A DNA stretch of 64,000 nt, from contig NZ_JAAAGB010000004.1 in NCBI RefSeq assembly GCF_010586825.1, positions 1 through 64,000 of the forward strand, written 5' to 3'. The first letter of the stretch is position 1. The number at the start of each line of letters is the position of its first letter. Below are positions 1 through 64,000 of this stretch, piece after piece. A model generated the notes under the pieces. The model was not told the DNA's origin. It did no database searches and saw only the letters and a list, made by a program, of their open reading frames with translations. A program made the position numbers and the translations under genes. The DNA comes from Draconibacterium mangrovi (lineage in GTDB: Bacteria > Bacteroidota > Bacteroidia > Bacteroidales > Prolixibacteraceae).

Positions 1-363
1 TAAATCTATAGTTTGTTCGGAACCAATTGCGCTTTTTTTAAGTGCCCTGATATGAAGACTTTGCTCTGCAACAAGCAGTTTTAAGTCAGTGTTTTCGTTC
101 TTTAAATCATGTACCTCAACAGAGTTGGCTTCACGCTTAACATCGCCTGCTAAACGGCTTTTGCCAGCTTCCATAAAATCCTTGCTCCATTTGTAGTATA
201 GGTTGGCATTAATGCCTTCTCGCCTGCAGAGGCCAGCTATACTTTCTTCTCCTCTCAGTCCTTCAATTACAATCCTGATTTTTTCCTCTGCTGAATACTT
301 CTTTCTTGTGTGCCTCTTAATCTCTTTAATCTTGGCTTCGGCACTTTGTTTTTTTACAGTCAT
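1..363 (-). mobile_element. IS3-family transposase OrfA, 3' part cut by window edge
   Basis: Reading leftward from an ATG at 363, the frame stays open for 121 codons to the window edge. The product begins with a basic stretch, followed by a helix-turn-helix typical of HTH_Tnp_1 transposases: KYSAEEKIRIVIEGLRGE, then LCRREGINANLYYKWSKDF. A run of seven T at 33-39 (seven A on the coding strand) is where IS3 elements often have their OrfA/OrfB frameshift, but the second frame lies outside the window. The right end of the element probably lies in 390-435, where a sequence like TGGACACGTTGGTATA (leftward strand) could be the inverted repeat; the other end is not visible. Family assignment is from the HTH motif. 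Confidence 0.8.
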
Positions 364-444
364 TTTTGAACTTTTTAATGGTGATTAAATTAAGAAAACC
401 ATCTCTTAATTTTTATACCAACGTGTCCAAATTAGGCTGAAGAT

Positions 445-981
445 TTACAATTTTACGTATTTCTCATCACGCAACATGTTCCAGTAAAGATTGTAATGTC
501 CAACTACCAATTCAATATTGACTATTTGTAAATCGTCTGTAAATTCATGATGTATTGATCTAACGTAGAAGCTCTGTGCTTGCACCTTTTCTTTGAAATA
601 AGGAATAGTAATTTCGTCCCCAACACGAGGTGGTGATGGAAGGTTTCTTAATTTGACGTAAGCCCAATTCCCCAAGAATTCGAGAGAGAAGATATATTCA
701 ACGTTTTCAATAGTGTAGTCGATATTATTTGAAAATACCTCAGATAAGTCATCATATAACAGAGAAATCTTTCTCTTAAAGACTGAATAACTAATTTTTA
801 ATGTTTCAATTATTTCTTTTACTGAAGGATAGGGGAGATCTTCATCGTAGTAGTAATCTTTTTCGAGAAGTAGTTTAAGGATTTCATCGTAATCTTTCCC
901 TTTACCTATTAATTGCCTTGCGAAGTTACGCTGCGATAAAATATCTATCATCATGCCTTTTGATGTAATTTGATTGTCCAT
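445..981 (-). CDS. Hypothetical protein, 178 aa, AT-rich
   Basis: I do not recognise this protein. It has no signal peptide or membrane segment. Residues 50-85 (PSVKEIIETLKIS, then VFKRKISLLYDDL) resemble a helix-turn-helix, and the C-terminal half is beta-rich around residues 110-165 (RVGDEITIPYF). It is flanked by an IS3 element and tRNA genes and is more AT-rich than the housekeeping genes that follow, which suggests recently acquired DNA. It ends 81 bases from the IS OrfA start and appears monocistronic. Confidence 0.6.
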   Translation of the reverse strand: MDNQITSKGMMIDILSQRNFARQLIGKGKDYDEILKLLLEKDYYYDEDLPYPSVKEIIETLKISYSVFKRKISLLYDDLSEVFSNNIDYTIENVEYIFSLEFLGNWAYVKLRNLPSPPRVGDEITIPYFKEKVQAQSFYVRSIHHEFTDDLQIVNIELVVGHYNLYWNMLRDEKYVKL

Positions 982-1155
982 GATTAATAATTTTTAATTC
1001 ATGGATAATTACTCGTACAGAAGATGATAGTTACAATGAGTGGAGCGTTTTTTGTTTGCAAAAGCTGATTAAAAAATAATTCGATTTGTATGCAAATTAT
1101 ATGCAAACAAAAAAGAGTTACAAGAAATAAATCTTGTAACTCTTTGATTATTAGG

Positions 1156-1230
1156 TCGGGATACCAGGATTCGAACCTGGGACCCCCTGCTCCCAAAGCA
1201 GGTGCGCTAACCGGACTGCGCTACATCCCG
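1156..1230 (-). tRNA. tRNA-Pro (UGG)
   Basis: The reverse strand folds as a 75-nt cloverleaf. The acceptor stem is CGGGATG with TATCCCG, the D stem GCGC/GCGC, the anticodon loop TTTGGGA with anticodon TGG, and the T arm CCAGG-TTCGAAT-CCTGG, with discriminator A. The CCA end is not encoded. It lies 12 bases from tRNA-Ser and in the same direction, so the two are probably co-transcribed. Confidence 0.95.
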
Positions 1231-1241
1231 AAATATATAAT

Positions 1242-1329
<88 letters not shown>

Positions 1330-1330
1330 A

Positions 1331-1645
1331 AAAGTGAATATCGTTGCCAAATTTTAATTCGCTTTTCAGCAATATTATTAAAACTTATCCCCCAATACTT
1401 TTTTTGAACGTCGTTGCTTTGTTAAAGCGTGTGCAAAAGTAGAAATTGTTTTTACACTGGCAAAGAAAAATGAAAAAAAATGGCAAAAAAAATCGAATTC
1501 TTTTTTCGCGGTATAAACGAATGGCGATAAGGGATTGAGCCGTTTAAACTTGATTTTTTTGTACGTCTTTTTATGTGATTAAAAACCAGAGAGTTTCATT
1601 AGGTGGTTTTGGGAAGTTCATAGGTGTCTTGTAAAAAAGAAGTAG
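1331..1645. other. Intergenic, no gene seen
   Basis: This AT-rich spacer lies between the tRNA-Ser gene and the folE upstream dyad. It holds poly-A/T runs (about 1465-1510) and no reading frame with coding character on either strand. It probably carries the tRNA promoter, but no confident match to the Bacteroidota TTTG/TAnnTTTG pattern was found. Confidence 0.4.
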
Positions 1646-1680
1646 TTTGTTTAATATTTTGTTTTTATAGATTAAACAAA
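1646..1680. promoter_or_regulatory. 10-bp inverted repeat upstream of folE
   Basis: TTTGTTTAAT at 1646-1655 is repeated as its exact reverse complement ATTAAACAAA at 1671-1680, separated by 15 bases. The dyad ends 48 bases before the folE ATG. It could be an operator or a hairpin in the 5' leader. The arms are AT-rich, so chance cannot be excluded. Confidence 0.4.
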
Positions 1681-1728
1681 ATGGTTTTTGGTCTGTTTAT
1701 TAACTCGTAGAAACTAGAAACAGAAATT

Positions 1729-2442
1729 ATGAGTTACAGAGAAGAAATAATATTTACCAATACAGGAGCTGTAAGGAATGGTAAAACAAACGGACATGAT
1801 AAACATGAGACCATAGGCGATAATCACGTTGCAACTTCAATTGATACTCCAATGCGCGCAGACGCTTTTGAACTGAGCGACGAACGAAAAATGGAAATTA
1901 TTGAAGAGAAGTTTCGCGATATAATGGAAACAATGGGACTCGATTTGAACGATGACAGTTTGAGTGGAACGCCACATCGTGTGGCCAAAATGTTTGTGAA
2001 GGAAATATTCAGCGGATTAAATCCGGCCAATAAGCCGAAAGTCTCTGTCTTCGAAAATAAATTCAATTACGGCGAAATGTTGGTGGAAAAGAACATCAAT
2101 ATGAATTCCACTTGCGAGCATCATTTTCTACCGATTGTAGGAAAAGCACACGTAGCGTACATTTCATCGGGCGAAGTGATCGGATTGAGCAAAATCAACC
2201 GTATTGTCGACTATTTTGCACGCCGTCCGCAGGTACAGGAACGTTTAACGGTGCAAATTGCCAACGAGCTAAAAACAATACTTAAAACCGATGATGTGGC
2301 CGTTGTTATCGATGCCAAACACATGTGCGTATCTTCGCGCGGAATTCAGGATGAAAGCAGCAGTACTGTTACTGCCGAGTATTCCGGAAAATTTAAAGAC
2401 AAAAGCGTACGCGAAGAGTTTCTGAAATATGTAGAACTTTAA
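1729..2442 (+). CDS. folE: GTP cyclohydrolase I (FolE)
   Basis: Converts GTP to 7,8-dihydroneopterin triphosphate, the first step toward folate and other pterins, in the cytoplasm. The zinc-site residues are visible: Cys129 and His132 in STCEHHFLPIVGKAH and Cys200 in HMCVSSRG. The GLSKINRIVDYFARRPQVQE and RGIQDESSST signatures are also present. At 237 aa it is longer than the E. coli enzyme because of a roughly 45-residue low-complexity N-terminal extension. The start is the first ATG of the frame. Its stop shares four bases (TTAA) with the stop of the convergent PQQ-propeller gene. A dyad lies about 50 bases upstream. Confidence 0.95.
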   Translation: MSYREEIIFTNTGAVRNGKTNGHDKHETIGDNHVATSIDTPMRADAFELSDERKMEIIEEKFRDIMETMGLDLNDDSLSGTPHRVAKMFVKEIFSGLNPANKPKVSVFENKFNYGEMLVEKNINMNSTCEHHFLPIVGKAHVAYISSGEVIGLSKINRIVDYFARRPQVQERLTVQIANELKTILKTDDVAVVIDAKHMCVSSRGIQDESSSTVTAEYSGKFKDKSVREEFLKYVEL

Positions 2443-3686
2443 GCCTTATCTTTTATATCGAAAGCCATCAGCACCTGACCATGGCGCTGGTATAAAACAC
2501 CGTTTTTAATTACCGGGTGCGAGAAGTGCTCCTTTGTTCCCCGGGTAATTTTAAAATCGCTGATCGGATTCATTTTTCCGGTTTCATCGAAACCAACTAA
2601 TGACAATGTTCCGTTTTGACCATAATAGTATAGCAGATCATCGGCTGAAATAAGTGCGCCCCAACCCAATTTTAGCGAGTCGCTCAATTCGCCACTTGTT
2701 GCATCAATGCTTCTGAAAAACTTTTTCGAGGTGGCGCTACCGTATAAATGATCGTCAATTTTTACAATACCGCCCATATAACTGTCGAAACCTGTATTGC
2801 GCCACACTTCTTTAATGGCTGTTCCATCTTCCGAGAGTTGAAGTTTTACACCGCAATTTCCGTCTCCGGCGGCGTAGTATAGGTAACCTGAGTCGTAAAT
2901 GACACAATTGCTGTGTGTATCGCCCATGCCTGGCTGACGTTTGTCGAGCGGAACATTATCCTGCGCATGTGTCCATAACAGTTCTCCTGTCTCAGCATCA
3001 AATCCCATCATATTATAAGCAGAGAATGTAACAAAGATATGGCGTGTTGGAAGTTCAATAAGCGTTCCCGGATTGTAGCCCGATCGTTCGCTATGTCCGG
3101 CATTGCTCCATAGTAATTCTCCTGTAAAACGGTTTAAACCAACCACATTGTACTCTTTTCCACCGGGTGTCCAGAAAACTTTGTCGCCATCAATTACAGG
3201 GGCTTCCGAGTGGCCAAAACGCGGATAGATACCATTAAAATCTGTCATAAATCGTTTTTCCCAAACCAGCTCTCCGTTCGAGCGTTTCAGGCAAAACAAA
3301 TTTCCCATTCCCGAACCCACATAAATTAAATCGTCGACAATAGTTGGTTGCGAACGCGATCCCGGGTAGCTGCTTACCCATTCTTTACCGAGTGAAACTT
3401 CCCATTTTTTCTGCCCGTTTAAATCGATACAGAATAAAGTGGCAGTGCTGTCGAGAGCTCCGGTTATAAAAATCTCAGAATCGGTTATTGTTGGCGTGCC
3501 ATATCCATCTCCAATACCTTCAATATACCAAAGTTCGGCTGGTCCTTCTTGGGGCCATTCTTTTAAAAGGTTTTGCTCGTTAAAAATCCCTTTGCGGTTT
3601 TCGCCGCGCCACTGGTAAATTTCGGTTTTGTTTGAATTACATGAAAAAACAATAAGACAGATGAAAAGCAGGAACAAATTCTTCAT
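2439..3686 (-). CDS. PQQ-like beta-propeller lipoprotein
   Basis: A 415-aa exported protein with a lipoprotein signal (hydrophobic stretch, then FSC near residue 16). The body consists of PQQ/BamB-like blades, for example SEIFITGALDSTATLFCIDL, IYVGSGMGNLFCLKR and VVGLNRFTGELLW, about one every 45-50 residues. Such proteins usually act as periplasmic scaffolds or quinoprotein-like domains; no catalytic residue can be assigned. It is convergent with folE and overlaps it by four bases. Confidence 0.8.
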   Translation of the reverse strand: MKNLFLLFICLIVFSCNSNKTEIYQWRGENRKGIFNEQNLLKEWPQEGPAELWYIEGIGDGYGTPTITDSEIFITGALDSTATLFCIDLNGQKKWEVSLGKEWVSSYPGSRSQPTIVDDLIYVGSGMGNLFCLKRSNGELVWEKRFMTDFNGIYPRFGHSEAPVIDGDKVFWTPGGKEYNVVGLNRFTGELLWSNAGHSERSGYNPGTLIELPTRHIFVTFSAYNMMGFDAETGELLWTHAQDNVPLDKRQPGMGDTHSNCVIYDSGYLYYAAGDGNCGVKLQLSEDGTAIKEVWRNTGFDSYMGGIVKIDDHLYGSATSKKFFRSIDATSGELSDSLKLGWGALISADDLLYYYGQNGTLSLVGFDETGKMNPISDFKITRGTKEHFSHPVIKNGVLYQRHGQVLMAFDIKDKA

Positions 3687-3758
3687 AACAGTTATTTCGG
3701 TTTTTTAGAAATAAAAGTAGAAGTAAGTGCCAAATAATTACAGTTTTATGAAGAAATT

Positions 3759-4175
3759 TTAGGCTTTACCTTCAAAATACTTTTTCTGCATTGTGACAAC
3801 TGATTTGTGAAAATCAGGAAATCTTTTCCAAAGGTCTTTATCACAGTTCTTTAGTTGCTTGCACTGAATGCACGAGTCGAACTGTTTATCTTTGGCACAC
3901 GCACGAACCGTACAATTAGTAAGAACAACACCGGCAGGCTTATCGGAATTTTTACACCCGAAACAAAATATCTTTTCGGCATCAAATGAAATTCCGTAAT
4001 GTTCTTCTATTTTCCATTGTTCGTAAGCTTTTTTCTTTAGTTCTACATCATTTTTTTCTGATGCTTCCAGAAACTGACAATCGGCAGGGCAGGTGTAGCC
4101 ACAATAATTCAGTTTTTTCGGATCGGGAAGTTCATCCTGAGGAAATGTAAAGGCAGAAAGTTTACCGGAAAGCAA
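3759..4175 (-). CDS. DUF3795 cysteine-rich protein; Tat signal split off by a frameshift
   Basis: The 138-aa open frame has the DUF3795 cysteine layout: CGYTCPADC, then FCFGCKN, CTVRACA and CIQCKQLKNC, a probable metal or Fe-S binding protein. The frame as it stands opens only at a TTG (4175). Upstream, an ATG at 4237 starts MTNPSNRR in another frame. Restoring one base at about 4213 would join it to the body as RRxFIRNSSFTG...LLSGKLSAF, a good twin-arginine signal. So either the gene lost one base or the sequence has an error. As read, the product would be cytoplasmic or not made. Confidence 0.75.
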   Translation of the reverse strand: MLSGKLSAFTFPQDELPDPKKLNYCGYTCPADCQFLEASEKNDVELKKKAYEQWKIEEHYGISFDAEKIFCFGCKNSDKPAGVVLTNCTVRACAKDKQFDSCIQCKQLKNCDKDLWKRFPDFHKSVVTMQKKYFEGKA

Positions 4176-4341
4176 AATTGCACAGCCTGTAAATGAACTG
4201 TTTCTGATAAACTGCGACGGTTGGATGGATTAGTCATAACTATTGATTTTGGTTTACTAAGTTATGACAACTTATCAAAGGAACACCCTTACTAAGGATG
4301 ATACTTTTGGTTGAAATGATCTGGTATTTCAGATCGAGCAA

Positions 4342-5316
4342 TTACTCGAAATAAGAATATACCTCGTCATAACATTTCATTTCCATCACATCGGCACGCA
4401 TTTTTGCCGCACCAGGAAATGAATTGAGGTAGATTTTATAGAAGCGTTTCAGGATATTGAAATTTTTGTCGGGGCTCCAGGTTTGCTCAAAAAGCCGCGT
4501 GTGTTCCAGTAATTTAGCAATCCGGTCTTCCATCGAAATTTCTTCTTTCCCGGGATTGAAAAACCAGGGATTGTGGAAAATTCCACGACCGATCATTACT
4601 CCGTTTACGCCGGTTTGGTTCACGCGTTCAAGTCCCTGTTGGTACGACATAACATCGCCGTTTCCATGAACGGGAATATGTGGTTTTAAGCTGTTTTTTA
4701 GTTGAACGGCTTTTGCAATTTCCTCCCAGCTGGCATCGCCATCCGATTGCATACGTTGCGTCCGGCCATGTAAAATAATAGCTGCCGGATCAACCTCCAG
4801 CAGGTTGGCTATCCAGTTTTCGGTAATGTGCTCTTTTATTCCGGTGCGTGTTTTTACACTCACGGGTAGGTGGGTGCCTTCTTTTGTGGCCAGAATTATT
4901 TCTTTGGCACGCGCCGGTTCGCCAATCAAAGCGCTGCAGGCGCCAATTTTAAATACCTTTTTTACGGGGCATCCCATGTTAATGTCGATGCCGTCGAAAT
5001 CGTAATTTTCGGTAATGTATTTGGCAATGTTGTGGTAAATTTCCGGGTTTCGTCCCCAGATTTGCGCCACAATTTTAATGTTGAGTTTTTTGAGCAGAGC
5101 CCGTTCCGACTCATTTACGATCAACCGTTCCGAAACACGTTCTCTGCCAACCGGATGATTCATCCCTTCAACAGAAGTGAACTCGGTAAAAACCATGTGT
5201 AATTTCCCCGGTGCTGTCATTCCCATTACAATTTCACGAAAAACCGTATCGGTAACATCCTCCATGGGGGCCAGCGAAAAAGCAGGGCCATCAAACTCTT
5301 GCCAAAAATTGTTCAT
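4342..5316 (-). CDS. tRNA-dihydrouridine synthase (Dus family)
   Basis: A 324-aa flavoenzyme that reduces uridine to dihydrouridine in tRNA D-loops. The N-terminus has the FMN-barrel motif SLAPMEDVTD. The catalytic Cys is about residue 116 in DINMGCPVKK, and later motifs VSVKTRTGI, ILHGRT, HGNGDV and GVMIGRGIF follow the Dus order. Length fits the family. Which subfamily (A, B or C) and which uridine cannot be settled here. It lies 40 bases downstream of trhO, another tRNA-modifying gene in the same direction, so the two probably form an operon. Confidence 0.9.
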   Translation of the reverse strand: MNNFWQEFDGPAFSLAPMEDVTDTVFREIVMGMTAPGKLHMVFTEFTSVEGMNHPVGRERVSERLIVNESERALLKKLNIKIVAQIWGRNPEIYHNIAKYITENYDFDGIDINMGCPVKKVFKIGACSALIGEPARAKEIILATKEGTHLPVSVKTRTGIKEHITENWIANLLEVDPAAIILHGRTQRMQSDGDASWEEIAKAVQLKNSLKPHIPVHGNGDVMSYQQGLERVNQTGVNGVMIGRGIFHNPWFFNPGKEEISMEDRIAKLLEHTRLFEQTWSPDKNFNILKRFYKIYLNSFPGAAKMRADVMEMKCYDEVYSYFE

Positions 5317-5356
5317 GCCACAAAATTATCAAAACATATAGAAGTGCACAACGAAA

Positions 5357-6385
5357 CTATTTCTGTTGCTCGAGTTGCATTAACGAAAGGCTTTTTCTGA
5401 ACTTGCGGCTGTTGCCAAAACCAATGCGTAAATCGGACGGACGGCCGGTGCCCTGCATTTTTTCGTCGGCACATTGGGGTGTGCAGCAACCGTGGTATTT
5501 CTCGGCACACTCGGGGCATTGAATAAACAGTATATGACAACCGTGATTATCGCAATTGGTATGCGAATCGCAGGCTTTTCCGCACTGGTGGCATTTTGAA
5601 ATAATTTCGCCGTTTACACTTTCGCCCAAACGTTCGTCGAACACAAAGTTTTTACCAATAAATTTTGAATCAAGGTTTTCCGTTTTTATCTGTCGGGCAT
5701 ATTCTAAAATTCCGCCATGCAACTGGTTAACATCTCTAAATCCCTGGTGTTTTAGGTACGCACTGGCTTTTTCGCAGCGAATTCCACCGGTACAATACAA
5801 CAGCACTTTTTTATCTTTTTTGTCTTCCAGCAAGTCGGTTACAATTTCCAGTTCTTCACGAAAAGTATCCGCTTCCGGGCAAATAGCACCTTCAAAATGA
5901 CCGATCTCGCTTTCGTAGTAGTTGCGCATATCAACAACGACCGTATCTTCTTGACCAATGTATTCGTGGAACTCTACACCCGACAAGTGTTTACCTACAT
6001 TGGTAACATCGTAGGCATCGTCGTCCAAACCATCGGCAACCAGTTTTGGGCGCACTTTAATGGTTAGTTTATAAAACGATTTTCCATCGTCTTCAATGGC
6101 ATATTTAATCGGAATGTCTTGCAGGATTTCATACTTTTTCAAGGACTCCACAAAAGCGTCCCAGTGGTGTTCCGGCACGCTCATTTGTGCGTTAATTCCT
6201 TCGCGGGCCACATAAATACGGCCAAAACAGTCAAGCGGAAACCAATCACGAAACAATTCATCTCTAAATTCCTGTGGATTTTCAAGAATGTGATATCGAT
6301 AAAACGAAATCGTTTTTCGCTGAAAGGTTTCTTCAGCCAGCCTTTTTTTTAGTTCTTCCTTGTTTACCCGGTTGTGTAAAAACAT
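5357..6385 (-). CDS. trhO: tRNA uridine-34 hydroxylase TrhO (rhodanese family)
   Basis: Forms 5-hydroxyuridine at position 34 of tRNAs. It has an N-terminal acylphosphatase-like domain (about residues 20-105), a rhodanese domain with VVDMRNYYESEIGHFEGA and an active-site loop CTGGIRCEKASAYL (Cys near residue 198), and a C-terminal cysteine cluster (CHQCGKACDSHTNCDNHGC) that probably binds zinc. I chose the ATG at 6385 (MFLHNRVNKEEL) because the upstream in-frame ATG at 6439 adds a non-conserved leader. It is followed closely by the Dus gene. Confidence 0.9.
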   Translation of the reverse strand: MFLHNRVNKEELKKRLAEETFQRKTISFYRYHILENPQEFRDELFRDWFPLDCFGRIYVAREGINAQMSVPEHHWDAFVESLKKYEILQDIPIKYAIEDDGKSFYKLTIKVRPKLVADGLDDDAYDVTNVGKHLSGVEFHEYIGQEDTVVVDMRNYYESEIGHFEGAICPEADTFREELEIVTDLLEDKKDKKVLLYCTGGIRCEKASAYLKHQGFRDVNQLHGGILEYARQIKTENLDSKFIGKNFVFDERLGESVNGEIISKCHQCGKACDSHTNCDNHGCHILFIQCPECAEKYHGCCTPQCADEKMQGTGRPSDLRIGFGNSRKFRKSLSLMQLEQQK

Positions 6386-6471
6386 GTTACCTGTGTTTAA
6401 AATGCGCGGCAAAAATACACAAATTGACAAAAAGAGCAAAAAAGATGGTTTATTCTTTAATGTGTGCTGTT

Positions 6472-6500
6472 TTTGAAATGCTGTTTTTCTTGTAACTTTA
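6472..6500 (+). promoter_or_regulatory. Possible Bacteroidota-type promoter
   Basis: TTTG at 6472-6475 and TAACTTTA at 6493-6500 are separated by 17 bases, close to the TTTG/TAnnTTTG pattern. The -7 element lacks the final G. It precedes the serine hydrolase gene by about 47 bases. Confidence 0.3.
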
Positions 6501-6546
6501 TATAGCTTCTTCGCGTTGCGGAATCAGTAATCTAAATTATACCAAA

Positions 6547-7620
6547 ATGAAAAACCTGTACTATCTGCTAATCTTATTGTTATTCATTGGAACTTCGTGT
6601 GCCAAAGAAGATCCAAAAATAAAGGAGGTTAAAGACTACATCGAACAATTACGTGTTGAAAGCGAATCGGTAGGGTGGACTGCAACTGTTTCAATTGATA
6701 ATGAGATTGTTTTGTCGAAAGGATTTGGTTTGGGCCATTACGAGCAACAGGTGCCTGTTTATCCGAGAAAAACCAAATTCAGAATAGGAAGTATTTCTAA
6801 GGCACTTACAGCGGCCGGATTGGGTATTTTGATAGAGGAAGGAAAGATCGATCTTGATGCGCCGGTTCAAAAATATGTACCTGATTTCCCGGAAAAGAAA
6901 TACGAAATTACTACGCGACAGGTGGCCGGGCATTTGGCTGGAATACGCCATTATAATGGGGATGAATTCCTGTCGTCAAAGTACTATCCAACGGTGAGAG
7001 ATGGATTGGAAATTTTTATGAATGATACCTTATTGTTTGAGCCGGGAACAAAGTACAGTTACTCGAGCTATGGATTTAATCTTTTAAGTGCTGTAATGGA
7101 AGGTGCTTCAGGCGAGGAGTTTCTGCATTTTATGCAGATGCGTGTTTTCGATCCTTTAGAAATGACCGAGACAACTGCCGAACGTATGGATTCGCTCATC
7201 CTGTTTCGTGCCGGTTATTATGACATGAATGAGGGGAAAGTTATAAATGCACCATTCGTCGATAACAGTTACAAATGGGCTGGCGGTGGTTTTATTTCAA
7301 CCTCAGCAGATTTGGTAAAGTTTGGGAATGCAATGCTGAATAATACGCTTTTCCCCGAAGAAGTAAAACAACAACTGATTACACCTCAAACCTTAAAAAA
7401 CGGAGAAAAAACAACATATGGAATGGGATTCTTTTCGGGGACCGATGAATTTGGACGCGAATATTATGGCCATGGTGGAGGTTCGGTAGGAGGGTGCTCA
7501 AATCTTATTATTTACCCGGAGGAGAAAATGGTGGTAGCCGTAATAACCAACGATTCACGTGCCAAGGTGGGGAATGAACTACATAAAATTGCAGAAATCC
7601 TGCTAGGCGAAAAACAATAA
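6547..7620 (+). CDS. Serine hydrolase, class C beta-lactamase-like lipoprotein
   Basis: A 357-aa exported protein with a lipobox (GTSC, Cys18). The catalytic SxxK is SISK (Ser82, Lys85), the second motif is YSS in KYSYSSYGFN where classical enzymes have YxN, and HGGGSVGG near residue 315 replaces the KTG box. This pattern fits the broad PF00144 family of D-amino peptidases, esterases and beta-lactamase relatives. The substrate cannot be told, and the absence of canonical YxN argues against a true cephalosporinase. It appears monocistronic and convergent with the subtilase gene. Confidence 0.85.
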   Translation: MKNLYYLLILLLFIGTSCAKEDPKIKEVKDYIEQLRVESESVGWTATVSIDNEIVLSKGFGLGHYEQQVPVYPRKTKFRIGSISKALTAAGLGILIEEGKIDLDAPVQKYVPDFPEKKYEITTRQVAGHLAGIRHYNGDEFLSSKYYPTVRDGLEIFMNDTLLFEPGTKYSYSSYGFNLLSAVMEGASGEEFLHFMQMRVFDPLEMTETTAERMDSLILFRAGYYDMNEGKVINAPFVDNSYKWAGGGFISTSADLVKFGNAMLNNTLFPEEVKQQLITPQTLKNGEKTTYGMGFFSGTDEFGREYYGHGGGSVGGCSNLIIYPEEKMVVAVITNDSRAKVGNELHKIAEILLGEKQ

Positions 7621-7624
7621 AAAA

Positions 7625-7643
7625 CCCGGAGTTTAAATCCGGG
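7625..7643 (-). terminator. Intrinsic terminator of the subtilase gene
   Basis: CCCGGA and TCCGGG pair around a 7-nt loop. On the leftward strand the hairpin is followed by a T run, which fits termination after the subtilase stop at 7668. It also lies just past the serine hydrolase stop, so it may act for both genes. Confidence 0.75.
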
Positions 7644-7667
7644 CTTTGAGCTATTTATAGTACTTAA

Positions 7668-8879
7668 TTACAAATGAATAATCGGATCCGGATCGTTGTC
7701 AGGATCTCCGTTAACAGTACCACTTGAACTTGCCGGGCCCATTAACAAAACACCTGCTGCGTGTGGTGCAGCCATCGATGTTCCACTGATGGTATTATAA
7801 CCTCCGTCTTTCCAGGTTGACTTAATGCGGTAACCGGGTGCACAATAATCAACGGCACTTCCGTAATTCGAGAAATAGGCCCAGTCATCATTACTATCGC
7901 AAGCCGAAATGGTGTAAACTTTTGTGCTTTCGTCGCCAATACGTGCGGGAGAATGATTGTTTGCATCATCGCTTTCGTTACCGGCGGCCAGCACAAAGGT
8001 GCAGCTTGAAGAGGCTGCTAGCACAGCATTATCGAGTGTAGTAGAAACGCCTCCGCCAAGACTCATATTTGCCACATCGCCTGACGAGGCATTGGCTGCT
8101 ACATAATTTACTCCGGCTACAACTCCTGAAACTGTACCGCTTCCCCGGCGGTCGAGCACGCGAACCGCAACAACCGTTGCTCCGGCTGCAACGCCCACAA
8201 CACCTTCTGAATTATCAATTGCCGCAATTGTTCCGGCAACATGAGTTCCGTGTCCGTTTTGGTCATCAGGAGTTGATTTTCCTCCCAAAAATGTCTCACT
8301 TCTATTTTTATCTACATTCAAATCCGGATGGTCCTGATCAATTCCGCTATCAATTATCCAGGCAACTTTTCCGGTTCCGTCGTCAGCTCCGCCAACACGG
8401 GAAATTCCCCAGGGTGTTTCCTGCGCAGTAGTTCCGCCTCCTGTGTCGCCACCACCACTATTAGGCCCTTTTCCTGGAGGTGGTGCCAATGCAATTACTT
8501 TGTCTTGCTCGATGTAAGCTACCGAAGCATCATTTTCGAGTTTCTTTAATTGTCCGGGAGCTATTTTTACTGAGAATCCTTTTAAGGCAGTGCCGTATAC
8601 GTGGCCAATTTCACCATCGGTAATACCTGCACGTTCCAATATTTTTGCAGAACTGACTTTCACAGCATTTTGTTTCTTTTCGTAACCTTTTAACTGTGCT
8701 AATTCTGCCGTTAGGTCGGCATCGTTCAGTACAACTATGTAACTGTTTTTCGATGATGACGCGGATTTAAGTTCTACTGTGTCATCAGCGTTTTCGTCGC
8801 TTACAAAGGTGTCGTTACACGAGTAAATTAATGCTCCTGCAAAGAAGAGAACCAGGATTTTTAATTGCAGTTTTTTCAT
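7668..8879 (-). CDS. S8 subtilisin-like serine protease lipoprotein
   Basis: A 403-aa exported protease. The N-terminus is a lipoprotein signal (IYSC, Cys21). An inhibitor I9-like propeptide follows at about residues 45-125 (SYIVVLNDADLT; VAYIEQDKVIAL). The catalytic triad is visible: Asp in WIIDSGIDQDHPDL, His in NGHGTHVAGTI and Ser in GTSMAAPHAAGVL, with the oxyanion Asn in LAAGNESDD. A Gly/Pro-rich linker separates propeptide and catalytic domain. The protein ends shortly after the catalytic Ser with an Asp/Pro-rich tail and no sorting domain. Confidence 0.92.
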   Translation of the reverse strand: MKKLQLKILVLFFAGALIYSCNDTFVSDENADDTVELKSASSSKNSYIVVLNDADLTAELAQLKGYEKKQNAVKVSSAKILERAGITDGEIGHVYGTALKGFSVKIAPGQLKKLENDASVAYIEQDKVIALAPPPGKGPNSGGGDTGGGTTAQETPWGISRVGGADDGTGKVAWIIDSGIDQDHPDLNVDKNRSETFLGGKSTPDDQNGHGTHVAGTIAAIDNSEGVVGVAAGATVVAVRVLDRRGSGTVSGVVAGVNYVAANASSGDVANMSLGGGVSTTLDNAVLAASSSCTFVLAAGNESDDANNHSPARIGDESTKVYTISACDSNDDWAYFSNYGSAVDYCAPGYRIKSTWKDGGYNTISGTSMAAPHAAGVLLMGPASSSGTVNGDPDNDPDPIIHL

Positions 8880-8945
8880 AAAAGTTATGTTTTTAGTGAG
8901 TAAATTAATTATCAGCGTTTTGTGTTCATTCTAAAGCATAAAAAA

Positions 8946-8970
8946 AGCTGCTTGTAAAATACAAACAGCT
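8946..8970 (-). terminator. Intrinsic terminator of the thioredoxin-like gene
   Basis: AGCTG/CAGCT and TTGT/ACAA pair with one internal mismatch and a five-base loop. Leftward it is followed by seven T. It sits 24 bases past the stop of the TlpA-like gene. Confidence 0.75.
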
Positions 8971-8993
8971 CTTTTATTAATATTGTTTAAATC

Positions 8994-9500
8994 CTAGTTT
9001 ATCAGTTCATTCACCTTCTCAATAATCTTGTTGAATTCGTCTTCATTAAAACCGATAGAAGCGACTGCAATTTTTCCGTCTTTATCGATAATGAAGTTAC
9101 GCGGAATGTTTTGTTTGGCATATTTCGAAAAGATCTCACGGTCGGCATCAGGGTAGAAGGGGAGTGTGTAATTGTTATCGGTTTTAAATTTATTTACCGT
9201 TTCCCAATCGTGTTCGCGGCCAATTACCAAAACCTCAAAATTTTCGTTTTGCTTCAGTTTTAGATAAACTTCCTTTTCAAGATGCGGTAACTCTTTGCGG
9301 CATGGCGGACACCAGGTGGCAAAAAAGTTAATCCACACTACTTTTCCTTTCAAATCTGATAGCTTTTTTACCGAGCCATCTTCCAAAGTAATGGAGAAGT
9401 CGGGGGCAGTGTCGCCTTCTTTTACCAGGGTGAATTCGTCTTGTGCATAATTATTTAGCGCGAAGAACGCCAGTAAAATAAATATCGTCAGTTTTTTCAT
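8994..9500 (-). CDS. TlpA/ResA-like exported thioredoxin
   Basis: A 168-aa protein with a cleavable signal (hydrophobic residues 4-18, then YAQ) followed by a thioredoxin fold. The redox motif is FFATWCPPCRKELPHL (CPPC near residues 64-67), preceded by APDFSITLEDGSVKKLSDLKGK, and the cis-Pro is in NIPRNFIIDKDGKI. Such proteins reduce disulfides or support cytochrome c maturation in the periplasm; no cytochrome gene lies nearby. It has its own terminator and appears monocistronic. Confidence 0.9.
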   Translation of the reverse strand: MKKLTIFILLAFFALNNYAQDEFTLVKEGDTAPDFSITLEDGSVKKLSDLKGKVVWINFFATWCPPCRKELPHLEKEVYLKLKQNENFEVLVIGREHDWETVNKFKTDNNYTLPFYPDADREIFSKYAKQNIPRNFIIDKDGKIAVASIGFNEDEFNKIIEKVNELIN

Positions 9501-9558
9501 GTTGTTGTTATTCTTTACATTTTGCCACTAATGTAACCATATGATCTGAAAACAAAAA

Positions 9559-9582
9559 CACCCGCTTAAAATTAAGCAGGTG
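9559..9582 (-). terminator. Intrinsic terminator of purC
   Basis: CACC/GGTG and GCTTAA/TTAAGC pair around a short loop with one mismatch. Leftward the hairpin runs into TTTTTG. It lies 26 bases past the purC stop. Confidence 0.75.
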
Positions 9583-9607
9583 TCTTCAGTTTATGATCGT
9601 TATTCTT

Positions 9608-10558
9608 TTAAGCTTGTTTCAAAAAATCATTAACGGCCGATTCAATTCGTTCTTCAATTTTTGAAGTATCCGATTTTACAAATTTGTCGCCGGTGATATT
9701 TTCATACAATTCAATGTATCTTTCTGATACCTCGTTAACAAACGACTCCGGAATTTCTGGAAGAACATCGCCGTCGCGGCCCTGGAAATTGTTTTCCATT
9801 AACCACTCGCGAACAAATTCTTTCGAAAGTTGCTTTTGGTTTTCGCCTTTGTCAAAACGCTCCTGGTAACCATCGGCGTAGAAATAACGCGATGAGTCGG
9901 GTGTGTGAATTTCGTCGATCAGGTAAATCTGTCCGTCTTTTTTACCGAATTCGTATTTGGTATCCACCAAAATCAATCCCATTTCTTTGGCCATTTCGCT
10001 ACCGCGTTTAAAAAGTGCCAGCGAAATACGTTCCAGTTCTTTATAGTCTTCTTCCGAAACCAATCCTTGTTTGATGATCTCTTCGCGCGAAATATTTTCG
10101 TCGTGAGCGCCTTGTTCAGCTTTTGTAGTTGGCGTTAACAGCGGCTCAGGAAAAGCCTGGTGCTCTTTCAAACCTTCAGGAAGTGGAACGCCACAGATAT
10201 CGCGACCGCCATTTTTGTACAATCTCCACGAACTTCCGGTTAAATAACCACGCACGATCATTTCTACCGGGAAAGTTTCGCAAAAATGCCCAACGGTTAC
10301 GTTCGGATCGGGTGTTGCTATTTTCCAGTTCGGAACAATATCAGCAGTAGCGTCCAGAAATTTCTCTGCTATCTGGTTAAGTACCTGACCTTTAAAAGGA
10401 ATTCCTTTTGGCAGCACCACGTCGAATGCTGAAATACGATCGGAAACAACCATCACCAAAAAATCGTCGTTGATGTTGTAAACGTCGCGAACTTTACCTT
10501 TGTAGTGGCTTTTTTGTCCCGGGAAATTGAAACTTGTTTTTGTAAGTGCGTTACCCAT
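9608..10558 (-). CDS. purC: SAICAR synthetase (PurC)
   Basis: Phosphoribosylaminoimidazole-succinocarboxamide synthase joins CAIR and aspartate with ATP in purine synthesis. Visible family motifs are [26 protein letters not shown] (N-terminal ATP site), [27 protein letters not shown] and [12 protein letters not shown]. The 316-aa length matches the longer form used by Bacteroidota and yeast rather than the E. coli enzyme of about 237 aa. It stands alone, with no other pur gene in the window, and ends at a clear terminator. Confidence 0.95.
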
Positions 10559-10741
10559 TTTTGTTGAATATTTATTGTTGTATTTATACTTATTGCCGGC
10601 GTTATAATCTGTTTCCGATTTTATTACAAATTTAGCTGGTTTTTGTTTAATTCAGAAAATTGTAAAACTTGATTCTGGATACTCGATTTTTGATACTGGA
10701 TACAGGATCCTTCGAAATTCAAATTTCTTTTATAGAATGAT

Positions 10742-11731
10742 CTACTGCTTGTTTTTTTCTTTGGCTTCAGTTTTTATCTCAATTTTCTCCTCGTCATGTT
10801 TATCGTAAGCTTCTACAATGTCGCGCACCAAACGGTGACGTACAATGTCTTTTTTATCGAAATATATGTTCCCAATATTTTTAATTCCCTTCAAAATTTT
10901 CAGGGCCTGTATCAACCCTGAATGACTTTTTCGCGGGAGGTCGATCTGCGTAACATCGCCGGTAATAATAAACTTAGCGTTGAGGCCCATTCGGGTTAAA
11001 AACATTTTTAGCTGGTTGACTGTGGTATTCTGTGCTTCGTCGAGAATAACATAGGCGTTACTCAATGTTCGTCCACGCATAAAAGCCAGCGGGGCAATTT
11101 GTATCACACCGTCTTTCAGAAATTCCTCCAGTTTTTTCGGAGGGATCATATCCTGCAAAGCATCGTAAAGTGGTTGCAGATACGGATCGATTTTATCCTT
11201 TAAATCGCCTGGAAGAAAACCCAGGTTTTCACCGGCTTCAACTGCAGGGCGACTCAAAATTATCTTACGTATTTCTTTGTTTTTTAACGCTCGTACAGCC
11301 AGGGCTATGGCGGTGTAGGTTTTTCCGGTTCCGGCCGGACCAATGGCAAAAATCAAATCGTTATTGGCACTGGCTTCCACCAAGCGGCGTTGGTTGGGGG
11401 TGCGGGCACGAACAGGTTTCCCGCTGTTTCCAAAAACAATAATATCGGGTTCGCCATTGCTGTTATCTTCAAACGATGACACTCCCGAATCCAATAGCTC
11501 GTGAATAATTTCTTCCGAGAGCATATTGTACTGGTAATAATGATCGAGAATGAGGGCGAACTTTTTCTCAAAAGCTTTGATTTCCTTTGGTTCCCCCTGA
11601 ACGAACAAGGCGTGGCCCCGTGCTGTGATCTTAATTTTTGGGAAAAGCCTTTTTATCAGTTCAATTTTCGAATTGTTTACTCCAAAAAACTCAAGGAGAT
11701 CAATTCCTTCCAGTAAAATTTGTTTATCCAA
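10742..11731 (-). CDS. PhoH-like ATPase
   Basis: A 329-aa cytoplasmic ATPase, probably RNA-associated. After an N-terminal KH-like segment (residues 20-60) it has Walker A GPAGTGKTYT (131-140), a Walker B VILDEAQNTT, and the PhoH-typical FLTRMGLNAKFIITGDVTQIDLP. The C-terminus is a charged tail. In many bacteria phoH lies next to ybeY; here it does not. The 180-bp gap before purC argues for separate transcription. Confidence 0.9.
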   Translation of the reverse strand: MDKQILLEGIDLLEFFGVNNSKIELIKRLFPKIKITARGHALFVQGEPKEIKAFEKKFALILDHYYQYNMLSEEIIHELLDSGVSSFEDNSNGEPDIIVFGNSGKPVRARTPNQRRLVEASANNDLIFAIGPAGTGKTYTAIALAVRALKNKEIRKIILSRPAVEAGENLGFLPGDLKDKIDPYLQPLYDALQDMIPPKKLEEFLKDGVIQIAPLAFMRGRTLSNAYVILDEAQNTTVNQLKMFLTRMGLNAKFIITGDVTQIDLPRKSHSGLIQALKILKGIKNIGNIYFDKKDIVRHRLVRDIVEAYDKHDEEKIEIKTEAKEKNKQ

Positions 11732-11844
11732 TGTGTCTTCTTAAAAATTTAAGCACGGCAAATTTACGAAAATAAATTGCCACTATCGAATGTTGGAAGG
11801 CTTTGATATTCAATTTCTGACCGATGTGTAAATTGTCGGCTTTT

Positions 11845-11994
11845 TTATTTCGAGAACATTTTTACGAGCCAAAGTATTAGGTATAAGCCCACTCCAGCAC
11901 CGGCAAATAATGCAGCAATAACAAATGCAATTCTAATTACTTTAACGCTCCATCCTAGTTTTCCACTAAGCCATTCGCAAACTCCTAAAATCAT
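11845..11994 (-). CDS. Stand-alone PspC-domain small membrane protein, 49 aa
   Basis: The frame begins MILGVCEWLSGKLGWSVKVI (ATG at 11994). It continues with one hydrophobic segment containing AALFAGAGVGLYLILWLV and ends KMFSK. The GVCEWLSGKLGW and GLYLILW signatures are those of PspC-domain proteins, here with no other domain. Its role is unknown; PspC proteins are linked to envelope stress. It lies between phoH and mazG, divergent from mazG. Confidence 0.75.
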   Translation of the reverse strand: MILGVCEWLSGKLGWSVKVIRIAFVIAALFAGAGVGLYLILWLVKMFSK

Positions 11995-12119
11995 GTGTTT
12001 ATATTTATTGTTATACTGGCAAGATAAAATTTATTAATAAATCTGTGAACTTTAAATACCGTTTTTGTTTGTTAAACATCGGAATCCTTAACTTCGGATG
12101 AAATTTGAAACCTTATTGA

Positions 12120-12896
12120 ATGGAACGAAAAGTAGAAGAGTTTAAACGCTTACTTGAAATAATGGACGAATTGCGCGACAAATGTCCGTGGGATAAAAAA
12201 CAAACACTGGAGTCGTTGCGCAAACTAACGATAGAGGAAACCTACGAGCTGGGCGATGCCATTTTGAAAAACGATTTGCAGGAGATAAAAAAAGAATTGG
12301 GCGACATTATGCTGCACATTGTTTTTTATGCAAAAATCGGATCTGAAAAAGGTGCTTTTGACATGGGAGATGTGCTGGAAGGCATAAACGAAAAATTGAT
12401 ATACCGTCATCCGCATATATTTGGAGATGTTGATGTTGATGGTTCGGCCGATAAAGTTGCTGAAAACTGGGAAGCCTTAAAACTGAAAGAGAAAGGCGGC
12501 AATAAACGCGTTCTGGAAGGAGTGCCTGCTGCCATGCCGGCGCTGGTTAAAGCCAACCGTATTCAGGAAAAAGTGCGTGGTGTGGGTTTCGACTGGGAAT
12601 ATAAAGAACAGGTTTGGGATAAAGTAAAAGAGGAAGTTGACGAGTTGAGCGTTGAGATCAACAAAGCCGATAAAGATAAAATGGAGGCCGAGTTTGGAGA
12701 TTTACTGTTTGCCGTTGTAAATGCTGCCCGTTTGTACGACATCGATCCGGAAGCAGCGCTGGAACGTACCAACCTTAAATTTATAAAGCGCTTTAATTAC
12801 CTCGAAAGCAAAACGTTGATGCAGGGAAAAAGCCTTCACGATATGAGTCTTGCAGAAATGGACGAGATTTGGGAAGAAGCAAAGAAAGAAGAGTAG
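12120..12896 (+). CDS. mazG: Nucleoside triphosphate pyrophosphohydrolase MazG
   Basis: Hydrolyses (d)NTPs to monophosphates and pyrophosphate, a housekeeping function. Two MazG domains are visible: residues 1-110 with CPWDKKQTLESLRKLTIEETYEL and KELGDIMLHIVFYAKI, and residues 140-245 with VKEEVDEL and EAEFGDLLFAVVNAAR. The acidic metal ligands (EExxE, ExxD) are intact in both. The 258-aa length matches the family. The start is the ATG at 12120. Confidence 0.95.
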   Translation: MERKVEEFKRLLEIMDELRDKCPWDKKQTLESLRKLTIEETYELGDAILKNDLQEIKKELGDIMLHIVFYAKIGSEKGAFDMGDVLEGINEKLIYRHPHIFGDVDVDGSADKVAENWEALKLKEKGGNKRVLEGVPAAMPALVKANRIQEKVRGVGFDWEYKEQVWDKVKEEVDELSVEINKADKDKMEAEFGDLLFAVVNAARLYDIDPEAALERTNLKFIKRFNYLESKTLMQGKSLHDMSLAEMDEIWEEAKKEE

Positions 12897-13071
12897 TTTT
12901 AAGGCAAAAGTATAAAGGAAAAGGGCAAAAGTAGAGGAAGGATTATTGATAAAGGATTATTGGTGAAGGATTAAGGATTAATTGGGAACAAGTGATTAGT
13001 TGCAGTCGGCAGGCACAGTTGACAGTTTATCAATTTGACAATTTATCAATCCATGTAATAGCGTTTTAGAT
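12897..13071. other. Intergenic with short imperfect repeats
   Basis: Holds stuttering copies of AAGGATTATTG/AAGGATTAAGG (about 12935-12985) and three near-copies of the phrase AATTTATCAATTTGACA (13025-13050). No gene is seen. Such stutters are common intergenic debris in this group. Confidence 0.4.
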
Positions 13072-13329
13072 TTATTTCAGTCTGTCTGCGGTAATTATTC
13101 TAAACGTGTTTTTATTAATTGTAAGCCTGACCTTACGTGTTTTATTGGTAATGTAGATGTTTTTACCTTTTAGTTGAAGATTGGTTTCTTCGGTTTCGTT
13201 TATAATGGAGCAAACCATTTCTTCGATTTTGTCGTTTGGAAGCTCAATATTTAGTTTCTTATTTATTCTGCCATAAACAAGATCAGTGTAACAAATTTTC
13301 TCTGCTATTTCATTTTTAAAACTTTTCAT
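13072..13329 (-). CDS. DUF3781 small protein
   Basis: An 85-aa cytoplasmic protein matching my recollection of DUF3781: an N-terminal ICYTDLVYGRINKKLNIEL, then GKNIYITNKTRKVRLTINKNTFRIITADRLK. The function is unknown. It has a low GC content. It shares direction with the flavoprotein and DUF4159 genes but is separated from the upstream gene by 78 bases. Confidence 0.75.
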   Translation of the reverse strand: MKSFKNEIAEKICYTDLVYGRINKKLNIELPNDKIEEMVCSIINETEETNLQLKGKNIYITNKTRKVRLTINKNTFRIITADRLK

Positions 13330-13407
13330 AAATCTCTGACAAAGCTTTCAATTAAAACAATTAAGAATTTTATATTCAATCTTTCTTCAATCTATTTCAA
13401 TCTCCAA

Positions 13408-13986
13408 TCAATCAGTTACAACCTTTTTCATCAGCCAGCTCATATTCTCCGCCAGCGTCCGGATGGTGTTTATTCCTTCTTCATCCTGTAGCACATCGCC
13501 CTGGTTTTTGCCAAATGCAAAGTTCCAGTAACTTGAACCGGGAACGATCATCTGGTTAATCAGGAAGAATCGATTCATAGTATCAAAAGTGGGCAATGCA
13601 CCGCCACGTCGCACTGAAATTACACCGGCACCAACTTTTCGTTTTAGCAAATGACCATTGCCACGTGTAACATAACCGGCCACATCAATTAAAGCTTTAA
13701 TCTCGGTGCTCACATCGGCAAAATAAACCGGCGTACCCAAAATAATCCCATCGGCTTCAATCATTTTTTCGATGCAAAGATTTAGCAGATCATTTTTAAT
13801 GTGGCATTTGCGGTCCTGAATTTCGCGGCATTTGCCACAAGCCGTGCAGCCGTGAACGGGTTTGTTTCCCAGCTGAATAACTTCGGTTTCTATTCCTTCC
13901 GCCCGAAAGATCTTAAACGTTTCTTCTATTAACAGCGATGTATTTCCGTTGCGTCGTGGGCTTCCGTTAAAGGCTACTACTTTCAT
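13408..13986 (-). CDS. NAD(P)H-dependent FMN reductase, iron-sulfur flavoprotein-like
   Basis: A 192-aa flavodoxin-fold protein. The FMN phosphate loop is FNGSPRRNGNTSLL near residues 5-18. A cysteine group CTACGKCREIQDRKC (residues 48-62) resembles the iron-sulfur flavoproteins. GTPVYFADVSTEIKALIDV is the second flavin-binding region. It probably transfers electrons from NAD(P)H to an unknown acceptor. Its neighbours give no clear pathway. Confidence 0.8.
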   Translation of the reverse strand: MKVVAFNGSPRRNGNTSLLIEETFKIFRAEGIETEVIQLGNKPVHGCTACGKCREIQDRKCHIKNDLLNLCIEKMIEADGIILGTPVYFADVSTEIKALIDVAGYVTRGNGHLLKRKVGAGVISVRRGGALPTFDTMNRFFLINQMIVPGSSYWNFAFGKNQGDVLQDEEGINTIRTLAENMSWLMKKVVTD

Positions 13987-14038
13987 GAATTAAATTGCTA
14001 AACTGTTAAATTGATAAATTGAAAAACTGATATATTAT

Positions 14039-14692
14039 TTATTGTCCGAATACATAGGCGATAATGTTGGCGCCCATTTTTAACGCTTTTTGGCGCAGGT
14101 CCTCCGGATCGTTGTGCACGTCGATATCTTCCCAGCCATCGCCTAAATCGGTTTCGTAAGTGTATAGGCAAACCAACCGGTCGTCGACAAATAATCCAAA
14201 TGCCTGTGGTGGTTTATTATCGTGCTCGTGTATTTTCGGAATGCCTTCGTTAAAATCGTATTTCTGATGAAAAATCTCGTGCGACGGTGGCAGTTCTACA
14301 AACTCCTTGTCGGGGAAAACCTTTTTCATTTCGCGACGGATATATTCATCCAGTCCGTAATTATCGTCGATGTGCAAAAAACCACCGCCTTCAAGGTAAA
14401 CGCGCAAATTCATTGCATCGCTTTCCGATAAAATAATGTTGCCGTGCCCGGTTAAATGCACAAAGGGGAAATTAAACAACTCGGGGCTGCCAATTTCAAT
14501 GGTCGATGGCTCCGGATTTATGTTGGTATTCAGGTTTTCGTTACAAAACTCAATGAGGTTGGGCAGGGCAGTGGGGTCGGAATACCAGTCGCCGCCGCCA
14601 TTGTATTTCAACAAAGCAATTTTCACACTGCTGCCTTGCGCGGCAACACCAAGTGTAAAAAGTAGAAACAGGAACAGAAATGAAAGTTTCAT
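14039..14692 (-). CDS. DUF4159 exported protein
   Basis: A 217-aa protein with a Sec signal (LSFLFLFLLFTLGVAAQ) and a DUF4159 body: IALLKYNGGGDWYSDPTALPNLIEF, HLTGHGNIILSESD, LEGGGFLHIDDNYG and KVFPDKEFVELPPSHEIFH. I chose the ATG at 14692 because it puts the signal peptide at the N-terminus; an in-frame ATG at 14746 adds 18 non-conserved residues. DUF4159 genes often sit with MoxR/VWA operons, but none is here. A phased palindrome array begins 131 bases upstream. Confidence 0.85.
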   Translation of the reverse strand: MKLSFLFLFLLFTLGVAAQGSSVKIALLKYNGGGDWYSDPTALPNLIEFCNENLNTNINPEPSTIEIGSPELFNFPFVHLTGHGNIILSESDAMNLRVYLEGGGFLHIDDNYGLDEYIRREMKKVFPDKEFVELPPSHEIFHQKYDFNEGIPKIHEHDNKPPQAFGLFVDDRLVCLYTYETDLGDGWEDIDVHNDPEDLRQKALKMGANIIAYVFGQ

Positions 14693-14822
14693 TTGCAAAA
14701 TTTTCCGAAAAATACGATTCCTCGCGGAGATGAGAAAATACGACATGAATCAATTTGCAGAAAATACTACTTGTTTGTTAATGAATGTGGCAGGTGGTGT
14801 TATGTTGAGAGGATAAAAACAA

Positions 14823-15028
14823 GGTTTCCGCTGGTGCGGAAAGGTTGCCGTTACTTTATTTCATGGTTTCCGCAATCACGGAAAGTTAGCCTGACATTTA
14901 AAAGAAGGTTTCCGCGGCTGCGGAAAGTTAGTTTGAAGTTTAAAACAACGTTTCCGGGTGTGCGGAAAGGCTGTCTGTAATTTTTTTCAGGCTTTCCGTA
15001 AACGCGGAAAACCTGTTTGTTAATCGAA
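14823..15028. repeat. Five phased palindromes, 42-bp period
   Basis: Units start at 14823, 14865, 14907, 14949 and 14991, exactly 42 bp apart. Each contains TTTCCG-N6-CGGAAA. All ten arms are identical in the five units, while the six central bases differ (CTGGTG, CAATCA, CGGCTG, GGTGTG, TAAACG), and the 24-bp spacers have diverged to partly similar AT-rich sequence. Four helical turns separate successive dyads. This is not a CRISPR: the spacers are related and the repeats are too short. Possible roles are a protein-binding array or an RNA hairpin series. It lies between the DUF4159 gene and the ABC exporter. Confidence 0.9.
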
Positions 15029-15174
15029 ACCATTGCTTTTGGGGTGTCCGAAATTAGAAACTTAGGAGAAAACAGTTCGTCGGACATTCCCGAAAGGCGA
15101 ATCTAAAATAACGAATAAGCTGAGCCCGATAATGAACAGGGCAAAATAAGTGTTGAGATTGTGGGCAAACAGCC

Positions 15175-16938
15175 TTAACTTTCGTTAATTCCCTTCATCA
15201 GTAGATCAAGAGCTTTGTCCAGCGAGCCGGCAGCTGTTATTTCTCCCGAGTTTACAAAGAAAATTTCATCGGCATTTTCAATGGTGTTCAAGCGGTGTGC
15301 AATGATAACTTTTGATGTTGATGCCGGTAGGTTATTGATGATCGTTTCGAGTTGTTGCTCGGTAACGGTATCGATATTTGCTGTCGCTTCATCAAGAATT
15401 AGTAACTCCGGTTTTCGTAAAATGGCACGCATAAAAGCGATCAGCTGTTTTTGCCCCAGGCTTATTCCGTCGCCCGTCATTTGAATGGGCGTTTCCAAAC
15501 CACTATCAAAACGTTGCAGCAAACTTCCCAACCCTGCTTCTTTAAGCGATTGTTGCAGCTCTTCGTTGCTTAAAGCCGACATGGTTTCGTTGCCATATAA
15601 AATATTTTCCCTTACCGTTCCCGAGAATAAAATGGGGTCCTGAAGAATCACCCCGATTTTTGCAGTTCTTTCAGCAGGATCGTATGATTTTATGTCTTTT
15701 CCATCCAAAAGGATCGTGCCTTTTGTGGCGTCGTATAAACGTGCAATCAACGATGCGGTAGTTGTTTTTCCGCCACCGGTTGGCCCGATAAAAGCATAAG
15801 TTTTTCCACGCTCCAGATCGAAGCTAACTTTGTGTAACACCTCTTTGCCGTTCGGGTAGCAAAACGAAACATCGTTAAAGTTTACCAGCGAAGCATTTTT
15901 TTGTATTTCCTTTTCTTTTGCAACTTCCAGATTGTTTTCCAGTGAAAGCAGATACGAGATGCGATCCCACGCAGCCAACGCCTGTTGAAAGTTTGCCCAA
16001 AGTATGGCCAGTTGTCGTAATGGGTTATAAAAGTTCATCACATAGGCAATAAAACTGATCAGCAAACCAATGCTAAAATTGCCCTGTATGATGAGGTAGA
16101 TACCCAGCGCCAAAACAATTAGTTGCCCCAGGTTGGCCGCAAAAGTATAAACCGGATTGAGAATATTGTTGGCAATTCCGGCATAAACCGATTGCTTATA
16201 ATTTTCCTCATTTACTTCGGAAAAACGTTTTCGGAAATAGTCGCGGCGGTTAAAAGCAACCACCACCTTAAAATTCGCCAGGCTTTCCTGTATTTCGGCA
16301 GAAAGGTCGCCCAGACTTTTTAAACTGGCCTCGTTCTTTCTGCGTATCCACGGCGAAATAATTTTAGTAAAAACCAAAAGAAACAGGGCAGGAGAGAGTG
16401 CTGCCAATCCAAGTGGAAGGTTGATTACCAGAAGCAGAATTCCTGCACCGGTCATGGTAATAATTCCGCCAATAAAACGCATCAGCGATTGCGAAAAGAA
16501 CTCGTTTACCTTTTGTGTGTCGTTATTGATACGCGATATCAGGTCGCCCGATTTATTTTGGTTAAAAAAGTCGAGCGGTAATTCCTGCAGTTTATGAAAT
16601 ACCGAGTTACGGAGGCTATACAACATACGTTGCCCGATGCCGCCCATCATAATCATTTGCGCGTAATTCACAAAAAATGCCACCACATACATCGTCAGCA
16701 AAATTCCGGCAAAAAGCAATATGCCGTGGTAATCTTTGGTTTGCACATAATTGTCTACTGTATACCCAATTATATATGCGCCTGCCAGACTTAATGCAGC
16801 ATTTATTGCAATTGCTGCAAAGGCGATAATCAGGTTGCGCCGTTCGCCACTGATAATAGCCACCAGTTTCTTTAGTGATTTCAGAAACGGAAGCTTCTTC
16901 TCATTTTTATCGGGTGTGCGATTCAGATTATAATTCAT
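15175..16938 (-). CDS. ABC exporter half-transporter, canonical-Walker B subunit
   Basis: A 587-aa fused permease/ATPase with six membrane helices in residues 25-320 and a nucleotide-binding domain after about residue 350. Walker A is GPTGGGKTTTA, Walker B LLILDEATANID has the catalytic Glu, and the H-loop is IIAHRLNT. The signature is degenerate: ISLGQKQLIAF instead of LSGGQ. It overlaps the upstream exporter gene by 11 bases. Together the two have the features of a heterodimeric exporter with one degenerate ATP site (BmrCD/LmrCD/TM287-288 type). The substrate, drug or lipid, is unknown. Confidence 0.9.
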   Translation of the reverse strand: MNYNLNRTPDKNEKKLPFLKSLKKLVAIISGERRNLIIAFAAIAINAALSLAGAYIIGYTVDNYVQTKDYHGILLFAGILLTMYVVAFFVNYAQMIMMGGIGQRMLYSLRNSVFHKLQELPLDFFNQNKSGDLISRINNDTQKVNEFFSQSLMRFIGGIITMTGAGILLLVINLPLGLAALSPALFLLVFTKIISPWIRRKNEASLKSLGDLSAEIQESLANFKVVVAFNRRDYFRKRFSEVNEENYKQSVYAGIANNILNPVYTFAANLGQLIVLALGIYLIIQGNFSIGLLISFIAYVMNFYNPLRQLAILWANFQQALAAWDRISYLLSLENNLEVAKEKEIQKNASLVNFNDVSFCYPNGKEVLHKVSFDLERGKTYAFIGPTGGGKTTTASLIARLYDATKGTILLDGKDIKSYDPAERTAKIGVILQDPILFSGTVRENILYGNETMSALSNEELQQSLKEAGLGSLLQRFDSGLETPIQMTGDGISLGQKQLIAFMRAILRKPELLILDEATANIDTVTEQQLETIINNLPASTSKVIIAHRLNTIENADEIFFVNSGEITAAGSLDKALDLLMKGINES

Positions 16939-18676
16939 AATGGCTGGTGCTTTTTTGTGAGTTATAAATCTGAATGTATTCGGGCGAATGTTCTTTCAAA
17001 CGTTCGTGTTTCCCTGATGCAACCACTTCGCCTTCCATCAGAAGAATGATCTGGTCGAATCGGGTGACGGGAGCTATTTTTTGTGTGATGGAAAGCAGCG
17101 TAAGCTCCGGGTAATTCTGATGAATATTGGCAAGGATTTTATCTTCGGTTTTTCGGTCGACCCGCGAAGTAAAATCGTCGAGCAAAAGTATTTTTGGGTT
17201 TAAAGCCAGTGCGCGCGCCAGCATAATACGTTGTTTTTGCCCACCTGAAAGGCTGGTTCCCCGTTCCGAAACAATGGTGTTTAAACCGTCGGGTAAGGTT
17301 TTTATATAATCAGCCAGTTCAGCTGTGGCAATGGCTTTGTTTAAATCTTCCTCCGAAACCTGGTCGTTAAACGCAATGTTTTCACGCAGGCTCATATTAA
17401 AAATCACATTATCCTGAAAAACAAAACCAAGCTGTCGGTTTAAAATTTCTGTTGAATAATCTTTAACCGGAATATTGTCGATGGTGATCGAACCGGAATC
17501 CGGTGGTATAAGATTGGTAAGCAAATAAAGCAACTGACTTTTTCCGGCAGCTGTTGGTCCGATAATCGCCGTTTTGCTTCCGGCTTTTATCTCGAACGAA
17601 ATATTTTTTAGCACCGGTTTTTTGTCAAAGCTCAGCGTAATATTCTGAAGTTTAATATCTCCCGATATATCTGTTTCTACAGCACCGTTGTCAACCGGCG
17701 GCGGAGCATCCAAAACCTGCCTGATCCGGCCGTAAGAAGCTGTTGCCGAGGCAATAATATTGCTCATAAATCCGATCATCATAATCGGAAAGATCAACAT
17801 CATTACGTAGCTGTTAAAGGCTGCAAAATTACCCAGCGAAAGGGTGTCCATAACCACAAAATGTCCGCCAAGCGCCAAAATGATGACAATGGCAACGTTG
17901 GCCACAAATGTTACGATGGGAATGAGCACCGAAAACAAGCGAACAATGGCAAGTCCCAAATCGCGCGATTCAACATTTTTTTCTGCAAATTTGAGAATTT
18001 CAGGTTGTTGCGAATTCAAAACCCGTATAAGAGCCGAGCCCAGAATACTTTCGTTGATAACGCGGTTGAGCGCGTCGATAATCTCACGGCTTTTCTTAAA
18101 TAGCACTTTTACATTTTTGAAAACAATATAAAAGGCCACCGACAAAATCGGCACGATAGTGAGCACGGCCAACGCCAGTTTCCAGTTAATAGAAATCAAC
18201 AGAACAGCTACGCCGAAAATGATAAACAACGATGAGATGATGGAAACGAATGCCTGAGATACAAACATTTTTACCGAATCCATATCGGAGGTCAGGTTGG
18301 TTAAAAGTTTAGAAGGATTGGCTTTTAAAACAAACGAATAACTCTGTTTTGAAATTTTGTCCGACAATTTATTGCGCAGGTCTTTAGCAACTTTTTCGGC
18401 GGCTAATGTTTGCACCACTCCCTGAAGAAAAGTGAAAATAAATATGCCTGATGCGGCCAGAATAAATTCGGTGATAACCGTTTTTGCGTCAAATTGGTTA
18501 GCAGTAAATGAGTCGATTCCACGGGCAATAATTCGCGGAATAAGCAGGTTAATCCCGCTACCGGCCAGTGCCATTATAATTAATGCGGTTACCAGTGCTT
18601 TGTATGGTCCCAGCACCTGAAACAGGCCTGCCCGCTGTTTTCCTTCGGTTCTTTTTTTTCGTTGGGTTTTGCGCAT
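16928..18676 (-). CDS. ABC exporter half-transporter, degenerate-site subunit
   Basis: A 582-aa partner of the next gene. After a basic N-terminus it has six membrane helices (about residues 30-310). The ATPase domain has Walker A GPTAAGKSQLL and a perfect signature SLSGGQKQRIMLARAL. The Walker B ends LLLDD, with Asp in place of the catalytic Glu, and the H-loop reads SITQKIAP, with Gln in place of His. These are exactly the substitutions expected in the non-catalytic half of a heterodimer. It is first in the two-gene operon. Confidence 0.9.
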   Translation of the reverse strand: MRKTQRKKRTEGKQRAGLFQVLGPYKALVTALIIMALAGSGINLLIPRIIARGIDSFTANQFDAKTVITEFILAASGIFIFTFLQGVVQTLAAEKVAKDLRNKLSDKISKQSYSFVLKANPSKLLTNLTSDMDSVKMFVSQAFVSIISSLFIIFGVAVLLISINWKLALAVLTIVPILSVAFYIVFKNVKVLFKKSREIIDALNRVINESILGSALIRVLNSQQPEILKFAEKNVESRDLGLAIVRLFSVLIPIVTFVANVAIVIILALGGHFVVMDTLSLGNFAAFNSYVMMLIFPIMMIGFMSNIIASATASYGRIRQVLDAPPPVDNGAVETDISGDIKLQNITLSFDKKPVLKNISFEIKAGSKTAIIGPTAAGKSQLLYLLTNLIPPDSGSITIDNIPVKDYSTEILNRQLGFVFQDNVIFNMSLRENIAFNDQVSEEDLNKAIATAELADYIKTLPDGLNTIVSERGTSLSGGQKQRIMLARALALNPKILLLDDFTSRVDRKTEDKILANIHQNYPELTLLSITQKIAPVTRFDQIILLMEGEVVASGKHERLKEHSPEYIQIYNSQKSTSHYEL

Positions 18677-18910
18677 TTTAAAAATTGTGTTGCAAATCTA
18701 CCCATTTATAACCGTTTACGCTCTATAATGATTAAACGGATGGCAATAAATTATTAAAAGTTTAGATGCAGTTTTTGTAACGCCCAATAACTCAAAAGTT
18801 TCGGCAAAGTTATTTGTTGGCTAAAACAAAACATTCATGATTCCCAATTATCATAAATAGAGATGAAAGTGAGGCCTGTTGACAGCATTTCATAAAAATG
18901 GACAGATTAC
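18677..18910. other. Intergenic, no gene seen
   Basis: An AT-rich spacer upstream of the leftward ABC exporter operon, presumably holding its promoter. No coding frame and no confident promoter match were found. Confidence 0.4.
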
Positions 18911-19204
18911 AAGGCGCACACAACGATTGTGCTATTAATAGCTTACTGATTGCGCCTTTAAATTACCGCACACCACCCCCGGGTTTCACCCGAGGTTAGT
19001 CACATTTTATCCCTTCGGGATATTGAACTGAATAACAAAGTTAAGACGAGTTTATTGACCTGAATGTCGGAATTGCAAGTTTTTTATGACGCTGGAAGCG
19101 TCGAATGTGAATAACCCGGTGCGTAGCGCCGGGATGAAACGACAGAAGGGAAATCGTCCGGCGAAGAAAGCAGATCGAAGCCAGATGGTTCTCCCGGACG
19201 AAAC
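18911..19204. repeat. Structured GC-rich non-coding element with serial hairpins
   Basis: A chain of short inverted repeats lies in otherwise AT-rich DNA. AAGGCGCA/TGCGCCTT spans 18911-18958 and encloses CACAA-cga-TTGTG. ATCCC-ttc-GGGAT is at 19008-19020, GACGCT-gga-AGCGTC at 19088-19102, CCCGG/CCGGG at 19114-19132 and CGTCCGG/CCGGACG at 19158-19204. A CCCGGGT-ttc-ACCCGAGG hairpin is at about 18978. I recall similar hairpin chains as dispersed intergenic elements in environmental Bacteroidota; no reading frame is credible. It may be a mobile non-coding element related to REP sequences. Confidence 0.6.
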
Positions 19205-19316
19205 GCAAACAGCAATACACATAAAAAGATGGGGGCTTTCAGGAAAAAAAAGTGCATAGCCAATAGCTACACACTTCACGCTCAAACACTTTATTTACAA
19301 TTACCCTTTTTGCGAA

Positions 19317-20426
19317 TTATTCTTTTCCCAGACAGAACACATTTTTGTACCTGTGGGTTGGTTTTGGATATCCGGGACTAAGGTATTTCCAGGCTTTAAT
19401 TGTTGTTTCAATTTCAGTTCCGGAAACATCTTCCAGCGTTTCTTTTATTAAGCGGTCCAGCTTTTCAGGCGCAATTTCAACGCGTGCATTTATTGTGAGT
19501 TGTGCGCTATCAGATTTGCCCACATTTCCTCTTATCGAAAGTGTTTTGGATGAGCCCGTAATATTTCCGGTGATGTAATCTTGATTGTTTTCAAGTAAAA
19601 GTTTTATGTGACCTACACCAATTTGTTTTTCATCGATTTTTGCCGCTAATCGGTTTAAAAAGTCGTTAATAAGTTTGTTCCAGTCAACCTGTTTCCCTTG
19701 CAACGTTGCAGATCCGTTGAGCCATCCCAATACAGCTTCTCCCTCGGCATAGGTATCGTAATCAATTTCAACAATACGCTGTCCGGCATTGGTGTTAGTT
19801 TCAAGTAACTTCAACCATTCATGTAAACCTTCGCCGGTTTTTGAACTGACGGCAAGTACGGTAGCAAAAGGATAAGCAGCTTCAACTTTTTGTTTCAGTT
19901 TGTCCAGCTCATTCTTGTTCAAAAGGTCTGCTTTTGAAATGAGAATAATATCGCTTTCCTCCAGTTGCTTTTTGAAAATATAGGCTGCACTCGGATGTAG
20001 TCCGGCAGTTCCGCCGTTTAAAATATCCGTTAGTCGAACAGGATCGGCAAGAACGCTGAGTGGAGAAAGCAACAAATCTTTACTGTAATTTTCTTTTAAA
20101 GGCTGCATTAAAGTTGCCGACAGATCGGTGCAACTGCCAACGGGTTCGGCAATAATTACATCGGCAGTAGCGTCATGTTTTACTTGATATACAGAATCGA
20201 TAAATCCCTGGTAGTTGCAACAAAAACAGCTGCCGCTAACCTCCGCAACATCTACTTTTGTGCGCAACAGAAATGAGGTGTCAACCAGTTCCGATGCCTG
20301 ATCGTTGGTAACCAAACCCACTCTTTTTCCTTCCTTCATTAACCTTTGGGTGGCATTAAAAAGCAAGGTGGTTTTTCCTGCTCCCAAAAATCCTCCAACT
20401 ATTATTAGACGGGTTGTATCTTTCAT
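19317..20426 (-). CDS. CobW/COG0523-type GTPase (putative metal chaperone)
   Basis: A 369-aa G3E GTPase. Walker A GGFLGAGKTTLL (11-22), metal motif CFCC (67-70), Walker B-like DVIIAEPVGSC and the guanine-specificity motif SKADLLNK are visible. The C-terminal domain (about 230-369) is not the usual CobW_C sequence that I can recognise and ends with a Cys (NVFCLGKE). COG0523 proteins deliver Zn, Co or other metals to target enzymes. The neighbours give no clue to the target. It stands alone and leftward. Confidence 0.85.
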   Translation of the reverse strand: MKDTTRLIIVGGFLGAGKTTLLFNATQRLMKEGKRVGLVTNDQASELVDTSFLLRTKVDVAEVSGSCFCCNYQGFIDSVYQVKHDATADVIIAEPVGSCTDLSATLMQPLKENYSKDLLLSPLSVLADPVRLTDILNGGTAGLHPSAAYIFKKQLEESDIILISKADLLNKNELDKLKQKVEAAYPFATVLAVSSKTGEGLHEWLKLLETNTNAGQRIVEIDYDTYAEGEAVLGWLNGSATLQGKQVDWNKLINDFLNRLAAKIDEKQIGVGHIKLLLENNQDYITGNITGSSKTLSIRGNVGKSDSAQLTINARVEIAPEKLDRLIKETLEDVSGTEIETTIKAWKYLSPGYPKPTHRYKNVFCLGKE

Positions 20427-20568
20427 TTTCTGTTTTCTTTTGAACCCCTAATTTTATAAAAATCGTGATAAAATTTGAAATGATGAGACAAATACGAGGT
20501 TAAAAGTGATGAATAGCCGAACCTTTTTGTCTTATTTTTTGTGTTGTTACCTGGGATTTTTTTATGAG

Positions 20569-20610
20569 AAAAGCGGGACTCCAAAGTGATAACAATGGAA
20601 TCCCGCTTTT
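20569..20610 (-). terminator. Intrinsic terminator after the MacB-like permease
   Basis: AAAAGCGGGA and its reverse complement TCCCGCTTTT pair around a 22-nt loop. It lies 64 bases past the permease stop, just beyond the duplicated permease tail. Confidence 0.7.
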
Positions 20611-20626
20611 ATAATTACTTTTTTCT

Positions 20627-20673
20627 TATTCGTATCGCAGTGCTTCAACCCAGATGCTTTGATCGGAATTTCG
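20627..20673 (-). pseudogene. 3' remnant of a second FtsX-type permease gene
   Basis: Immediately after the permease stop, leftward bases read TGG-GTT-GAA-GCA-CTG-CGA-TAC-GAA-TAA, encoding WVEALRYE and a stop. The intact gene ends PVEALRYE, with different codons (GTTGAGGCACTCAGATATGAG). This is the tail of a paralogous permease, left by deletion or recombination between tandem copies. Only about eight residues are recognisable. Confidence 0.6.
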
Positions 20674-23046
20674 TCACTCATATCTGAGTGCCTCAACAGG
20701 GTTGCGGGTTGCAGCTTTATAACTCTGCACCGAAACGGTCAGCAATGCAATAGCTATGGTAAGAAAACCTGCCAGTGCAAAAATCGACCAGTGAAGCTCA
20801 GTTTGGTAGGCAAAATTTTGTAACCAACTGCTCATTACATACCATGCCAGCGGCGATGCAATTACAAATGAAATAAGTACCCATTTGATAAAATCCTTGT
20901 TGAGCATAGCCAGAATTTGCGAAACTTTTGATCCGTTCACTTTTCGAATGCCGATTTCTTTTCGCTTTCGTTCGATGGCAAAAACCGATAGCCCAAACAA
21001 ACCTATGCAGGCAATAAATATGGCAACAAACGAAAAGTATTGGAACAGTCCTGAGATGCGCAGTTCGGAGTTGTACATGTCCTCCAGTCGCTGATCAAAA
21101 AAGCCAAGTTCAATGTTGGAGTCGGGAATAATCGTTTTCCAGTTTTCCTTTATTGCGGCAATTGTCTGACTAAAATTCTCGGGTCGTATCCGCATTATCA
21201 AAACATCGGGATTTTGATTTAATGGGATCATTACCATAGGCTCAATTCCGTTGCGTAACGACTCGAAATGAAAATCTTTTGCAACTCCCACAATTCGTGC
21301 TCTTTCGCCGCCATTTCTACCAAAGTATTTCTGAATCGGATCGGTCATTTTCATCCGGCGAATGGCTTCCTGGTTAAGGATAACCTCGTTTGAGAATTCA
21401 CTTTCATTATCTTCTGTCAACTCCGTGGAAGGCGAAAAACTTTGTCCTTCAGCCATTGAAATTCCAAGCGTTTCGAAATACTCACGGTCAACACGCATGG
21501 CGCAAATCAATACTTTGTTCTCGGGGTCTTTACCTTGCCAGTCGTAACCCCACGACGAGTTTCCACCCCAAAACGGAAGTTTGTCTGCTTTTGTAAGGTT
21601 TTCCACGCCGCTAATATTTTTTAACGATGCCGAAAGCGCCTCATGTTTTGTTTTTGTCGCATCATCAAGATTGATGTAAACCAGGTTATTCTGGTTGTAC
21701 CCCAAATCGTAATTATTGATGAATTTTAGTTGCGAATTCACTGCAATAGTGCAAATAATCAGAATGATTGATAATGTAAATTGAACCACTACCAGCAGGC
21801 TCCTGAAACTGATTCGGCTGGCACTTTTTCGGGCCGCTTTTTTTAATACCCGCGCCGGTGCAAACGACGAAATGTACAACGAGGGGTAGGCCACTGATAA
21901 GATGAGTGTCGTAAGGATCATTGCGATCAGCATAAAAATGAGGTATTTGTTACCCAATAACGACAAGGAAATATGTTTGTCGGAAAGTTGTCCGAAAAGA
22001 GGTGTAAAAGCCAGTACCAAAGCAGCTCCCAATACGATACTAATTAGAATCATCAGACCTTTTTCGTAGAAAAACTGCGATGTAAGATTCGCTTTTGTAG
22101 CTCCCAAAACTTTACGGATTCCAACTTCCGGCCGGCGTGTTTCGGAGCTGGCAGTTGATGAATTCACAAAATTGATAGATGCAATAAGGACAATGATAAG
22201 CGCGATAGCCAAAAACTGGTAGATGTATTGTATACGGTTGTTTTCTCCGGAAAAAGTATACAAATGGCGTTTTGCATACGGGAACAGGTAAATGGATGTA
22301 TTCTCTTGTCCTTTTTCCTGTAGAAAACCGGTGAGTTTGCTCTCCAGTTGATTGGCATCGGTGCCTTCGGTAAGCAGCAGACAGGTGAAAGGCCAGTTGT
22401 TTCCCCAGCGCGTGAGATCGGCACCCAGTTGCTCGGCTACTTTTATCGATGCCAAAATATCAAACTGTGTTGACGAGTGGTCTTTGGGATAATCGATAAC
22501 TGCTCCAACCATAAAGGTGTAGTTGCCGTAAATGGTTAGCATTTTGCCAATTGGCGATTCATTGGGGAAGAACAGCTGAGCAATTTTTGGTGTGATTAAA
22601 ATTTTATCGGGTGCTTCAATAGCATTTAGGTCTCCTTCAATAAGTTCGAACGAGAAAATATTTACGAACTCCTTGTCGGCCAGGGTCAGACTGATGTCTT
22701 TGTATTCGGTGGTTTCGTATTTTACGGGCAAACCGCCAAGGCTGGTATAAGTGGTGGCATTTTCAATTTCAGGATAGGTTTGTTTTAACTCGTTGGCCAA
22801 TGGAAAAGGAGTGCATCCGGTATGCAGATCCTGCCCGTCGGAATAAACCTGGTGTTCGTAAACCTGGTACATTTGCCCGAGGTTGGCGTTAAATTTGTCG
22901 AAACTAAGTTCGTCAACCACCCAAAAAAGGATGAGTGTGGTAACGGCAATCCCGATGGCCACACCACCAATATTTAAAAAGGAAAAGAATTTATTTTTCA
23001 GGATATTTCTCCATCCCAGTCTGAGGTTACGTTTAAATTCTGACAT
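20674..23046 (-). CDS. MacB-like ABC transporter permease with two FtsX domains
   Basis: A 790-aa inner-membrane protein. It has a membrane helix near residues 20-42 (FFSFLNIGGVAIGIAVTTLIL) followed by a MacB periplasmic core, then FtsX helices around 285-310, 335-360 and 375-395. A second MacB-type segment begins near residue 425, with a final FtsX block at 675-785 ending VEALRYE. IERKRKEIGIRKVNGS is the typical coupling motif. This two-unit form is common in Bacteroidota and acts with a separate ATPase, encoded 75 bases upstream. The substrate is unknown. Confidence 0.9.
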   Translation of the reverse strand: MSEFKRNLRLGWRNILKNKFFSFLNIGGVAIGIAVTTLILFWVVDELSFDKFNANLGQMYQVYEHQVYSDGQDLHTGCTPFPLANELKQTYPEIENATTYTSLGGLPVKYETTEYKDISLTLADKEFVNIFSFELIEGDLNAIEAPDKILITPKIAQLFFPNESPIGKMLTIYGNYTFMVGAVIDYPKDHSSTQFDILASIKVAEQLGADLTRWGNNWPFTCLLLTEGTDANQLESKLTGFLQEKGQENTSIYLFPYAKRHLYTFSGENNRIQYIYQFLAIALIIVLIASINFVNSSTASSETRRPEVGIRKVLGATKANLTSQFFYEKGLMILISIVLGAALVLAFTPLFGQLSDKHISLSLLGNKYLIFMLIAMILTTLILSVAYPSLYISSFAPARVLKKAARKSASRISFRSLLVVVQFTLSIILIICTIAVNSQLKFINNYDLGYNQNNLVYINLDDATKTKHEALSASLKNISGVENLTKADKLPFWGGNSSWGYDWQGKDPENKVLICAMRVDREYFETLGISMAEGQSFSPSTELTEDNESEFSNEVILNQEAIRRMKMTDPIQKYFGRNGGERARIVGVAKDFHFESLRNGIEPMVMIPLNQNPDVLIMRIRPENFSQTIAAIKENWKTIIPDSNIELGFFDQRLEDMYNSELRISGLFQYFSFVAIFIACIGLFGLSVFAIERKRKEIGIRKVNGSKVSQILAMLNKDFIKWVLISFVIASPLAWYVMSSWLQNFAYQTELHWSIFALAGFLTIAIALLTVSVQSYKAATRNPVEALRYE

Positions 23047-23121
23047 GGTAATTGTTTTTGGTTTTTGTTGCGTTCAATCCGGTTAAGTGAAATTAAGCAG
23101 TGTTTGTGCGTTGATAAATGA

Positions 23122-23820
23122 TTAAAGCATAATTTCTCCCAATTCTTTTTTTACCTCCTGGGTAATTACCATTCCATCGAAAAGATTGATAATGCGGTGG
23201 GCATATTCCGAATCGCGAAGCGAGTGAGTTACCATCACAATGGTGGTTCCTTCCTGGTTAAGCTCTGTAAGAAGCTGCATCACTTCCAAACCATTTCTTG
23301 AATCGAGGTTACCGGTGGGCTCATCTGCCAGAATAAGCTTTGGATTAGCTACTACCGCACGTGCAATTGCAACACGTTGTTGCTGACCTCCGGAAAGTTG
23401 CTGTGGGAAATGTTTCATTCGGTGACCGATTTTCATGCGTTCCAGCACCTCCTCTACACGCTCTCTACGTTCGCGTGCTTTCATTTTTAAATAAATAAGC
23501 GGAAGCTCAACGTTTTCAAAAACAGTTAACTCGTCAATCAGGTTAAAACTCTGAAATACAAAACCAATGTTTCCTTTTCGAAGCATTGTTCGGTTGCGTT
23601 CTTTCAATTGTCCAACTTCCTCATTATCGAAAAAATACTTACCTGAAGAAGGATTATCAAGAAGCCCGATAATATTTAGTAGTGTTGATTTTCCACAGCC
23701 TGATGGTCCCATTATGGCAACAAATTCGCCACTTTTTACATGCAGGTTAACATCGTTTAGTGCACTGGTTTCAATCTCATCGGTTCGGAAAACTTTTGAG
23801 AGCTTGTTCGTTTTAATCAT
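23122..23820 (-). CDS. ABC transporter ATPase, MacB/LolD type
   Basis: A 232-aa ATPase with Walker [13 protein letters not shown]-loop [12 protein letters not shown], signature [14 protein letters not shown], Walker [14 protein letters not shown] and H-loop MVTHS. The sequence fits the o228/LolD subgroup, which powers MacB-like mechanotransmission permeases rather than classical transport. It is first in an operon with the 790-aa permease. Confidence 0.93.
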
Positions 23821-23969
23821 TGTTTATGGCTTTTGTTCGTTATAAAAAGTTGATTTGCTTTTTTATAAGACGACATAAAATGCCACGCGTTACAATGATA
23901 TTGTAAAAAGTAGTAAAAGCCTGTTCAAAAGAAGTTGCAAAATAACGGGCCTGAGCCACAGAACATTGA

Positions 23970-24812
23970 CTATTCCTGCGGAGCAAGCGGCGTTGTAGGA
24001 TCGTTGCGCTCGGCAAGATTGAAATACTGAAAAGCCTGAAATGTAAACGGGATAACCAATAAAACAGTAGTGATCACTGATGAAATGGCATTCAGTACCC
24101 AATACCAGTTCGGATAATCTGCCGGATTGGTTATCTCAGTTGAGAAAATAGTGGATGAAACGCCCATGATCAACGAAGGAATAGATAGTACAATACCTAC
24201 TGCATACACAATAACTACGGCAATCAGGTTGATTAGAAGTGTATTCCACCAACTTGAATTTACAAGTTTCCACGAGCGATTGAGTGCATCACTAATTCCC
24301 TTCTTCTCGAAAATTAGGATGAAAACAAGCAACGAAAAGGTATTGGCAAAATACAATCCGGGCACAATACACATCATGGCACCAAAAAATACCATGATCA
24401 CGAAGATGAAGTTGGCTCCGAGCGCCAGCAGGCTGTTGGCGAAAAATTTCGAACTGATATCGGTCAGATGAAAATTACCTTTTCCGTGTTTGATGTAGGC
24501 TTCAAGATAACTGTAGTAGGTGCCCATTAACAGCGACTGCACAAAAAGACCAAAAAACATAAACATAAATAGGTTCTGGTAAAAAGGGCCAATATCGGCC
24601 ATAAGGCTTTCAGGATTGGCAAGGTCGAACTGACTTAACACATTGCGCTGAAAATAAACCTGCGCGCCGGCATATAGAATAATAAAAGGCAAAACATAAA
24701 TGCCAATCATCCGAAAGATCGGCTTTGCTTCTTGTTTTAAAAAATCAAATGAATCGGAAATTACAACGCCAAGGTCGCGCTGTTTACGAAAACGGATATC
24801 TTTTTGCTCCAT
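23970..24812 (-). CDS. Multi-pass membrane protein, unknown
   Basis: A 280-aa protein with about six hydrophobic segments (for example IGIYVLPFIILYAGAQVYF near 37-55, FMFMFFGLFVQSLLMG near 95, FVIMVFFGAMMCIVPGLYF near 150, and TLLINLIAVVIVYAVGIVLSI near 200). The cytoplasmic N-terminus contains DLGVVISDSFDFLKQE, and SDALNRSWKLVNSSWW precedes the fifth helix, a pattern seen in GDPD-membrane-domain-like proteins. It lies 14 bases downstream of the glycosyltransferase and is probably co-transcribed. The function is not known. Confidence 0.65.
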   Translation of the reverse strand: MEQKDIRFRKQRDLGVVISDSFDFLKQEAKPIFRMIGIYVLPFIILYAGAQVYFQRNVLSQFDLANPESLMADIGPFYQNLFMFMFFGLFVQSLLMGTYYSYLEAYIKHGKGNFHLTDISSKFFANSLLALGANFIFVIMVFFGAMMCIVPGLYFANTFSLLVFILIFEKKGISDALNRSWKLVNSSWWNTLLINLIAVVIVYAVGIVLSIPSLIMGVSSTIFSTEITNPADYPNWYWVLNAISSVITTVLLVIPFTFQAFQYFNLAERNDPTTPLAPQE

Positions 24813-24826
24813 GAAATAGAAAGGCT

Positions 24827-25783
24827 TTATTCAAATGTTTTTACATCAATTTGATATTTGTTACGGTCGCTCGAACTTCTCGATACTAATTCGCCAAGGA
24901 ATCCGGACAGAAAGAACTGAGCTCCGATTATCATCGATGTTAAAGCAATATAAAAATAAGGGCTGTCGGTAACTAAATGTCCGGTAATTCCGTTGTTCAG
25001 CTGAATGATCTTTTGAACTCCGAGGTATACCGCAGAGGCAAAACCAATAATAAAGATCAGTGCACCCAGAATACCGAAAAAGTGCATGGGGCGTTTTACA
25101 AATCGCGAAATAAACATTACGGAAAGTAAATCAAGCGGGCCACGAACAAAACGTTCCAGCCCGAACTTGGTTACTCCGTATTTTCGTTCGGCATGTACAA
25201 CCACTTTTTCGCCAATATTTTTGTAGCCGGCCCATTTTGCCAGAACCGGAATATAGCGGTGCATTTCGCCGTAAACTTCAATGCTTTTAATAACGTTTTT
25301 ACGATAGGCTTTCAGGCCGCAGTTCATATCGTGCAGCTTAATACCGCTCATCCGTCGAACGGTCCAGTTGTAAAATTTACTGGGCAGGTTTTTCGTAAGA
25401 ACCGGGTCGAAACGTTTTTTCTTCCAGCCCGAAACCAAATCGAAACCGTCTTCTTTGATCATCCGGTACAATTCCGGAATTTCCTCGGGGCTGTCCTGTA
25501 AATCGGCATCCATGGTAATTACCACATCGCCCTGCACTGCCTCGAAACCGCAATATAATGCGGCAGACTTTCCGTAGTTACGTCTGAATTTAATTCCTTT
25601 AATACAGGAATTTTCTTTTTGGAGCTGTTCTATCACTTCCCACGAGTTGTCGATGCTGCCGTCGTCGATCATCATAACTTCGTAGGAGAAGTTATTCCCG
25701 TCCATCACCTTCTTTATCCACGCCGCCAATTCGGGCAGCGACTCTTCTTCGTTAAACAGCGGAATAACTACGGAAATATCCAT
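24827..25783 (-). CDS. Family 2 glycosyltransferase, polyprenyl-phosphate type
   Basis: A 318-aa enzyme with an N-terminal GT-A fold: VVIPLFNEEESLPEL, MMIDDGSIDNSWEV, the DxD-like MDADLQDSPEEIPEL and MNCGLKAYRKNV. Two C-terminal membrane helices lie at about residues 235-258 and 275-300. This layout is that of dolichol-phosphate mannosyltransferase or GtrB-like enzymes that load a sugar on undecaprenyl phosphate. The acceptor and sugar are not determined. It lies in a leftward run with the DUF4199 gene (18 bases upstream) and the unknown membrane protein. Confidence 0.88.
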   Translation of the reverse strand: MDISVVIPLFNEEESLPELAAWIKKVMDGNNFSYEVMMIDDGSIDNSWEVIEQLQKENSCIKGIKFRRNYGKSAALYCGFEAVQGDVVITMDADLQDSPEEIPELYRMIKEDGFDLVSGWKKKRFDPVLTKNLPSKFYNWTVRRMSGIKLHDMNCGLKAYRKNVIKSIEVYGEMHRYIPVLAKWAGYKNIGEKVVVHAERKYGVTKFGLERFVRGPLDLLSVMFISRFVKRPMHFFGILGALIFIIGFASAVYLGVQKIIQLNNGITGHLVTDSPYFYIALTSMIIGAQFFLSGFLGELVSRSSSDRNKYQIDVKTFE

Positions 25784-25801
25784 TAAAAACGCTTTTGAAT
25801 A

Positions 25802-26353
25802 TTAATATGAATCTTCAACTTTCTTCTTAACAATTGCCGCAACGATCAGCGAAATTATGCCACCGCCAATTATGCCTGAGAGGGCTGCCTGGCGTAACGT
25901 TTTTGCAATGGTTGGAATTTCTTTAAACTGTTCCATGGCCTGGTCGATACTTGCATCAGGAACGCCACGGCTTTCCATAAATTCCAGGGTTTTTTGCTGC
26001 ATGCTTGCCATCAGGTTCTCCATATAATCAGGAGCAATAAAACTGTGGAAAATATAGGTGTAAACAACCAGTATGACAGTTGAAACAATGGTTACCATCA
26101 TTACAAACTTAAAAGCCTCGGTAAAACTAATGTAGCCTTCAAATTCTTTATTACGGTAATTTTTAGCGAAAATGAAGAGTATTACAAAAGATATTACAAA
26201 GGATAGAAGTGCAACAATTAAAGAACCAAAAATTCCTAATGATTCCATGATACCGCCGGCCCAAATTACTACATTAAGGAAAATGGAAATTAAAGCCGCG
26301 TAAAGACCATAGGTTAAAGATGATTTAAGTAAAGGTGATGATTTTTGTTCCAT
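25802..26353 (-). CDS. DUF4199 membrane protein
   Basis: A 183-aa protein with four membrane helices: residues 13-33, 40-60 (LIVALLSFVISFVILFIF), 80-105 and 155-175. The sequence SFTEAFKFVMMVTIVSTVILVVYTYIF matches the Bacteroidota-specific DUF4199 pattern. The function is unknown. It is first of a three-gene leftward run with the glycosyltransferase. Confidence 0.8.
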   Translation of the reverse strand: MEQKSSPLLKSSLTYGLYAALISIFLNVVIWAGGIMESLGIFGSLIVALLSFVISFVILFIFAKNYRNKEFEGYISFTEAFKFVMMVTIVSTVILVVYTYIFHSFIAPDYMENLMASMQQKTLEFMESRGVPDASIDQAMEQFKEIPTIAKTLRQAALSGIIGGGIISLIVAAIVKKKVEDSY

Positions 26354-26591
26354 GATGTTTGTTTTAATTATAGGTTTGACAAATATAAATGATTTTTTGA
26401 AGCATTTGCGTAAAACAATATATAGTTACATAACGGTTTTTGGGCTCGCTTTTTTCACATAATTTCTGAAAATGTTGGGCTTGCCCCTTGTGGCGTAAAA
26501 AAATGCTTAAAAATTTTCATTCAGTTGTATTTCATTTTCAATCTGATAAGTCGTTGTGTCGTGTTTAAAATTACGTGATAGAGCGATTTTA

Positions 26592-26622
26592 TTTGGCGGA
26601 AGAACAAAATTTTCTACTTTTG
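26592..26622 (+). promoter_or_regulatory. Bacteroidota primary sigma promoter of SRP RNA
   Basis: TTTG at 26592-26595 and TACTTTTG (TAnnTTTG) at 26615-26622 are separated by 19 bases. This matches the consensus of the unusual Bacteroidota housekeeping sigma factor, and transcription would start at about 26628, the first base of the RNA stem. Confidence 0.75.
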
Positions 26623-26624
26623 TC

Positions 26625-26726
26625 GCCGGGTAAGTCCTGTGCGACCAGCTCCTGCTGAATCCCCCCAGGGTCGGAAGGCAGCAAGGGTAGGTGGTTGAGC
26701 GGTGCGACACAGGTAGCTTACCCACT
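26625..26726 (+). ncRNA. ffs: Signal recognition particle RNA, bacterial small type
   Basis: The hallmark apical loop CAGGGTCGGAAGGCAGCAAG at about 26671-26690 is the Ffh-binding domain. Flanking strands pair as GGGTAAG (26628) with CTTACCC (26717-26723), and CCTGTGCGACC with GGTGCGACACAGG, giving one long hairpin of about 100 nt. A T run follows at 26725-26732. A clear promoter precedes it. Confidence 0.93.
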
Positions 26727-26861
26727 TTTTTTCAAAAAGAAAAAGCGTTCAAAAAATTGGTGAAAAGTTTAAAAAAGGTATTGCAGAATTAAAAATTAAT
26801 TCTTTCCTTTGCACCCGCTGATTTGAAAAAGCAACGTTCTAACAAAAGATTGAGATAATAA

Positions 26862-26935
26862 GCCGAATTAGCTCAGTTGGCCAGAGCACGTGATTTGTAA
26901 TCTCGGGGTCCCCAGTTCGAATCTGGGATTCGGCT
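26862..26935 (+). tRNA. tRNA-Thr (UGU), copy 1
   Basis: A 74-nt cloverleaf with acceptor GCCGAAT/ATTCGGC, D stem GCTC/GAGC, anticodon loop TTTGTAA (TGT), T arm CCCAG-TTCGAAT-CTGGG and discriminator T. It is followed 15 bases later by tRNA-Tyr. Confidence 0.95.
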
Positions 26936-26950
26936 CATTTAAAATATTTT

Positions 26951-27032
26951 GGGAAGATACCGAAGCGGTCAAACGGGGCAGACTGTAAATCTGTTGGCTC
27001 AGCCTTCGTAGGTTCGAATCCTGCTCTTCCCA
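26951..27032 (+). tRNA. tRNA-Tyr (GUA), copy 1
   Basis: An 82-nt class II tRNA with acceptor GGGAAGA/TCTTCCC, anticodon loop CTGTAAA (GTA), a long variable arm and T loop TTCGAAT. CCA is encoded at 27033-27035, unlike in copy 2. Confidence 0.95.
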
Positions 27033-27034
27033 CC

Positions 27035-27064
27035 AAGGGAATAACTAAACAAGTTGTTCCCTTT
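27035..27064 (+). terminator. Terminator after tRNA-Thr/Tyr pair 1
   Basis: AAGGGAA and TTCCCTT pair with AAC/GTT extending the stem; a run of seven T follows. It ends the first tRNA pair. Confidence 0.7.
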
Positions 27065-27133
27065 TTTTATGGAATTCTATCTTTTGCAGACGCTGGTTTA
27101 AATCAGCACGTTCTAATAAAATAATGAAATATT

Positions 27134-27252
27134 GCCGAATTAGCTCAGTCCCGGTAAACCGGAAATTTTAATTTCATAGTTTATCGAGGATGCTCGAAAA
27201 TCCAAAAGATTTTCGGCATTGGCCACCGAAACAAAGTTTCGGAACCAGAGCA
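27134..27252 (+). pseudogene. Broken tRNA-Thr copy with hairpin-rich insertions
   Basis: GCCGAATTAGCTCAGT at 27134-27149 is identical to the first 16 bases of the flanking tRNA-Thr genes. The next pieces of the D-arm, TTGGCCA (27219-27225) and CCAGAGCA (27245-27252), appear only after insertions. The inserts contain hairpins: CCGAAAC/GTTTCGG, CGAGGATGCTCG and AAAATC/GATTTT. The anticodon and T arms are missing. The bases upstream (AGCACGTTCTAATAAAAT) also match those before copy 1, so this is a damaged middle copy of a tandem duplication. Confidence 0.65.
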
Positions 27253-27295
27253 AGTATTTGAGGTATCAAATCGAAGTTTGGCAAAAAAATAATAA

Positions 27296-27369
27296 GCCGA
27301 ATTAGCTCAGTTGGCCAGAGCACGTGATTTGTAATCTCGGGGTCCTCAGTTCGAATCTGAGATTCGGCT
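27296..27369 (+). tRNA. tRNA-Thr (UGU), copy 2
   Basis: Identical to copy 1 except in the T stem, where CCCAG/CTGGG has become CTCAG/CTGAG. Both partners changed, so pairing is kept. Anticodon TGT. Confidence 0.95.
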
Positions 27370-27384
27370 CATTTAAAATACTTT

Positions 27385-27466
27385 GGGAAGATACCGAAGC
27401 GGTCAAACGGGGCAGACTGTAAATCTGTTGGCTCAGCCTTCGTAGGTTCGAATCCTGCTCTTCCCA
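27385..27466 (+). tRNA. tRNA-Tyr (GUA), copy 2
   Basis: Same 82-nt sequence as copy 1, including acceptor GGGAAGA/TCTTCCC and anticodon GTA. The genomic CCA of copy 1 is absent here. Confidence 0.95.
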
Positions 27467-27471
27467 CAACG

Positions 27472-27503
27472 AAAAAGCTCGTCATTTTATGACGGGCTTT
27501 TTT
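27472..27503. terminator. Bidirectional terminator between tRNA-Tyr and the V-ATPase operon
   Basis: AAAAAGC, CGTCA and their complements TGACG, GCTTTTTT form a stem with a five-base loop. A-tract on one side and T-tract on the other let it serve both the tRNA transcript and the convergent ntpK end. Confidence 0.75.
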
Positions 27504-27537
27504 CATTTTGTGGCATTTTGAATTTATTATTTGATCC

Positions 27538-28005
<468 letters not shown>

Positions 28006-28055
28006 TTAATGTTTATTTCTATTTGTTTTATCTTTTACCAATTTATCCTTCATCT

Positions 28056-29855
28056 TTAATCCTTCATCCTTCCAAAGGGTTTATATTCTTCGCCACCGCC
28101 TTTAAAACCGGCACTTTTATAAAACTCCACAAAGGTTAAACGCATGGGGTGAACAAACGAGCCGAGCGACGAAATAAGAATATTTAGGGTGTGCCCCAGT
28201 AACAGGAATAGGACAAAAAATACCGGGCCTAATATCTTTGACGCTCCTAAAATTTGCAAGCCAATATCGTTGATAACAAAACCCAAAATGGCGCTCGATA
28301 AACCCAATGCAAACAGACGGATGTACGAAAGCAGATCGCCAAAAATGCCCGTAACGGTTGAATACACATCCCAAACGCCTTTGCCAATGCGGGCAAAAAC
28401 ATTTACGCCGGGATCGCTGAAAAACAGCACGAAAAATCCACCCAGCGCTATTGTGCCGTATAAAATGGTTTTGTTTTTCGGAATAATTCCGGCACCGGAA
28501 AGTAACACATAAGCAATGCTGCCGATAAGAATTACCAGCCAGCCATAAGTTGACAGTGCGTAACTAAAACCGAACTGTTTGGTTTGATTGGCGGCTTTAA
28601 TAAAAAGCCCGAAAATGATTTGTACGCCACCCAGCACCAGCGAAAGGTTGAACATTTTGTCGGGATTTAGGAAAAGATGGCGAACCTTTTCAGTTAAAGC
28701 AAAATCTGTTTCAATAAGGTTAATACCAAAAAAAGTTCCTGAAACGACTCCGAACAAAATTGTTGCAGCGCCTAAAATTTGTATCAGGCTTAAATACGGT
28801 TTAAACTCCGCTTTGGCTTTTAATTTATACAAACCGGCGCCAAATACAAACAGTAATCCGTAGCCGGCATCGCCCAGGCAAAAGCCAAAGAACAGCATAA
28901 AAAAAGGCGCAAAAAATACGGTTAAGTCGAGCTCTGCATAATCGGGCAATGAAAACATGGAACCAATCGGCTCAAAGAGTTTGCCAAACCGGTTGTTTTT
29001 TAGCAAAACCGGAATTTTATCGTCGGGTTTGGCTTTACGCGAAAAATAAACCGCATCACTGTCTTTTAAAAATTGGTTCAGCGCCGGTGTTTTGGTTTGA
29101 GGAACCCAACCTTCAAGAACCATTAGTTTTTCCTCAGCCTCTTTATTGGTATTTCGTAATACGTTGTCGAATTCCAGCGATCGGATAAATGTCTTTTTTT
29201 CTTCTTCAAGCAAATAAATGGAGTTGTTGGGATAGCTGTTAAAAGTTGTATGAATCGCTTTTATTCGTTCTTCTGTTTCACGAATCTGCTTTTTAATTAC
29301 AAAAAAGGGCAGAGGTGGTAATTCAAGTTTTTCGGCATCAACTTCAATAACCTCTTCGTTTTGTTGGATGTGCACAAAAAGCACCTGGCTGGCTGTTTCT
29401 GAAATTGCCGCTACCGGAAAATTACGTTGTTCCAGTTCGATGTATTTCTTTTTTGTGGTTTGGTAAAATTGCAAACGTATTCCTTCGGTTTTTAGCTGTT
29501 CGATTAGCTCGGGTGAGAAATCTCCCCACGGTAGTGCTTTTTGTGCTGCTTTAGACAAGGACTCGAGCCGGGCTTCCAGTTCTTCAAGTTCCTTTTGTTT
29601 TTCGGTAAGGTCGTCAATGATCTCCGGTGCCGAATACAACCTGGGTTTTTCCGCTGTTTCACTTTCTCTTTTCTGCAGAAAATTGATGGCTCGTTCGTAT
29701 TTGTTCAGCTCTGCAACTTTTTTGGTGGTTTCTTCCGAAGGATCAAGACCGAGCCCGGCAATATGCACAAGGCCAAGTCTGTTCAGTTCAATCAGGAAAT
29801 CTTCGTATTCCCTGTGAAAAACCAGAAAAGTATATTTTAACATCGGAACGATCAT
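28056..29855 (-). CDS. ntpI: V-type ATPase subunit I (stator membrane subunit a)
   Basis: A 599-aa protein with a long coiled-coil cytoplasmic half (about residues 60-330, with ELEELEARLESLSKA and ETEERIKAIHTTF) and about seven membrane helices after residue 335 (FFAPFFMLFFGFCLGDAGYGLL, then PVFFVLFLLLGHTLNI). The conserved Arg is expected in SYIRLFALGLSSAILG. I chose the ATG at 29855 (MIVPMLKYTFLV), which overlaps the ntpD stop as ATGA; an in-frame ATG at 30119 would lie deep inside ntpD and adds a basic, non-homologous leader. Confidence 0.92.
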   Translation of the reverse strand: MIVPMLKYTFLVFHREYEDFLIELNRLGLVHIAGLGLDPSEETTKKVAELNKYERAINFLQKRESETAEKPRLYSAPEIIDDLTEKQKELEELEARLESLSKAAQKALPWGDFSPELIEQLKTEGIRLQFYQTTKKKYIELEQRNFPVAAISETASQVLFVHIQQNEEVIEVDAEKLELPPLPFFVIKKQIRETEERIKAIHTTFNSYPNNSIYLLEEEKKTFIRSLEFDNVLRNTNKEAEEKLMVLEGWVPQTKTPALNQFLKDSDAVYFSRKAKPDDKIPVLLKNNRFGKLFEPIGSMFSLPDYAELDLTVFFAPFFMLFFGFCLGDAGYGLLFVFGAGLYKLKAKAEFKPYLSLIQILGAATILFGVVSGTFFGINLIETDFALTEKVRHLFLNPDKMFNLSLVLGGVQIIFGLFIKAANQTKQFGFSYALSTYGWLVILIGSIAYVLLSGAGIIPKNKTILYGTIALGGFFVLFFSDPGVNVFARIGKGVWDVYSTVTGIFGDLLSYIRLFALGLSSAILGFVINDIGLQILGASKILGPVFFVLFLLLGHTLNILISSLGSFVHPMRLTFVEFYKSAGFKGGGEEYKPFGRMKD

Positions 29856-30457
29856 ACTGCCGTTGCTTTTTGTTTCTGCTGTCGTTTTTTTACAATTTTT
29901 TGTGCCGATTTCGAAAGGTTTTCCTCGTCTTCCAGAAATCGTTTTATTTTCCGGATTGCATCTTCGTAACCCGGAATCTGTACCTTTTCGTAGAGATTTA
30001 CCTTTTGTGTTGTTTTTTTTCTGGCCCTGTCGAGCAGTGCCATTTTGCGCGTATAAAACTCGCGCTCGGTAACAATGCGGGCCAGTTCTTTTATAAACGA
30101 GATCCCCGCCGGAAACCAATCGGGTTTTGAAAAAAGGCTAAAGTCTTTCTCCTTAAAAATTATTTCGTTCATAACAGGAATAGAGACTCCAGCAATTTTT
30201 TTGCTAGAAATACTAACGTTTTCAATGTTAATCAAATCGGGTAAAAACTCGTTCCACAACCCGACGGAAAGTTCCTCTTCGCTGATCTTCATTTGTAATT
30301 GTTCTTCAAGATCAACAGTTTGGTCTTTGGCTTTTTTTACCTCCAAACGTAGAGCAGCTTCCTTGTTTTTTAAGGTAGGCAGCGCCTTCAGCCTGATCTT
30401 CAATTGTTTGTTCAGGTTGTGGAGGGACGTTTTATTATATTGAAATTTTATAGCCAA
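29852..30457 (-). CDS. ntpD: V-type ATPase subunit D (central stalk)
   Basis: A 201-aa coiled-coil protein forming the rotor shaft. It starts with KFQYNKTSLHNLNKQLKIRLKALPTLKNKEAALRLE, typical of subunit D, and ends with the second long helix (REFYTRKMALLDRARKKTTQKVNLYEKVQIP). It overlaps ntpI by four bases and is 16 bases after the usp gene. Confidence 0.92.
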   Translation of the reverse strand: MAIKFQYNKTSLHNLNKQLKIRLKALPTLKNKEAALRLEVKKAKDQTVDLEEQLQMKISEEELSVGLWNEFLPDLINIENVSISSKKIAGVSIPVMNEIIFKEKDFSLFSKPDWFPAGISFIKELARIVTEREFYTRKMALLDRARKKTTQKVNLYEKVQIPGYEDAIRKIKRFLEDEENLSKSAQKIVKKRQQKQKATAV

Positions 30458-30473
30458 TTTTTTATGTTATTGT

Positions 30474-31592
30474 TTACACCGGAAATACCAGAATCGGAAT
30501 ATTTGCTTTTGCAACAAGTGCTGATAACAGGTCGGAGTGGAACAGTTTGTAAAAGCCTGAGTGTTTTATTTTCGAAAGCGAAATGATATCGATGTCTTTC
30601 TGGTCGACAAATTCCTCAATTCCTTTAATCAGGTTTTTGCTCTCAAAAAGCTCACATCTTATATGGTACGCACTGTAATCTCTTTCGAGCATGGCATTTA
30701 ATTCATTCACTTTTTGCTGGTGCAACTCGTCATTCTGGATGTCAAAGTGAACACAATAGATCTTTTTCTTGATCGGCTCCAGTATCTTCAGTAATTTGTT
30801 GAGCGATGAATTATCGGAATCGTAAAAATCGGTTGAGTACAATACATTTATCTCTTCTTTTCCTTTAAAAACAGCAGATAAGGGAACGGCCAAAACCGAG
30901 TGATGTGTTTGCTCAATTACTTTTATCAGCGTTTTACCCAAAAACTCACCTTCGGCATGTTTTGTAGCGCGTGTTCCCATTAAAATGATATCGGGATTAT
31001 AGCGTTTACATGCTGCTGTAATAACGTTTTCAGGCGTTCCTTTTAGCATTCGGTAATGCAATTTTACTGCGTTAAAAAGTTCAGGAGGAACCTGATTCTT
31101 TAGCTCCCGGCTAAATTCTACCAGTTTCTGCTGAGCATTTTTATGTGCTTCCTTTAGCTCCATTCGTACGTATTTTTCCCACGAAGCGGTATGGCGGCTG
31201 GGTTCGTTAAAATTTGGGTCGGGATAAACGTATAAAACCTTTATCTCAGCATTTTCTTTTAGTGCCAGCCCAATGGCGTATTTACATAAATCGATGCAGT
31301 CTTCGCTGAGTTTTACGGGGAGAAGAATTTTTCTCAGGTTCGTAAAACTTACATCATCTTTAACTTTATCGAGGTCGTAATCTTTGTGTAGCTGCAAAAG
31401 ACGGGCAATGGCTTTTTCCGATTGCCGCGACTTCACTTTTAGTAGCACTTCATCGGGATTGTATCGTTCACCCGGGGTCGTTCCCTCGTTGGTGAAAAAA
31501 ACTTCAATCCCTTTTTCCTCCAGCTTATCTTTTACAAAAGATCCGAGCTGAGGTGTCGAAATCCTAAGGATTGTAACTAATTGATTTTCCAT
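30474..31592 (-). CDS. Universal stress protein embedded in V-ATPase operon, with DUF2007-like N-terminus
   Basis: A 372-aa protein. Residues 1-75 (VTILRISTPQLGSFVKDKLEEKGIEVFF...PDEVLLKVKSRQSEKAI) look like a DUF2007-type signalling domain. A Usp domain follows at about 85-235 (RKILLPVKLSEDCIDLCKYAIGLA; PDIILMGTRATKHAEGEFLGKTLIKVIEQTHHSVLAVP), containing the GTR...G-N9-type nucleotide loop in altered form. A second, weaker Usp-like half runs to the end (INVLYSTDFYDSDNSSL; ILVFPV). It lies between ntpB and ntpD with gaps of 19 and 16 bases, so it is surely co-transcribed with the pump. A regulatory role is inference. Confidence 0.8.
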   Translation of the reverse strand: MENQLVTILRISTPQLGSFVKDKLEEKGIEVFFTNEGTTPGERYNPDEVLLKVKSRQSEKAIARLLQLHKDYDLDKVKDDVSFTNLRKILLPVKLSEDCIDLCKYAIGLALKENAEIKVLYVYPDPNFNEPSRHTASWEKYVRMELKEAHKNAQQKLVEFSRELKNQVPPELFNAVKLHYRMLKGTPENVITAACKRYNPDIILMGTRATKHAEGEFLGKTLIKVIEQTHHSVLAVPLSAVFKGKEEINVLYSTDFYDSDNSSLNKLLKILEPIKKKIYCVHFDIQNDELHQQKVNELNAMLERDYSAYHIRCELFESKNLIKGIEEFVDQKDIDIISLSKIKHSGFYKLFHSDLLSALVAKANIPILVFPV

Positions 31593-31611
31593 AACAACTC
31601 CATTTAATGTT

Positions 31612-32937
31612 TCATACTATCTGTTTTCCATATTTCTCTACCAATTCGGCTTTAATACCTGTTTCGGCGTGCGAGAAATATTTATCGAATAGTTTCCATG
31701 CCGTATCAATCATATTATCAATTTCAATGTTGATATCAATGGCAAGTAGTTCGTTTGCATAATCTTTTGCAAAACTCATGGTGCGCTTGTCGTAATCGGT
31801 CAGATCGAAACCGTTTTCGATTTTGGTTTTGGCGTTGGCGGCATCGGCATACAATCTGATGGCAGCATTCATTACCTGCGGATGATCTTCGCGGGTTTTT
31901 TTGCCAATTACCAGTTGTTTCAGGCGCGATAAACTTCGGAACGGATCGATGATAACCTTGCCAATGTCGGTCTCTTTACGAAGGAAAAGCTGCCCTTCGG
32001 TAATGTAACCGGTGTTGTCGGGAATGGCGTGGGTAATATCGCCGCCCGAAAGTGTAGTAACAGCGATAATCGTTATCGAACCGCCATCGGGGAACTGCAC
32101 TGCCTTTTCATAAAGTTTGGCCAGGTCGCTGTACAACGAACCCGGCATACTGTCTTTCGACGGGATTTGATCCATACGATTTGAAACGATACTCAGTGCA
32201 TCGGCATACAATGTCATATCGGTAAGAAGCACCAGTACGTTTTGGTTTTTTTCTACCGCAAAATACTCGGCTGCCGACAAGGCCATATCCGGAACAAGCA
32301 AACGTTCAACCGGTGGATTTTCGGTGGTATTTACAAAACTGATAATGCGGTCGATAGCACCGGCATTTTCAAAAAGGTTTTTGAAAAACAGGTAATCGTC
32401 GTTGGTAATTCCCATGCCGCCCAGAATAATTTTATCGGCTTTGGCGCGTAAAGCTACCATGGCCATAACCTGGTTGTAAGGCTGATCGGGATCGGCAAAA
32501 AACGGAATTTTCTGACCGGTTACCAGCGTGTTGTTCAGGTCGATTCCTGCAATTCCCGTTGCAATTAATTCCGAGGGCTGTTTACGGCGCACAGGATTTA
32601 CCGACGGTCCACCAATTTCTATTAATTTCCCGTCTACTTCGGGGCCACCGTCAATCGGTTGTCCGTATGCGTTAAAGAATCGTCCGGCCAGCTCGTCGCC
32701 TACAGCTAATTGCGGAGCATGACCTAAAAATACCACTTCTGCATTGGTGGGAATTCCTTCCGTTCCCGAAAAAATCTGCAGGGTTACCAGGTCGCCTTCA
32801 ATTTTAACTACCTGTGCCAGGCGGTCGTTAACAAGGGCCATTTCCTCGTTGCCAATCCCCGTGGCATGTAACGAACAGGTTGCTTTCGTTATCTGATCAA
32901 TTTTGGTATGTATTTTCTGAAAAGCTGTAGTTTCCAT
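31612..32937 (-). CDS. ntpB: V-type ATPase subunit B (non-catalytic)
   Basis: A 441-aa subunit. It shows GNEEMALVNDRLAQVVKIEGDLVTLQIF at the N-terminal barrel, TGIAGIDLNNTLVTGQKIPFFADPDQPYN, and the ALSAAEYFA and SRMDQIP-like ERSTRDQ equivalents, without a P-loop, as expected for the B subunit. The last third contains KTREDHPQVMNAAIRLYADA. It follows ntpA with an 11-base gap. Confidence 0.94.
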   Translation of the reverse strand: METTAFQKIHTKIDQITKATCSLHATGIGNEEMALVNDRLAQVVKIEGDLVTLQIFSGTEGIPTNAEVVFLGHAPQLAVGDELAGRFFNAYGQPIDGGPEVDGKLIEIGGPSVNPVRRKQPSELIATGIAGIDLNNTLVTGQKIPFFADPDQPYNQVMAMVALRAKADKIILGGMGITNDDYLFFKNLFENAGAIDRIISFVNTTENPPVERLLVPDMALSAAEYFAVEKNQNVLVLLTDMTLYADALSIVSNRMDQIPSKDSMPGSLYSDLAKLYEKAVQFPDGGSITIIAVTTLSGGDITHAIPDNTGYITEGQLFLRKETDIGKVIIDPFRSLSRLKQLVIGKKTREDHPQVMNAAIRLYADAANAKTKIENGFDLTDYDKRTMSFAKDYANELLAIDINIEIDNMIDTAWKLFDKYFSHAETGIKAELVEKYGKQIV

Positions 32938-32948
32938 TCTCTTCGCAT

Positions 32949-34721
32949 TTATAGTTGTTCGGTCTCAACAACGGCTTTTTCGTTTATTATTTCTTCTAAT
33001 TCCTTTTCAAATTTTTGGAATTGTTCTGATTCAAACTCCGAGTAATTCATCTGTTTCAGCACGTTTATAATTTTTTTGAAGTAGGGATTTACCTCCTCGA
33101 AATGTTCGAAACTAAACCGGGTGTTATTGATGGTAAGCACTTTTTCGAGCATGTATTGCTGGCGTTCAATGGGTGTTGATGCATCAATCTTATCAAAAGC
33201 ATCTTGCTGGAGTATTACAAAATCGATCACCTCCGATTTCCAGAATATTTCATGATATTCTATCGGTACGCCATCATCTCCCAGAATATTTATTTGTTCA
33301 TAGGTTTCGCGTCCACGTACAAGGCTATTTCGGGCCTGGAGAATATTATCGACCCAGTTTGGTGAAATAGCTTTTGATACATAATCGATATATTCCGGGT
33401 ATTCGAGGTATTTCGAATAACTTTCCACTGCATCGATAGCGGGATAACGTTTGCTATCGGCTCGGTTTTGCGACAGTGCGTAAAAACACCTTGCTGCTTT
33501 TTTAGTGGCTTCGGTAACCGGTTCTTTTAAGTTACCACCGGCGGGCGAGACGGTACCAATAAAAGTTACCGATCCGGTTTCTCCGTTCTTCAGATTTACA
33601 AACCCGGCACGCGAGTAAAAGTTGGAGATAATAGCGGGCAAATCCATCGGAAATGCATCGGGACCGGGAAGCTCTTCCATGCGGTTCGACATTTCGCGCA
33701 GTGCCTGTGCCCAACGCGATGTGGAATCGGCCAGCAATAATATTTTTAGTCCCATCGATCGGTAATATTCGGCAATTGTCATGGCAGTGTAAACCGATGC
33801 TTCACGGGCTGCCACCGGCATATTCGAAGTGTTGGCAATAATGGTTGTACGCTCCATTAGTTTACGACCGGTTCTCGGGTCGTCCAGCTCCGGAAATTCG
33901 GCAAATATCTCCACCACTTCGTTGGCTCGTTCGCCACAGGCGGCTACCACAATCATATCGGCATCGGCTTGTTTCGACAGGGCGTGCTGCAGAACGGTTT
34001 TCCCTGTTCCGAACGGACCGGGAATAAAACCTGTTCCACCTTCTACAATTGGAGTGAAGCTGTCGATTACCCGGATTCCTGTTTCGAGGAATTTAGCCGG
34101 ACGTGGTTTATTCTTGTAAGTTTTTATCGGAACTTTAACCGGCCACTTTTGTATCATTGAAACCGGATGATTGTTGCCTTCCTCGTCTTGCAAAACAGCA
34201 ATTGTATCCTCAATTTTATAATCGCCCGAAGCTACAATTTTCGTTACCTTAAAATCGCCTTTAAAAGTGAAGGGAACCATAATTTTATGGGCAATCCAGT
34301 TTTCGGTAACTTCTCCCAGCCACGAACCTGCCTCCACTTCATCGCCAACTTTTGAAAGTGGTTTAAAACTCCAGTCTTTATCCACTTCCAGCGGGTGGGT
34401 GTAAGCGCCTTTTTGCAGAAATACACCTTCCATTTTATCAAGGTCGTGTTGCAGGCCGTCAAAATTCTTCGATAATATGCCGGGCCCCAGAATCGCTTCC
34501 AACATGTGGCCGGTGAATTCTACCGGAGTTCCGGTTTTTAATCCACGTGTGCTCTCAAATACCTGTATATAGGCGTTTTCGGAACCAATACGAATCACCT
34601 CCGCCATCAATTTTACAGCGTCGTGATTAATATAGCAGATCTCGTTTTGCGAAACCGGGCCATTAACTTTAACCACTACCAGGTTTGAAATTATTCCAAC
34701 TACTTTGCCTGTTGTAGCCAT
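32949..34721 (-). CDS. ntpA: V-type ATPase catalytic subunit A
   Basis: A 590-aa catalytic subunit. Walker A is GPFGTGKTVLQHAL near residues 235-248, followed by VVAACGERANEVVEIFAEFPEL and LLADSTSRWAQALREMSNRMEELPGP. The non-homologous insertion typical of A subunits (about 110-200: GDEVEAGSWLGEVTE...) is present. It hydrolyses or makes ATP in the cytoplasmic head. It starts six bases after the DUF2764 gene. Confidence 0.95.
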   Translation of the reverse strand: MATTGKVVGIISNLVVVKVNGPVSQNEICYINHDAVKLMAEVIRIGSENAYIQVFESTRGLKTGTPVEFTGHMLEAILGPGILSKNFDGLQHDLDKMEGVFLQKGAYTHPLEVDKDWSFKPLSKVGDEVEAGSWLGEVTENWIAHKIMVPFTFKGDFKVTKIVASGDYKIEDTIAVLQDEEGNNHPVSMIQKWPVKVPIKTYKNKPRPAKFLETGIRVIDSFTPIVEGGTGFIPGPFGTGKTVLQHALSKQADADMIVVAACGERANEVVEIFAEFPELDDPRTGRKLMERTTIIANTSNMPVAAREASVYTAMTIAEYYRSMGLKILLLADSTSRWAQALREMSNRMEELPGPDAFPMDLPAIISNFYSRAGFVNLKNGETGSVTFIGTVSPAGGNLKEPVTEATKKAARCFYALSQNRADSKRYPAIDAVESYSKYLEYPEYIDYVSKAISPNWVDNILQARNSLVRGRETYEQINILGDDGVPIEYHEIFWKSEVIDFVILQQDAFDKIDASTPIERQQYMLEKVLTINNTRFSFEHFEEVNPYFKKIINVLKQMNYSEFESEQFQKFEKELEEIINEKAVVETEQL

Positions 34722-34727
34722 ATTGTT

Positions 34728-35585
34728 TTATTTAGTCAAGCTGAACTCCGCAGGGAATTCATAATTTGTTTTTAACTCGTCAATTAGTTTGTGTAGCAGC
34801 TTTTTGCCTGTTTCTTTATCCATTTTCATCCACCGCTCAATAAGCAGGAGTTTTATAGTAAAAGCCAACACCTTCTCAATGGTAAAAAAGTGAAAGAAGG
34901 TATTCTCATCCAGGTATTCCCACTTGATTTTGTCAACTGCTTTTTCCTTTTCAATCCATACCCTATTCGATTCGGCAATCTTAAAAAGTTCTTCGTGGTA
35001 GGGGAGCAACTCTTCGAAGTAATCCGCTTTAAGTTTGTTTTCAATTAGTAGTGAATAGACAACACATTCGCCTTCAACTTCCAGTAAATGTATTTCCGGC
35101 TCGTAGTTGTATTTTTTACAGTTGAAAGCGGTAAATATATTTTTCAGGTTAAGCTCGAAACGAAACCAATTTTGAAGAAATGAATTTGGGCATTTCAATG
35201 CGTACTCGAAAAACAAAGTCGTAAGGATATTTTTATCTTCTAAATCAGCCTGATTTTTATCCATACCTTTCATCCAGCATAAAAATGTTTTCATGTATTC
35301 CGGTAGCTGAATTTCTTCGTTCTCCGGCGATAACTGAAACTCCAATTCGTGCTTGGTAATGTTGCCGGGGTAGAAGAAAGGCTTGTTTTGCCCGAAAAAA
35401 ACGTTGAGCAGATTTCGATTGTCGAAAGGTAAAAAAAGGTACTCAATCAACTTAAAGTCAGGCGGACTAAGCTGTTTTTGCAGTTCTTCCCTAAGTACGC
35501 TGCCTGTAACAGTCGTTTTGTTCTCGTCGAAGAACAAATCGGGAAGTCCGGCAATCAAACAATAATATTCTCTTTTTATCAGCAT
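34728..35585 (-). CDS. DUF2764 protein of the V-ATPase operon
   Basis: A 285-aa protein lacking signal or membrane segments. It starts with YYCLIAGLPDLFFDENKTTVTGSVLREEL and has YLFLPFDNRNLLNVFFGQ, characteristic of DUF2764, which I recall as the gene between subunits E and A in Bacteroidota and spirochaete V-ATPase operons. It may fill the role of the missing subunit C/d that links the stalk to the membrane ring; this is inference from position and helical content. Confidence 0.85.
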   Translation of the reverse strand: MLIKREYYCLIAGLPDLFFDENKTTVTGSVLREELQKQLSPPDFKLIEYLFLPFDNRNLLNVFFGQNKPFFYPGNITKHELEFQLSPENEEIQLPEYMKTFLCWMKGMDKNQADLEDKNILTTLFFEYALKCPNSFLQNWFRFELNLKNIFTAFNCKKYNYEPEIHLLEVEGECVVYSLLIENKLKADYFEELLPYHEELFKIAESNRVWIEKEKAVDKIKWEYLDENTFFHFFTIEKVLAFTIKLLLIERWMKMDKETGKKLLHKLIDELKTNYEFPAEFSLTK

Positions 35586-35686
35586 AACCGAATTTTAAAT
35601 GGTCTTCAAAATCATTTAAAGCCCGGTGTAAACAGCTCTTAACTTATGTTTGTATCACAACTCCTGCGATGCCTCTTTTCGGTTTT

Positions 35687-36313
35687 TTACTCTGTTTCAG
35701 CGGCATCAAACAGTAATTTTTTTGTTCCGTCTTTAAAGTATTGTTTAAAATAATTTGCAAAGTCTTGTGCAGTGAAACTGATGAGGTAACTACCATCCTT
35801 TGGGCCTATTCTGAAACCTGATTTTAATTTGGTATCTACTGAAATTTCAATGCCCTTGTTCATAGCTTCGCTTGCTCTTTTTTGCAGGAAAGCAGTTAGT
35901 TCTTTTTGATCTTCTGGTGGAAGGAGCAGGATGAGATCAATGCTTTTAGCGGTTTTCGGATCCCACTTTTCAATTAATGTGAGTATGATCTTTTTGATAA
36001 AATCGCTGTCGTTAAAGGCTTCGTTAACTGGTGAGTTGATTTGGACGGTGCTTATAAGCGCTGTAATTTGCTGTTTTAAATGACTGATAAACTGACGCGC
36101 TGTCAGTTGTAATTCAGCTTCCGTTCTTTTTTTGTCTTCCTCAGCTTTTATTTGTGCGTTGCGAATGATCTCATCTTGTTTAAGTTTTGCAGATTGTATA
36201 ATTGCATCGGCTTTTTCTTTGGCTTCAGCAATCAGTTGGTCGGCATCGTCTTTGGCTTTGATAATGCCTTCGTTATAGATTTTTTGCGTTATTTCTTCAA
36301 TGCGGTCAGTCAT
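35687..36313 (-). CDS. ntpE: V-type ATPase subunit E (peripheral stalk)
   Basis: A 208-aa protein. Residues 1-75 form a long charged helix rich in Ala/Lys/Glu (QKIYNEGIIKAKDDADQLIAEAKEKADAIIQ), as in peripheral-stalk subunit E. The C-terminal globular part ends around FTAQDFANYFKQYFKDGTKKLLF. It lies between the first usp gene and DUF2764 in the operon; the 101-base gap before DUF2764 is the longest inside the operon. Confidence 0.88.
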   Translation of the reverse strand: MTDRIEEITQKIYNEGIIKAKDDADQLIAEAKEKADAIIQSAKLKQDEIIRNAQIKAEEDKKRTEAELQLTARQFISHLKQQITALISTVQINSPVNEAFNDSDFIKKIILTLIEKWDPKTAKSIDLILLLPPEDQKELTAFLQKRASEAMNKGIEISVDTKLKSGFRIGPKDGSYLISFTAQDFANYFKQYFKDGTKKLLFDAAETE

Positions 36314-36333
36314 AGATTTTGGTTTTGTAGGTT

Positions 36334-37203
36334 TTAAATGGCATCCAAATCGTATTTTTGGGTTACACCGCCAACGGTAAAAACCGGTTTTTTACACCCG
36401 TGAACGATGGCCGAAACAAAAGTGCCAATTTTTTTACCGGTGAATCTTGATTCCTGGTGTGTACGAATAATTACCATTCCGGCATCTACTTCTTCAATAT
36501 AATTGAGTACCGCTGTATGGTTTGCCTGGTCGTGTACTTTTAAGATTTGAACCTCGCATTCAACACCCCGTTTTTCAAGCATCGTTTTAATCTTCTCTGC
36601 ATTTTTATAGGCTAAACTTTTACGTTCCTCAATATTAATGTACAATGCCGAAACAATGTGGATTTTTGCATTGAGTCGTTTGGCGAAAAAAGTGGCCCAG
36701 TACAGGCGTTTTTTGATGTGCTGTGAAATATCGATAGGGACTACAATACTTTTGATTTCAGTTACCGGATATTCTTTGTTGACCGACAGTACCGGACAAT
36801 ACGATTTGCTTACATAACGGCTTATATCGGCTGGTGTTAGGTGCTCGTTGTTGGCATGTTTACTTTTGTCGATCATTACAAAATCGTAACCACCACGTTC
36901 TGATTCCGCAATCAGTGTGTTGATTATTTTTCCCCACCCGATCCTCAGAATTATGTTATTAGGAATGTCGGTTCCGAGGCTTTTTTTTACAAACTCCGTA
37001 AACCTGTTCAGCGCTCCCTGATGGCGAATTTGGTTACGTTTTGATTTTGGATTGTGAAGAAATGCCGGCCCGGTTTTTATTACATCGAGAAGGAAGATGC
37101 GCATGTTTAATGCATTTGCAAAAAACAAAGCTTGTTTTAAAATACTTTCTCCATCGCGGTTTTGAGGGATGTGTGTTAGAATACTATTCGATCTATAGTT
37201 CAT
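36334..37203 (-). CDS. Universal stress protein, head of the V-ATPase operon
   Basis: A 289-aa tandem Usp protein. Domain 1 (about 5-140) has SILTHIPQNRDGESILKQALFFANAL and FVMIDKSKHANNEHLTPADISRYVSKSYCPVLSV; domain 2 (about 147-285) has KSIVVPIDISQHIKKRLYWATFFAKRL and DAGMVIIRTHQESRFTGKKIGTFVSAIVHGCKKPVFTV. It precedes ntpE by 20 bases, so it is probably the first gene of the pump operon. Together with the second usp inside the operon this points to stress-linked control of the pump, which is inference. Confidence 0.85.
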   Translation of the reverse strand: MNYRSNSILTHIPQNRDGESILKQALFFANALNMRIFLLDVIKTGPAFLHNPKSKRNQIRHQGALNRFTEFVKKSLGTDIPNNIILRIGWGKIINTLIAESERGGYDFVMIDKSKHANNEHLTPADISRYVSKSYCPVLSVNKEYPVTEIKSIVVPIDISQHIKKRLYWATFFAKRLNAKIHIVSALYINIEERKSLAYKNAEKIKTMLEKRGVECEVQILKVHDQANHTAVLNYIEEVDAGMVIIRTHQESRFTGKKIGTFVSAIVHGCKKPVFTVGGVTQKYDLDAI

Positions 37204-37368
37204 AGCTATTCCTGTTAAAAGTTGTATCCCAATACAATAAGTAAAAAGTTGTAACAGCTCGTTTACGTTTTAGTATATACGAAAACGGGGGAATTAGTTA
37301 CAGAAATCAGGTTTGAAACATATGTAATAATGATGTTAAAGCAGGGGGTTAGAATGGCGGAGAAGTGC

Positions 37369-38271
37369 TTAGCGCGATTTATTTTTCCGGGCTACCAGAA
37401 CGGCACCCAGAAATACCAATGCTGCACCAACAATTGTTATAGCCGAAAACCGCTCGTGTTCTACCCATGAAACATTGAGCTCGGTTAAAATTCCCATGGT
37501 AATAAAAGTGATCATCGGGTTTAATATGATGATGATACTTACTTTGTTGGCTTCGGCGTATTTAAGGGCTTTCCCGAGGCAGGTATAGGCAATAAAAGTG
37601 TTGGCACCCAAAAACACAAGAAGCAACCACCAGCTCCAGCTTAGTTCGAGTAAGGGACGAAATTCAACAAAAGGAATGTACAACAGCGCAGGAAGTCCGA
37701 ACAATACGAGGTTTAGGCTGTCGACCGAAAAAGTACGAACCAGTTTTTTTTGCAAAATGGCATAAACCGACCATGCAAGGGCTCCCGATATGGTTAGCAG
37801 AATTCCGAGTTGGTAAGTATCGGCACTTTCGAAAAATGCCTGCAACTGGTCGCGGTAGAAAAATGAGAACCCTAACAGCGCTATTGAAAAACCGATAATC
37901 TGGTTGCGGAGCAGCTTTTCTTTAAATATAAGAAAGCCTGCAATGGCTAAAATAAGCGGTCCGGTTTGTATAAAAAGTTGCGCATTGCTGGGGGTTGTGT
38001 GGTGGATACCCAGCATGTAACCCATATAGTTCCACGAAAGGGCCAGCGCGGCCAGTATTAGCAGAACGGGCGGTTTTAGAAGAATTCTGAACGATGCCGG
38101 AGATTTAAAAGACTGCCAGCCGGATAGAATAATAAATGCTACCACAAAACGAATCCATACCACAGTAACCGGGGCGACCTCGCGCACGGCAACTTTTAAG
38201 GCAATGGCTAAAAAGCCCCAAAAGAAAGCAGTTATTGCTGCGTATATGATTCCTTTTGTGTGGTTTTGCAT
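37369..38271 (-). CDS. EamA/DMT-superfamily transporter
   Basis: A 300-aa inner-membrane protein with ten hydrophobic segments arranged as two EamA repeats: residues 5-140 (GIIYAAITAFFWGFLAIALKVA) and 150-290 (GILLTISGALAWSVYAILQKKLV). It ends with a basic tail RKNKSR. DMT proteins export metabolites or amino acids; the substrate is unknown. It lies downstream of pheT in the same direction, with a hairpin terminator in between. Confidence 0.88.
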   Translation of the reverse strand: MQNHTKGIIYAAITAFFWGFLAIALKVAVREVAPVTVVWIRFVVAFIILSGWQSFKSPASFRILLKPPVLLILAALALSWNYMGYMLGIHHTTPSNAQLFIQTGPLILAIAGFLIFKEKLLRNQIIGFSIALLGFSFFYRDQLQAFFESADTYQLGILLTISGALAWSVYAILQKKLVRTFSVDSLNLVLFGLPALLYIPFVEFRPLLELSWSWWLLLVFLGANTFIAYTCLGKALKYAEANKVSIIIILNPMITFITMGILTELNVSWVEHERFSAITIVGAALVFLGAVLVARKNKSR

Positions 38272-38294
38272 ACAATGTAGTTGCTTTAAACAAA

Positions 38295-38318
38295 CATCCC
38301 GGAAATAAATCCGGGATG
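38295..38318 (-). terminator. Hairpin after pheT
   Basis: CATCCCGGA and TCCGGGATG pair perfectly around a six-base loop. It lies 27 bases past the pheT stop and before the EamA gene. The T run on the leftward strand is short, so efficiency is uncertain. Confidence 0.55.
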
Positions 38319-38344
38319 CAAGTTAGTTTATATGTGGTAATCTT

Positions 38345-40795
38345 TTAGCGTAATTCAGCACCAAAATCCCGTTCAAAAGCCATAATCAGCTTTTGCATCG
38401 TTTTGTCTATTTGTTTGTCTTTTAGCGTTTTGCTATCGTCGCGCAGAATGAAACTAACAGCATACGATTTTTTACCGTCAGGCACGCCTTTGCCTTCGTA
38501 AACGTCAAACAGGTCCACTTCGCGTAATAGCTGGCGTTCCATTTTAAAGGCCGTTTCTTTCAGCTGGCTAAACTTCACCGATTTGTCGAGCAGCAAAGCC
38601 AGATCGCGACGAACAGCCGGGAATTTTGGCAACTCGCTAAACAGCACTTTATGTTGTTTGTGTGCTTTAAATACATTGTCCCAATTGAAGTCGGCGTAAT
38701 AAACCGGGTTTTCAACCTCGAATTTCTTCAGCCATTTTCCGGCAACAATACCCAATTTAAGTACAACTTTGTTGTTGGAGGTGTATGCCAGTGCTTCGCT
38801 GAATAGTTCGTCTTCACAATCGTCAATCTGCATATTATCAGCAGATAAACCAAGGCGTTTCAGAATGTTTTCAGCGTATGATTTTAATCCGTAGAACGAT
38901 GCAGCTTCTTCTTTCATCGTCCAGCTTTCAGCCTCTTTATTTCCGCTTATGAAAAGTCCAAGGTGATTTTCTTCCCAATAATTATTGGCCGGCTGGTCTT
39001 TTAACTGCGTTCCTTTGTAAAAGTAAGTGTTCCCGAATTCGTATATCTTCAGGTTTTTATTCTGGCGATTGGCGTTGTATGCAATACATTCAAGCCCGCC
39101 GAATAACAAGGTTTGGCGCATTCCGTTTAAGTCGGCACTCAACGGATTCAGCATTTTTACCGATTGCTCGTCTTTGTACTGTTCCAATCCTTCGTAGTAG
39201 CTCGATTTTGTTAACGAGTTCGACCAGATTTCGTTAAAACCTTGTGAAGTCAGCATTTCTGCAACCAGGTTTTTAACGCTGTCAGGGTTTGGTTTGTCGG
39301 CAGTTTGCAACGACGATTTTACCTGTGTAGGAATTTCAATGTTATTGTATCCGTAGATTCTCAGAATCTCTTCAATTACATCGGCATCGCGTTTTACATC
39401 AACACGGTAAGCCGGCACAAGCAATTCCAGGCCGGTTTCGTTTTCGCTTTCAATTTTAATTTCCAGCGATTCCAAAATGCTTTTTACGACATCAGCACCC
39501 AAATCTTTACCGATTAAACGTGTGATGTTTGCGTACGAAACACTCACTTTAAAATCTTCAATCGGTGTAGGGTAAATATCAATAATGTCAGAAGAAATAG
39601 TTCCTCCGGCGATTTCTTTAATCAGTAAAGCTGCACGTTTAAGTGTGTAAACTTGTCCATTCGGATCAACGCCGCGCTCGAAACGGAAGGATGCATCAGT
39701 ATTCAAACCATGACGACGGGCAGTTTTACGAATATAAACCGGATCGAAATAAGCACTTTCCAAAAACACGTTTTTGCTTGTTTCTTTTATGCCCGATTTC
39801 ATTCCTCCGAAAACACCACCTATACACATGGCTTCTTCGGTGTTGCAAATCATCAGGTCGTTCTCGTCCAGTTCGCGTTCCACTTCATCAAGCGTAGTGA
39901 ATTTTGTTTTTGCAGGCAAGGTTTTTACAATCACTTTTCCGCCGGTAATTTCGTCGGCATCAAAAGCATGCAGCGGCTGGGCAGTTTCAAATAACACGTA
40001 ATTGGTAATATCAACCACATTGTTAATTGGTGTCAGCCCAATCATTTTTAAACGGTTTTGCAACCACTCCGGCGACTCTTTCACTTCGATGCCTGAAATC
40101 GTTACAGCAGCGTAACGCGGGCAAGCCTCCGTATTTTCTACCTCTACGGGAATAACCAAATCGTTGTTGTCAACTTTAAAGTCGTCAACCGATGGTTTTG
40201 TATATTCAATATCCTGTGTTTTTTTCAGAAAAGCGGCCAAATCGCGGGCTACTCCAATTAGCGAAGCTCCGTCGATACGGTTGGGTGTAAGGTCGATTTC
40301 AATTACCCAATCTGACTCCACGTTGAAAAAATCTTTTGCCGGTGTTCCCACTTTGGCGTGCGGATCGAGTACCATAATTCCGTCGTGACTTTGTCCCAAC
40401 CCAATTTCATCTTCGGCGCAGATCATACCCATTGACACTTCGCCGCGTATTTTCGATTTTTTAATTACAAATTCCTGGTCGCCATCATAAAGCGTAGTTC
40501 CAACAGTAGCCACAACAACCTTTTGTCCGGCTGCTACGTTTGGTGCGCCGCAAACGATTGGCAACACTTCGTCGGTGCCAACATTTACAGTTGTTTTGCT
40601 TAAATGATCTGAATTAGGATGTTGTTCGCAGGTAATAACTTCGCCAATTACCAAACCCGCCAAACCTCCTTTTACAGTTTCAACCTCTTCCAAACCGCCA
40701 ACTTCCAAACCGGTTTGCGTTAAAATGTCGCAAATCTCTTCGGGCGATTGTTCCAGTTTAATGTAATCTTTTAACCAGGAATATGAAATTTTCAT
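38345..40795 (-). CDS. pheT: Phenylalanyl-tRNA synthetase beta subunit
   Basis: An 816-aa housekeeping enzyme. The N-terminus MKISYSWLKDYIKLEQSPEEI is typical. The tRNA-binding EMAP-like domain is at about 40-150 (LVIGEVITCEQHPNSDHLSKTTV), B3/B4 editing follows (DVTNYVLFETAQPLHAFDADEI), B5 at about 405-480, and the C-terminal FDX-ACB domain (AVRRDLALLLDKSVKFSQLKET) at about 720-816. The partner pheS is not in the window. It starts at the first ATG. Confidence 0.95.
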   Translation of the reverse strand: MKISYSWLKDYIKLEQSPEEICDILTQTGLEVGGLEEVETVKGGLAGLVIGEVITCEQHPNSDHLSKTTVNVGTDEVLPIVCGAPNVAAGQKVVVATVGTTLYDGDQEFVIKKSKIRGEVSMGMICAEDEIGLGQSHDGIMVLDPHAKVGTPAKDFFNVESDWVIEIDLTPNRIDGASLIGVARDLAAFLKKTQDIEYTKPSVDDFKVDNNDLVIPVEVENTEACPRYAAVTISGIEVKESPEWLQNRLKMIGLTPINNVVDITNYVLFETAQPLHAFDADEITGGKVIVKTLPAKTKFTTLDEVERELDENDLMICNTEEAMCIGGVFGGMKSGIKETSKNVFLESAYFDPVYIRKTARRHGLNTDASFRFERGVDPNGQVYTLKRAALLIKEIAGGTISSDIIDIYPTPIEDFKVSVSYANITRLIGKDLGADVVKSILESLEIKIESENETGLELLVPAYRVDVKRDADVIEEILRIYGYNNIEIPTQVKSSLQTADKPNPDSVKNLVAEMLTSQGFNEIWSNSLTKSSYYEGLEQYKDEQSVKMLNPLSADLNGMRQTLLFGGLECIAYNANRQNKNLKIYEFGNTYFYKGTQLKDQPANNYWEENHLGLFISGNKEAESWTMKEEAASFYGLKSYAENILKRLGLSADNMQIDDCEDELFSEALAYTSNNKVVLKLGIVAGKWLKKFEVENPVYYADFNWDNVFKAHKQHKVLFSELPKFPAVRRDLALLLDKSVKFSQLKETAFKMERQLLREVDLFDVYEGKGVPDGKKSYAVSFILRDDSKTLKDKQIDKTMQKLIMAFERDFGAELR

Positions 40796-41035
40796 CTTAT
40801 AATGATTTTTCTGTCAATTTTTTTTTTGAATCGCACAAAAGTACTGATTTTTATAACATATACATAAGCAGCTTTCTGCTAATCACAAAGAATTAAAACT
40901 TGAAGTAGTGTTCTTCCCGAAAATCAGAAAAAAGCGAAGCTAATCAGTTGAAAAACTTGAATTCTGTCATTTATGAATGAGGCGAAAAATAGTATCTTGC
41001 GCAGCTAAATTTGAATTATCATAAATATTTGGGAA

Positions 41036-43156
41036 ATGAAAAAACTGCTATTTTTTGTTTTTATCCTGGGTTTGGTGGTCACATCGTGCCAAACACAGCA
41101 AAAGGAAAGTACAAATAACATGGAGAATCCGTTTTTTAAGGAATGGAACACACCATTTGGTGTTCCGCCGTTTGATCAGATTGAAAACGAACATTTTCGC
41201 CCTGCTTTTGCAGAGGGAATGCGTTTACACAAGGAAGAGATTGATGCAATTGTAAACAATCCGGAAGAGCCAACTTTTGAGAATACAATGGTTGCGCTCG
41301 ACAAGTCGGGAACGTTTTTAAATCGTGTAAATAATGTGTTCAGTAACTTGAGTGGCGCTGATACTAACGACAGTATTCAGGCCATTGAAAAAGATATTGA
41401 GCCGCTATTATCGGCACACTACGACGATATCAACCTGAATGAAGGTTTATTCAAAAAAGTGAAAGCGGTTTACGAGCAACGTGAAAACCTTGATCTTTCA
41501 ACAGAAGAAGCTCGTTTCCTGGAGAAAAAATACAAGTCGTTTGTACGCGGTGGTGCTGAACTTCCGGCAGATAAGAAAGCACGTATGCGCGAGATTAACG
41601 GTGAACTGGCAACTCTTTCGGTCCAGTTTGGCGAAAACGTTTTAAAAGATAACAATGCTTTTAAACTGGTTATTGAAGATGAGGCTGATCTGGAAGGTCT
41701 GCCGGCGTCTTCGGTTTCGGCTGCTGCAGCCACTGCAAAAGAAGAAGGACAGGAGGGGAAATGGATTTTCACCATTAGCCGCCCGAGTTTGTACCCGTTT
41801 CTTACCTATTCGCCAAACCGCGAATTGCGTGAGAAATTGTACAAAGGTTACATCATGAAAGGCGACAATGGCAATGAGTACGACAACAATAAAATTGTAG
41901 CCCGAATTGTTGAATTGCGCAGCGAACGTGCAAAACTTTTTGGTTACAACAACCATGCAGAGTACATTCTGGTAGAGAACATGGCAAAAAATCCTGAAAA
42001 TGTGTACGATATTTTAACACAGGTTTGGGAGAAAGCTTTGCCGGTAGCTAAACAAGAGGTGGCCGACATGCAGGCCATTGCCGACAAAGAAGGCGCCAAT
42101 ATTAAAATTGAAGGCTGGGACTGGTGGTACTATGCCGAGAAAGTTCGCCAGGATAAATATGCATTGAGCGAAGAAGATGTAAAACCTTATTTTCAGGTTG
42201 ACAACGTACAACAGGGAATTTTTACTTTAGCGAATAAACTTTGGGGAATCACTTTTAGCGAAAGAACCGACTTGCCAAAATACCATAAAGACGGAAAAGT
42301 ATTTGAGGTGAAAGAAGCTGATGGAAGTACCATTGGTATTTTTTACACCGATTATTTTGCTCGTCCAAGTAAACGCGGTGGCGCATGGATGAGTTCTTTC
42401 CGCAAACAGGAAATGCGTGACGGCGAAAATGTACTTCCGGTAATTACAAACGTTTGTAACTTCCCGGCTCCAACTGATGATATTCCGTCGTTGTTGAGCT
42501 TGGATCAGGTAATAACAATGTTCCACGAGTTTGGTCATGGTTTGCACGGATTACTGTCTGATTGCGAAACCAGAACATTGTCGGGAACTTCGGTTTCACG
42601 CGACTTTGTTGAGCTGCCTTCGCAAATTATGGAAAACTGGGCTTTCGAACCAGAAATGCTGGCATTGTATGCCAAACACTATAAAACAGGTGAAGTAATT
42701 CCTGATGAATTGGTAGAGAAAATCAACAATGCAGCCCACTTTAACCAGGGATTTGCAACCATTGAATTTTTGGCAGCCGGTTTATTGGACATGGAATTCC
42801 ACACCTTGAATAAAGTGGAACCGAATATGGATGTTGCGGCTTTTGAAAAAGAGTCGATGGACAAATACGGATTGATTTCGCAAATTGCACCACGTTACCG
42901 CAGTACCTACTTCTCGCATATTTTCTCAGGAGGTTATTCATCTGGTTACTATGCTTATTTGTGGGCCGAAGTATTGGATAAAGATGCTTTCCAGGCGTTT
43001 AAAGAAAATGGTTTGTTTGACCAGGCAACAGCTGCTTCGTTCCGCGAAAATGTATTGTCGAAAGGTGGATCAGACGATCCGATGAAATTGTACCTGCAGT
43101 TCCGCGGTAAAGAACCGGGAATTGAGCCACTATTGAAAGGCAGAGGTTTATTGTAA
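41036..43156 (+). CDS. M3-family metallopeptidase lipoprotein (Dcp-like)
   Basis: A 706-aa peptidyl-dipeptidase/oligopeptidase. The N-terminus is a lipoprotein signal (VVTSC, Cys18). The zinc site is HEFGHGLHGL (near residue 499), with the third ligand expected in the following helix (ELPSQIMENWAFEPEML). The upstream half has the long helical lid of M3 peptidases. Export is notable because E. coli Dcp is cytoplasmic, but lipoprotein Dcp forms are common in Bacteroidota. A TAnnTTTG element (TAAATTTG at 41006-41013) lies 22 bases before the start, with no clear -33 partner. Confidence 0.92.
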   Translation: MKKLLFFVFILGLVVTSCQTQQKESTNNMENPFFKEWNTPFGVPPFDQIENEHFRPAFAEGMRLHKEEIDAIVNNPEEPTFENTMVALDKSGTFLNRVNNVFSNLSGADTNDSIQAIEKDIEPLLSAHYDDINLNEGLFKKVKAVYEQRENLDLSTEEARFLEKKYKSFVRGGAELPADKKARMREINGELATLSVQFGENVLKDNNAFKLVIEDEADLEGLPASSVSAAAATAKEEGQEGKWIFTISRPSLYPFLTYSPNRELREKLYKGYIMKGDNGNEYDNNKIVARIVELRSERAKLFGYNNHAEYILVENMAKNPENVYDILTQVWEKALPVAKQEVADMQAIADKEGANIKIEGWDWWYYAEKVRQDKYALSEEDVKPYFQVDNVQQGIFTLANKLWGITFSERTDLPKYHKDGKVFEVKEADGSTIGIFYTDYFARPSKRGGAWMSSFRKQEMRDGENVLPVITNVCNFPAPTDDIPSLLSLDQVITMFHEFGHGLHGLLSDCETRTLSGTSVSRDFVELPSQIMENWAFEPEMLALYAKHYKTGEVIPDELVEKINNAAHFNQGFATIEFLAAGLLDMEFHTLNKVEPNMDVAAFEKESMDKYGLISQIAPRYRSTYFSHIFSGGYSSGYYAYLWAEVLDKDAFQAFKENGLFDQATAASFRENVLSKGGSDDPMKLYLQFRGKEPGIEPLLKGRGLL

Positions 43157-43187
43157 TAAGTGAAAAGTTTTTTCAAGAGATATAAGA

Positions 43188-43208
43188 AAGGTCGCCAATG
43201 GCGGCCTT
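43188..43208 (+). terminator. Terminator after the M3 peptidase
   Basis: AAGGTCGCC and GGCGGCCTT pair around AAT, followed by TTTTTTG. Confidence 0.8.
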
Positions 43209-43278
43209 TTTTGTTGATATAATGTTTTTGATGAAAAAAATTACATAGTGATGTAATGCTTTTGTAAGCCCCGCGTCT

Positions 43279-43286
43279 TAACTTTG
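43279..43286 (+). promoter_or_regulatory. Possible -7 element of the ECF sigma operon
   Basis: TAACTTTG fits TAnnTTTG and lies 31 bases before the sigma factor ATG. The nearest TTTG upstream (43261-43264) is only 14 bases away, shorter than usual, so support is partial. Confidence 0.35.
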
Positions 43287-43317
43287 AAAACAAGCAAAAA
43301 CAAAAACAAAGGAGCAC

Positions 43318-43863
43318 ATGGTTGCCAAGGATTTTAAAACAAATGTACTACCTGTCAGTAATAAGCTGCTTCGCTTTGCAACGCACTTTTTACACGACGA
43401 AGATCAGGCACGGGATGTAGTGCAGGATGTGTTCCTGAAATTATGGCAACGAAAGGAAACGCTCGACGAAGTGGAAAACATTGAGGCCTTTGCGATGCGG
43501 ATGACACGGAACCGCTGCCTTGATGTAATAAGAGCAAACCGAACAGTTCCGATAGATGAAGACACTGACCGAAGATTAAAGGCGAAAACGATAGACGTTC
43601 ATTCAAAAGTTGAGTTAGGTGAGTCGGCAAAACAGATTAAAATGCTGATAGGGCAACTGCCCGAATTGCAGCAAAATATAATGCATATGAGAGACATTGA
43701 ACAACTCTCGTACGACGAAATTGAAGAGGCCACCGGACTTCAACGAAATGCGATAAGGGTAAACCTTTCGAGAGCACGAAAAAAAGTGCGCGATGAATAT
43801 TTAAAAATGAATAGAAATGATGGAAACACAAGAAATACTACGATTACTGCAACGCTACTTTGA
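43318..43863 (+). CDS. ECF RNA polymerase sigma factor
   Basis: A 181-aa sigma-70 family protein. Region 2 is visible in LLRFATHFLHDEDQARDVVQDVFLKLWQRKE and MRMTRNRCLDVIR, and region 4 in QLPELQQNIMHMRDIEQLSYDEIEEATGLQRNAIRVNLSRARKKVR. The gene overlaps the next frame by 47 bases, an arrangement suggesting translational coupling to an anti-sigma-like membrane protein. It probably controls this operon in response to an envelope signal. Confidence 0.92.
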   Translation: MVAKDFKTNVLPVSNKLLRFATHFLHDEDQARDVVQDVFLKLWQRKETLDEVENIEAFAMRMTRNRCLDVIRANRTVPIDEDTDRRLKAKTIDVHSKVELGESAKQIKMLIGQLPELQQNIMHMRDIEQLSYDEIEEATGLQRNAIRVNLSRARKKVRDEYLKMNRNDGNTRNTTITATLL

Positions 43864-44386
43864 TGGCGAAACAACAGAGGCTGAAGAGCAACAACTGAAT
43901 GCCTATTTTCAGTCGGGCGACGTGGCCGAAGAGTTGGCAGAGTACACCGAATTTTTCGGAGGTATATCAGAGTTAGCGGAAAAAGCCAATGATCCGACCA
44001 TTGAAGACGATGTGATGGATTACATTCTGGAAAACGAGCACCGCGATAAAACGAAATACCTCACGATGTGGAAAACGGTTACCGGAATTGCCGCAACAGT
44101 GATCATTGTTTTGGGTGGTTTCCTGTTCTACCAGGAGCAGCAAAAACCTTTCGAGGATACGTTTAAAGATCCGAAAGAAGCTTATGCTTACGCCGCCAAA
44201 ACACTACAGTTTGTTGGCAGTAAATACAACGAGGGAATGGTGCATTTATCGGAGTTCGAAAAGCTAAGAAAAGGAAATGAACCTGTTAAAAAAGCCACCG
44301 AGCCGGTAGTAGAGTTTTACGAAGGAATTGAAAAAATAGAAGCAACAGAAGCTAGTAGCCCGTTGCAGGATATCGACAGCCTGTAA
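43817..44386 (+). CDS. Putative anti-sigma-like single-pass membrane protein
   Basis: A 189-aa protein. Residues 1-45 (EILRLLQRYFDGETTEAEEQQLNAYFQSGD) resemble the cytoplasmic zinc-finger-less anti-sigma N-terminus. One membrane helix lies at about 93-112 (VTGIAATVIIVLGGFLFY), then a periplasmic tail of about 75 residues. A second ATG at 43820 is an equally good start. The position right behind an ECF sigma gene is the main support for an anti-sigma role; it lacks a FecR domain. Confidence 0.7.
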   Translation: MMETQEILRLLQRYFDGETTEAEEQQLNAYFQSGDVAEELAEYTEFFGGISELAEKANDPTIEDDVMDYILENEHRDKTKYLTMWKTVTGIAATVIIVLGGFLFYQEQQKPFEDTFKDPKEAYAYAAKTLQFVGSKYNEGMVHLSEFEKLRKGNEPVKKATEPVVEFYEGIEKIEATEASSPLQDIDSL

Positions 44387-44506
44387 GAAGCCAACAGCTT
44401 CGACTTAAAATAGAGAAATAAACATTCAGAAACGATGTAGTTGGCGCGCAGTCTGCAAGTTCTGAGTGGAAACAGAAAAGTACAAACAATTAAAAAAACG
44501 AATATC

Positions 44507-45007
44507 ATGAAGAAGTTATTATTGATTTTAGCAGTTGTATTGCCCATGGCAGTATTTGCACAAAAAAGCCCGGTTGACAAGCTCTTTGAAAAATATGCCA
44601 ACCAAAAGGGAATGACCACCGTAAATATTTCGGGTAAATTACTGGGATTTGCCGCTCAAATTGAAACAGGCGACAAAGACACACAGGAATTATTGTCAGG
44701 ATTAAACGGAGTTCGAATTTTATCTGTAGAAGATGACGCGTTGAACGAAAAACTCGATTTTTACAAAGAACTGGAAGCTGATGGTTTTTTCAAAAACAAC
44801 GATTTTGAAGTGTTGATGGAAGTAACCGAAGACGATGAAATTGTTCGTTTCCTGGCACGCGATGCCGGTAACGGTAAAATATCAGATCTGATTCTGGTAG
44901 TAGGAGGAGATGACAATGCATTGATCAGCATCAGTGGAATAATCGATCCGCAAAATATTGGTAAGATCACCAAAGCTGTTAATGTTGATGTAGGTGATTT
45001 TGAATAA
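44507..45007 (+). CDS. DUF4252 exported protein
   Basis: A 166-aa protein with a Sec signal (LLLILAVVLPMAVFAQ) and a DUF4252 body (GMTTVNISGKLLGFAAQIETGD; VRILSVEDDALNEKLDFYKEL; GGDDNALISISGIIDPQNIGKI). DUF4252 genes often follow an ECF sigma and anti-sigma gene in Bacteroidota. I chose the ATG at 44507 because an in-frame ATG at 44441 precedes the signal with 22 non-conserved residues. It is the third gene of the operon. Confidence 0.85.
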   Translation: MKKLLLILAVVLPMAVFAQKSPVDKLFEKYANQKGMTTVNISGKLLGFAAQIETGDKDTQELLSGLNGVRILSVEDDALNEKLDFYKELEADGFFKNNDFEVLMEVTEDDEIVRFLARDAGNGKISDLILVVGGDDNALISISGIIDPQNIGKITKAVNVDVGDFE

Positions 45008-45040
45008 ATGAGTTACCATCAAATCTAACCATATCTGAAA

Positions 45041-45069
45041 AAAAAATCCGGGGAAAACCCAGATTTTTT
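45041..45069 (+). terminator. Terminator after DUF4252 gene
   Basis: AATC/GATT and GGG/CCC pair with one mismatch, followed by seven T. It closes the sigma operon. Confidence 0.65.
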
Positions 45070-45126
45070 TATGCTTGATTTTACTGTCACACTGAGCGAA
45101 ATCGAAGTGTGAGTTCACTTCTAAAT

Positions 45127-45972
45127 TTAAAACGTTACAAAATTCGCCTCATTTTCAATAAAATGAATGGGCACACCTTTTACAAATCCTTTTAGCCACT
45201 GTGCACAATAATCCATGCCGGCCTCTTCCGATTTTATATGCCCCAGAAAAATAACTGCTTTGTTATTTCCCAACGTTGTAGCATCGTTTGCATAAAGATA
45301 GGTTTCCCATTCGTTGGCTTCGCCGGCAACCATTACTTCAACGTCGGGCATATTCAGCATTTGAATCTGGCGTGCGCCGCCCGGTGCTCCAACAGCCAGT
45401 CCTACTTTTGTAAATTTCATTTGGGGGTTGCCGATCACTCGCACCGTTTGCAAACCCAGTTGCTTTTTTAATTCTCGAGCAAAGTCTGCTAATTGTATCT
45501 CCGGCATTTTATATAATGTACCCCGATCATTAATGGCATAGTCTTTCCAGCCCAGTTTTTCAATCATTCCGGCATAAATTCCATCGGGTTTAGTCATGTG
45601 AATGTGATCATGAAACCGGAATACAACTAACTTGTGATCTTCAATAAATTGGCGTTTTTCTTTATAAACCGGATCGTTTGCATAAGCTTCGGTTTCATCA
45701 AGGTGATTGTAGAAAACAGGTTCGTGGGTGATAATAAAGTTGCAATTCATTTCAACCGCTTTTTGCAGGGTTCGCATATCGGCAAACATACATATGGCAA
45801 TTCCTTTTATTTCGGTGTCCGGATTGCCAGCTTTAAAAACATCAACTGTTGTTTCGGCCCAATCACAGGTTACATTTTCTTTTATTTGGTTTACCACCGA
45901 GCGGGGAGTTGTTTTATTTTGTGCGAATGTGCAAAAAGGAATAAGTATTACGAAAAGCAGAAGTTTTTTCAT
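45127..45972 (-). CDS. Nif3-like dinuclear metal protein with signal peptide
   Basis: A 281-aa NIF3/YbgI-family protein. The metal-binding histidines are plausible in IITHEPVFYNHLD, RFHDHIHMTKPDGIYAGM and IFLGHIKSEEAGMDY. Unusually for this family, the N-terminus MKKLLLFVILIPFCTFAQ is a clean Sec signal, so the protein should be periplasmic, whereas known NIF3 proteins are cytoplasmic. The function of the family is unsettled (GTP cyclohydrolase-like activities are reported for some). It is convergent with the DUF4252 gene. Confidence 0.85.
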   Translation of the reverse strand: MKKLLLFVILIPFCTFAQNKTTPRSVVNQIKENVTCDWAETTVDVFKAGNPDTEIKGIAICMFADMRTLQKAVEMNCNFIITHEPVFYNHLDETEAYANDPVYKEKRQFIEDHKLVVFRFHDHIHMTKPDGIYAGMIEKLGWKDYAINDRGTLYKMPEIQLADFARELKKQLGLQTVRVIGNPQMKFTKVGLAVGAPGGARQIQMLNMPDVEVMVAGEANEWETYLYANDATTLGNNKAVIFLGHIKSEEAGMDYCAQWLKGFVKGVPIHFIENEANFVTF

Positions 45973-46309
45973 TGGTTTAATTTTTAAATGGTATTGATGA
46001 TTTCAAAAGTAAAGATTTTTTATTTGCCATTGTACCGTATATGTGCTACAGCTGGTGTAAAACATAGATATTGTTCAATATCCGAAATTAGAAAGCAACT
46101 ATTGTTGCACACATTTTATGTTGTATAAAATAGTTTTGTCAGCAGAGTAGAAACTCAAAATAATTTACGGTGATAAAATTCGAATCTGAAAGAAAAAATC
46201 CATTAAAAATTAAGAACTCAAACCACTGGTTATAAAAGTCTGATAAGCTGATTTTTATAGGTTTTTTACGTTGTTCAGATTGTTAATTTTGTTGTAAAAT
46301 CATTATAAA
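45973..46309. other. Intergenic between divergent genes
   Basis: Holds the presumed promoters of the Nif3-like gene and the oxidoreductase operon. TAGTTTTG at 46131-46138 fits the -7 pattern for rightward transcription, with a TTG 23 bases upstream (46105-46107), giving a leader of about 165 bases. No gene is seen. Confidence 0.35.
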
Positions 46310-46537
46310 ATGGCAAAAGTAAAAGGAGCAGTTGTTGTTGATAAGGAGGGCTGCAAAGGCTGCAGTCTGTGTGTGGAGGCTTGTCCGCACGATGTATTGG
46401 CATTACACAAAGAGGTAAACAGCAAAGGATATCATTATTCGTATATGGAAAATCCTGATGCCTGTATCGGATGCGCCAATTGTGGTGTTGTTTGTCCGGA
46501 TACCTGCATAACGATTTACCGAGCAAAAGCCAGCTAG
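46310..46537 (+). CDS. 2-oxoacid:ferredoxin oxidoreductase delta subunit (2[4Fe-4S])
   Basis: A 75-aa ferredoxin-like subunit with two CxxCxxCxxxC motifs: CKGCSLCVEACP (residues 15-26) and CIGCANCGVVCP (52-63). It passes electrons from the TPP site to external ferredoxin. It is first of a four-gene operon (delta, alpha, beta, gamma); a 113-base gap follows before alpha. Confidence 0.92.
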   Translation: MAKVKGAVVVDKEGCKGCSLCVEACPHDVLALHKEVNSKGYHYSYMENPDACIGCANCGVVCPDTCITIYRAKAS

Positions 46538-46650
46538 AACTTAAGGGCTGAAGAAATGAGGGATTGAAGGAATGATTTAACTCTTGCATCCATCGTTCTT
46601 CATCTGGTATCAAGTATCAAAAATCAAGAATCAAAATTAATTACCGAGAT

Positions 46651-47772
46651 ATGGGAGAATTAAGATTAATGAAAGGAAACGAGGTGTTGGCCGAGGCCGC
46701 CATCCGCTGCGGATGCGACGGCTATTTTGGCTATCCCATAACACCTCAGTCGGAAGTGATGGAAACACTTATGGCGCGCCAGCCCTGGAACGAAACAGGA
46801 ATGACTGTATTACAAGCCGAAAGTGAAGTTGCTTCGATAAACATGGTATACGGAGCTGCGGCTACCGGCAAAAAAATTATGACTTCTTCATCGAGCCCGG
46901 GTATTAGCCTGATGGCCGAAGGAATCTCGTACATTGCCGGAGCAGAACTGCCATGTTTAATTGTAAACGTACAACGTGGTGGCCCCGGACTGGGAACCAT
47001 TCAACCTTCGCAGGCCGATTATTTTCAGAGTGTAAAAGGTGGTGGTCACGGCGATTATAAAATGATTGTGCTTGCTCCTGCATCGGTTCAGGAAATGAAC
47101 GATTTTGTTGATCTTGGTTTCGAACTGGCGTTTAAATACCGTAACCCGGCAATGATTTTGGCTGATGGAGCCATTGGTCAAATGATGGAAAAAGTAGAGC
47201 TGGCCGACCAAAAGCCACGCTGGACAAAAGAGCAGATTCTGGAAATGAGCAGCGACTGGGCTACGACCGGAAAAACTGCCGACCGCAAAAAGAATATTGT
47301 TACTTCGCTGGAGATGGATTCCGACAAAATGGAAGAAAACAACCGTCGATTCCAGGAGAAGTACCGCAAAATGGAAGAAGAAGAAGTACGCTACGAAGCC
47401 ATTCAGTGCGACGATGCCGAGTTTGTAATTGTAGCATTCGGAACGTCGGCGCGTGTGTGCCAAAAGGCAGTGGAAATTGCCCGTGCAAAAGGCCTGAAAG
47501 TTGGATTGCTTCGCCCGATTACTTTGTTCCCGTTCCCTAAAAAAGCCATTCAGGAACTGGCACGCAAAGCCAAAGGATTCCTTTCGGTTGAAATGAGTGC
47601 TGGACAAATGGTGGAAGACATTAAACTGTCGGTTTACGAGGCCGGTAGCAATGCCCGTGTTAACCATTTTGGTCGCATGGGAGGAATTATACCTACACCA
47701 ACAGAGGTAGTTGAAGCACTGGAAGAAAAATTTTCGTGGGAGTTGAGTTATGGAGTTAAACGTAGTTACTAA
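46651..47772 (+). CDS. vorB: 2-oxoacid:ferredoxin oxidoreductase alpha subunit
   Basis: A 373-aa subunit with EVLAEAAIRCGCDGYFGYPITPQSEVMETL, the domain I signature, SSPGISLMAEGISYIAGAELPCLIVNVQRGGPGLGTIQPSQADYFQ, and a C-terminal transketolase-C part (FGTSARVCQKAVEIARAKGLKVGLLRPITLFPFP). The enzyme oxidatively decarboxylates a 2-oxoacid to an acyl-CoA, reducing ferredoxin. The sequence resembles 3-methyl-2-oxobutanoate (Vor) or 2-oxoglutarate (Kor) forms; the substrate cannot be decided from sequence alone. Confidence 0.9.
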   Translation: MGELRLMKGNEVLAEAAIRCGCDGYFGYPITPQSEVMETLMARQPWNETGMTVLQAESEVASINMVYGAAATGKKIMTSSSSPGISLMAEGISYIAGAELPCLIVNVQRGGPGLGTIQPSQADYFQSVKGGGHGDYKMIVLAPASVQEMNDFVDLGFELAFKYRNPAMILADGAIGQMMEKVELADQKPRWTKEQILEMSSDWATTGKTADRKKNIVTSLEMDSDKMEENNRRFQEKYRKMEEEEVRYEAIQCDDAEFVIVAFGTSARVCQKAVEIARAKGLKVGLLRPITLFPFPKKAIQELARKAKGFLSVEMSAGQMVEDIKLSVYEAGSNARVNHFGRMGGIIPTPTEVVEALEEKFSWELSYGVKRSY

Positions 47773-47785
47773 ACCGGAGGAAATT

Positions 47786-48571
47786 ATGGACATTAAAGAA
47801 ATTATAAAGCCGGAAAATCTGGTTTACCAAAAGTCGGAAGTTCTGAACGACGATATTATGCACTACTGCCCGGGGTGTTCTCATGGTGTGGTTCATAAAA
47901 TACTTGCCGAATTGATTGAAGAAATGGGCCTTCAGGAAAAAACCATTGGTATTGCACCGGTGGGTTGTGCCGTTTTTGCTTACAATTATATCGATATCGA
48001 TTGGCAGGAAGCTGCCCACGGTCGTGCACCTGCAGTAGCAACCGGCGTTGCCCGTGTAAATCCTGATAATTTTGTGTTTACCTACCAGGGCGATGGTGAC
48101 CTTGCATCGATTGGAGCAGCTGAAATAATGCATGCCTGTAACCGTGGCGAAAATATTCTTGTGGTTTTCATCAATAACGGAATTTACGGAATGACCGGTG
48201 GACAAATGGCACCAACAACACTGGAAGGAATGGTTACAGCTACTACTCCTTATGGACGTAATGTTGATTTGAATGGTTATCCGATGAAGATCACCAATTT
48301 GATTGCTCAGTTGCCCGGAACATCGTATGTTACACGCCAGGCGGTACACACTGCAGCAACAGCACGTAAATGCAAACGATCGCTGAAAAAAGCCATTCAG
48401 AATGTACTGGATAAAAAAGGAACTTCATTTGTTGAGGTGGTTTCAACCTGTAACTCGGGTTGGAAAATGAGCCCGGTGGAAGCCAATAACTGGATGGAGG
48501 AGAACATGATTCCTTATTATCCGTTAGGCGATTTGAAAGACAGTGTAAAAGGTGAACATTCGGAAAATTAA
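47786..48571 (+). CDS. 2-oxoacid:ferredoxin oxidoreductase beta subunit (TPP-binding)
   Basis: A 261-aa TPP subunit with HYCPGCSHGVVHKIL, the TPP motif GDGDLASIGAAEIMHACNRGENILVVFINNGIYGMTGGQMAPTT, and a CKRSLKKAIQN linker. I chose the ATG at 47786 because GGAGGA lies six bases before it; an in-frame ATG at 47750 would overlap the alpha gene by 23 bases. It is tightly coupled to the alpha gene. Confidence 0.9.
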   Translation: MDIKEIIKPENLVYQKSEVLNDDIMHYCPGCSHGVVHKILAELIEEMGLQEKTIGIAPVGCAVFAYNYIDIDWQEAAHGRAPAVATGVARVNPDNFVFTYQGDGDLASIGAAEIMHACNRGENILVVFINNGIYGMTGGQMAPTTLEGMVTATTPYGRNVDLNGYPMKITNLIAQLPGTSYVTRQAVHTAATARKCKRSLKKAIQNVLDKKGTSFVEVVSTCNSGWKMSPVEANNWMEENMIPYYPLGDLKDSVKGEHSEN

Positions 48572-48583
48572 AAAATTGAAGCT

Positions 48584-49135
48584 ATGACAGAAGAAATGAT
48601 AATTGCCGGATTTGGAGGACAAGGTGTGCTTTCAATGGGTAAAATTCTTGCTTACTCGGGCATTATGGAAGACAAGGAAGTTACCTGGTTCCCGTCGTAC
48701 GGACCTGAAATGCGTGGTGGAACAGCCAACGTAACCGTAATTGTTAGCGATACCCGCATTAGTTCGCCTATTTTGCAGGAGTTTGACACCGCCATTATTC
48801 TGAATCAGCAGAGTATGGACAAATTCGAAAAAGCGGTGAAACCCGGTGGAACTTTATTGTACGATCCGAATGGAGTGATCAATCCGCCAACACGTACCGA
48901 CATCAACATCTATAAAGTTGAAGCCACAAAAACGGCTGTTGAAATGGGGAATCCAAAAGTGTTTAATATGATTGTTTTTGGAAGTTACCTGAAAGTGCGA
49001 CCAATTCTTTCGTTGGATAACGTTGAAAAAGGTTTGGAAAAATCGCTTCCGGAACGTTACCACAAATTAATTCCGCTAAACCTGGAAGCCATTAAAAAGG
49101 GCCAGGAAATTGTTGCTGATGTGCAATTGGTATAG
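48584..49135 (+). CDS. 2-oxoacid:ferredoxin oxidoreductase gamma subunit
   Basis: A 183-aa CoA-binding subunit: IAGFGGQGVLSMGKILAYSGI, TWFPSYGPEMRGGTANVTVIVSD and FDTAIILNQQSMDKFE are family signatures. It is last of the operon, 12 bases after beta, and is followed by a terminator. Confidence 0.92.
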   Translation: MTEEMIIAGFGGQGVLSMGKILAYSGIMEDKEVTWFPSYGPEMRGGTANVTVIVSDTRISSPILQEFDTAIILNQQSMDKFEKAVKPGGTLLYDPNGVINPPTRTDINIYKVEATKTAVEMGNPKVFNMIVFGSYLKVRPILSLDNVEKGLEKSLPERYHKLIPLNLEAIKKGQEIVADVQLV

Positions 49136-49156
49136 AATAATTGAAGCTAATTATAG

Positions 49157-49183
49157 AAAGCCCTTCACTGGTTGAGGGCTTTT
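49157..49183. terminator. Bidirectional terminator
   Basis: AAAGCCCT and AGGGCTTT pair around a loop, with T or A tracts on both sides. It closes the oxidoreductase operon and lies just past the stop of the convergent AraC-TPR gene. Confidence 0.8.
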
Positions 49184-49191
49184 TTTATGCG

Positions 49192-51276
49192 CTACAAAAG
49201 CCCTTTTTCCTCCAGCGATTCTTTTATGCGTATGTGGTTTGCGTTAAATTTGTTTTCAATCTCACGGAACACATTTTTATATTGCGGATGTTTCAATAGA
49301 TTATCCATCAGCGGATCTATTGGGGTAAAAAGAATGGTCCAGTAGTGAAAGTTGTCCTGCTGCGAAAAAGCCTTTAAATAATCGATGGCTTTGTTGTTAT
49401 CTCCGTTATAAGAGTAGTAGAATGCCAGCGAAAAGTTACTGTATATCGACGGATCATTTTCTGCCCATGTTTTGTACTGTTCAAAATATTTATCCGCCAG
49501 TTCCTGCTCGCCAACTTTATCAAAGGTTACAGCTATTTTCCCGTTTTCCGATCGGTAAATATCAAGCTGATACATTTCCCGGGCATCAACAAAGGCTTTG
49601 TAATATTTTGCTGCGCTTTCAAAATCGCGCAGATAGTAATATGATTTTGCGACTTCCTGCAAAATATCAAGTCGGGTTTTGTCCTTCTCAAAGGTAGCCA
49701 GCAAGCTTTTATTCAGCTGGTTCAGGTCTTCGTTCTGCGCATATTGTATATAAGCCTTTACATATTGCGAGTAAAGGTTTTCAGGAAAATAACTGAGTGA
49801 GCGTTCAATATATTTTTCAGCTTCATCAACAAAACCCGATTGAATAAAAGCATTGCTGATGTGCAGGTAACTGTAACTTGCAGCGGATGAATCGTAGGCC
49901 GCAACAATATCGATCTCAAGGCCTTTCAAAGCATATTCAAGGTACTTCTCTGTGTTGGGCAGGTAGTTTACATACAGTTCAACCAGGAAAATTAAAACCA
50001 CATCAGAGTTAGGGCTGATCTCCAAAGCTTTTTCAAGATAGGGAAGAGCCAGCTCGTATTCGCTGTGCTCCATATAAAAAAGCGCTTTGGCAGTTAAACT
50101 CTGTGGTAGTTTCGAGTCGTGAAAAAGTGCCTGGTCGGCATAATAATTTATCGAATCGGCAAACTGTTTTTCCGTTTTATTCTGGTCTAAAAGATAGAAA
50201 GCAATGGCAATTCCGGCATAGGCACGGGCAAACTCGTTATCGTGTTTAATGGCTTGTTTGAAATACGGGATTGCTGCCCGAAGGTTTTCTTCGCTTGGTT
50301 TACCAAGCAAATCGTATCCTTTCAGAAACAGGTCGTACGCCACCAGGTTTTTGGAAGGAGCTTTTTCAATGCGTTTTATTTCTTCCGGTGTAACAATGGC
50401 TTCTATTTGTTCGGCAATATTTTTTGCCACATCGGCCTGCAAGGTAAAAATGTCCTCCGTGTCACGCCGGTATTGCTGGCTCCACAAATGTTTATCTGTT
50501 TCAGCTTCAATCAACTGAATGTTCAACAGTATCTGATTTCCGATTTTTTGTCCGCTGCCTTCAACCAGGTAGGTGGCATTTAGTTCGCGCGCAATTTCGG
50601 GTGTTGCTTTTGGATTGTTGCGGTACTGCTCAACCGAAGTGCGGCTAATCACCCTCAGGTCCTGAATTTGTTGGAGGTTATTCAATGTGGCCTCCATCAG
50701 ACCGTTAATGATATAAACATTCGTGGTGTCGTTGCTGTCGTTTAGAAATGGTAATACGGCAATTGATTTCACCTTATTACCAGTGTCGGACCCGGGGCGT
50801 AATACAAAGTACAACACCAGAGCAATAACCGCAATTGCCAAAAATGAGATCAATAAAACCGGAAACTTCTTTTGCCGATCGGGGGCCTGTAGCTCCTGCT
50901 CCGTTTCTATTTCCTGGGTTTGCTGTTCTTCCGTTTCTTCGTGCGTACTCATTTCGCCGGGAGGGTATCCGTACAGCTCGCGAAAGCATTTTATAAAATA
51001 CGAGGGGCTGCCAAAACCCACCTTATACGAAACTTCCGAAACCGTGTACGATCCTTCCTGAAGCAACTCGCCGGCATATTTTAAACGTACGTTGCGAATA
51101 AACTGACTTGCCGACAATTCTGTTAATTTTTTGATTTTGCGTAACAGGTTCGAGCGACTCATTCCAACCGCATCTGCCAACTCCGAAACACCAAACTGCT
51201 CGTTGGAAATGTTCTCCTCAACAAGCTGAGTTATTTGGTTTAGAAAGTTTTTTTCTGCGGTGTTAAGATTCGGCAT
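49192..51276 (-). CDS. AraC-family DNA-binding membrane regulator with TolB-like and TPR domains
   Basis: A 694-aa one-component regulator. Residues 15-112 form an AraC HTH (FGVSELADAVGMSRSNLLRKIKKLTELSASQFIRNVRLKYAGELL; VSEVSYKVGFGSPSYFIKCFRELYGYPPGE). A membrane helix lies at 140-160 (FPVLLISFLAIAVIALVLYFV). Then comes a TolB/FlgO-like segment (KSIAVLPFLNDSNDTTNVYIINGLMEATLNNL) and TPR-type repeats from about 320 to 690. The HTH is cytoplasmic and the TPR part periplasmic. It is divergent from the acyltransferase gene, which it may control. Confidence 0.88.
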   Translation of the reverse strand: MPNLNTAEKNFLNQITQLVEENISNEQFGVSELADAVGMSRSNLLRKIKKLTELSASQFIRNVRLKYAGELLQEGSYTVSEVSYKVGFGSPSYFIKCFRELYGYPPGEMSTHEETEEQQTQEIETEQELQAPDRQKKFPVLLISFLAIAVIALVLYFVLRPGSDTGNKVKSIAVLPFLNDSNDTTNVYIINGLMEATLNNLQQIQDLRVISRTSVEQYRNNPKATPEIARELNATYLVEGSGQKIGNQILLNIQLIEAETDKHLWSQQYRRDTEDIFTLQADVAKNIAEQIEAIVTPEEIKRIEKAPSKNLVAYDLFLKGYDLLGKPSEENLRAAIPYFKQAIKHDNEFARAYAGIAIAFYLLDQNKTEKQFADSINYYADQALFHDSKLPQSLTAKALFYMEHSEYELALPYLEKALEISPNSDVVLIFLVELYVNYLPNTEKYLEYALKGLEIDIVAAYDSSAASYSYLHISNAFIQSGFVDEAEKYIERSLSYFPENLYSQYVKAYIQYAQNEDLNQLNKSLLATFEKDKTRLDILQEVAKSYYYLRDFESAAKYYKAFVDAREMYQLDIYRSENGKIAVTFDKVGEQELADKYFEQYKTWAENDPSIYSNFSLAFYYSYNGDNNKAIDYLKAFSQQDNFHYWTILFTPIDPLMDNLLKHPQYKNVFREIENKFNANHIRIKESLEEKGLL

Positions 51277-51436
51277 CGTTGTTAGCTTCGGATAAATACG
51301 ATCCTAAAAATACAAATTATGTTTGTTTGTCCCTTATACTATCCTTTCTTTCGATGATATTTTATTTTGAGAACCCGGTTTCTTCTATGTTTTTATGCAC
51401 GCTTTAAAACGCTTATTCAGCAGGCTTTTCAGGGCT

Positions 51437-51538
51437 TTGCATCACGTGTTGCATCATAATTTATATGCTTGCGTCATAAGTTTTAAGCCTTCAGCAAACT
51501 TCATATTCCTGGCTGCATAGTTCATTAGACTTGCGTCA
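51437..51538. promoter_or_regulatory. Four TTGCRTCA direct repeats, candidate AraC operators
   Basis: TTGCATCA occurs at 51437-51444 and 51449-51456, and TTGCGTCA at 51469-51476 and 51531-51538, all in the same orientation in the 335-bp gap between the AraC-TPR gene and the divergent acyltransferase gene. Starts are 12, 20 and 62 bases apart. Direct repeats at about helical spacing are usual for AraC-type sites. No other gene is seen in the gap. Confidence 0.45.
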
Positions 51539-51611
51539 CGCTTCACCCGACCTTTACACTAACGAAAAACTTCGGACTGCGGGCTTCCGTCTTCCGGCTA
51601 AATAAAAAATC

Positions 51612-53339
51612 ATGAAAACACGAATTTATTTTCTCGACCATTTAAGAACATTAATGATCTTTCTTGTTGTGGTGCTACACTCAGGTTTGGTTTATGAACA
51701 TGTTTTGCAAAACTCCTGGATCGTTGTTGATCCCGTAAAAGCAAATTCAATCGGAATGATCCGTTTGTATCTCGACCTTTTTATAATGTTTACGATCTTC
51801 TTTATCTCCGGATATCTGGTTCCGATGTCGCTGAAGTCAAAAACTTCAATCGAATTTATTAAATCAAAAGTGAAACGCATTTTAATTCCCTGGGTAATCG
51901 CCGTTTTCACCTTGATTCCTGCGTACAAATTCATCTTTTTATATTCACGAGGATTGCCACAGGAAGAGTGGTTCTCGTACTTTCACTTTTTTGAAAGGGC
52001 CGGTAGCGACCTGAGTTTTTATGCCAATAACCCGGCACAAAACTGGTTGTGGTTTTTACCTGTGCTGTTTCTGTTTCAGGTGATTTACCTGGTACTTGCA
52101 AAAACAAAAGTACTGTCATTAAAAATAAACCTGAAAACAGCTGTAATCGTAATGTTTGTAGTTGGAGTTGTTTACAGCGTTACAATTGCTCAACTCGGAC
52201 TTAACGGCTGGTACGATTCTGCCATTCTGCATTTTCAACGCGAGCGCCTGCTGGTTTATTTTATGTCGTTTTTGCTGGGTACACTTTGCTACAAGTTAAA
52301 GGTGTTCGAATCAACAAAAAAGAACAAACGCCTGTATATTATTGCAAATGTAGTGCTGACTTTCACTCTGGGTATTTTTACCGCGGTTGCCCTGAATACC
52401 TTTTTTAATATCATCGATCCGCAACGTAATTACTATTTCATTTCGCAGTTTGCCGACCGTGTTGCTTATTATGCTTTTGGCCTGGCATCGCAACTTACTT
52501 TGCTGTATGTATTCCTTTACGGTTTCCGCCACAGCCTAAATAAAAGGTATGCACTTATGGACGAACTGAACAGAAATTCGTACTCGGTTTATATCATACA
52601 CACTATTGTACTTGGTGTGGTTGCACTTTCGCTAATGGCATTACCTATTCCGCCGATGGTAAAATTCCTGATGGTTACCCTATTAACCTTTGCTCTTTCA
52701 AACCTGCTTATTTACTCGTGGCGAACAATCCGTCAGCGCGAGATTAACACAAAAACCGTTGCTACTGCAATACTATCGGTAGTAATTGTAATGGCTGCTT
52801 TTACTGCATATCCCGGAACAACTGAAAACAATGAAGAACAGAAAACAGAAACAACAGAAACAAGAACAGCGCCTCAAAGCGGGAACAGCATACATGCAGC
52901 AGTAATTGCCGGCAACATTGAAGCAGTACAATCAATAATTGCAGCGGGAGCCGACTTGAATGAAAAAGAACCTGCAGGTGGATCAAGTCCGTTAATGACC
53001 GCCTGTGTATTCGGAAAAACAGAAATTGCCCAGGTATTGATCGACGCCGGTGCCGACCTGAACGTAACCAATAACGATGGTTCTACCGCACTGCATACCG
53101 CTGCTTTTTTCTGCCGGACCGAAATAGTTAAAGCATTATTAAACAAAGGTATCGATACTTCCGTAGTAAATAATTCAGGTGCCACAGCTGCACAGTCGGT
53201 TATGGCCCCTTTTGAAGCAGTAAAAGGAATCTATGAATATTTTGCCAAAGTATACGAGCCGCTCGGACTCCAACTCGATTTGAACAGGATTGAAAAAACA
53301 CGTCCTGTAATTGCTGAAATGATATCAACTAACTCATAA
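51612..53339 (+). CDS. Acyltransferase 3 membrane enzyme fused to ankyrin repeats
   Basis: A 575-aa protein. Residues 1-405 form an Acyltransferase_3 domain with the family start YFLDHLRTLMIFLVVVLHSGLVYE and about ten membrane helices (for example FIMFTIFFISGYLVPM, and YSVYIIHTIVLGVVALSLM near 325). After a charged linker (EEQKTETTETRT), residues 425-545 carry three to four ankyrin repeats (HAAVIAGNIEAVQSIIAAGADLN; LMTACVFGKTEIAQVLIDAGADLN; ALHTAAFFCRTEIVKALLNKGID). The fusion is unusual. It is followed 10 bases later by a serine hydrolase gene, so the two form an operon. Confidence 0.88.
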   Translation: MKTRIYFLDHLRTLMIFLVVVLHSGLVYEHVLQNSWIVVDPVKANSIGMIRLYLDLFIMFTIFFISGYLVPMSLKSKTSIEFIKSKVKRILIPWVIAVFTLIPAYKFIFLYSRGLPQEEWFSYFHFFERAGSDLSFYANNPAQNWLWFLPVLFLFQVIYLVLAKTKVLSLKINLKTAVIVMFVVGVVYSVTIAQLGLNGWYDSAILHFQRERLLVYFMSFLLGTLCYKLKVFESTKKNKRLYIIANVVLTFTLGIFTAVALNTFFNIIDPQRNYYFISQFADRVAYYAFGLASQLTLLYVFLYGFRHSLNKRYALMDELNRNSYSVYIIHTIVLGVVALSLMALPIPPMVKFLMVTLLTFALSNLLIYSWRTIRQREINTKTVATAILSVVIVMAAFTAYPGTTENNEEQKTETTETRTAPQSGNSIHAAVIAGNIEAVQSIIAAGADLNEKEPAGGSSPLMTACVFGKTEIAQVLIDAGADLNVTNNDGSTALHTAAFFCRTEIVKALLNKGIDTSVVNNSGATAAQSVMAPFEAVKGIYEYFAKVYEPLGLQLDLNRIEKTRPVIAEMISTNS

Positions 53340-53349
53340 GCTAAAAATC

Positions 53350-54546
53350 ATGAAACTGCTGATCGGAAGAATGTTACTTATGTTGGTTATACTGCAGGCA
53401 GTATTGGGAGCCAGCTCGTGTAACAATAAAAAAGCGGAGGAGGTTATTTTAACTCCTCCGGCAGAAATGAACGACGGAATACATGTGGGCACACCGGTTG
53501 ACGCGAATATTGATGAGCGTTTTATCCAGGATGCTATCCGGAAAATCTACGCAGGGAAATTTGGTGAAATTCACTCCATGTTGATCTATAAAAACGATAA
53601 ACTGGTTGTTGAACAGTATTTTCCGGGCCATTTGTATGCATGGGACAAACCTTATTACCATGGCGAGTACGTGGAATACGGTCCGGAAACCATGCACAGT
53701 GTGATGTCGGTAACAAAAAGTTTTGTGTCGGCATATATCGGAATCGCCATCGATAAAGGTTTTATCGAAAGTGTAGATCAATCGATTTTTGATTACCTGC
53801 CCGAACATCAACACCTGAAAACCAATAACCGCGAATACATTACCATCGAACATCTGCTTACCATGACTTCTGGATTGGCCTGGGACGAATGGAGCGCCGC
53901 ACACGGTACAGAATCGGCCAACGACATGGATCGTTTGTACTTCGATTGCAACGAACCGGTAACTTGTGTTTTAGATCGCGAATGGTGGGCCGAACCCGGA
54001 ACATTTTTCACCTACAACGGCGGTGGTATTGTTATTCTTGGTGAAATTTTAAGAAACGCAAGCGGCCTTAATCTCGACGAATTCTCAGAGAAGTATTTGT
54101 TTGCTCCGTTGGGAATAAAAAAAGGCACGTGGATGAAATACCCAAACAGCGTTGTAGTTGAAGCAGCCAGTTCACTGAGCATTACGCCGCGCGACATGTT
54201 GAAACTGGGAGTTACATACCTCGATAACGGAATGTGGAATGGCGAGCGCATTCTGTCAGCCGATTGGGTGGCAAAAAGCTCAACCGTTTACAACAACAAT
54301 GTTGGGATAAATCTCCCTATTGAAGATTCGGGTAAAAACGGTTACGGCTACACCTGGTGGCAAAGCGATTTGTACCACAGTGGCAAAAACATAAAAATGT
54401 ATCGTGCCAATGGCTGGGGCGGACAGGTAATTATGGTTTTCCCCGAGCTGGACATGACCGTGGTATTTACCAGTGGAAACTGGGCCGGTAAATCGAAGTT
54501 GTTTAAGCTGGTGCGTGAGTATATATTGCCTTCGATTGAAATGTAA
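53350..54546 (+). CDS. Serine hydrolase, beta-lactamase family lipoprotein
   Basis: A 398-aa protein with a lipoprotein signal (SSC, about Cys24). The catalytic motif is SVTK (Ser, Lys near residues 121-124, in HSVMSVTKSFVSAYIG), with YNGGG as the second motif and HLLTMTSGLAWDEW. The third box is probably NGWGGQ. It belongs to the PF00144 family. Substrate is unknown, but coupling to an acyltransferase suggests an envelope esterase or amidase acting on the acylated glycan; this is inference. Confidence 0.88.
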   Translation: MKLLIGRMLLMLVILQAVLGASSCNNKKAEEVILTPPAEMNDGIHVGTPVDANIDERFIQDAIRKIYAGKFGEIHSMLIYKNDKLVVEQYFPGHLYAWDKPYYHGEYVEYGPETMHSVMSVTKSFVSAYIGIAIDKGFIESVDQSIFDYLPEHQHLKTNNREYITIEHLLTMTSGLAWDEWSAAHGTESANDMDRLYFDCNEPVTCVLDREWWAEPGTFFTYNGGGIVILGEILRNASGLNLDEFSEKYLFAPLGIKKGTWMKYPNSVVVEAASSLSITPRDMLKLGVTYLDNGMWNGERILSADWVAKSSTVYNNNVGINLPIEDSGKNGYGYTWWQSDLYHSGKNIKMYRANGWGGQVIMVFPELDMTVVFTSGNWAGKSKLFKLVREYILPSIEM

Positions 54547-54587
54547 AATGAAAGAGTTAATGTGTTATAATATGAAACAGTTTTTAT

Positions 54588-54666
54588 TGTCATTTCGACG
54601 AAGAATGAGGAGAAATCTCTCAACAATGAAACAGATTTCTCATTCGTACCTCATTCGAAATGACAT
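54588..54666. repeat. MITE-like inverted repeat
   Basis: TGTCATTTCGACGAAGAATG at the left matches CATTCGAAATGACA at the right, and GAGAAATCT pairs with AGATTTCTC inside. The whole can fold as one imperfect hairpin. This phrase (GTCATTTCGAC...GAGAAATCT) is a common dispersed intergenic repeat in Bacteroidota, from memory. It lies between the serine hydrolase gene and the C-GCAxxG-C-C gene. Confidence 0.6.
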
Positions 54667-54716
54667 CTCTGTTTATCTAATATTACAACCAAAGCAATCC
54701 AAAACGATTTTATAAA

Positions 54717-55547
54717 ATGAAAAACACCTGTTCAACCAGAAAAGAAGCCCGCAGCCTCCTGTTTAAACTGGGGTGCACAGGGGCACTATTTGCGGTGGTA
54801 AATAAGAATTTCGGACAGCGCGACAGTGAAGTTGAGAAGGCAACCGGGCCGTTATGTGGCGGAATTTTGCAAGAGGGGCATCAATGCGGAATGCTTTGGG
54901 GAGCCGCTCTTGCCGCCGGTGCCGAGGCCAACCGAAGGACGAATGACCCAAGTGCTGCCACTTCGCTGGCTATTTCAACCGCCCGCGATCTGGTTGATTC
55001 ATTTAGCCGCAGAAAATCAAGTGTGAATTGCCGCGATATTACAAACTGTAACCAGAAATCAATGCTGGGGCAAATTAAATTTTTTATAAGCGGGAAACCG
55101 CTGAATTGTGCCCGTTTGATTGGCCGTTGGGCACCGGAAGCCGTTTCAACGGCAGAACGAAGCCTGGCTTTAACGCCCGAAAGTTCTGACATGCCCGTTG
55201 TAAGTTGTGCCAGTATTGTGGCCGAAAAAATGGGTGCCGGCAAAGAAAAAGCAATGATGCTGGCCGGTTTTGCAGGAGGGATAGGACTCAGTGGCAATGC
55301 CTGTGGTGCACTTGCTGCAGCTGTTTATCTGGGTGCCGAAAAGTGGTTTCGTGAGAATCCGGGTGAGGTAAGGTTTATCGTCCCCGGAGTGGAAGAAATG
55401 ATGCGCGATTTTCTGGTAGAAAACAGGGGAGAGGTGCGCTGTAGTAAGATATGTGGGAAAACTTTTGCTACGGCAGAAGAGCACTCGGAATATATACGAA
55501 ATGGCGGTTGCAGTAAGCTGTTGAATGTGTTGTCGGGAACAGGTTAG
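54717..55547 (+). CDS. C-GCAxxG-C-C family cysteine protein
   Basis: A 276-aa protein with two cysteine modules resembling C_GCAxxG_C_C proteins: GPLCGGILQEGHQCGMLWGAALAAGAEA (residues 44-71) and LAGFAGGIGLSGNACGALAAAVYLGAEKW (about 180-208). A C-terminal CSKICGKTF follows, for about 13 cysteines overall. It begins with a basic, weakly hydrophobic stretch (LLFKLGCTGALFAVV) that could be an uncleaved signal anchor. The family is predicted to bind iron-sulfur clusters. It is preceded by a MITE-like repeat and stands alone. Confidence 0.75.
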   Translation: MKNTCSTRKEARSLLFKLGCTGALFAVVNKNFGQRDSEVEKATGPLCGGILQEGHQCGMLWGAALAAGAEANRRTNDPSAATSLAISTARDLVDSFSRRKSSVNCRDITNCNQKSMLGQIKFFISGKPLNCARLIGRWAPEAVSTAERSLALTPESSDMPVVSCASIVAEKMGAGKEKAMMLAGFAGGIGLSGNACGALAAAVYLGAEKWFRENPGEVRFIVPGVEEMMRDFLVENRGEVRCSKICGKTFATAEEHSEYIRNGGCSKLLNVLSGTG

Positions 55548-55634
55548 CTGAATCATTTTTGCAGTTGGAATGATGATGTTCTCAACATTTTTCAATAATT
55601 TGCGTTATATTTTTTTAATAAACACAAAACCATC

Positions 55635-56165
55635 ATGAAGAAATTTATTACAGTTTTTATTATTGCAGCAACATTTTTTGTGGCTTGCAGCGACGACGAC
55701 AACAAGGCCGGAACCGGTACCTTAAAAGTAAACTTAACCGATGCCCCGGCAGAATACAGCAAAGTACTTGTTGATATCCAGGGCCTGCGTATTAATGTGA
55801 ACGATGCCGATACTACTGAAGGCAACTGGATGGATCTGGAACTGGATACCATGGGACAGATCGATTTGCTGGAGTTAATGAACGGTGTAAGTATTCAGTT
55901 ATCTGATGACGAAATTCCGGCTGGATACCTGTCGCAAATACGTTTGATATTGGGCGAAAACAACCAGCTTGTAATTGGCGATGATACCCTGGATATGGAT
56001 ACGCCTTCAGCACAACAATCAGGGCTGAAAGTAAATGTACACGACTCGGTTGCCGATGGCGAAACATTTAGTATGATGCTCGACTTTGATGCTGAAAAAT
56101 CAGTAGTAGACAAAGGAAACGGAAGCTATTCGTTAAAACCCGTTTTAACTGTTATTAAAGACTAA
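55635..56165 (+). CDS. DUF4382 lipoprotein
   Basis: A 176-aa lipoprotein (VACSDDDN, Cys18). The body GTLKVNLTDAPAEYSKVLVDIQGLRIN and NGVSIQLSDDEIPAGYLSQIRLILGENNQLVI is the DUF4382 beta-sandwich. Function is unknown; it is likely a surface or periplasmic adhesin-like module. Confidence 0.88.
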   Translation: MKKFITVFIIAATFFVACSDDDNKAGTGTLKVNLTDAPAEYSKVLVDIQGLRINVNDADTTEGNWMDLELDTMGQIDLLELMNGVSIQLSDDEIPAGYLSQIRLILGENNQLVIGDDTLDMDTPSAQQSGLKVNVHDSVADGETFSMMLDFDAEKSVVDKGNGSYSLKPVLTVIKD

Positions 56166-56190
56166 GTATTAAATACAAAATAGAACAGGA

Positions 56191-56213
56191 AAGGTCGCTT
56201 ATTAAGCGGCCTT
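56191..56213 (+). terminator. Terminator after DUF4382 gene
   Basis: AAGGTCGCTT and AAGCGGCCTT pair around ATT, followed by seven T. Confidence 0.8.
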
Positions 56214-56460
56214 TTTTTATGCAAATTACTCTCCTTGCAATAATAAGATCAATCACCCAGAGATCGCTAAACTTTTCGCAAAGCAACCAAGTTAAACGTT
56301 GTAATGAGTTAAAACCTCTACGATCGTTGTGCTTCCTAATTCCTTTGCGTGAAACGATATTCATATTCTTGTGTTCCTGTTGATTCATTGTGCTTTTTTT
56401 ACACCAAAACATATATCGATTCAGGCACGTATAGAATGCTATAAGCCAAAATCAAAGGTT
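56214..56460. other. Intergenic with dispersed-repeat debris
   Basis: No gene is seen. CCTTTGCGTGAAACGAT (about 56341-56357) and AGAGATCGCTAAACTTTTCG are pieces of a phrase I recall in many Bacteroidota spacers. The start of the outer-membrane gene is at its right edge. Confidence 0.35.
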
Positions 56461-57102
56461 ATGAAAACGTTTACCCGGTTAGTAGCAATGCTTGCTTTTA
56501 CTTTCTTTTCAGTTGGTTTGCTGGCACAAACCATTGGAATAAAAGCCGGATATACCTTGTCGGATATGTTGATTGAAACGGACGGTGAAATTTTAACCGA
56601 CCCGTTGGATATGAGATCGGGGTTTCACTTTGGGCCAACATTTGAATGGGGAATTAACGAAGGTGCGGGTATTGAAACGGCGCTGTTGATGACCACAAAA
56701 GGCATAAAAGTAAATCAGACGGAGACCGTTGACGATATGTGGTACAGTGCCAGCTCGAAAGTCAACCTGTGGTACCTCGATATTCCGGTGTTTGGGAAAT
56801 TGTATACCAATGTAAACGACATAAAATTGTACGGAATGTGTGGCCCTTACCTTGGCATTGGCCTTAGCGGCAAAATAAAGTCGGAAAATGGCAGGGACAT
56901 GGTGTGGGGACCCGACGAGGACGATGATTTGCAGCGCCTGGGATTAGGTTTGGGCGTTGGCGGAGGTTTTGAGTTTAATTCGTTTTTGATTGAATTCACT
57001 GCTCATTTTGCGCTGAATAACATTGCACCCAAAGCCAACCCCGATGTAACAATGCGCAACCGTTCGTTTATGTTTTCGCTGGGGTATAAGTTTCGGAAGT
57101 AA
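56461..57102 (+). CDS. Outer-membrane beta-barrel protein (PorT-like)
   Basis: A 213-aa protein with a Sec signal (MLAFTFFSVGLLAQ) then alternating strands, for example TIGIKAGYTLSDMLIE, SGFHFGPTFEWGINEGAGIETALLM, LWYLDIPVFGKLYT and YGMCGPYLGIGLSGKI, ending in the terminal strand FMFSLGYKFRK with a basic tail. This matches outer_membrane_beta-barrel domains of Bacteroidota. I chose the ATG at 56461, since an upstream in-frame ATG at 56371 adds a non-conserved leader. Confidence 0.82.
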   Translation: MKTFTRLVAMLAFTFFSVGLLAQTIGIKAGYTLSDMLIETDGEILTDPLDMRSGFHFGPTFEWGINEGAGIETALLMTTKGIKVNQTETVDDMWYSASSKVNLWYLDIPVFGKLYTNVNDIKLYGMCGPYLGIGLSGKIKSENGRDMVWGPDEDDDLQRLGLGLGVGGGFEFNSFLIEFTAHFALNNIAPKANPDVTMRNRSFMFSLGYKFRK

Positions 57103-57170
57103 AATATTTATGTATTTCCGTAATCACCAATAGAACTGAAAGCAATACAATTTTCAGCTAACTCTCCCTC

Positions 57171-57296
57171 ATTCCCTCTCTTTTCAAAAAGAGAGGGACG
57201 ATTGTGTCGAAGGCACAATCAGGCTGAGTTTAAAAAACGTTGCGCCAAATTTTGCTTTTGATTCTTCCATTTGCCCCTCGTTACAAACGAGGGGTA
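57171..57296. repeat. Two hairpins in intergenic DNA
   Basis: CCCTCTCTTTTC-AAAAAGAGAGGG at about 57172-57196 and CCCCTCG-TTACAAA-CGAGGGG at about 57275-57295 are near-perfect stem loops. The first also ends with a T-poor tail, so neither is a clear terminator. They resemble dispersed intergenic repeats. No gene is present between 57103 and 57380. Confidence 0.45.
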
Positions 57297-57380
57297 GAGA
57301 CAAAAACTTTGTGAACTTCGAGTCGTAGTAGTTTCTTCCCACAAACCGGAAATTTGCTAAGTTTGCGCAAAATTACAACG

Positions 57381-57728
57381 ATGAATATTTCAGGGAGCTG
57401 GACATACAACGAAGATTTTGAATACGGAAATTCAGTAGGAGAGGTGGAGCTAATCCAAACCGGCGACGAGGTTAGCGGCGTATTTTCGTTTACCGAAGAG
57501 GTGGAAAACAACTACAGCATTCAGGTTACCGAAAAGGTAAAAGGCACCCTAAGCAACGGAAAACTGCTGCTGGAGAGCGTTGAAGTAAAAGCCCTGCAGA
57601 ACGGCCGCGAAATCAGTTACCTGCCCAATACTTTCGAAACACACCGAATTACCGAAACCCAAATCATCGGCTCAACCTACGACAGCGAAGACGTGTGTGG
57701 CGTTTTTGTGCTCGAACGGAAAGTTTGA
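57381..57728 (+). CDS. Hypothetical protein, lipocalin-like, 115 aa
   Basis: A cytoplasmic-looking protein of beta-rich sequence: NISGSWTYNEDFEYGNSVGEVELIQTGDEVSGVFSFTEEVEN and TETQIIGSTYDSEDVCGVFVLERKV. The pattern of short strands around a barrel opening is seen in lipocalin-like or DUF-type small barrels. I cannot name a family. Start is the ATG at 57381; an in-frame ATG at 57354 is less likely. It lies 56 bases before the next gene. Confidence 0.6.
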   Translation: MNISGSWTYNEDFEYGNSVGEVELIQTGDEVSGVFSFTEEVENNYSIQVTEKVKGTLSNGKLLLESVEVKALQNGREISYLPNTFETHRITETQIIGSTYDSEDVCGVFVLERKV

Positions 57729-57784
57729 TTTTTACTTATTCTGCCCTAACTTGTATGGAAATTAATCCTTTAAAGTAACAAGAT

Positions 57785-58351
57785 ATGGGACTTGAAGATT
57801 TTGAAAATCTAATTCGCCGGATGGACGAAATGGAGAAGCTTTACGCGAATCGGTACAAAGGGTTTAGTCTGGAGCTTCCTCCGGCATTAACTTCTGTGGT
57901 ATTTGAATATTGGCCTGAAATAGCGGAAAACCCGGCCAAATACAAGCCTTTGTTGTTCAAACTTGGCGAAAAGTACATTGGCGAAATCTGGGAGGAATAC
58001 AATAATTGTGACTCGTTAAACAGAAGTGGCGGACCGATGGCCGATCTTCATCCGGTTGACACAATTGATAAATTAAAACCAAAATACGACAAACGTTGCC
58101 AGGAACTAAAAAGTACTTACCCTGCTGCAGGCGATGAATTTTGGGACGAGATTATCAGGGAAGATTATGAATGCGAAAAAAAGGATCTGCAATTTAAGCT
58201 GGCGGTTCACGAAACAATGAAAGCCGTATTTAATGCGCATTACATCGATGATGTAATGGAATTTGAAAGCCATATTCTACGGTATTTCGAGCGGGGCATG
58301 TACCTGATGTGCGCGTTACAATATGTTGACGAGGTATATTCGTTGGATTAA
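57785..58351 (+). CDS. Hypothetical protein, 188 aa
   Basis: Not recognised. A soluble, acidic, mostly helical protein (MGLEDFENLIRRMDEMEKLY at the N-terminus; helices around 145-188 with FNAHYIDDVMEFESHILRYFERGM). No signal peptide, membrane segment or known motif was seen. It has seven Cys- or Trp-containing short motifs but no arrangement that suggests metal binding. It follows the 115-aa gene by 56 bases in the same direction. Confidence 0.6.
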   Translation: MGLEDFENLIRRMDEMEKLYANRYKGFSLELPPALTSVVFEYWPEIAENPAKYKPLLFKLGEKYIGEIWEEYNNCDSLNRSGGPMADLHPVDTIDKLKPKYDKRCQELKSTYPAAGDEFWDEIIREDYECEKKDLQFKLAVHETMKAVFNAHYIDDVMEFESHILRYFERGMYLMCALQYVDEVYSLD

Positions 58352-58605
58352 AACCGTGAGATTGCTTCAGTCGTTCCTCCCTCGCAATGACAGTTCTGAT
58401 GGCTATATTCCGGCAGCGGACAATGACCGCATTCATCCCGGCACGATTCATCACTGTCCGCTGCACTGATTCTCTAAAAAGCCGGTCATTACGATCCCGA
58501 TGAGTAAAACGAATCGGGAGAAGTAATCTAATCCTGTTTCCTGTTTTTATCCGGGATCACCGCCCTAAAGCCACGGTGCAATAAAGTACGACAAGCACAA
58601 AAAAA
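58352..58605. other. Intergenic with inverted repeats
   Basis: No gene is seen. GCAGCGGACA (58413-58422) and TGTCCGCTGC (58455-58464) form a perfect 10-bp inverted repeat, and CCCGAT/ATCGGG a shorter one near 58497-58520. The stretch also holds GAGATTGCTTCAGTCGTTCC, typical dispersed-repeat text. Confidence 0.4.
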
Positions 58606-58629
58606 GGGACGCGCACAAGGCAACGTCCC
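58606..58629 (-). terminator. Terminator after DUF6261 gene
   Basis: GGGACG and CGTCCC pair around a 12-nt loop. On the leftward strand it is followed by seven T. It lies 66 bases past the stop of the DUF6261 gene. Confidence 0.7.
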
Positions 58630-58694
58630 TACAGTCTAAAATATTAATCAACTCAAACACTAGTTTCTATAATATTATTTTCGGTTAGGGCGGG

Positions 58695-59411
58695 TTACTC
58701 CACCACCGGTTCCGTTTTGTTTAATCGTTTGCGAACCGCCACGTTGTTGTCGGAGATAATTTCGGCAACGGTGCGGGCAAAGGCGCCAAAGGTTTCCACG
58801 TCAACCACTTCCATGGCGCGCAGGTACACCACAATTTTTTCGTTCACCAGCTTTAGTACCTCCACTTTTATTTCCGACGCGCTAAGTTCGGTGCTATCTT
58901 CTGCTTTTTCTTCTTCGTAAGCAATACGTGCTGTTTCGAATGCGGTTTGTGCCAACTGCAGCGCCGCAATTATCTCGGCACACCCCGACAGCAGCGCAAT
59001 AGCTTCCTGCAGGTCTGCCGCAGCCAGGTCATTTAGCATCGAGGTAACCAACGACGACTCAACAGCATAACTCTCTTTTGTTATTCCCATGCCATAACGT
59101 TCTATCACGGCGTTAACTTTTTCGGCTGCCGCACGGATGGCTGCATCGGGGTGATGCAAAAATCCCGCAACCAGGTAGAATAACGAGCGCAAAGGCTCGT
59201 CGCGTTCTTCATCTTTTTCTTCAAGGTTACTTTCGGCCGTAAGGCGGTTTATCGACGCCGAAAGACTGACCGACAGCGGCTCGAGGGCCGAAAACATAGC
59301 TACCAAATGTACATCGGTGCGAAGTGTTGTGTTCTTGTATGCTCCAATAATACGCATACATGCGGCGTCAACCTCTGTGACGCGACTTGTAGTTAAAATT
59401 CTCTCAATCAT
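58695..59411 (-). CDS. DUF6261 protein
   Basis: A 238-aa helical protein with no signal or membrane segment. It has DEERDEPLRSLFYLVAGFLHHPDAAIRAAAEKVNAVIERYGMGITKESYAVESSL and long Ala/Glu-rich helices, which I recall as the pattern of DUF6261, a Bacteroidota-restricted family of unknown function. A palindrome array starts 127 bases upstream of its start. It has a good terminator and is monocistronic. Confidence 0.7.
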   Translation of the reverse strand: MIERILTTSRVTEVDAACMRIIGAYKNTTLRTDVHLVAMFSALEPLSVSLSASINRLTAESNLEEKDEERDEPLRSLFYLVAGFLHHPDAAIRAAAEKVNAVIERYGMGITKESYAVESSLVTSMLNDLAAADLQEAIALLSGCAEIIAALQLAQTAFETARIAYEEEKAEDSTELSASEIKVEVLKLVNEKIVVYLRAMEVVDVETFGAFARTVAEIISDNNVAVRKRLNKTEPVVE

Positions 59412-59537
59412 GGTTTTTAATTTTGTTTGTTAAGTTAACCATTGCATTCTGTGTGGGTATGTTAGAAGTGCCTTGGTAATTAATTGATAAAAAAGATAGT
59501 ACAATAAAATTATATAAACAAATGATTAAAAACGTAT

Positions 59538-59783
59538 ATCGTACTGAGTACGATTGAAGAAAACTGCGTTAGTGGAGCATCGTACTGAGTACGATTGAAG
59601 AAAACTGTGTTGGTGGAGCATCGTACTGAGTACGATTGGAGAAAACTGCGGTAGTGGAGCATCGTACTGAGTACGATTGGAGAAAACCGCGGTAGTGGAG
59701 CATCGTACTGAGTACGATTGAAGAAAACTGCGTTGGTGAAGCATCGTACTGAGTACGATTAAAGAAAAGCGCATTAGGAAACC
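59538..59783. repeat. Six phased palindromes, 41-bp period
   Basis: The 17-bp palindrome ATCGTACTGAGTACGAT starts at 59538, 59579, 59620, 59661, 59702 and 59743, exactly 41 bp apart. It is identical in all six copies, while the 24-bp spacers (TGAAGAAAACTGCGTTAGTGGAGC and variants) differ by one to six bases. Spacers are related to each other, so this is not a CRISPR. 41 is not a multiple of three, so it is not a coding repeat. It lies upstream of the DUF6261 gene. Confidence 0.92.
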
Positions 59784-59950
59784 TTCAGTAGTACTCCCAA
59801 AGCTAATGTTTTACAAAAAATCTGTTATTTTTAAAGAATTAAAACCAAAATTACCGAATACATTGAACCCGACTCTTGCAAGAACAAAAACAAAAACCGG
59901 CCCGCTTTTCAATTTTAATACAAACATTATTAAAGTTTTACAGCAGTGCA

Positions 59951-59996
59951 GGCTAATAATATGTATGTTGCATTGCAACATACACGTACGTTAGGG
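59951..59996. repeat. attC-like site preceding cassette 1
   Basis: A 23-bp inverted repeat TGTATGTTGCA-T-TGCAACATACA (59962-59984) is flanked by a 5-base spacer and CTAA on the left (59953-59956), and by CGTACG and TTAG on the right (59991-59994). The outer pair CTAA/TTAG and the 5/6-base spacers resemble the R and L boxes of integron attC sites, ending in ACGTTAG. Confidence 0.5.
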
Positions 59997-60031
59997 TGCA
60001 TTTTAAACATCTAATTAATGGACAAATTTTA

Positions 60032-60454
60032 ATGAAGTCAATTTCTAAAGAATTAATAGCTGTAATTGTATTTGCTATAGTTGCAATTTTATTGGTGGAT
60101 TTCTTTTTCGATAAAAAGGACAAAGAAATAGTTGCAAATGGAGAATATGCAATTGCTCACATCATTAAAAGATATGAATATGGAGAAAAGGCTATAGGTG
60201 GAAAATATGGTGCAGGAGCTTCTCTCGAATCTGTTGATTTTTCTTATAAATTTAAAGGACAAATATTCAAAGCAAATTGCACAATCGACAATGAAAACGG
60301 ATTTGACAAAACAGTTAATGATTATTTACTCATTGTAGACAAGGATAATCCGAACAGATTTATTTTGCTTTTCGACTATCCAATTAAGGATGAAAAGGAC
60401 TTCCGAGAGGTAATAACAAAACATGAAAATGAAAATATTAAAAACGTACCATAA
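60032..60454 (+). CDS. Hypothetical protein with N-terminal membrane anchor (cassette 1)
   Basis: A 140-aa protein with one membrane helix (residues 6-24: KELIAVIVFAIVAILLVDFFF) followed by a charged soluble part, of unknown function. The gene is AT-rich relative to the surrounding chromosome. The stop TAA overlaps the first TAAC of the following attC-like repeat, as in integron cassettes. I chose the ATG at 60032; an in-frame ATG at 59996 would start inside the upstream attC-like site. Confidence 0.65.
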   Translation: MKSISKELIAVIVFAIVAILLVDFFFDKKDKEIVANGEYAIAHIIKRYEYGEKAIGGKYGAGASLESVDFSYKFKGQIFKANCTIDNENGFDKTVNDYLLIVDKDNPNRFILLFDYPIKDEKDFREVITKHENENIKNVP

Positions 60455-60580
60455 CAATTTGTAATATGGCAGGCGGGGGTTTTAGCGGTCTGACAAGTCA
60501 GACCTGTCGCCCACTTTCCTGCGGGTCTGACACTCCCGATTGCATCGGAACCGGCAGGCAACTTGCAAGAGAACGTTAGC
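60451..60580. repeat. attC-like repeat A (130 bp)
   Basis: Begins ATAACAATTTGTAA and ends CTTGCAAGAGAACGTTAGC. TAAC at 60452 pairs with GTTA near the end, and TTGTAA with TTGCAA, with unequal spacers (about 3 and 6 bases), the layout of R and L boxes in attC. The centre is a GC-rich imperfect hairpin containing TCTGACAAGTCAGA. It shares CACTCCCGATTGCATCGG and GAGAACGTTA with repeat B. Confidence 0.55.
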
Positions 60581-60629
60581 AGCATTTTAAGAACAGGATC
60601 TTAACAACAAACAATATAATTTTGAATTT

Positions 60630-61094
60630 ATGGAATACCCGATTAATCTACCAGAATTAGAAGATGGACAACTAAAATTAGTTACATCAAATTTCTATGG
60701 AAAACCTAAAATATTTTTAAACGATTTTGAGATAAAAAAGCAAAATGATAGGTACTCAGTAAATAGTAATTACGGTAACCCAATTTTGATAACATTAAAA
60801 AATAACTTCTTAGACCCAATTCCTAAAGTATTTGTAAATAATAATCAAATACATATCGCAAAGGAGATAAAATGGTATGAATATATATGGACTGGTCTGC
60901 CAATCTTAATGGTTCTCCAGGGAGGATTGCTTGGTGCTTTATTAGGATTAATCGCTTTAAGACTAAATCTTAACATTTTTAGAGGTGATAAGAAGATAAT
61001 CTCGAAGTATCTATTGACACTAGGAATCAGTTTGGTATTCGTAATATGTTATCTTACAATTGCAACATTACTCAATGTATTAATAGAAAAATAA
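60630..61094 (+). CDS. Hypothetical membrane protein, 154 aa (cassette 2)
   Basis: Not recognised. A cytoplasmic beta-rich first half (LPELEDGQLKLVTSNFYGKPKIFL, GNPILITLKNNFLD) precedes two membrane helices at about 91-112 (LPILMVLQGGLLGALLGLIALRL) and 126-150 (LTLGISLVFVICYLTIATLL). AT-rich, like cassette 1. It lies between attC-like repeats A and B. Confidence 0.65.
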   Translation: MEYPINLPELEDGQLKLVTSNFYGKPKIFLNDFEIKKQNDRYSVNSNYGNPILITLKNNFLDPIPKVFVNNNQIHIAKEIKWYEYIWTGLPILMVLQGGLLGALLGLIALRLNLNIFRGDKKIISKYLLTLGISLVFVICYLTIATLLNVLIEK

Positions 61095-61104
61095 AAACGC
61101 CCTT

Positions 61105-61193
61105 TTACAAATTGTAATTGGCAGGCTGGGGCTTAGCAGTCCGACACTCCCGATTGCATCGGGACCGCCCGACCACATACAAGAGAACGTTAC
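61105..61193. repeat. attC-like repeat B
   Basis: Contains ACAAATTGTAATTGGCAGGC on the left and CATACAAGAGAACGTTAC on the right; TTGTA pairs with TACAA. It shares the CTCCCGATTGCATCGG core with repeat A but is about 40 bases shorter. It closes the cassette-like run. Confidence 0.5.
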
Positions 61194-61199
61194 AAAAAA

Positions 61200-61331
61200 A
61201 AAACAAAACCAACCGTTACCAAAAACCAACTAATAAAAACCGTTCTTTATGTATCAATTTTCAATGCACCAAAAAACGCCGAAGTACTTGCGTTTCTGCA
61301 GCTTGCCGATAAGCATGAATATTCGTTATAA
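61200..61331 (+). pseudogene. Truncated small-protein remnant
   Basis: An open frame without a start codon encodes LYVSIFNAPKNAEVLAFLQL, then ADKHEYSL and a stop at 61329. NAPKNAEVLAFLQLADK resembles the core of short Bacteroidota antitoxin-like proteins, a weak inference. It is probably the rest of a cassette or an old toxin-antitoxin gene. Poly-A lies immediately upstream. Confidence 0.4.
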
Positions 61332-61454
61332 TAATTTGAACATATAGACAAGTATTGGTAAGCCCTATCTATCGGCCATTGCAACATGTTTTCTAATTTT
61401 GAAACCGAAGTTGACGTAATAGTCGAATCGCATTAAAAACTTAAAATAAAAAGT

Positions 61455-64000
61455 ATGAATTTAGTAAAGCCGATCGTTGGAATAATACTTGCCTTTTGTA
61501 CCTGGGGTACAGGCAGCGTATTTGCACAAAGCGGTGATCAGATTTTAGACGGAATTGGCGAAACGGGATTAATTGCCCGTTATACGCTGGAAGAAAATGT
61601 TAAAGACTGGTCGAGAAATAACCTGCATGGAAACATCGGGGGTTCTGGTTACGAATTTGTCGACGACGAAGTATTCGGCAGGGTAATCGCATTATCCGGC
61701 GACGGAAAAACGTATATAAGTATCCCCGGCGAGTTGCTGGCAGGAGAGGAGTCGCTAAGTATTTCGGCCTGGGTTAATTTACGTTCGGCTGATGGCGGTG
61801 CGCCACTTTTCGATTTTGGCAAAAACAATAAATCTTCTTTCAGTGCAACACCGGCCGGCGAAAACGGTTTCGTGGCACAAGTGGCCGGTTATACAGCAAG
61901 TTCGGAAGCAGCAGCATTAAATAAATGGAACCATGTAGTGGTTGTTGTTAATGTTCCTGAAAAAACGTTCACCACCTACCTTAACGCTGAGATGGTTAGC
62001 GAGGTAAAGGATGTTGAGGTGGAGCTAAAACAACTGTTCGATGCCCAAAAAGGAAATAACGATCAGTTTTTGATCGGGAAATCGCTGGCTGCAAACGAAA
62101 CCTCGCTGGATGCGAAGCTGCACGATTTCCGCATCTACCGTATTCCTTTAAACCGACGACAAATTGGATGGATTAACTTTAGTGCCCTGCATAAAGAGGA
62201 GGCAGAAGAGATGATGCGTAACAAAGAAGAGCCGGATCTGCCGAAGTTTTCGGAAACAACACCACAGCTATATACCCAGTATTTAACCGGCGTTGAAACG
62301 ATTGAAGTGGAAACCGAAGTGGGTTTTCTGCCACGTTTGCCACGTTTTGTAAAAGGCGTTTACAGTAACAATTTGGAGGGGCCTGAGGTACGTGTGCTTT
62401 GGCCTGCCCCCGAAGATAACAGCGAAGTGCAAAGTGCCGGAAAATACACCGTAACCGGACGAGTTGCCGGAACCGATATTCAACCCACGGCAATTGTTAC
62501 GGTAGTTGAACACGATCATCATCATCATGCTCCGCACCGCACGCTGGAGGCTTTTAATTTGGATGAGGTGCAGTTAACAGAAGATGCTCATAACCACGAA
62601 ACCAAATTTGTGGAGAACCGCGATAAGTTCGTTAAGGGTTTGCTGGAGACCAATCCAGATAATTTCCTTTACATGTTTCGCAATGCATTTGGTCAGGAAC
62701 AACCTGCAGGAGCCAAACCTTTGGGCGTTTGGGACAACCAGGAAACAAAACTTCGCGGTCATGCCACCGGACACTACCTGAGTGCTTTGGCACAGGCTTA
62801 TTCGAGTGCTGCTTACGATCCGGCAATCCAGGCTAAGTTTGCCGAAAAAATGGAATACATGGTGAATACCTTGTACGAATTGTCTCAACTATCAGGAACT
62901 CCTAAAACTGCCGGTGGTGAGTCGGTATCCGATCCTTTGGCCGTTCCTCCGGGAGCGGGAAAGGATGGTTATGATTCGGATTTAAGCGAAGATGGTATCC
63001 GCACCGACTACTGGAACTGGGGAAAGGGTTTTATCAGTGCCTATCCTCCTGATCAGTTTATTATGCTGGAACACGGTGCAAAATACGGAACCGATAACGA
63101 TAAAGTGTGGGCACCCTACTATACCTTGCACAAAATATTTGCCGGTTTAATGGATATTTACGAAGTGAGTGGCAACGAAAAAGCGCTTGAGATTGTTGAA
63201 GGAATGGGCGACTGGGTACATGCACGTTTAAGCGTGGTACCAACCGAAACGCTTATCAGCATCTGGAACACCTACATTGCCGGCGAATTTGGCGGAATGA
63301 ACGAAGCACTGGCACGATTAAGCCGCCTCACCAACGATAAGAGTTACCTTGAAACCGCTAAGTTATTCGATAACATCCGCGTATTTTTTGGCGATGCCGA
63401 ACATTCGCACGGTTTGGCTAAAAACGTTGATATGTTCCGCGGATTGCATGCCAACCAGCACATCCCGCAAATTATGGGTGCGCTTGAAATCTATCGCGAT
63501 TCGCAGGACCCGGAGTATTTCGATATAGCCGATAACTTCTGGAATAAAGCCACCGGAGATTACATGTACAGTATTGGCGGTGTGGCAGGAGCCCGTAACC
63601 CAGCAAACGCTGAATGTTTTACTGCTCAGCCGGCAACACTTTACGAAAACGGTTTTGCAGTAGGCGGACAAAACGAAACCTGTGCAACATACAACATGCT
63701 TAAATTAAGCCGCAACCTGTTTTTGTTTAATCAGCAAGCCGAATTGATGGATTATTACGAGCGCGGATTGTACAACCATATTCTGGCATCGGTTGCCGAA
63801 GATAGTCCTGCAAACACCTACCACGTGCCTTTGCGCGCCGGTTCGGTGAAGCATTTTAGCAATGCACATATGGACGGTTTTACCTGCTGCAACGGTACGG
63901 CAATCGAAAGCAACACAAAATTGCAGAACTCGATTTATTTCCACAGTGCCGATAACAAAGCTTTGTATGTAAACCTTTATGTGCCTTCAACCTTAAAATG
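61455..64000 (+). CDS. Secreted GH127-type beta-L-arabinofuranosidase with LamG-like N-domain (3' end outside window)
   Basis: The frame is open from the ATG at 61455 to the window end, over 848 codons. Residues 1-25 form a Sec signal (IILAFCTWGTGSVFAQ). A LamG/concanavalin-like domain covers about 30-230 (SISAWVNLRSADGGAPLFDFG; KWNHVVVVVNVPEKTFTTYLN). An Ig-like domain lies at about 280-350, then a His-rich spot (HDHHHHAPH near 353). The GH127 barrel follows (GHATGHYLSALAQAYSS; APYYTLHKIFAGLMDIYE; GGQNETCATYNM with Glu and Cys, and TCCNGTAIES). The catalytic Cys cluster and Glu are those of this family. It probably frees arabinose from plant or algal glycans in the periplasm or on the surface. 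Confidence 0.88.
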   Translation, partial: MNLVKPIVGIILAFCTWGTGSVFAQSGDQILDGIGETGLIARYTLEENVKDWSRNNLHGNIGGSGYEFVDDEVFGRVIALSGDGKTYISIPGELLAGEESLSISAWVNLRSADGGAPLFDFGKNNKSSFSATPAGENGFVAQVAGYTASSEAAALNKWNHVVVVVNVPEKTFTTYLNAEMVSEVKDVEVELKQLFDAQKGNNDQFLIGKSLAANETSLDAKLHDFRIYRIPLNRRQIGWINFSALHKEEAEEMMRNKEEPDLPKFSETTPQLYTQYLTGVETIEVETEVGFLPRLPRFVKGVYSNNLEGPEVRVLWPAPEDNSEVQSAGKYTVTGRVAGTDIQPTAIVTVVEHDHHHHAPHRTLEAFNLDEVQLTEDAHNHETKFVENRDKFVKGLLETNPDNFLYMFRNAFGQEQPAGAKPLGVWDNQETKLRGHATGHYLSALAQAYSSAAYDPAIQAKFAEKMEYMVNTLYELSQLSGTPKTAGGESVSDPLAVPPGAGKDGYDSDLSEDGIRTDYWNWGKGFISAYPPDQFIMLEHGAKYGTDNDKVWAPYYTLHKIFAGLMDIYEVSGNEKALEIVEGMGDWVHARLSVVPTETLISIWNTYIAGEFGGMNEALARLSRLTNDKSYLETAKLFDNIRVFFGDAEHSHGLAKNVDMFRGLHANQHIPQIMGALEIYRDSQDPEYFDIADNFWNKATGDYMYSIGGVAGARNPANAECFTAQPATLYENGFAVGGQNETCATYNMLKLSRNLFLFNQQAELMDYYERGLYNHILASVAEDSPANTYHVPLRAGSVKHFSNAHMDGFTCCNGTAIESNTKLQNSIYFHSADNKALYVNLYVPSTLK

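What the first reader, a model, noticed from the sequence alone, without database searches (positions are those of the whole stretch)
59538..59783. Array of six perfect 17-bp palindromes with exact 41-bp period
ATCGTACTGAGTACGAT is identical in all six copies, whereas the 24-bp spacers carry up to six changes. The period is not a multiple of three, so selection for a protein repeat is unlikely. Such arrays are known as parS/iteron-like or operator clusters, but this motif is not one I know. It sits upstream of a DUF6261 gene and beside a cassette-like region.
Basis: seen in the sequence. Interest (0 to 1): 0.7.

Follow-up and report, generated by a model that had tools for sequence, protein, structure and literature searches.

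The report
Phased palindrome arrays paired with DUF6261
Six identical short DNA palindromes, spaced about four turns of the double helix apart, sit in front of a gene of unknown function; most of the related genes examined carry such an array in front, with palindromes that differ between lineages, and copies of these arrays are found elsewhere in some of the same genomes.

Summary
In detail: six exact 17-mers lie at 59538-59759 with period 41, upstream of a DUF6261 gene, in a genome close to Draconibacterium. It is one case of a wider pattern. Of 68 DUF6261 genes examined, 55 have a 40-42-bp-period array (or its double) within 1.2 kb upstream; 1 of 68 has one downstream, and 6 of 640 random own-genome windows have one. 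Array sequence differs between DUF6261 lineages; period and, often, dyads recur. Orphan arrays elsewhere fall into DUF6261-linked sequence classes in 6 of 9 cases tested. The class-A core motif occurs in 4 of 12 genomes, always inside arrays. One orphan site is filled in 4 genomes and empty in 10 relatives. Arrays are rarer in samples of genomes without DUF6261 (11 in 1.20 Mb against 1 in 1.11 Mb). They are not repeats of the resident RAYT genes, not coding, and show no G-U excess. Best reading: a dedicated double-stranded DNA site family with its home copy at the DUF6261 gene, probably bound by DUF6261 or a complex containing it. Binding is not shown, and 43 of 50 DUF6261 proteins are acidic.

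The parts
59538..59783 (-). Class-A array: six units of 41 bp, each a 17-bp dyad (ATCGTACTGAGTACGAT on the + strand) plus a 24-bp spacer; lies upstream of the DUF6261 gene, which is on the - strand
59783..59802 (-). Degenerate dyad of class C (TTTGGGAGTACTCCCAAAG type) in flanking sequence shared with the D. orientale ortholog; read as a remnant of an older array at this locus (inference)
58695..59411 (-). DUF6261 gene (238 aa); model all-helical, protein acidic (pI 4.73)
59412..59537 (-). Gap between array and DUF6261 start codon; no match to the strict promoter pattern used
14820..15020 (.). Second array in the window, 42-bp period, TTTCCG-N6-CGGAAA type dyads (class B); an orphan whose class matches the array upstream of the DUF6261 gene on contig C24 of the same genome (L038)

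Best explanation
The array is a multi-dyad double-stranded DNA site suited to cooperative binding on one face of the helix: 41-42 bp is about four turns, and in some arrays a weaker dyad lies half a period away. It belongs to a family of arrays whose home copy sits upstream of a DUF6261 gene. DUF6261 lineages have their own array sequence classes, and further copies of a class are found at other intergenic sites. Most likely the DUF6261 protein, alone or in a complex, is the cognate factor that binds its class of arrays at its own gene and at the distal copies. Shown: anatomy, linkage across many genera, class sharing between linked and orphan arrays, filled and empty orphan sites. Inferred: replacement of one class by another at the window locus, binding by DUF6261, cooperativity, and any effect on transcription or chromosome organisation.
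For: Of 68 DUF6261 genes, 55 have a periodic upstream array, 0 of 68 an upstream repeat of another lag at that score, 1 of 68 such an array downstream; random own-genome windows have one in 6 of 640 (Fisher 3e-62, which treats related genes as independent). Dyads exceed column shuffles: 20 of 41 arrays p<0.05, combined 9e-18. Stem mismatches show no G-U preference (28 G-T, 39 A-C, p 0.22). Orphans match DUF6261-linked classes in 6 of 9 cases. The class-A core motif lies only within arrays, and so does the TTGCCCA..TGGGCAA motif of a genome of another family, with one linked and one orphan array. Array count is 11 in 1.20 Mb of genomes with DUF6261 against 1 in 1.11 Mb without (p 0.005).
Against: 43 of 50 DUF6261 proteins have pI under 7 (median 5.06; window protein 4.73, net charge -15), and the model has no recognised DNA-binding fold. 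The D. orientale ortholog, 88% identical, has a different palindrome class. G002 and G006 hold class-A orphans but no class-A array at any of their 9 and 10 DUF6261 genes. 3 of 9 orphans match no linked class. 13 of 68 DUF6261 genes had no array call, and 21 of 41 arrays do not reach p<0.05 for a dyad singly. In 5 of 41 loci a promoter match lies upstream of the array and none between array and gene, so the array is not at a fixed operator position. In G447 the linked class had no orphan. The density control sampled only four genomes without DUF6261, two of them outside the genus.
Confidence: 0.45

Rival explanations
1. A selfish dispersed repeat: the array copies to new intergenic sites and expands in tandem, and DUF6261 is the factor that maintains or spreads it, in the logic of a REP and its RAYT but with unrelated parts.
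For: One orphan site is filled in G000, G002, G005, G006 (gap 400-574 bp between the flanking genes) and empty in 10 relatives with the same two genes 82-171 bp apart; class sharing between unlinked sites; about 44 units in one D. orientale array; change of class at the window locus; fewer arrays in samples of genomes lacking DUF6261.
Against: The window DUF6261 has no other Pfam match and no clear fold match; no shared sequence was seen by eye beyond the units at three class-A arrays; the window DUF6261 gene and its D. orientale ortholog share a neighbour gene, so the gene looks positionally stable there.
Confidence: 0.25
2. The arrays are sites for some other, general architectural or regulatory protein, and DUF6261 genes are merely frequent targets of it.
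For: Arrays also lie beside unrelated genes and between two genes of an unclassified 162-163-aa family; most DUF6261 proteins are acidic.
Against: One general protein would not need a different palindrome for each DUF6261 lineage, and orphans would not be expected to fall into DUF6261-linked classes (6 of 9) or to be rarer without DUF6261.
Confidence: 0.17
3. The array is transcribed and works as a chain of RNA hairpins (leader, sponge or processed small RNAs).
For: In 5 of 41 loci a promoter match lies upstream of the array and none between array and gene.
Against: No excess of G-U over A-C in stems; no Rfam match at its gathering score for the window array; recurring 40-42 spacing across unlike sequences is not expected of RNA; in 8 of 41 loci a promoter match lies between array and gene (0.7 expected from shuffles).
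Confidence: 0.08
4. Passive tandem duplication without function.
For: Units within an array are alike and copy number differs between species.
Against: Period and linkage are far beyond background, and no other lag occurs upstream of the 68 DUF6261 genes at that score; in the window the dyads are kept while spacers vary.
Confidence: 0.05

Closest known systems
REP sequences with their RAYT / TnpA-REP genes (REPtrons)
   Same: Extragenic palindromes, a partner gene with repeats beside it, usually one partner gene per repeat type, copies elsewhere in the genome (PMC3733652 and PMC6006769, passages seen)
   Different: DUF6261 is not a Y1/HUH transposase by Pfam; the arrays are head-to-tail at 40-42 bp; 0 of 4 Y1_Tnp loci in this genome has such an array, and one has its own, different palindromes
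Iterons and parS-type centromere clusters
   Same: Clustered protein-binding sites beside the gene of the binding protein (recalled)
   Different: Several classes in one genome and orphan arrays at other sites; no Rep, ParA or ParB family among the eight window proteins scanned
Multi-operator autoregulatory arrays (for example omega-type repressors; recalled)
   Same: Array upstream of the gene of its presumed regulator
   Different: Position relative to the promoter match is not fixed; the partner is mostly acidic, without a recognised DNA-binding fold
CRISPR arrays
   Same: Regular repeats with semi-variable spacers
   Different: Spacers are alike between units; no Cas family among the eight window proteins scanned

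Membership tests
GTAG/CGTC-tagged REP elements | GT[AG]G tetranucleotide at or near the foot of the palindrome | tested here: not met
   GT[AG]G lies within 5 bases of a dyad foot in 3 of 41 array consensus units, 3.5 expected from shuffles. The window array is one of the 3: GTGG stands three bases from the dyad in spacers 1-4, so for the window alone the feature is borderline
GTAG/CGTC-tagged REP elements | CGTC tag at one end | tested here: inconclusive
   None beside the window dyads; not counted in the other classes
RAYT-associated REPs | Association with a Y1 tyrosine transposase gene | tested here: not met
   4 Y1_Tnp genes in the genome; 0 of 4 loci has an array of period 36-46 by TRF, and none of nine array units tested aligns to them above shuffles. 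The 'atypical structures' of Bacteroidetes subclass 2.6 in PMC6006769 could not be compared
Partition (parS) or iteron clusters | Adjacent ParA/ParB or Rep initiator gene | tested here: inconclusive
   None among eight window proteins scanned with Pfam; neighbours of other arrays were mostly only read by eye
Partition (parS) or iteron clusters | Specific binding by the partner protein | not testable with these tools
   needs a binding assay
DUF6261 (PF19775) | Match above the curated Pfam cut-off | tested here: met
   82.2 bits against cut-off 27
CRISPR array | Unrelated spacers between identical repeats | tested here: not met
   12 of 24 spacer columns are invariant over six units
Known structured RNA family | Rfam match at the gathering score | tested here: not met
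   window 59400-59900 gives one match, E 0.96, 16 bits against a gathering score of 41

The most novel reading that the evidence does not exclude
DUF6261 and its arrays form an undescribed class of chromosomal system: a protein family without recognised enzyme motifs, with lineage-specific, helically phased palindromic arrays, a home copy at the gene and others dispersed, in which array sequence turns over while period and dyad architecture persist across Bacteroidota in the broad sense, Ignavibacteria included.
Probability: 0.5. Interest if true: 0.85.

Novelty: categorically new. Interest (0 to 1): 0.74.

Why it matters
It gives an uncharacterised protein family a concrete functional lead: a recurrent DNA partner of defined architecture. 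If DUF6261 binds these arrays, it would be a new kind of DNA-binding or chromosome-organising protein with fast-changing, lineage-specific target sequences, testable with one protein and one short DNA fragment. If instead it helps to spread them, it would be a route to families of dispersed palindromes that does not use a RAYT.

Tried and rejected

Mended on re-check: I first counted 16 empty relatives at the acyl-CoA synthetase site. One search shows that 10 of these have both flanking genes 82-171 bp apart without an array, G022 has them 466 bp apart without a periodic array, and 5 (G014, G021, G015, G016, G010) cannot be judged, because the neighbour gene was not found or too little sequence is held. 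I also first wrote that no GT[AG]G lies at the foot of the window dyads; one search shows GTGG three bases away in four spacers.

Literature: DUF6261 is in 1 paper of the held library, on Streptococcus (search listing and start of abstract). Five further searches for such repeats in Bacteroidetes or Draconibacterium listed nothing on such arrays by title and abstract beyond two REP/RAYT papers. PMC3733652: passages seen. PMC6006769: passages and section 25 seen. The promoter consensus, omega repressors, iterons and parS are recalled.

Rows dropped before counts: one search used 50 of 53 DUF6261 proteins (L030, L042, L130 are shorter than 215 aa); one search used the same 50. L124 was kept although no ATG was found in its reading frame up to the domain. 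Start codons are the most upstream ATG, so distances are approximate. Two pairs among the 68 are near identical (L130 with L154 over 312 bases, L150 with L151). Alignment A2 holds the window protein and 18 of the 22 loci (L156, L163, L166, L167 left out as broken or partial matches). and the motif test used the 41 arrays of score 20 or more out of 53 genes. In one search the linked L104, the low-complexity L114:5154 and the probably coding L206 were not tested as orphans; the second G006 sample of ten stretches had no repeat of lag 40-42.

Full report
The observation. The window holds six exact copies of ATCGTACTGAGTACGAT from 59538 to 59759 with a constant 41-bp step. Palindrome columns do not vary, while 12 of 24 spacer columns vary over six units (one-sided p 0.0003; 6 of 24 over the first five, p 0.03). 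The neighbouring gene 58695-59411 (-) is DUF6261. The array lies upstream of it, with 126 bases between.

Where it is. The window is contig C22 of a 5.9-Mb genome. The tool places G002, G005 and G006 in its genus; contig lengths identify G006 as D. orientale FH5T and G002 as D. sediminis JN14CK-3, and G005 matches an uncultured Draconibacterium MAG. The same tool genus also contains a Maribellus (G010), so the genus is taken broadly.

Not one array but a family. DUF6261 is multicopy: six genes in this genome; 19 of 41 genomes searched have it, own included. In a draw from the phylum it is patchy: 12 of 395 genomes at E<=0.001, 11 over the cut-off, own included. I measured self-similarity at every lag from 20 to 99 in up to 1.2 kb on either side of 68 DUF6261 genes. 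Upstream, 55 of 68 have a repeat of lag 40-42 or its double (82-85) at score 18 or more, and 0 of 68 have another lag at that score. Downstream, 1 of 68 has such an array (L044) and one has a 20-bp repeat (L048). Of 640 windows of 1.2 kb from the own-genome sample, 6 have the array lags and 14 another lag (Fisher 3e-62, which ignores relatedness of the genes). Of the 13 without a call, five have their best score, 13.6 to 15.4, at the same lags. Loci of Ignavibacteria, Carboxylicivirga, Maribellus and Sunxiuqinia are among those with arrays.

Architecture. Array sequences differ greatly between DUF6261 lineages, yet the period stays 40, 41 or 42, close to four helical turns. Consensus units have dyads beyond column shuffles in 20 of 41 arrays at p<0.05 (combined 9e-18); the other 21 do not reach it singly. 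Mismatches in stems show no G-U preference (28 G-T against 39 A-C, p 0.22). This fits double-stranded DNA dyads better than RNA hairpins.

Orphan arrays. A grid sample of 800 kb of the genome outside the window holds 8 repeats of lag 40-42; one is a linked array (L104) and one looks low-complexity (L114:5154). The six others, two from D. orientale and the second array of this window make nine orphans tested against 53 linked arrays. Six match far above 40 shuffles each (L089, L108, L114, L119, window 14820-15020, L204) and three do not (L083, L115, L198). For three of the six (L108, L119, window 14820) a matching linked array is in the same genome. Five more orphans, found by similarity and so biased, also match (L062, L063, L064, L065, L069).

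The class-A core motif CGTACTNAGTACG was sought in 12 genomes. It occurs in 4 (G000 14 sites, G002 9, G005 9, G006 9), every site inside a periodic array, and in 0 of 8 others. In G000 and G005 one array lies at a DUF6261 gene; in G002 and G006 none does, by the DUF6261 positions. A motif of another family's genome (G062) occurs, among 5 genomes searched, only there, in its linked array and one orphan array. In G447 the linked class had no orphan.

Gain and turnover. Between an acyl-CoA synthetase gene and its neighbour, G000, G002, G005 and G006 have the array (scores 93-168) and 400-574 bp between the genes. Ten relatives have the same two genes 82-171 bp apart without it; G022 has them 466 bp apart without a periodic array; five of the 20 loci cannot be judged. 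At the window locus the D. orientale ortholog (88% identical protein) has class-C palindromes, and the outer edge of the window array keeps one decayed class-C dyad in the same flanking sequence. The simplest reading is replacement of the class in place. D. orientale also has a class-C array of about 44 units.

Dependence on DUF6261. Samples of two genomes with DUF6261 gave 11 repeats of lag 40-42 in 1.20 Mb; samples of four without it gave 1 in 1.11 Mb (p 0.005). Leaving out three that look low-complexity or coding, judged by eye, it is 9 against 0 (p 0.003); leaving out the linked one too, 8 against 0 (p 0.005). The sample is small.

The protein. AlphaFold2 gives a confident all-helical model (pLDDT 93, pTM 0.77) with no clear relative. 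R70, D67, A96 and D71 are the most conserved residues over 50 members. 43 of 50 have pI under 7 (median 5.06; window 4.73). This speaks against the simplest form of direct DNA binding and is the main weakness of the preferred reading.

Promoters. A strict Bacteroidota-type promoter pattern, recalled, lies between array and gene in 8 of 41 loci (0.7 expected) and only upstream of the array in 5; 28 have no match, the window among them.

REP test. GT[AG]G lies near a dyad foot in 3 of 41 arrays, 3.5 expected; the window is one of the three. The resident RAYT loci have no such arrays.

Reading. The most economical account is a dedicated DNA site family with its home copy at the DUF6261 gene, bound on one helix face by DUF6261 or a complex with it. 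The close rival is a selfish array that DUF6261 helps to spread. Both make DUF6261 the partner; they differ in what the orphans do. No binding, transcription or movement experiment was possible here.

Noticed in passing
window 60525-60578 and 61139-61192: Two 54-bp repeats (85% alike) ending in CAAGAGAACGTTA, each after a small ORF without a Pfam, NCBIfam or PADLOC match; cassette-like spacing
   Followed up: partly
L115:13937-14199: Array with a CTTCDGAAG-like dyad at roughly 21-bp steps, between two genes of a 162-163-aa family without a Pfam match (one of the two also scanned against NCBIfam); perhaps a second protein family with arrays
   Followed up: partly
G006:C1:2444110-2445935: About 44 units of 42 bp of class C in D. 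orientale
   Followed up: no
L077:1299-1318 and 1927-1946: A Y1_Tnp gene with CCGTCAGCTRAAGCTGACGG palindromes on both sides, perhaps a REPtron of its own
   Followed up: no
L044: The only one of 68 DUF6261 genes with the array downstream
   Followed up: no
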